Source: Verrucomicrobiota bacterium
GTDB lineage: Bacteria > Verrucomicrobiota > Verrucomicrobiia > Opitutales > Seribacteraceae
Reading direction: 5' to 3'
DNA length: 10,098 nucleotides
Assembly: GCA_014382645.1 (NCBI GenBank)
Contig: JACNJI010000323.1
Location: forward strand, 1-10,098
The position numbers were made by a program, and so were the translations under genes. The notes below the pieces were generated by a model. That model saw only the letters and a list, made by a program, of their open reading frames with translations, was not told the origin of the DNA and searched no databases. This document shows, one piece after another, positions 1-10,098 of this stretch. Each line of letters opens with the position of its first letter. The stretch's first letter is position 1.

Positions 1-23
1 TGCCCGTTTCGGAGATCCCCTGA

Positions 24-395
24 GCAGGTACTGGACAACCGGCGGGCGTACGCATCGGCGGGGTTCACCGCCACGCCCCCCACCAGCTCGCCCACAACAC
101 GATCATCCACGAGTATCTAGTCACCGAGGCCATCATAATGATTGGCGAGATCGGGGGAACCGCCGAGGAAGAAGCGGCCGCCTTTATCAAGGAATACGTC
201 GACAAGCCCGTTGCCGCCTTCATCGCAGGTATGACGGCCCCTCCCGGGCGCCGCATGGGCCACGCCGGGGCCATCGTCTCCGGAGGTAAGGGCACCGCCG
301 CCGCCAAAATCGAGGCCATGCAGGATGCCGGAATCGCGGTTGCCGAGACCCCTTCCCACATTGCCGAGGCCCTCTTCCGAGTCTGGAAACCCTGA
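24..395 (+). CDS. sucD: Succinate-CoA ligase alpha subunit, 3' end (partial, 5' part damaged)
   Basis: The alpha subunit of succinyl-CoA synthetase works with SucB in the TCA cycle, interconverting succinyl-CoA and succinate with formation of ATP or GTP. From about base 123 the frame reads [12 protein letters not shown], then [20 protein letters not shown], and [16 protein letters not shown] with the phosphohistidine site (His codon 261-263), ending at TGA 393-395 with the usual C-terminus. Upstream in the same frame the spacing still fits: AGTGQ...VRIGG lies 20 residues before TEAII, as in the family. However, the intervening residues keep none of the expected conserved positions, and an in-frame TGA lies at 21-23. 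The ATG at 138 is an internal methionine, not a start. The gene is either a 5'-degraded copy or, more likely, the first ~120 bases are poor sequence near a contig end. Identity of the 3' part is certain; integrity is not. Confidence 0.88.
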
Positions 396-448
396 TACGG
401 GTTCTGTTCGATTACGCCTGACGGCTGTCGGGTGGAGAACTTTTCGTC

Positions 449-521
449 TTGTCGCCTTGGTTGCCCTACGTGTCCGCTGGATTGCCGTGTCGGGGGCTTC
501 CCCTCCTCGCAATGACAAGGT
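449..521 (+). repeat. Palindromic intergenic repeat, copy A
   Basis: The first of three related units in the sucD-rsmG gap. It holds GGTTGCCC, then CCGCTGGATTGCC, a small GGGG-CTT-CCCC hairpin (493-503), and CCTCCTCGCAATGAC. The outer arms ATTGC (481-485) and GCAAT (509-513) are complementary, so the unit can fold as a nested hairpin. Copy C at 640-713 is a direct copy with a few substitutions and one or two indels. The motif CATTGCGAG...GGCAATCCAG resembles short palindromes that recur between genes in many bacteria. Confidence 0.75.
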
Positions 522-576
522 GTGAAGTGACGGGCGTTGTGGTTCATCACGGTTTAGGGATTCCTTAAACTCCACG

Positions 577-635
577 CTGTCATTGCGAGCCCGTCGGGGC
601 GTGGCAATCCAGTCGGGATCGTAGGTAGGCTGCTT
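577..635 (-). repeat. Palindromic intergenic repeat, copy B (inverted)
   Basis: The same repeat family in the opposite orientation. On the plus strand it reads TGTCATTGCGAG, then a perfect GCCC-GTCG-GGGC hairpin (589-600), then GTGGCAATCCAG. The outer arms ATTGC (582-586) and GCAAT (604-608) pair. Its reverse complement, CTGGATTGCCACG...CTCGCAATGACAG, lines up with copy A. Its central stem is the cleanest of the three. Confidence 0.72.
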
Positions 636-639
636 GGGC

Positions 640-711
640 GATGCGGTTGGTTGCCCAATGGTTCCGCTGGATTGCCGCGTCAGGAACTTTGCCCCTCCTC
701 GCGATGGGAGG
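640..711 (+). repeat. Palindromic intergenic repeat, copy C
   Basis: A direct copy of unit A: GGTTGCCC, CCGCTGGATTGCC, CCCCTCCTCGC. The right outer arm has drifted from GCAAT to GCGAT (701-705), so the outer stem is weakened, but a new GC-rich stem exists at 692-713. Its right end lies about 14 bases from the rsmG stop codon. Confidence 0.72.
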
Positions 712-713
712 GG
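692..713 (-). terminator. GC-rich hairpin downstream of rsmG, possible terminator
   Basis: CCCCTCC (692-698) and GGAGGGG (707-713) form a perfect 7-bp stem around an 8-base loop, 12 bases past the rsmG stop on the minus strand. Neither side is followed by a clear T-run, so it does not match a classical intrinsic terminator. It lies inside repeat copy C, so its position may be a by-product of repeat insertion. Its place between converging genes is suitable for ending transcription. Confidence 0.35.
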
Positions 714-725
714 TTGAAGAGTCGC

Positions 726-1376
726 CTAGATTTTGAAGTGGACGAGGTACTTTTCCTCCAAGCCGGCTTCGGGCAAGTGTTCCGCGAGATCCCATACCCG
801 AGCGGGGCTGAGGCGAGAGGTTGCCAATTCCTCCGAGAAGTCGCCGCCTTTCCAGTAAAGGATTCCGTTGGCGGGCGCATGCTGGGAGCCTTTGCGTATC
901 TTGTTGCGGATCCGGCGGTAGAAGACGGACAGGTCTCCGACGGCTCGCCCGAGGATGAAGTCGTAGGACCTTTTGGCGGGAAGCTCCTCGGCTCGCCCTC
1001 GAATAACCGTTACGTTCTTGAGCCCGAGGCGGGCGACCATGTCCTCGACGGCGACGATTTTCTTGGCGATGGAGTCGATGAGCGTGAAGTTGGCCGCCGG
1101 GTAGCAGATTGCTAGCGGTATGCCGGGCAGACCGCCTCCGGTGCCGACGTCGAGCAAACTTGCCTTGGGCATGAGGCGAAGGAACTTTGTGGCGATGAGA
1201 CAATGGGCAAGGTGCTTGATCTCTATGCGTTCGGTGTCCTTGCGTGAGACGAGGTTTATCTTGGCATTCCACTCGCGGAGAAGCTCGGTGTAGGCGGCCA
1301 AGCCTTCCCATGCTTCCTTGGCAATCTCGGGAAACCACCGAGGGAGGGTTGTCCATGGATCTTCTTCCGGGTTCAC
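726..1376 (-). CDS. rsmG: 16S rRNA (guanine-N7)-methyltransferase RsmG (GidB)
   Basis: RsmG uses S-adenosylmethionine to methylate N7 of G527 (E. coli numbering) in the 530 loop of 16S rRNA. The 216-residue protein has the family signature WNAKINLVSRKD (residues 36-47), the SAM-binding loop LLDVGTGGGLPGIPLA (74-89), LIDS (99-102) closing motif II with the ribose-binding acidic residue D101, and GRAVG (143-147) with the conserved RA pair. Length is normal. The start is GTG at 1376-1374; no in-frame ATG lies nearby, and no Shine-Dalgarno sequence is visible. It is the last gene of the minus-strand run, 36 bases after kdsA. In many bacteria rsmG sits with mnmG or parAB; here it does not. Loss of this enzyme is known to give low-level streptomycin resistance in several species. 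Confidence 0.96.
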   Translation of the reverse strand: MNPEEDPWTTLPRWFPEIAKEAWEGLAAYTELLREWNAKINLVSRKDTERIEIKHLAHCLIATKFLRLMPKASLLDVGTGGGLPGIPLAICYPAANFTLIDSIAKKIVAVEDMVARLGLKNVTVIRGRAEELPAKRSYDFILGRAVGDLSVFYRRIRNKIRKGSQHAPANGILYWKGGDFSEELATSRLSPARVWDLAEHLPEAGLEEKYLVHFKI

Positions 1377-1412
1377 TAGATCGGGTCAGGTTTTACTGAA
1401 CGAAACTGTAAC

Positions 1413-2677
<1,265 letters not shown>

Positions 2678-2743
2678 GAGTTCATGGATTTTTCATGAGT
2701 ATGGCAAAACGGCAACGATGAAGATTCGTCATGTGGTATTTGT

Positions 2744-3427
2744 TCAAGGTGCCGGGATTCCCGGGTTTTTGAGGGCTTTGCCTAACATGTCGAGGAATTC
2801 AGTTCGCGGCACCTCGCGCGCTCCTAAGTTGCCGAGGTGATCGGTGGGCACTTGGCAGTCGATGAACAGGAAGCCCTGTTGTCGGGCGAATCCCACGAGG
2901 TGAGCCAGCGCTACCTTGGAAGCTTCGGGTTCATGATGAAACATGGACTCCCCGAAAAAGGCTGCACCCAGGGAGATTCCGTAGAGTCCTCCCACGAGCT
3001 TGCCGTTCCGATAGCTCTCGAAGGAATGAGCGAAGCCTTCTGCATGGAGCTTAGAGTAGGCTTTCACCATGTCCGGGGCGATCCATGTGCCAGGCTGATC
3101 CTTTCTTGGCACTCGAGAACAGGAGCGAATGACCTCCTCGAATGCAGTGTCGACTCGGCTTTCGAAGGTTTCCTTCTTGAGGGCGGAACGCAAGCTCCTG
3201 GAGATTTTGAATTCGTCGGGAAAAAGCAGGAAGCGTGGATCCGGCGAAAACCAGTGCCACAAGGGTGGATCTCCCCAGGATTCCCATGGGAAAATACCGT
3301 TGGAGTAGGCGAGTAGCAGACGTTCGGTGGTTAGTGAACCGCCTACGGCAAGAAGTCCGTCGGGTGGGGGGGTGTCGGGATGAGGGAACCAGGGTGGTTC
3401 CGAGTCGTCGAGGAGGACGACGGGCAT
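2744..3427 (-). CDS. aat: Leucyl/phenylalanyl-tRNA--protein transferase
   Basis: Aat transfers Leu or Phe from aminoacyl-tRNA to the N-terminus of proteins that begin with Arg or Lys, making N-degrons that ClpS delivers to ClpAP in the N-end rule pathway. The 227-residue protein is of normal length and carries the family blocks GLLAVGGSL (24-32), YSNGIFPW (41-48), FSPDPR (60-65), GTWI (113-116), MVKAYSKLHAEGFAHSFE (120-137), LVGGLYGISLGAAFFGESMF (144-163), ASKVAL (169-174), FIDCQ (188-192) and HLGNLGA (197-203). The ATG at 3427 lies 3 bases after the stop of the upstream phosphatase gene, so the two are surely co-transcribed. No strong ribosome binding site is visible. Its partners clpA and clpS are not in this window. 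Confidence 0.96.
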   Translation of the reverse strand: MPVVLLDDSEPPWFPHPDTPPPDGLLAVGGSLTTERLLLAYSNGIFPWESWGDPPLWHWFSPDPRFLLFPDEFKISRSLRSALKKETFESRVDTAFEEVIRSCSRVPRKDQPGTWIAPDMVKAYSKLHAEGFAHSFESYRNGKLVGGLYGISLGAAFFGESMFHHEPEASKVALAHLVGFARQQGFLFIDCQVPTDHLGNLGAREVPRTEFLDMLGKALKNPGIPAP

Positions 3428-3430
3428 CTT

Positions 3431-4375
3431 TTAGGATGCCTTTGCTTCGAGAATGGTGACCTGTGGACGACAATTGAAGCGAAGCCCGTGGAGGTTGCCT
3501 ACGCCACGGGTCACGTTGATCAAGCGACCTTGCCAGGTGTGCAATCCATCGACAATGGAGTGATCCTTGACGGGAGCAAACGGAGTGTAACCGACAAACG
3601 GAACTTTGCACTGGCCTCCGTGGGTGTGTCCGCAGAGCATAAGCTGCCAATCGTGATCGGCGAGGAAGGTCTTGGAGTCGGGGTTGTGACTCAAGACAAT
3701 GACCGGAGGTTCCTTAGGGGAACGGGAACGGGTCGCACTAACCTTGCTGAGGCACTTGTCGGGGAAGCAGCGTTGGGCCCAGATATCGCCGAGACCGACC
3801 AAGGCCAGCGGCTGTCCCTTGACGTAGATAACTTGCCTGCGGTTTTGCAGGAGGGCTATCTTGGCGTCCTTCAACATGGCTTCCACTTTTTCAGAAGTGG
3901 GGTAGCCGGAATTGGAGCCCGCCCACTTTCCGCCATCGTGGTTGCCCAAGCAGGCGAAGGTGGGAACTACCTCGGACAATTTGGACAAGACTTCCCTGTA
4001 GCGATCAAATTCAACCTCGGTGAGCTTGCTCGTAATAAAATCACCCGTAATGAAGCAGATGTCGGGTTTCTCCGCGAGCCCGAGCTCGATCGCTTCCTCG
4101 ACTAGGGAAAAGGGAACTTTGTCGGACACGTGAAAGTCAGAAAGATGCAGGATGCTAAAGGATCGGCGAACAGGGAATTGCGCAGAGGGTAAGGTTTCCC
4201 GATGGACCTCCAACCAGCCGGCTTCAAACTTCATGTAACCCCAACCCCCAAGCCCAACAACTCCCAAGCCCAACAACCACTTTAGGAATCGCCGGCGAAG
4301 ACTTGGTGGTGTTAAGCGCTTTCGGTTTGCTTCTGCTAGGCTCGCCGCAAAGTCGGGAATATTTTCGTCTGTCAT
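3431..4375 (-). CDS. Membrane-anchored calcineurin-like metallophosphoesterase (LpxG/YaeI type)
   Basis: A 314-residue dinuclear-metal phosphoesterase. The metal ligands are all visible: LHLSDFH (76-82; D80, H82), TGDF (110-113; D112), LGNHD (143-147; N145, H146), LSHNPD (228-233; H230) and CGHTHGGQ (248-255; H250, H252). A basic stretch SLRRRF precedes one hydrophobic segment at about 31-48, indicating a signal-anchor. This layout matches the YaeI family, which includes chlamydial LpxG, a UDP-2,3-diacylglucosamine hydrolase of lipid A synthesis. Co-localisation with kdsA makes that role plausible, but the family is broad and the substrate cannot be read from the sequence. The gene heads the run into aat (3-base gap). 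The anchor is encoded by a 16-bp tandem duplication. ATG at 4375 has no Shine-Dalgarno sequence. Phosphoesterase fold near certain; LpxG role about 45%. Confidence 0.9.
   Translation of the reverse strand: MTDENIPDFAASLAEANRKRLTPPSLRRRFLKWLLGLGVVGLGGWGYMKFEAGWLEVHRETLPSAQFPVRRSFSILHLSDFHVSDKVPFSLVEEAIELGLAEKPDICFITGDFITSKLTEVEFDRYREVLSKLSEVVPTFACLGNHDGGKWAGSNSGYPTSEKVEAMLKDAKIALLQNRRQVIYVKGQPLALVGLGDIWAQRCFPDKCLSKVSATRSRSPKEPPVIVLSHNPDSKTFLADHDWQLMLCGHTHGGQCKVPFVGYTPFAPVKDHSIVDGLHTWQGRLINVTRGVGNLHGLRFNCRPQVTILEAKAS
4247..4278. repeat. 16-bp tandem duplication in the membrane-anchor codons
   Basis: The plus strand holds CCCAAGCCCAACAAC twice (4247-4261 and 4263-4277), offset by 16 bases. Because 16 is not a multiple of 3, the two copies are read in different frames on the coding strand, giving LLGLG from one and VVGLG from the other. 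Both are hydrophobic and suit a membrane helix. Confidence 0.7.
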
Positions 4376-4507
4376 CTAGGAAACTTAACTACAAATACCT
4401 ATTTGGCGTGGATCAAATCTTTTAGTTGAAGGAGTATGATGATAAATACCCAAGAATTAAGAACCCCTCCATTCTTTCTATTTCTTTTACTCGCTGCCAG
4501 TGACCGC
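4376..4507. other. Intergenic gap between hisS and the phosphatase gene
   Basis: A 132-base AT-richer gap between two minus-strand genes. It is the largest break inside the minus-strand group and so a likely site for a promoter driving the phosphatase-aat-queF-kdsA-rsmG run. On the minus strand TTGATC (4416-4411) and TGTAGT (4393-4388) are 17 bases apart, a weak sigma-70-like pair leaving only a very short leader. No hairpin with a T-run is seen after hisS. Confidence 0.35.
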
Positions 4508-5833
4508 TCATTCGTCTGTTGCTATGCCACCGGATTCTTCGAGCGAACGCAAGTTGTGAAGAAGATCTGCGGAATGGACCGACACTTCGGCTCCACTAGA
4601 AAGATCCTTTATTTTTACTTTGTTCGCAAGTACTTCTTCCTCGCCGTAGACGATGGCGAATTTAGCTCCACTGCGGCCCGCTTCCTTGAATTGTTTCCCG
4701 AATGCTTGTCGCTTTAGCGGATAAGCCGTGGAGTAGCCCGCTTGTCGAAGACGCGCAACGTCCCGAAGAGCTGTGGGCCGTTCGTTCTCGCCTGCCACTA
4801 TGAATATCTCGGGGGCGTCGATGTAGTCGGGCAGGAGTTTCTTGCCGTCCAAACAGTCGGTGAGGGTGACATCTCCTATGGCGAAGCCGGCAGCCGGCAG
4901 ATCCACGTTGCCGGAAAGCTTTTTTACGAGATGGTCGTAGCGTCCGCCGCCCGCCAGCGCTCTGGACTCACCGGAACTCTCGAAGGCCTCGTAGACGAAT
5001 CCCGTGTAATAGGCGAGGCCTCGAACGATGGATAGATCGATGTCCACGCAATCTGCCGCGTCATGGGATTCGAGCAGTTTAAGAAGTTCGGCCCACTCAC
5101 CGGCGCGTCTTTCACCTTCCTCGCCGAAAGAAACGAGATGTTCGTTCAAAGCATCAAAAGTTGAAACGGCCTTCATCTTCTCGATGCCCGAAAGAATTTC
5201 TTCGCCCCTGCCGGGTATCGCTCCCTCAATGCTTTCGAGAGTTTGCTCTGGTTTACGTCGTTCGCTTTTGTCGATGGCGTCGAGTAGGGAAGGGCGATGT
5301 TCGTCGCTTACGCCGAGCGAGGAAAGAAACAAAGCCCAAGTCACTCGATCGCTGAGGCGGACTCGAAAGTCGTTAGCACCGAGTCCACAAGCCTTTAAAA
5401 TGGCTACCAGTAGCGCGATGAGCTCGGCGTCTGCAGCGACGTCCTTCTCTCCCATGACGTCGGCGTTGAATTGATAGAAGGCACGCAACCGTCCCTTTTG
5501 TGGACGTTCATAGCGGAAGTGCTCGCCGACGTTGAACCACTTGATCGGTCGTCTAAGCGAGTTTGCCCGGGATGCAACCATGCGGGCCAAGCTAGGAGTC
5601 AATTCCGGACGAAGAGCGACTTGACGGTCGCCCTTGTCCGTAAAGTGGAAAAGTTGTCCGACTATTTCTTCGCCTGATTTCTCGATGTAAAGATCGAGGG
5701 GTTCAAGCACGGGAGCGTCATATTCCCTAAAGAAGAAGGTGCGGGCGACGTTTCGGAAGATTCGAAACAAGTGGTTACGGCGCGAGCAATCTTCCGGATA
5801 GAATTCCCGAAAGCCTGGCAGGCTTTCAAACAT
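4508..5833 (-). CDS. hisS: Histidine--tRNA ligase
   Basis: This class II aminoacyl-tRNA synthetase charges tRNA-His. The 441-residue protein has the expected order: ALRPELTP (73-80) of the catalytic core, motif 2 FRYERPQKGRLRAFYQF (106-122), the histidine-specific insertion region, HisA motif RGLAYYTGFVYE (271-282; R271 is the catalytic arginine), GGGRYDHLV (295-303), and an anticodon-binding domain from about 340 to 425. Motif 3 is unusual: where most bacterial enzymes have GFAxGLERL, this one reads GFAIGDVTL (316-324), lacking the usual arginine. I recall comparable GD-x-x-[IL] forms in plant organellar and some other HisRS, so this is probably a natural subfamily. It starts at ATG 5833, 29 bases after the HU/IHF gene, without a Shine-Dalgarno sequence. 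Confidence 0.96.
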   Translation of the reverse strand: MFESLPGFREFYPEDCSRRNHLFRIFRNVARTFFFREYDAPVLEPLDLYIEKSGEEIVGQLFHFTDKGDRQVALRPELTPSLARMVASRANSLRRPIKWFNVGEHFRYERPQKGRLRAFYQFNADVMGEKDVAADAELIALLVAILKACGLGANDFRVRLSDRVTWALFLSSLGVSDEHRPSLLDAIDKSERRKPEQTLESIEGAIPGRGEEILSGIEKMKAVSTFDALNEHLVSFGEEGERRAGEWAELLKLLESHDAADCVDIDLSIVRGLAYYTGFVYEAFESSGESRALAGGGRYDHLVKKLSGNVDLPAAGFAIGDVTLTDCLDGKKLLPDYIDAPEIFIVAGENERPTALRDVARLRQAGYSTAYPLKRQAFGKQFKEAGRSGAKFAIVYGEEEVLANKVKIKDLSSGAEVSVHSADLLHNLRSLEESGGIATDE

Positions 5834-5862
5834 GGTCGACGTGGTGCGTTGAGCGAAACGAG

Positions 5863-6180
5863 TCAGGAAGGATCTATCGCGTCCAGATCCAGATTGACCA
5901 ACCCTTCCTTCAATTCCTTGCCCGCCTTGAACTTGACTACGGCGCGACGTGGAATGACTACGTCCGTTTGCGGGCGGTTTGGATTTCGCCCTACGCGGGC
6001 TTTGCGCACTTGAATTTCAAATACGCCGAATTTGCGTAACTCGATGTTGCGACCGGCAATGAGAGAATCACGAACAATATCCAAGGTCTGTTGGACGATC
6101 TGACGAACGTCCTCTTGTTTGTAATTATTGTTTTCGTAGATGCTTTGGACGATCTGCCGCTTGGTGAGGTTGTTGGACAT
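5863..6180 (-). CDS. HU/IHF-family DNA-binding protein
   Basis: A small histone-like protein of 105 residues that binds and bends DNA as a dimer. LTKRQIVQSIYE (5-16) starts the helical dimerisation part. NIELRKFGVFEIQVRKARVG (45-64) is the beta-sheet core. GRNPNRP (64-70) is the tip of the DNA-clasping arm with the intercalating proline, and VVKFKAGKELKEGL (81-94) is the C-terminal block. A short acidic tail (LDLDAIDPS) follows. Features are mixed between HU and IHF, so I give no gene symbol. It is first in a two-gene run with hisS. The ATG at 6180 is preceded by no Shine-Dalgarno sequence but by a promoter-like TTGACA about 80 bases upstream. Confidence 0.93.
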   Translation of the reverse strand: MSNNLTKRQIVQSIYENNNYKQEDVRQIVQQTLDIVRDSLIAGRNIELRKFGVFEIQVRKARVGRNPNRPQTDVVIPRRAVVKFKAGKELKEGLVNLDLDAIDPS

Positions 6181-6221
6181 GGCGGTAAAACAGTTTGTAA
6201 ATGGGTGAAGAGGAGTTTAGG

Positions 6222-6239
6222 TATGTGGCTCTACACATA
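6222..6239. promoter_or_regulatory. Inverted repeat in the divergent promoter region, possible operator
   Basis: TATGTG (6222-6227) and CACATA (6234-6239) are perfect 6-base inverted arms around the 6-base spacer GCTCTA. The right arm overlaps the proposed -10 of the HU/IHF promoter, and the site lies about 50-60 bases before the ClpX-like start. It could be a dimeric regulator site; chance is not excluded for arms this short. Confidence 0.3.
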
Positions 6240-6266
6240 GACTTTTCTAAATCAACAACCTGTCAA
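6236..6266 (-). promoter_or_regulatory. Candidate promoter of the HU/IHF-hisS run
   Basis: On the minus strand a perfect sigma-70 -35 box TTGACA (6266-6261) is followed 19 bases later by TCTATG (6241-6236), a poor -10 match at a long spacing. It would give a leader of roughly 50 bases to the ATG at 6180. The -35 is convincing; the -10 is not. Confidence 0.4.
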
Positions 6267-6285
6267 ACCCAATTTGTTTTTTTCC

Positions 6286-7926
6286 ATGTCGAAAAAAGAC
6301 GACGATAACCCTCTCGAAGAGCTCCAGAAGCAACTAAAGGACTTGCTCAACAATAAAAACGTGCAAGTTGCCTTCGCTCCTTTTATGACTGCCGGAGCCT
6401 CCGGAGAGGAGGCCGAAAAGGGAGACGATTCCGGCAGTTCGGGAGAATCCGACGAGCTGGACGAGGGCAAGTCTCGGGATGAGCGACTCGCCGGGATAAG
6501 GAACTTTGATCGCAAGCCGAAGGAGATTCGCGATTACCTCGACCGCTTCGTTATCAAGCAGGAACAAGCGAAGCGCGTTCTGGCGGTAGCCGTCTGCGAT
6601 CACTTCAATCACGTCCGACGTTGCATCGAGGAACCAAAGCTCGCGAACCGCGAGTACATGAAGCCGAATTTGCTCCTCCTCGGTCCGACTGGTGTGGGCA
6701 AAACCTACCTTATGCGAAACATTGCCAAGCTTATCGGGGTTCCGTTCGTTAAGGCCGACGCCACGAAATTTTCCGAGACGGGGTACGTAGGCAACGACGT
6801 CGATGACCTCGTTAGGGATCTCGTCAAAGCTGCCGATGGTGACGTCGAATTGGCGGAATACGGCATCATCTACATCGACGAAATCGACAAGATCGCCTCG
6901 GAATCTTCGAAAGGTGGGCGAGATGTTTCAGGTCGCGGCGTGCAGATCAACCTCCTGAAATTGATGGAGGAGACGGACGTCAACCTGCACTCTCCTCAGG
7001 ACATGATGGGGCAGATGAAGGCGTTTATGGAAATGCAAAAGGGTGGAGGCAAGCCAGGCAAGAGCTCCATCAGTACCCGAAACATTCTCTTCATCGTGAG
7101 TGGGGCTTTCGACAAGCTGGCGGAAAACGTGAAACGACGTTTGTCCCTTTCCCGTATCGGCTTCGGTTCCTCGGAAGAGCAATCCGCCGATGCTCGCCCG
7201 GTTTCGGAATTCCTCCATCAGTCCGAAACCAGAGATTTCATAGACTATGGTTTTGAACCCGAGTTTGTGGGCAGACTTCCGGTTCGGGTAGCCTGTGATG
7301 AACTTACCGGCGAGGATCTGGCAAGCATTCTTCTTAGTTCCGAGGGTAACGTATTGGAGCAGTACCGGAGCGACTTCGCAGGCTACGACGTAACCTTCGA
7401 CATATCGGAAGACGCAATTCGCAAGATTGCCGAAAAGGCCGCCCTTGAGCAAACTGGGGCACGCGGTTTGGTAACCGTACTCGAGCGCACCTTTCGTGAT
7501 TTTAAGTTCGAACTGCCCTCCTCGGCGATTAAAAGTTTCGAAGTCGACGCCGAGACCATCGACAATCCCACGGATGCCCTTCAAGAACTGCTGGAAAGCA
7601 ACAAGGACTTGCTTGACGAAGCCCTCTTGGGCGACGTGGATCGTTTTGCCTCCGATTTCTCGTTCAAGCACGGCTACAACCTGAAATTCCGCAAACCCGC
7701 CAAGGTCGCCTTGGCCAAGATCGCGACCAAGGAGAATCGTTCGATCTTGGCTATTTGCGAGCGCAAGTTTAACGATTTCGAGCACGGTTTGGGAATTATT
7801 TCCAAGCGTACGGGCAAGGTTGAATTCGTGATCGACAAGAAAGTCGTCGACGACCCCGACAAGGAACTTTCCGAGTGGGTCGTGAAAAGCTTCGGCTCAT
7901 CCGAGCCTTCAGGTGACGAATCCTGA
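6286..7926 (+). CDS. ClpX-like AAA+ unfoldase without zinc domain, with duplicated C-terminal domain
   Basis: A 546-residue hexameric-type unfoldase of the ClpX branch. Core motifs: VIKQEQAK (89-96), Walker A GPTGVGKT (133-140), pore loop GYVG (166-169), Walker B IIYIDEIDKIA (194-204), RDVSGRGVQ (212-220), sensor 1 NILFIVSGAFD (266-276), ClpP-docking IGF (291-293), arginine finger in PEFVGRLP (325-332; R330) and sensor 2 TGARGL (390-395). It differs from ClpX in three ways: the N-terminus lacks the four-cysteine zinc domain and has an acidic linker (about 41-66); a methionine-rich, longer segment (231-264) replaces the GGRKHP loop; and about 130 extra C-terminal residues resemble its own small domain. 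I chose ATG 6286 over TTG 6274 because the encoded lysine-rich start is better supported; neither has a Shine-Dalgarno sequence. The IGF motif argues for ClpP partnership; substrates are unknown. Confidence 0.9.
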   Translation: MSKKDDDNPLEELQKQLKDLLNNKNVQVAFAPFMTAGASGEEAEKGDDSGSSGESDELDEGKSRDERLAGIRNFDRKPKEIRDYLDRFVIKQEQAKRVLAVAVCDHFNHVRRCIEEPKLANREYMKPNLLLLGPTGVGKTYLMRNIAKLIGVPFVKADATKFSETGYVGNDVDDLVRDLVKAADGDVELAEYGIIYIDEIDKIASESSKGGRDVSGRGVQINLLKLMEETDVNLHSPQDMMGQMKAFMEMQKGGGKPGKSSISTRNILFIVSGAFDKLAENVKRRLSLSRIGFGSSEEQSADARPVSEFLHQSETRDFIDYGFEPEFVGRLPVRVACDELTGEDLASILLSSEGNVLEQYRSDFAGYDVTFDISEDAIRKIAEKAALEQTGARGLVTVLERTFRDFKFELPSSAIKSFEVDAETIDNPTDALQELLESNKDLLDEALLGDVDRFASDFSFKHGYNLKFRKPAKVALAKIATKENRSILAICERKFNDFEHGLGIISKRTGKVEFVIDKKVVDDPDKELSEWVVKSFGSSEPSGDES

Positions 7927-8620
7927 TCCCGATGCCGTAAGGGTTACCTTCGAAGGCATCGCCCCACGTTACGATCTCGCCAACCATCTGCTGTCGGGAG
8001 GCTTAGACTTTCTTTGGCGGCGGCGTCTGATTCGTGAAGCCAAAGCAGAGCAACCCAGTGATGTTCTCGATTTGGCTACAGGCAGCGGCGACATCGCCCT
8101 TGCTCTCCGCGTTGCTTTACCAGTCGACGTCAAGGTGATGGGGCTTGATTTCTGTCCGCCCATGCTCGCTGAGGCCGAGTGCAAAAGGATCTCCGCCGGT
8201 TACTCACCGGATAGCCTTAGGTTTGTCCATGGCGATTGCTTATCACTGGATTTTCCCGATGGCAGTTTCGACCTCGTCACGATTGCCTTCGGATTGCGCA
8301 ACCTGTCTGACCGAGCGATCGGTCTATCCGAGATGCAGCGGGTGCTTCGTCCTGGTGGGAGGTTGTTGATTCTGGAATTCAGCCAACCTTTCTTTTTTCT
8401 TCGCCCCTTTTATTATCTCTACCTACGAGGCATTCTACCGTTTTTCGCTCGATGGGTGACCGGTGATCGCCAAGCATACGAGTACTTGGGTTCCTCCATC
8501 TCGGGTTTTCCAGATCGGTTCGGTCTTGCCCAGGAGTTACGCCAGGCGAATTTCGGCAAGGTGAACTTCGTCTCGCTAACCGGAGCGGTCGTCGCCCTGC
8601 ACGTGGGCGAGAAAAAGTAG
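7913..8620 (+). CDS. ubiE: Demethylmenaquinone/2-polyprenyl-benzoquinol C-methyltransferase
   Basis: This SAM-dependent enzyme methylates the quinone ring, as MenG in menaquinone or UbiE in ubiquinone synthesis. The 235-residue protein starts with the family block VTFEGIAPRYDLANHLLSGG (11-30). It has SAM motif I VLDLATGSGDIAL (51-63), LDFCPPML (78-85), the post-motif FPDGSFDLVTIAFGLRNL (114-131), LRPGGRLLILEFSQP (145-159) and SSISGFPDR (194-202). Which quinone it serves cannot be told; no other quinone genes are near. The start is GTG at 7913-7915, because a stop lies 30 bases upstream in frame and no later start keeps the family N-terminus. It overlaps the ClpX-like gene by 14 bases, so translation is probably coupled. 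The gene converges on the next one, with a single base between the two stop codons. Confidence 0.94.
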   Translation: MTNPDPDAVRVTFEGIAPRYDLANHLLSGGLDFLWRRRLIREAKAEQPSDVLDLATGSGDIALALRVALPVDVKVMGLDFCPPMLAEAECKRISAGYSPDSLRFVHGDCLSLDFPDGSFDLVTIAFGLRNLSDRAIGLSEMQRVLRPGGRLLILEFSQPFFFLRPFYYLYLRGILPFFARWVTGDRQAYEYLGSSISGFPDRFGLAQELRQANFGKVNFVSLTGAVVALHVGEKK

Positions 8621-8629
8621 CCTACTTTT
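8613..8629. terminator. Palindrome spanning two convergent stop codons, weak bidirectional terminator candidate
   Basis: AAAAGTAG (8613-8620), one C, then CTACTTTT (8622-8629): a perfect inverted repeat that contains the ubiE TAG and the TAG of the opposing gene. As RNA the usable stem is short and A/U-rich with a run of U on each strand, so termination in both directions is possible but weakly supported. Confidence 0.3.
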
Positions 8630-10098
8630 CTTTTCCCAGAGCTTTTGCCAAAGTCTTCTCGAGTTCCTCGACTGTGGTGACGGGGAGTTCGCAAGCTTGG
8701 TTGCGGCAAACGTAAACGGCGGACTTACCTTTAACTAGACCTTGGTTTTGCACGAATGGGGCAAGCTTGGCTACTTCGGGTTCCTCATCGGCGGCAGGGC
8801 GGAAGAGGAGCACCTTGTTGGGCAGAAAGGACGAATTGATTGCCCTGAGCAGTTGCTCGGTGGCGTCTTCACCGCGCTTGCCTGCCACCACGATCTCCAG
8901 GCTTGGCCCCACAGCGAAGTCCAAGGCAGACATGAGGACGTCGCATCCGCTCGGACTTTTGGCGGCAAAGCCCGAGAATGCGGCAAAGAGCTTGTTTGCG
9001 GCTTCCTCGTATTTCTTGCTTCCCGTGATACGGGCGATGCGAAGAAGATTGAGAGCCATTACGGAATTGCCCGAGGGGATGGCCCCGTCGTAGATTTCCT
9101 TGGCCCGAACGAGGAGTTTTTCCCCGTCGTCGGCGGTGAGGAATAAACCGCCGTTTTCGGCATCGGCGAAATGTTTCAAGGTGATGTCGGTCAATTCCGC
9201 GGCCGCCTTCAGGTGACGATGGTGAAAGGCCGATTCGTGAAGATCGAGTAGGCCTTGGATAAGGAAGGCGTAATCTTCCAAGTGGGCAGGTAGTCCCGCT
9301 ACGCCCAATCTCGAGCGCTTCAGCAGTCGACCATCCTTGCGGCGAAGGGTGGTTAGGCAATAGTCGGCTGCCTTTGTGGCGGCCTTGACGTACTGCTTGT
9401 CGCCCAGAATGCGACCACCTTTGGCGAATGCGGAAATCATGAGCCCGTTCCAGTCGGTCAGAATCTTATCGTCCTTCTGTGGATGGATTCGTTTCTCTCG
9501 AACCTCGAAGAGCTTTTTTCGAATCCCTTCCAGCTTCGATTTCAAGGGATCGATTTCTTGTTTTAGTTCGTGGGCGACGTCCTTGAGGCGTTCCTGAAGG
9601 TGAGGGATGTTCCCCCCGGTTTTTCTGTTGGCGGCTTCTTCCAAGAAATTTCCATCGGGTTCGAAGTTGTATATGCGGGCATAGAGGGTGGCGTCTTCCT
9701 TTCCTAGGGTTTTCTCGAGTTCGGCTATCGTCCAGACGTAGAACTTGCCTTCCTCGCCCTCGCTGTCGGCGTCCTCGGCCGAATAGAATCCACCTTCCGG
9801 GTCGGTCATGTCACGAAGTACGTAGGTGAAGATTTCTCTAGCCGCCTCGGCATACGATTCTTTTTTCGTGATCTGGTGACACTCCAAGTTGGCGATGGCG
9901 AAGAGGGCTTGGTCATAGAGCATCTTTTCAAAGTGCGGCAGAAACCAGCGTTCGTCCGTGGAATAGCGGTGAATGCCGAGGCCAACGTGATCGTAGACTC
10001 CGCCTTGCCTAATCTGCTCCAAGCTTTTCTCCACCATTCGCAATGCCTTGGCCTCACCGGTTCGGGCATAATAGCGGAGTAGAAAGGAGAGGTTGTGG
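8622..10098 (-). CDS. YyaL/SSP411-type thioredoxin-domain protein, C-terminal part (partial)
   Basis: About 491 residues are visible; the gene continues past the right edge, where the frame stays open (NLSFLLRYYARTGEAKAL) to the last base. The family (bacterial YyaL, eukaryotic SPATA20/SSP411) has an N-terminal thioredoxin-like DUF255 domain, which would lie outside the window, followed by an (alpha/alpha)6-barrel resembling glycosidases and N-acylglucosamine epimerases. The barrel part is seen here: HRYSTDERWFLPHFEKMLYD, GGFYSAEDADSEGEEGKFYV, ILTDWNGLMISAFAKGG, YDGAIPSGNSVMALNLLRI and the C-terminal cysteine pair in VCRNQACELPVTT. The biochemical function is not established for bacterial members. 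The TTG at 10043 is internal, not the start. It converges with ubiE. Confidence 0.9.
   Translation of the reverse strand, partial: HNLSFLLRYYARTGEAKALRMVEKSLEQIRQGGVYDHVGLGIHRYSTDERWFLPHFEKMLYDQALFAIANLECHQITKKESYAEAAREIFTYVLRDMTDPEGGFYSAEDADSEGEEGKFYVWTIAELEKTLGKEDATLYARIYNFEPDGNFLEEAANRKTGGNIPHLQERLKDVAHELKQEIDPLKSKLEGIRKKLFEVREKRIHPQKDDKILTDWNGLMISAFAKGGRILGDKQYVKAATKAADYCLTTLRRKDGRLLKRSRLGVAGLPAHLEDYAFLIQGLLDLHESAFHHRHLKAAAELTDITLKHFADAENGGLFLTADDGEKLLVRAKEIYDGAIPSGNSVMALNLLRIARITGSKKYEEAANKLFAAFSGFAAKSPSGCDVLMSALDFAVGPSLEIVVAGKRGEDATEQLLRAINSSFLPNKVLLFRPAADEEPEVAKLAPFVQNQGLVKGKSAVYVCRNQACELPVTTVEELEKTLAKALGKEK

Follow-up and report, generated by a model that had tools for sequence, protein, structure and literature searches.

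The small domain of ClpX-type motors contributes to the hinge and to the contact between subunits, through which ATP hydrolysis is converted into motion. As described in PMC7112951, most of the contacts of ClpX with ClpP are made by the IGF loops, the RKH loops are important in substrate recognition and the arginine finger is Arg307. The nearest studied protein that was found, ClpX3 (MXAN_2743) of Myxococcus xanthus, is an isolated extra ClpX 43.5% identical to E. coli ClpX, the loss of which leads to weaker growth at 36 C (PMC11423568). ClpX3 and the protein described here both lack the N-terminal domain as well as RKH, the comparison being made with the published description of ClpX3, which in its available excerpt is silent on a second small domain (PMC11423568). 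No account of a ClpX with two small domains was found in a literature search that covered titles and abstract openings, with most subscription journals and bioRxiv preprints outside its scope.

A ClpX paralogue with kept and lost motifs

The window, by which we mean the whole stretch of 10,098 nucleotides that was analysed, encodes a ClpX paralogue with the parts and immediate neighbours given below. The predicted structure begins at the second codon, so that model numbering equals protein numbering minus 1.

5863..6180, reverse strand: gene for an HU-like DNA-binding protein, divergent neighbour, seen next to the paralogue at 58 of 75 loci
6286..7926, forward strand: coding sequence of the ClpX paralogue, 546 amino acids and stop, an open frame with ATG at 6286 (NCBIfam clpX, 299 bits)
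6286..6504, forward strand: N-terminal region, residues 1-73, variable, with one predicted helix bearing an EELQKQL-like motif and with no CxxC zinc motif
6682..6705, forward strand: Walker A motif GPTGVGKT, its columns invariant in 50 sequences
6781..6792, forward strand: pore-1 loop GYVG (of 50 proteins, 48 have GYVG and two have GYIG)
6979..7065, forward strand: segment at the site of the ClpX RKH loop (SPQDMMGQMKAFMEMQ...), as aligned against canonical GRKHP
7156..7164, forward strand: ClpP-docking loop motif IGF (IGF in 40, MGF in 6, VGF in 2 and LGF in 2 of 50)
7273..7275, forward strand: putative arginine-finger position by alignment to ClpX, the R in GRLPV, invariant in 50 sequences
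7303..7599, forward strand: copy 1, the canonical small AAA+ domain, residues 340-438 (Pfam ClpB_D2-small, 26.7 bits; HHalign 99.5 against canonical ClpX small domains)
7453..7464, forward strand: sensor-2 motif TGAR in copy 1 (50 of 50 sequences, and 75 of 76 in the larger set)
7603..7896, forward strand: copy 2, the additional small AAA+ domain, which lacks sensor 2, residues 440-537, by HHalign to copy 1 and by fold match to ClpX/HslU small domains
7913..8620, forward strand: gene for a ubiE-like methyltransferase, its start overlapping the end of the paralogue (55 of 75 loci)

The arginine of GRLPV is presumably the equivalent of the ClpX arginine finger, and the neighbours are taken to be hisS, an HU-like gene and ubiE.

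The paralogue carries the motifs by which a ClpX is recognised, namely Walker A and Walker B, the GYVG pore loop and sensor 2, and all 50 aligned paralogues possess both a GYVG or GYIG pore loop and the ClpP-docking motif (I/M/V/L)GF. Its scores against the ClpX models nevertheless stay under the curated cut-offs, with 299.3 bits against 370.75 for the equivalog TIGR00382 and 338.9 against 359 for NF003745, and for HslU (NCBIfam TIGR00390) it reaches 205.5 bits against 362.45. In contrast to ClpX, it is without the N-terminal C4 zinc-binding domain and the RKH loop, ends in two small domains instead of the single C-terminal one and forms a separate clade; the three HslU sequences in the tree fall apart from it as well.

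The zinc-domain family PF06689 is absent among the 22 Pfam families listed for the paralogue, CxxC occurs within the first 70 residues of none of the 50 aligned paralogues, and the N-terminal region has a low pLDDT over most of its length and a mean pairwise identity of 30%. RKH is found in 0 of 50 and 0 of 76 aligned proteins, while the canonical ClpX of the window's own genome has GGRKHP. Given the roles of the IGF and RKH loops in ClpX, the kept GF motif and the missing RKH let us infer that the family should dock ClpP yet recognise its substrates otherwise than ClpX. The first-pass annotation called the protein ClpX-like; as the layout belongs to an old family and is shared beyond this genome, the wording 'unusual ClpX' gives way to that of a ClpX paralogue family beside ordinary ClpX.

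A second small domain at the C-terminus

Pfam recognises in the paralogue the AAA core and a single small domain, copy 1, and the last 111 residues, which hold copy 2, give zero Pfam or NCBIfam family matches when searched alone. Compared by HHalign on 76 aligned sequences, copy 1 and copy 2 match each other with a probability of 98.2 (E 5.1e-14, 79 columns, 24% identity). In the controls, 50 column shuffles of copy 1 gave probabilities of at most 3.6, reversed copy 1 gave 0.3, and windows of the large domain gave 0.1-0.4 in eight of nine cases, the ninth, which reaches furthest into copy 1, giving 14.3. The 76 sequences comprise the window protein and 75 translated loci out of 80, the remaining five (L003, L035, L057, L061 and L062) being cut by contig ends. 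At least 92 of the 95 copy-2 columns are occupied in 76 of 76 proteins, a count that comes from a biased sample, as the loci were collected with the window protein as query.

When run on whole genomes, an HMM of copy 2 found as its second match, in many genomes, the adjacent upstream copy 1 in the same frame (E 9e-4 to 5e-10), and it also matched copy 1 of the single-domain paralogue G160:C42. Folded in isolation, copy 2 yields a confident prediction (pLDDT 91), for which ClpX or HslU small domains make up 50 of 50 among the structural matches listed. That the two segments are alike through chance or common helical composition has next to no probability, being contradicted by the profile E-value of 5e-14 with its clean controls and by the genome-wide matches of the copy-2 HMM on copy 1.

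Profiles and predicted fold confirm that the ordinary small domain at residues ~340-438 is followed, at ~440-538, by another of ClpX/HslU type. The proposal from which this work started, that the protein carries a second, degenerate copy of its own small domain, is upheld on three counts: the self-alignment of the sequence profiles is significant, the fold is that of a ClpX/HslU small domain, and the homologue search found the doubled layout to be widespread, a family beyond the window's genome. The loss of sensor 2 from copy 2 was also seen correctly, as GAR is present there in 0 of 50 and 0 of 76 proteins. The gap of six residues placed at this site needs correction to a deletion of three residues in the profile alignment, downstream of which copy 2 carries an insertion of four.

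With respect to origin, copy 1 matches 14 canonical ClpX small domains at 99.5 over 93 columns and copy 2 matches them at 85.5 over only 28 columns. The longer and stronger match of copy 2 to copy 1 (79 columns, 98.2) suggests, without proving it, that copy 2 is derived from the copy 1 of its own lineage. The C-terminal 'DPxxxL' helix common to both copies was dropped as proof of such an origin, since DP or NP occurs in 2 of 14 canonical ClpX tails too and ClpX structures align to model residue ~438.

Distribution, neighbourhood and descent

An HMM of the full-length protein gave 57 matches in 56 of 194 sampled genomes of the window's phylum, Verrucomicrobiota to judge by the nearest named records, at 525-838 bits, the next-best matches being canonical ClpX at no more than 342 bits. 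Copy 2 was found with its own HMM in 54 of the 194 genomes. For the phylum to which the locus L074 belongs, the record of which is titled Poribacteria, the count was 79 of 84 genomes. The titles of paralogue records comprise Verrucomicrobia and its orders, Kiritimatiellae, Lentisphaerae and Poribacteria, with a partial 'Candidatus Acidoferrum' MAG protein as one further named match, and database entries for the family carry labels like 'ClpX' or 'AAA family ATPase'. A doubled, Poribacteria-like ClpX filed under the sponge Geodia barretti (P0149) is probably a symbiont sequence. Judged from the sequences, the doubled layout is an old, conserved ClpX paralogue family in Verrucomicrobiota and Poribacteria.

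Canonical ClpX coexists with the paralogue in most genomes. In the window's genome it scores 595.6 bits and lies on another contig in the order tig-clpP-clpX (the first gene being, we assume, tig), and 53 of 56 paralogue-bearing genomes have a canonical ClpX over cut-off, namely four of six carriers among eight genomes searched and 49 of 50 in a second set; it is also present in 11 of 11 additional genomes reached through loci. The match of canonical ClpX at G143:C5:101071-102334 is split, with model positions 8-61 in a frame of 86 amino acids and 61-413 in a separate one of 430. More distant ClpX-like frames of 532-694 amino acids (clpX 132-184 bits) occur in G050:C269, in G212:C3 and C30 and at G221:C1:868825-869811.

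The three paralogue genomes without canonical ClpX over cut-off are G071, G092 and G089. G089 is a draft in which the sole ClpP-family match is weak, and the region of canonical ClpX is probably missing from this draft. G071 and G092 (L127 and L128) each consist of one 0.9-Mb contig with a listed completeness of 99%, and in both the paralogue, with VGF, TGAR and GYVG retained, is the only ClpX-type match and one ClpP-family match each lies ~10 kb from it. Both also encode two double-ring Clp ATPases, of which one has an LGF motif and is, by its architecture, presumably ClpC-like, and the other presumably ClpB-like. Because this ClpC-like ATPase is there too, the ClpP of G071 and G092 is no proof of pairing with the paralogue.

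Searches of the window's genome for ClpP gave two full-length matches and one further, weak match. The second full-length ClpP (L089, G000:C110:2709-3242) is located apart from tig-clpP-clpX. An obligate, dedicated ClpP2 partner was dropped as a candidate, as 13 of 54 copy-2 genomes have a single ClpP-family match, and a role in a defence system was rejected, as PADLOC matches are weak and fall on the ATPase core.

Among 75 loci, the HU-like gene neighbours the paralogue in 58 and hisS and ubiE in 55 each, and the order hisS - HU - paralogue - ubiE (window 4508-8620) is conserved in most of the 58 loci closest to that of the window, for which Opitutales or Opitutia stands in the bulk of the record titles. 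The other 17 loci (L055, L064-L067 and L069-L080) gave no match to any of the nine genes that neighbour the paralogue in the window, and the neighbour family most widely shared among these 17 is common to four of them. A conserved operon partner was rejected, since the shared order is confined to the synteny group of 58 loci, outside of which no conserved neighbour points to a pathway.

In a tree of 55 sequences and 330 columns (37 paralogues, 15 canonical ClpX and 3 HslU), the paralogues split from the rest with a support of 100, and the canonical ClpX group equally has a support of 100. Two Poribacteria members nest within the Verrucomicrobiota paralogues, at a node with Verrucomicrobia members of support 99, a position suggestive of transfer.

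Copy 2 is not universal within the family. It is missing from G202:C110 (L114, 457 amino acids) and G160:C42 (L115, 425 amino acids), which have one small domain only and terminate after the helix preceding copy 2; G220:C126, cut by a contig end, is uninformative in this respect. L115 is also without the GF docking motif, and its genome carries a full form too. L114 is sister to the two-domain L117 with a support of 93, and L115 belongs to a clade with a support of 97, inside which the nodes that place it are weak (57 and 36). As both nest inside the two-domain clade, they were rejected as pre-duplication ancestors and loss of copy 2 is the likelier account of their single small domain. A remnant of copy 2 was found beside or downstream of neither L114 nor L115, which fits a clean loss and equally an original absence.

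Possible roles of the second small domain

With moderate confidence, and on the basis of sequence and structural model, we favour the reading that the paralogue is a second, specialised ClpX-type hexameric unfoldase with copy 2 at its protease-facing edge, which would deliver to the shared ClpP substrates different from those of ClpX. The usual tasks, contact with the adjacent large domain and nucleotide sensing, would fall to copy 1, and copy 2 would be a nucleotide-blind structural module on the outside of the ring, at the edge that faces the protease. HslU suggests this placement, as it aligns to model residue ~430, so that copy 2 begins where the C-terminal tail of HslU would; in HslU, this tail contacts the protease HslV. 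In that position, copy 2 would strengthen the contact with ClpP or that between adjacent subunits, and its surface would serve for binding now that the zinc N-domain is lost. The first-pass annotation had suggested that a tandem small domain could form a rigid-body contact between subunits, a ClpP-facing or adaptor surface or a lid. Docking to ClpP would not be universal in the family, since L115 is without the GF motif.

Averaged across 2,850 pairs, identity amounts to 69% for the large domain, 55% for copy 1 and 42% for copy 2, and this faster divergence of copy 2 than of copy 1, the lost sensor 2, the absence of copy 2 from two members and a dN/dS of 0.36 in one pair are what would be seen if copy 2 were a functionless, decaying relic of an internal duplication. 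Such a relic is unlikely, indeed we give it very little credence, because dN/dS of copy 2 is 0.02-0.19 in seven of the eight pairs for which it was computable, out of 11 hand-chosen closer pairs; in addition, three residues (L, F and G) are invariant across 32 proteins, and copy 2 is kept in all 76 aligned proteins and in the two 0.9-Mb genomes.

The same residues bear on a role of copy 2 mainly as a stabiliser of the hexamer, a second staple on the next subunit with no substrate or ClpP role. Each ClpX large domain touches the small domain of one neighbour (PMC7112951), copy 2 has retained the small-domain fold, and two of its invariant residues, L and F, are identical in the window's copy 1, all of which would suit a staple, but sensor 2 is lost and the third residue, G, is E in that copy 1, and we regard a stabilising role on its own as somewhat unlikely. 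A ClpP-independent remodelling chaperone, in which copy 2 would be a partner-binding domain, is in keeping with the missing zinc domain and RKH, with the one relative without a GF motif and with the location of the ClpP-family matches of the window's genome on other contigs; (I/M/V/L)GF in 50 of 50 proteins is, however, hard to explain without ClpP binding. We regard such a chaperone as unlikely, slightly more so than the staple, and these two are the chief rivals of the favoured reading.

Carried further, the favoured reading of a second ClpX-type unfoldase leads to the tentative proposal of an undescribed class of AAA+ protease unfoldases with two small domains per subunit, in which a nucleotide-blind second tier of six around the ClpP contact may replace the adaptor domain, building a second ClpXP with substrates of its own that may stand in for ClpX in reduced genomes. 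A natural doubling of the small domain, which several phyla have retained and on which selection is mostly purifying, offers a ready-made test of roles of this domain beyond nucleotide sensing, and in the genomes that possess the paralogue without canonical ClpX its link to ClpP is directly testable. By these findings, most of the Poribacteria sampled (79 of 84 genomes) and more than a quarter of the Verrucomicrobiota sampled (54 of 194) would possess a second unfoldase of the ClpX type.
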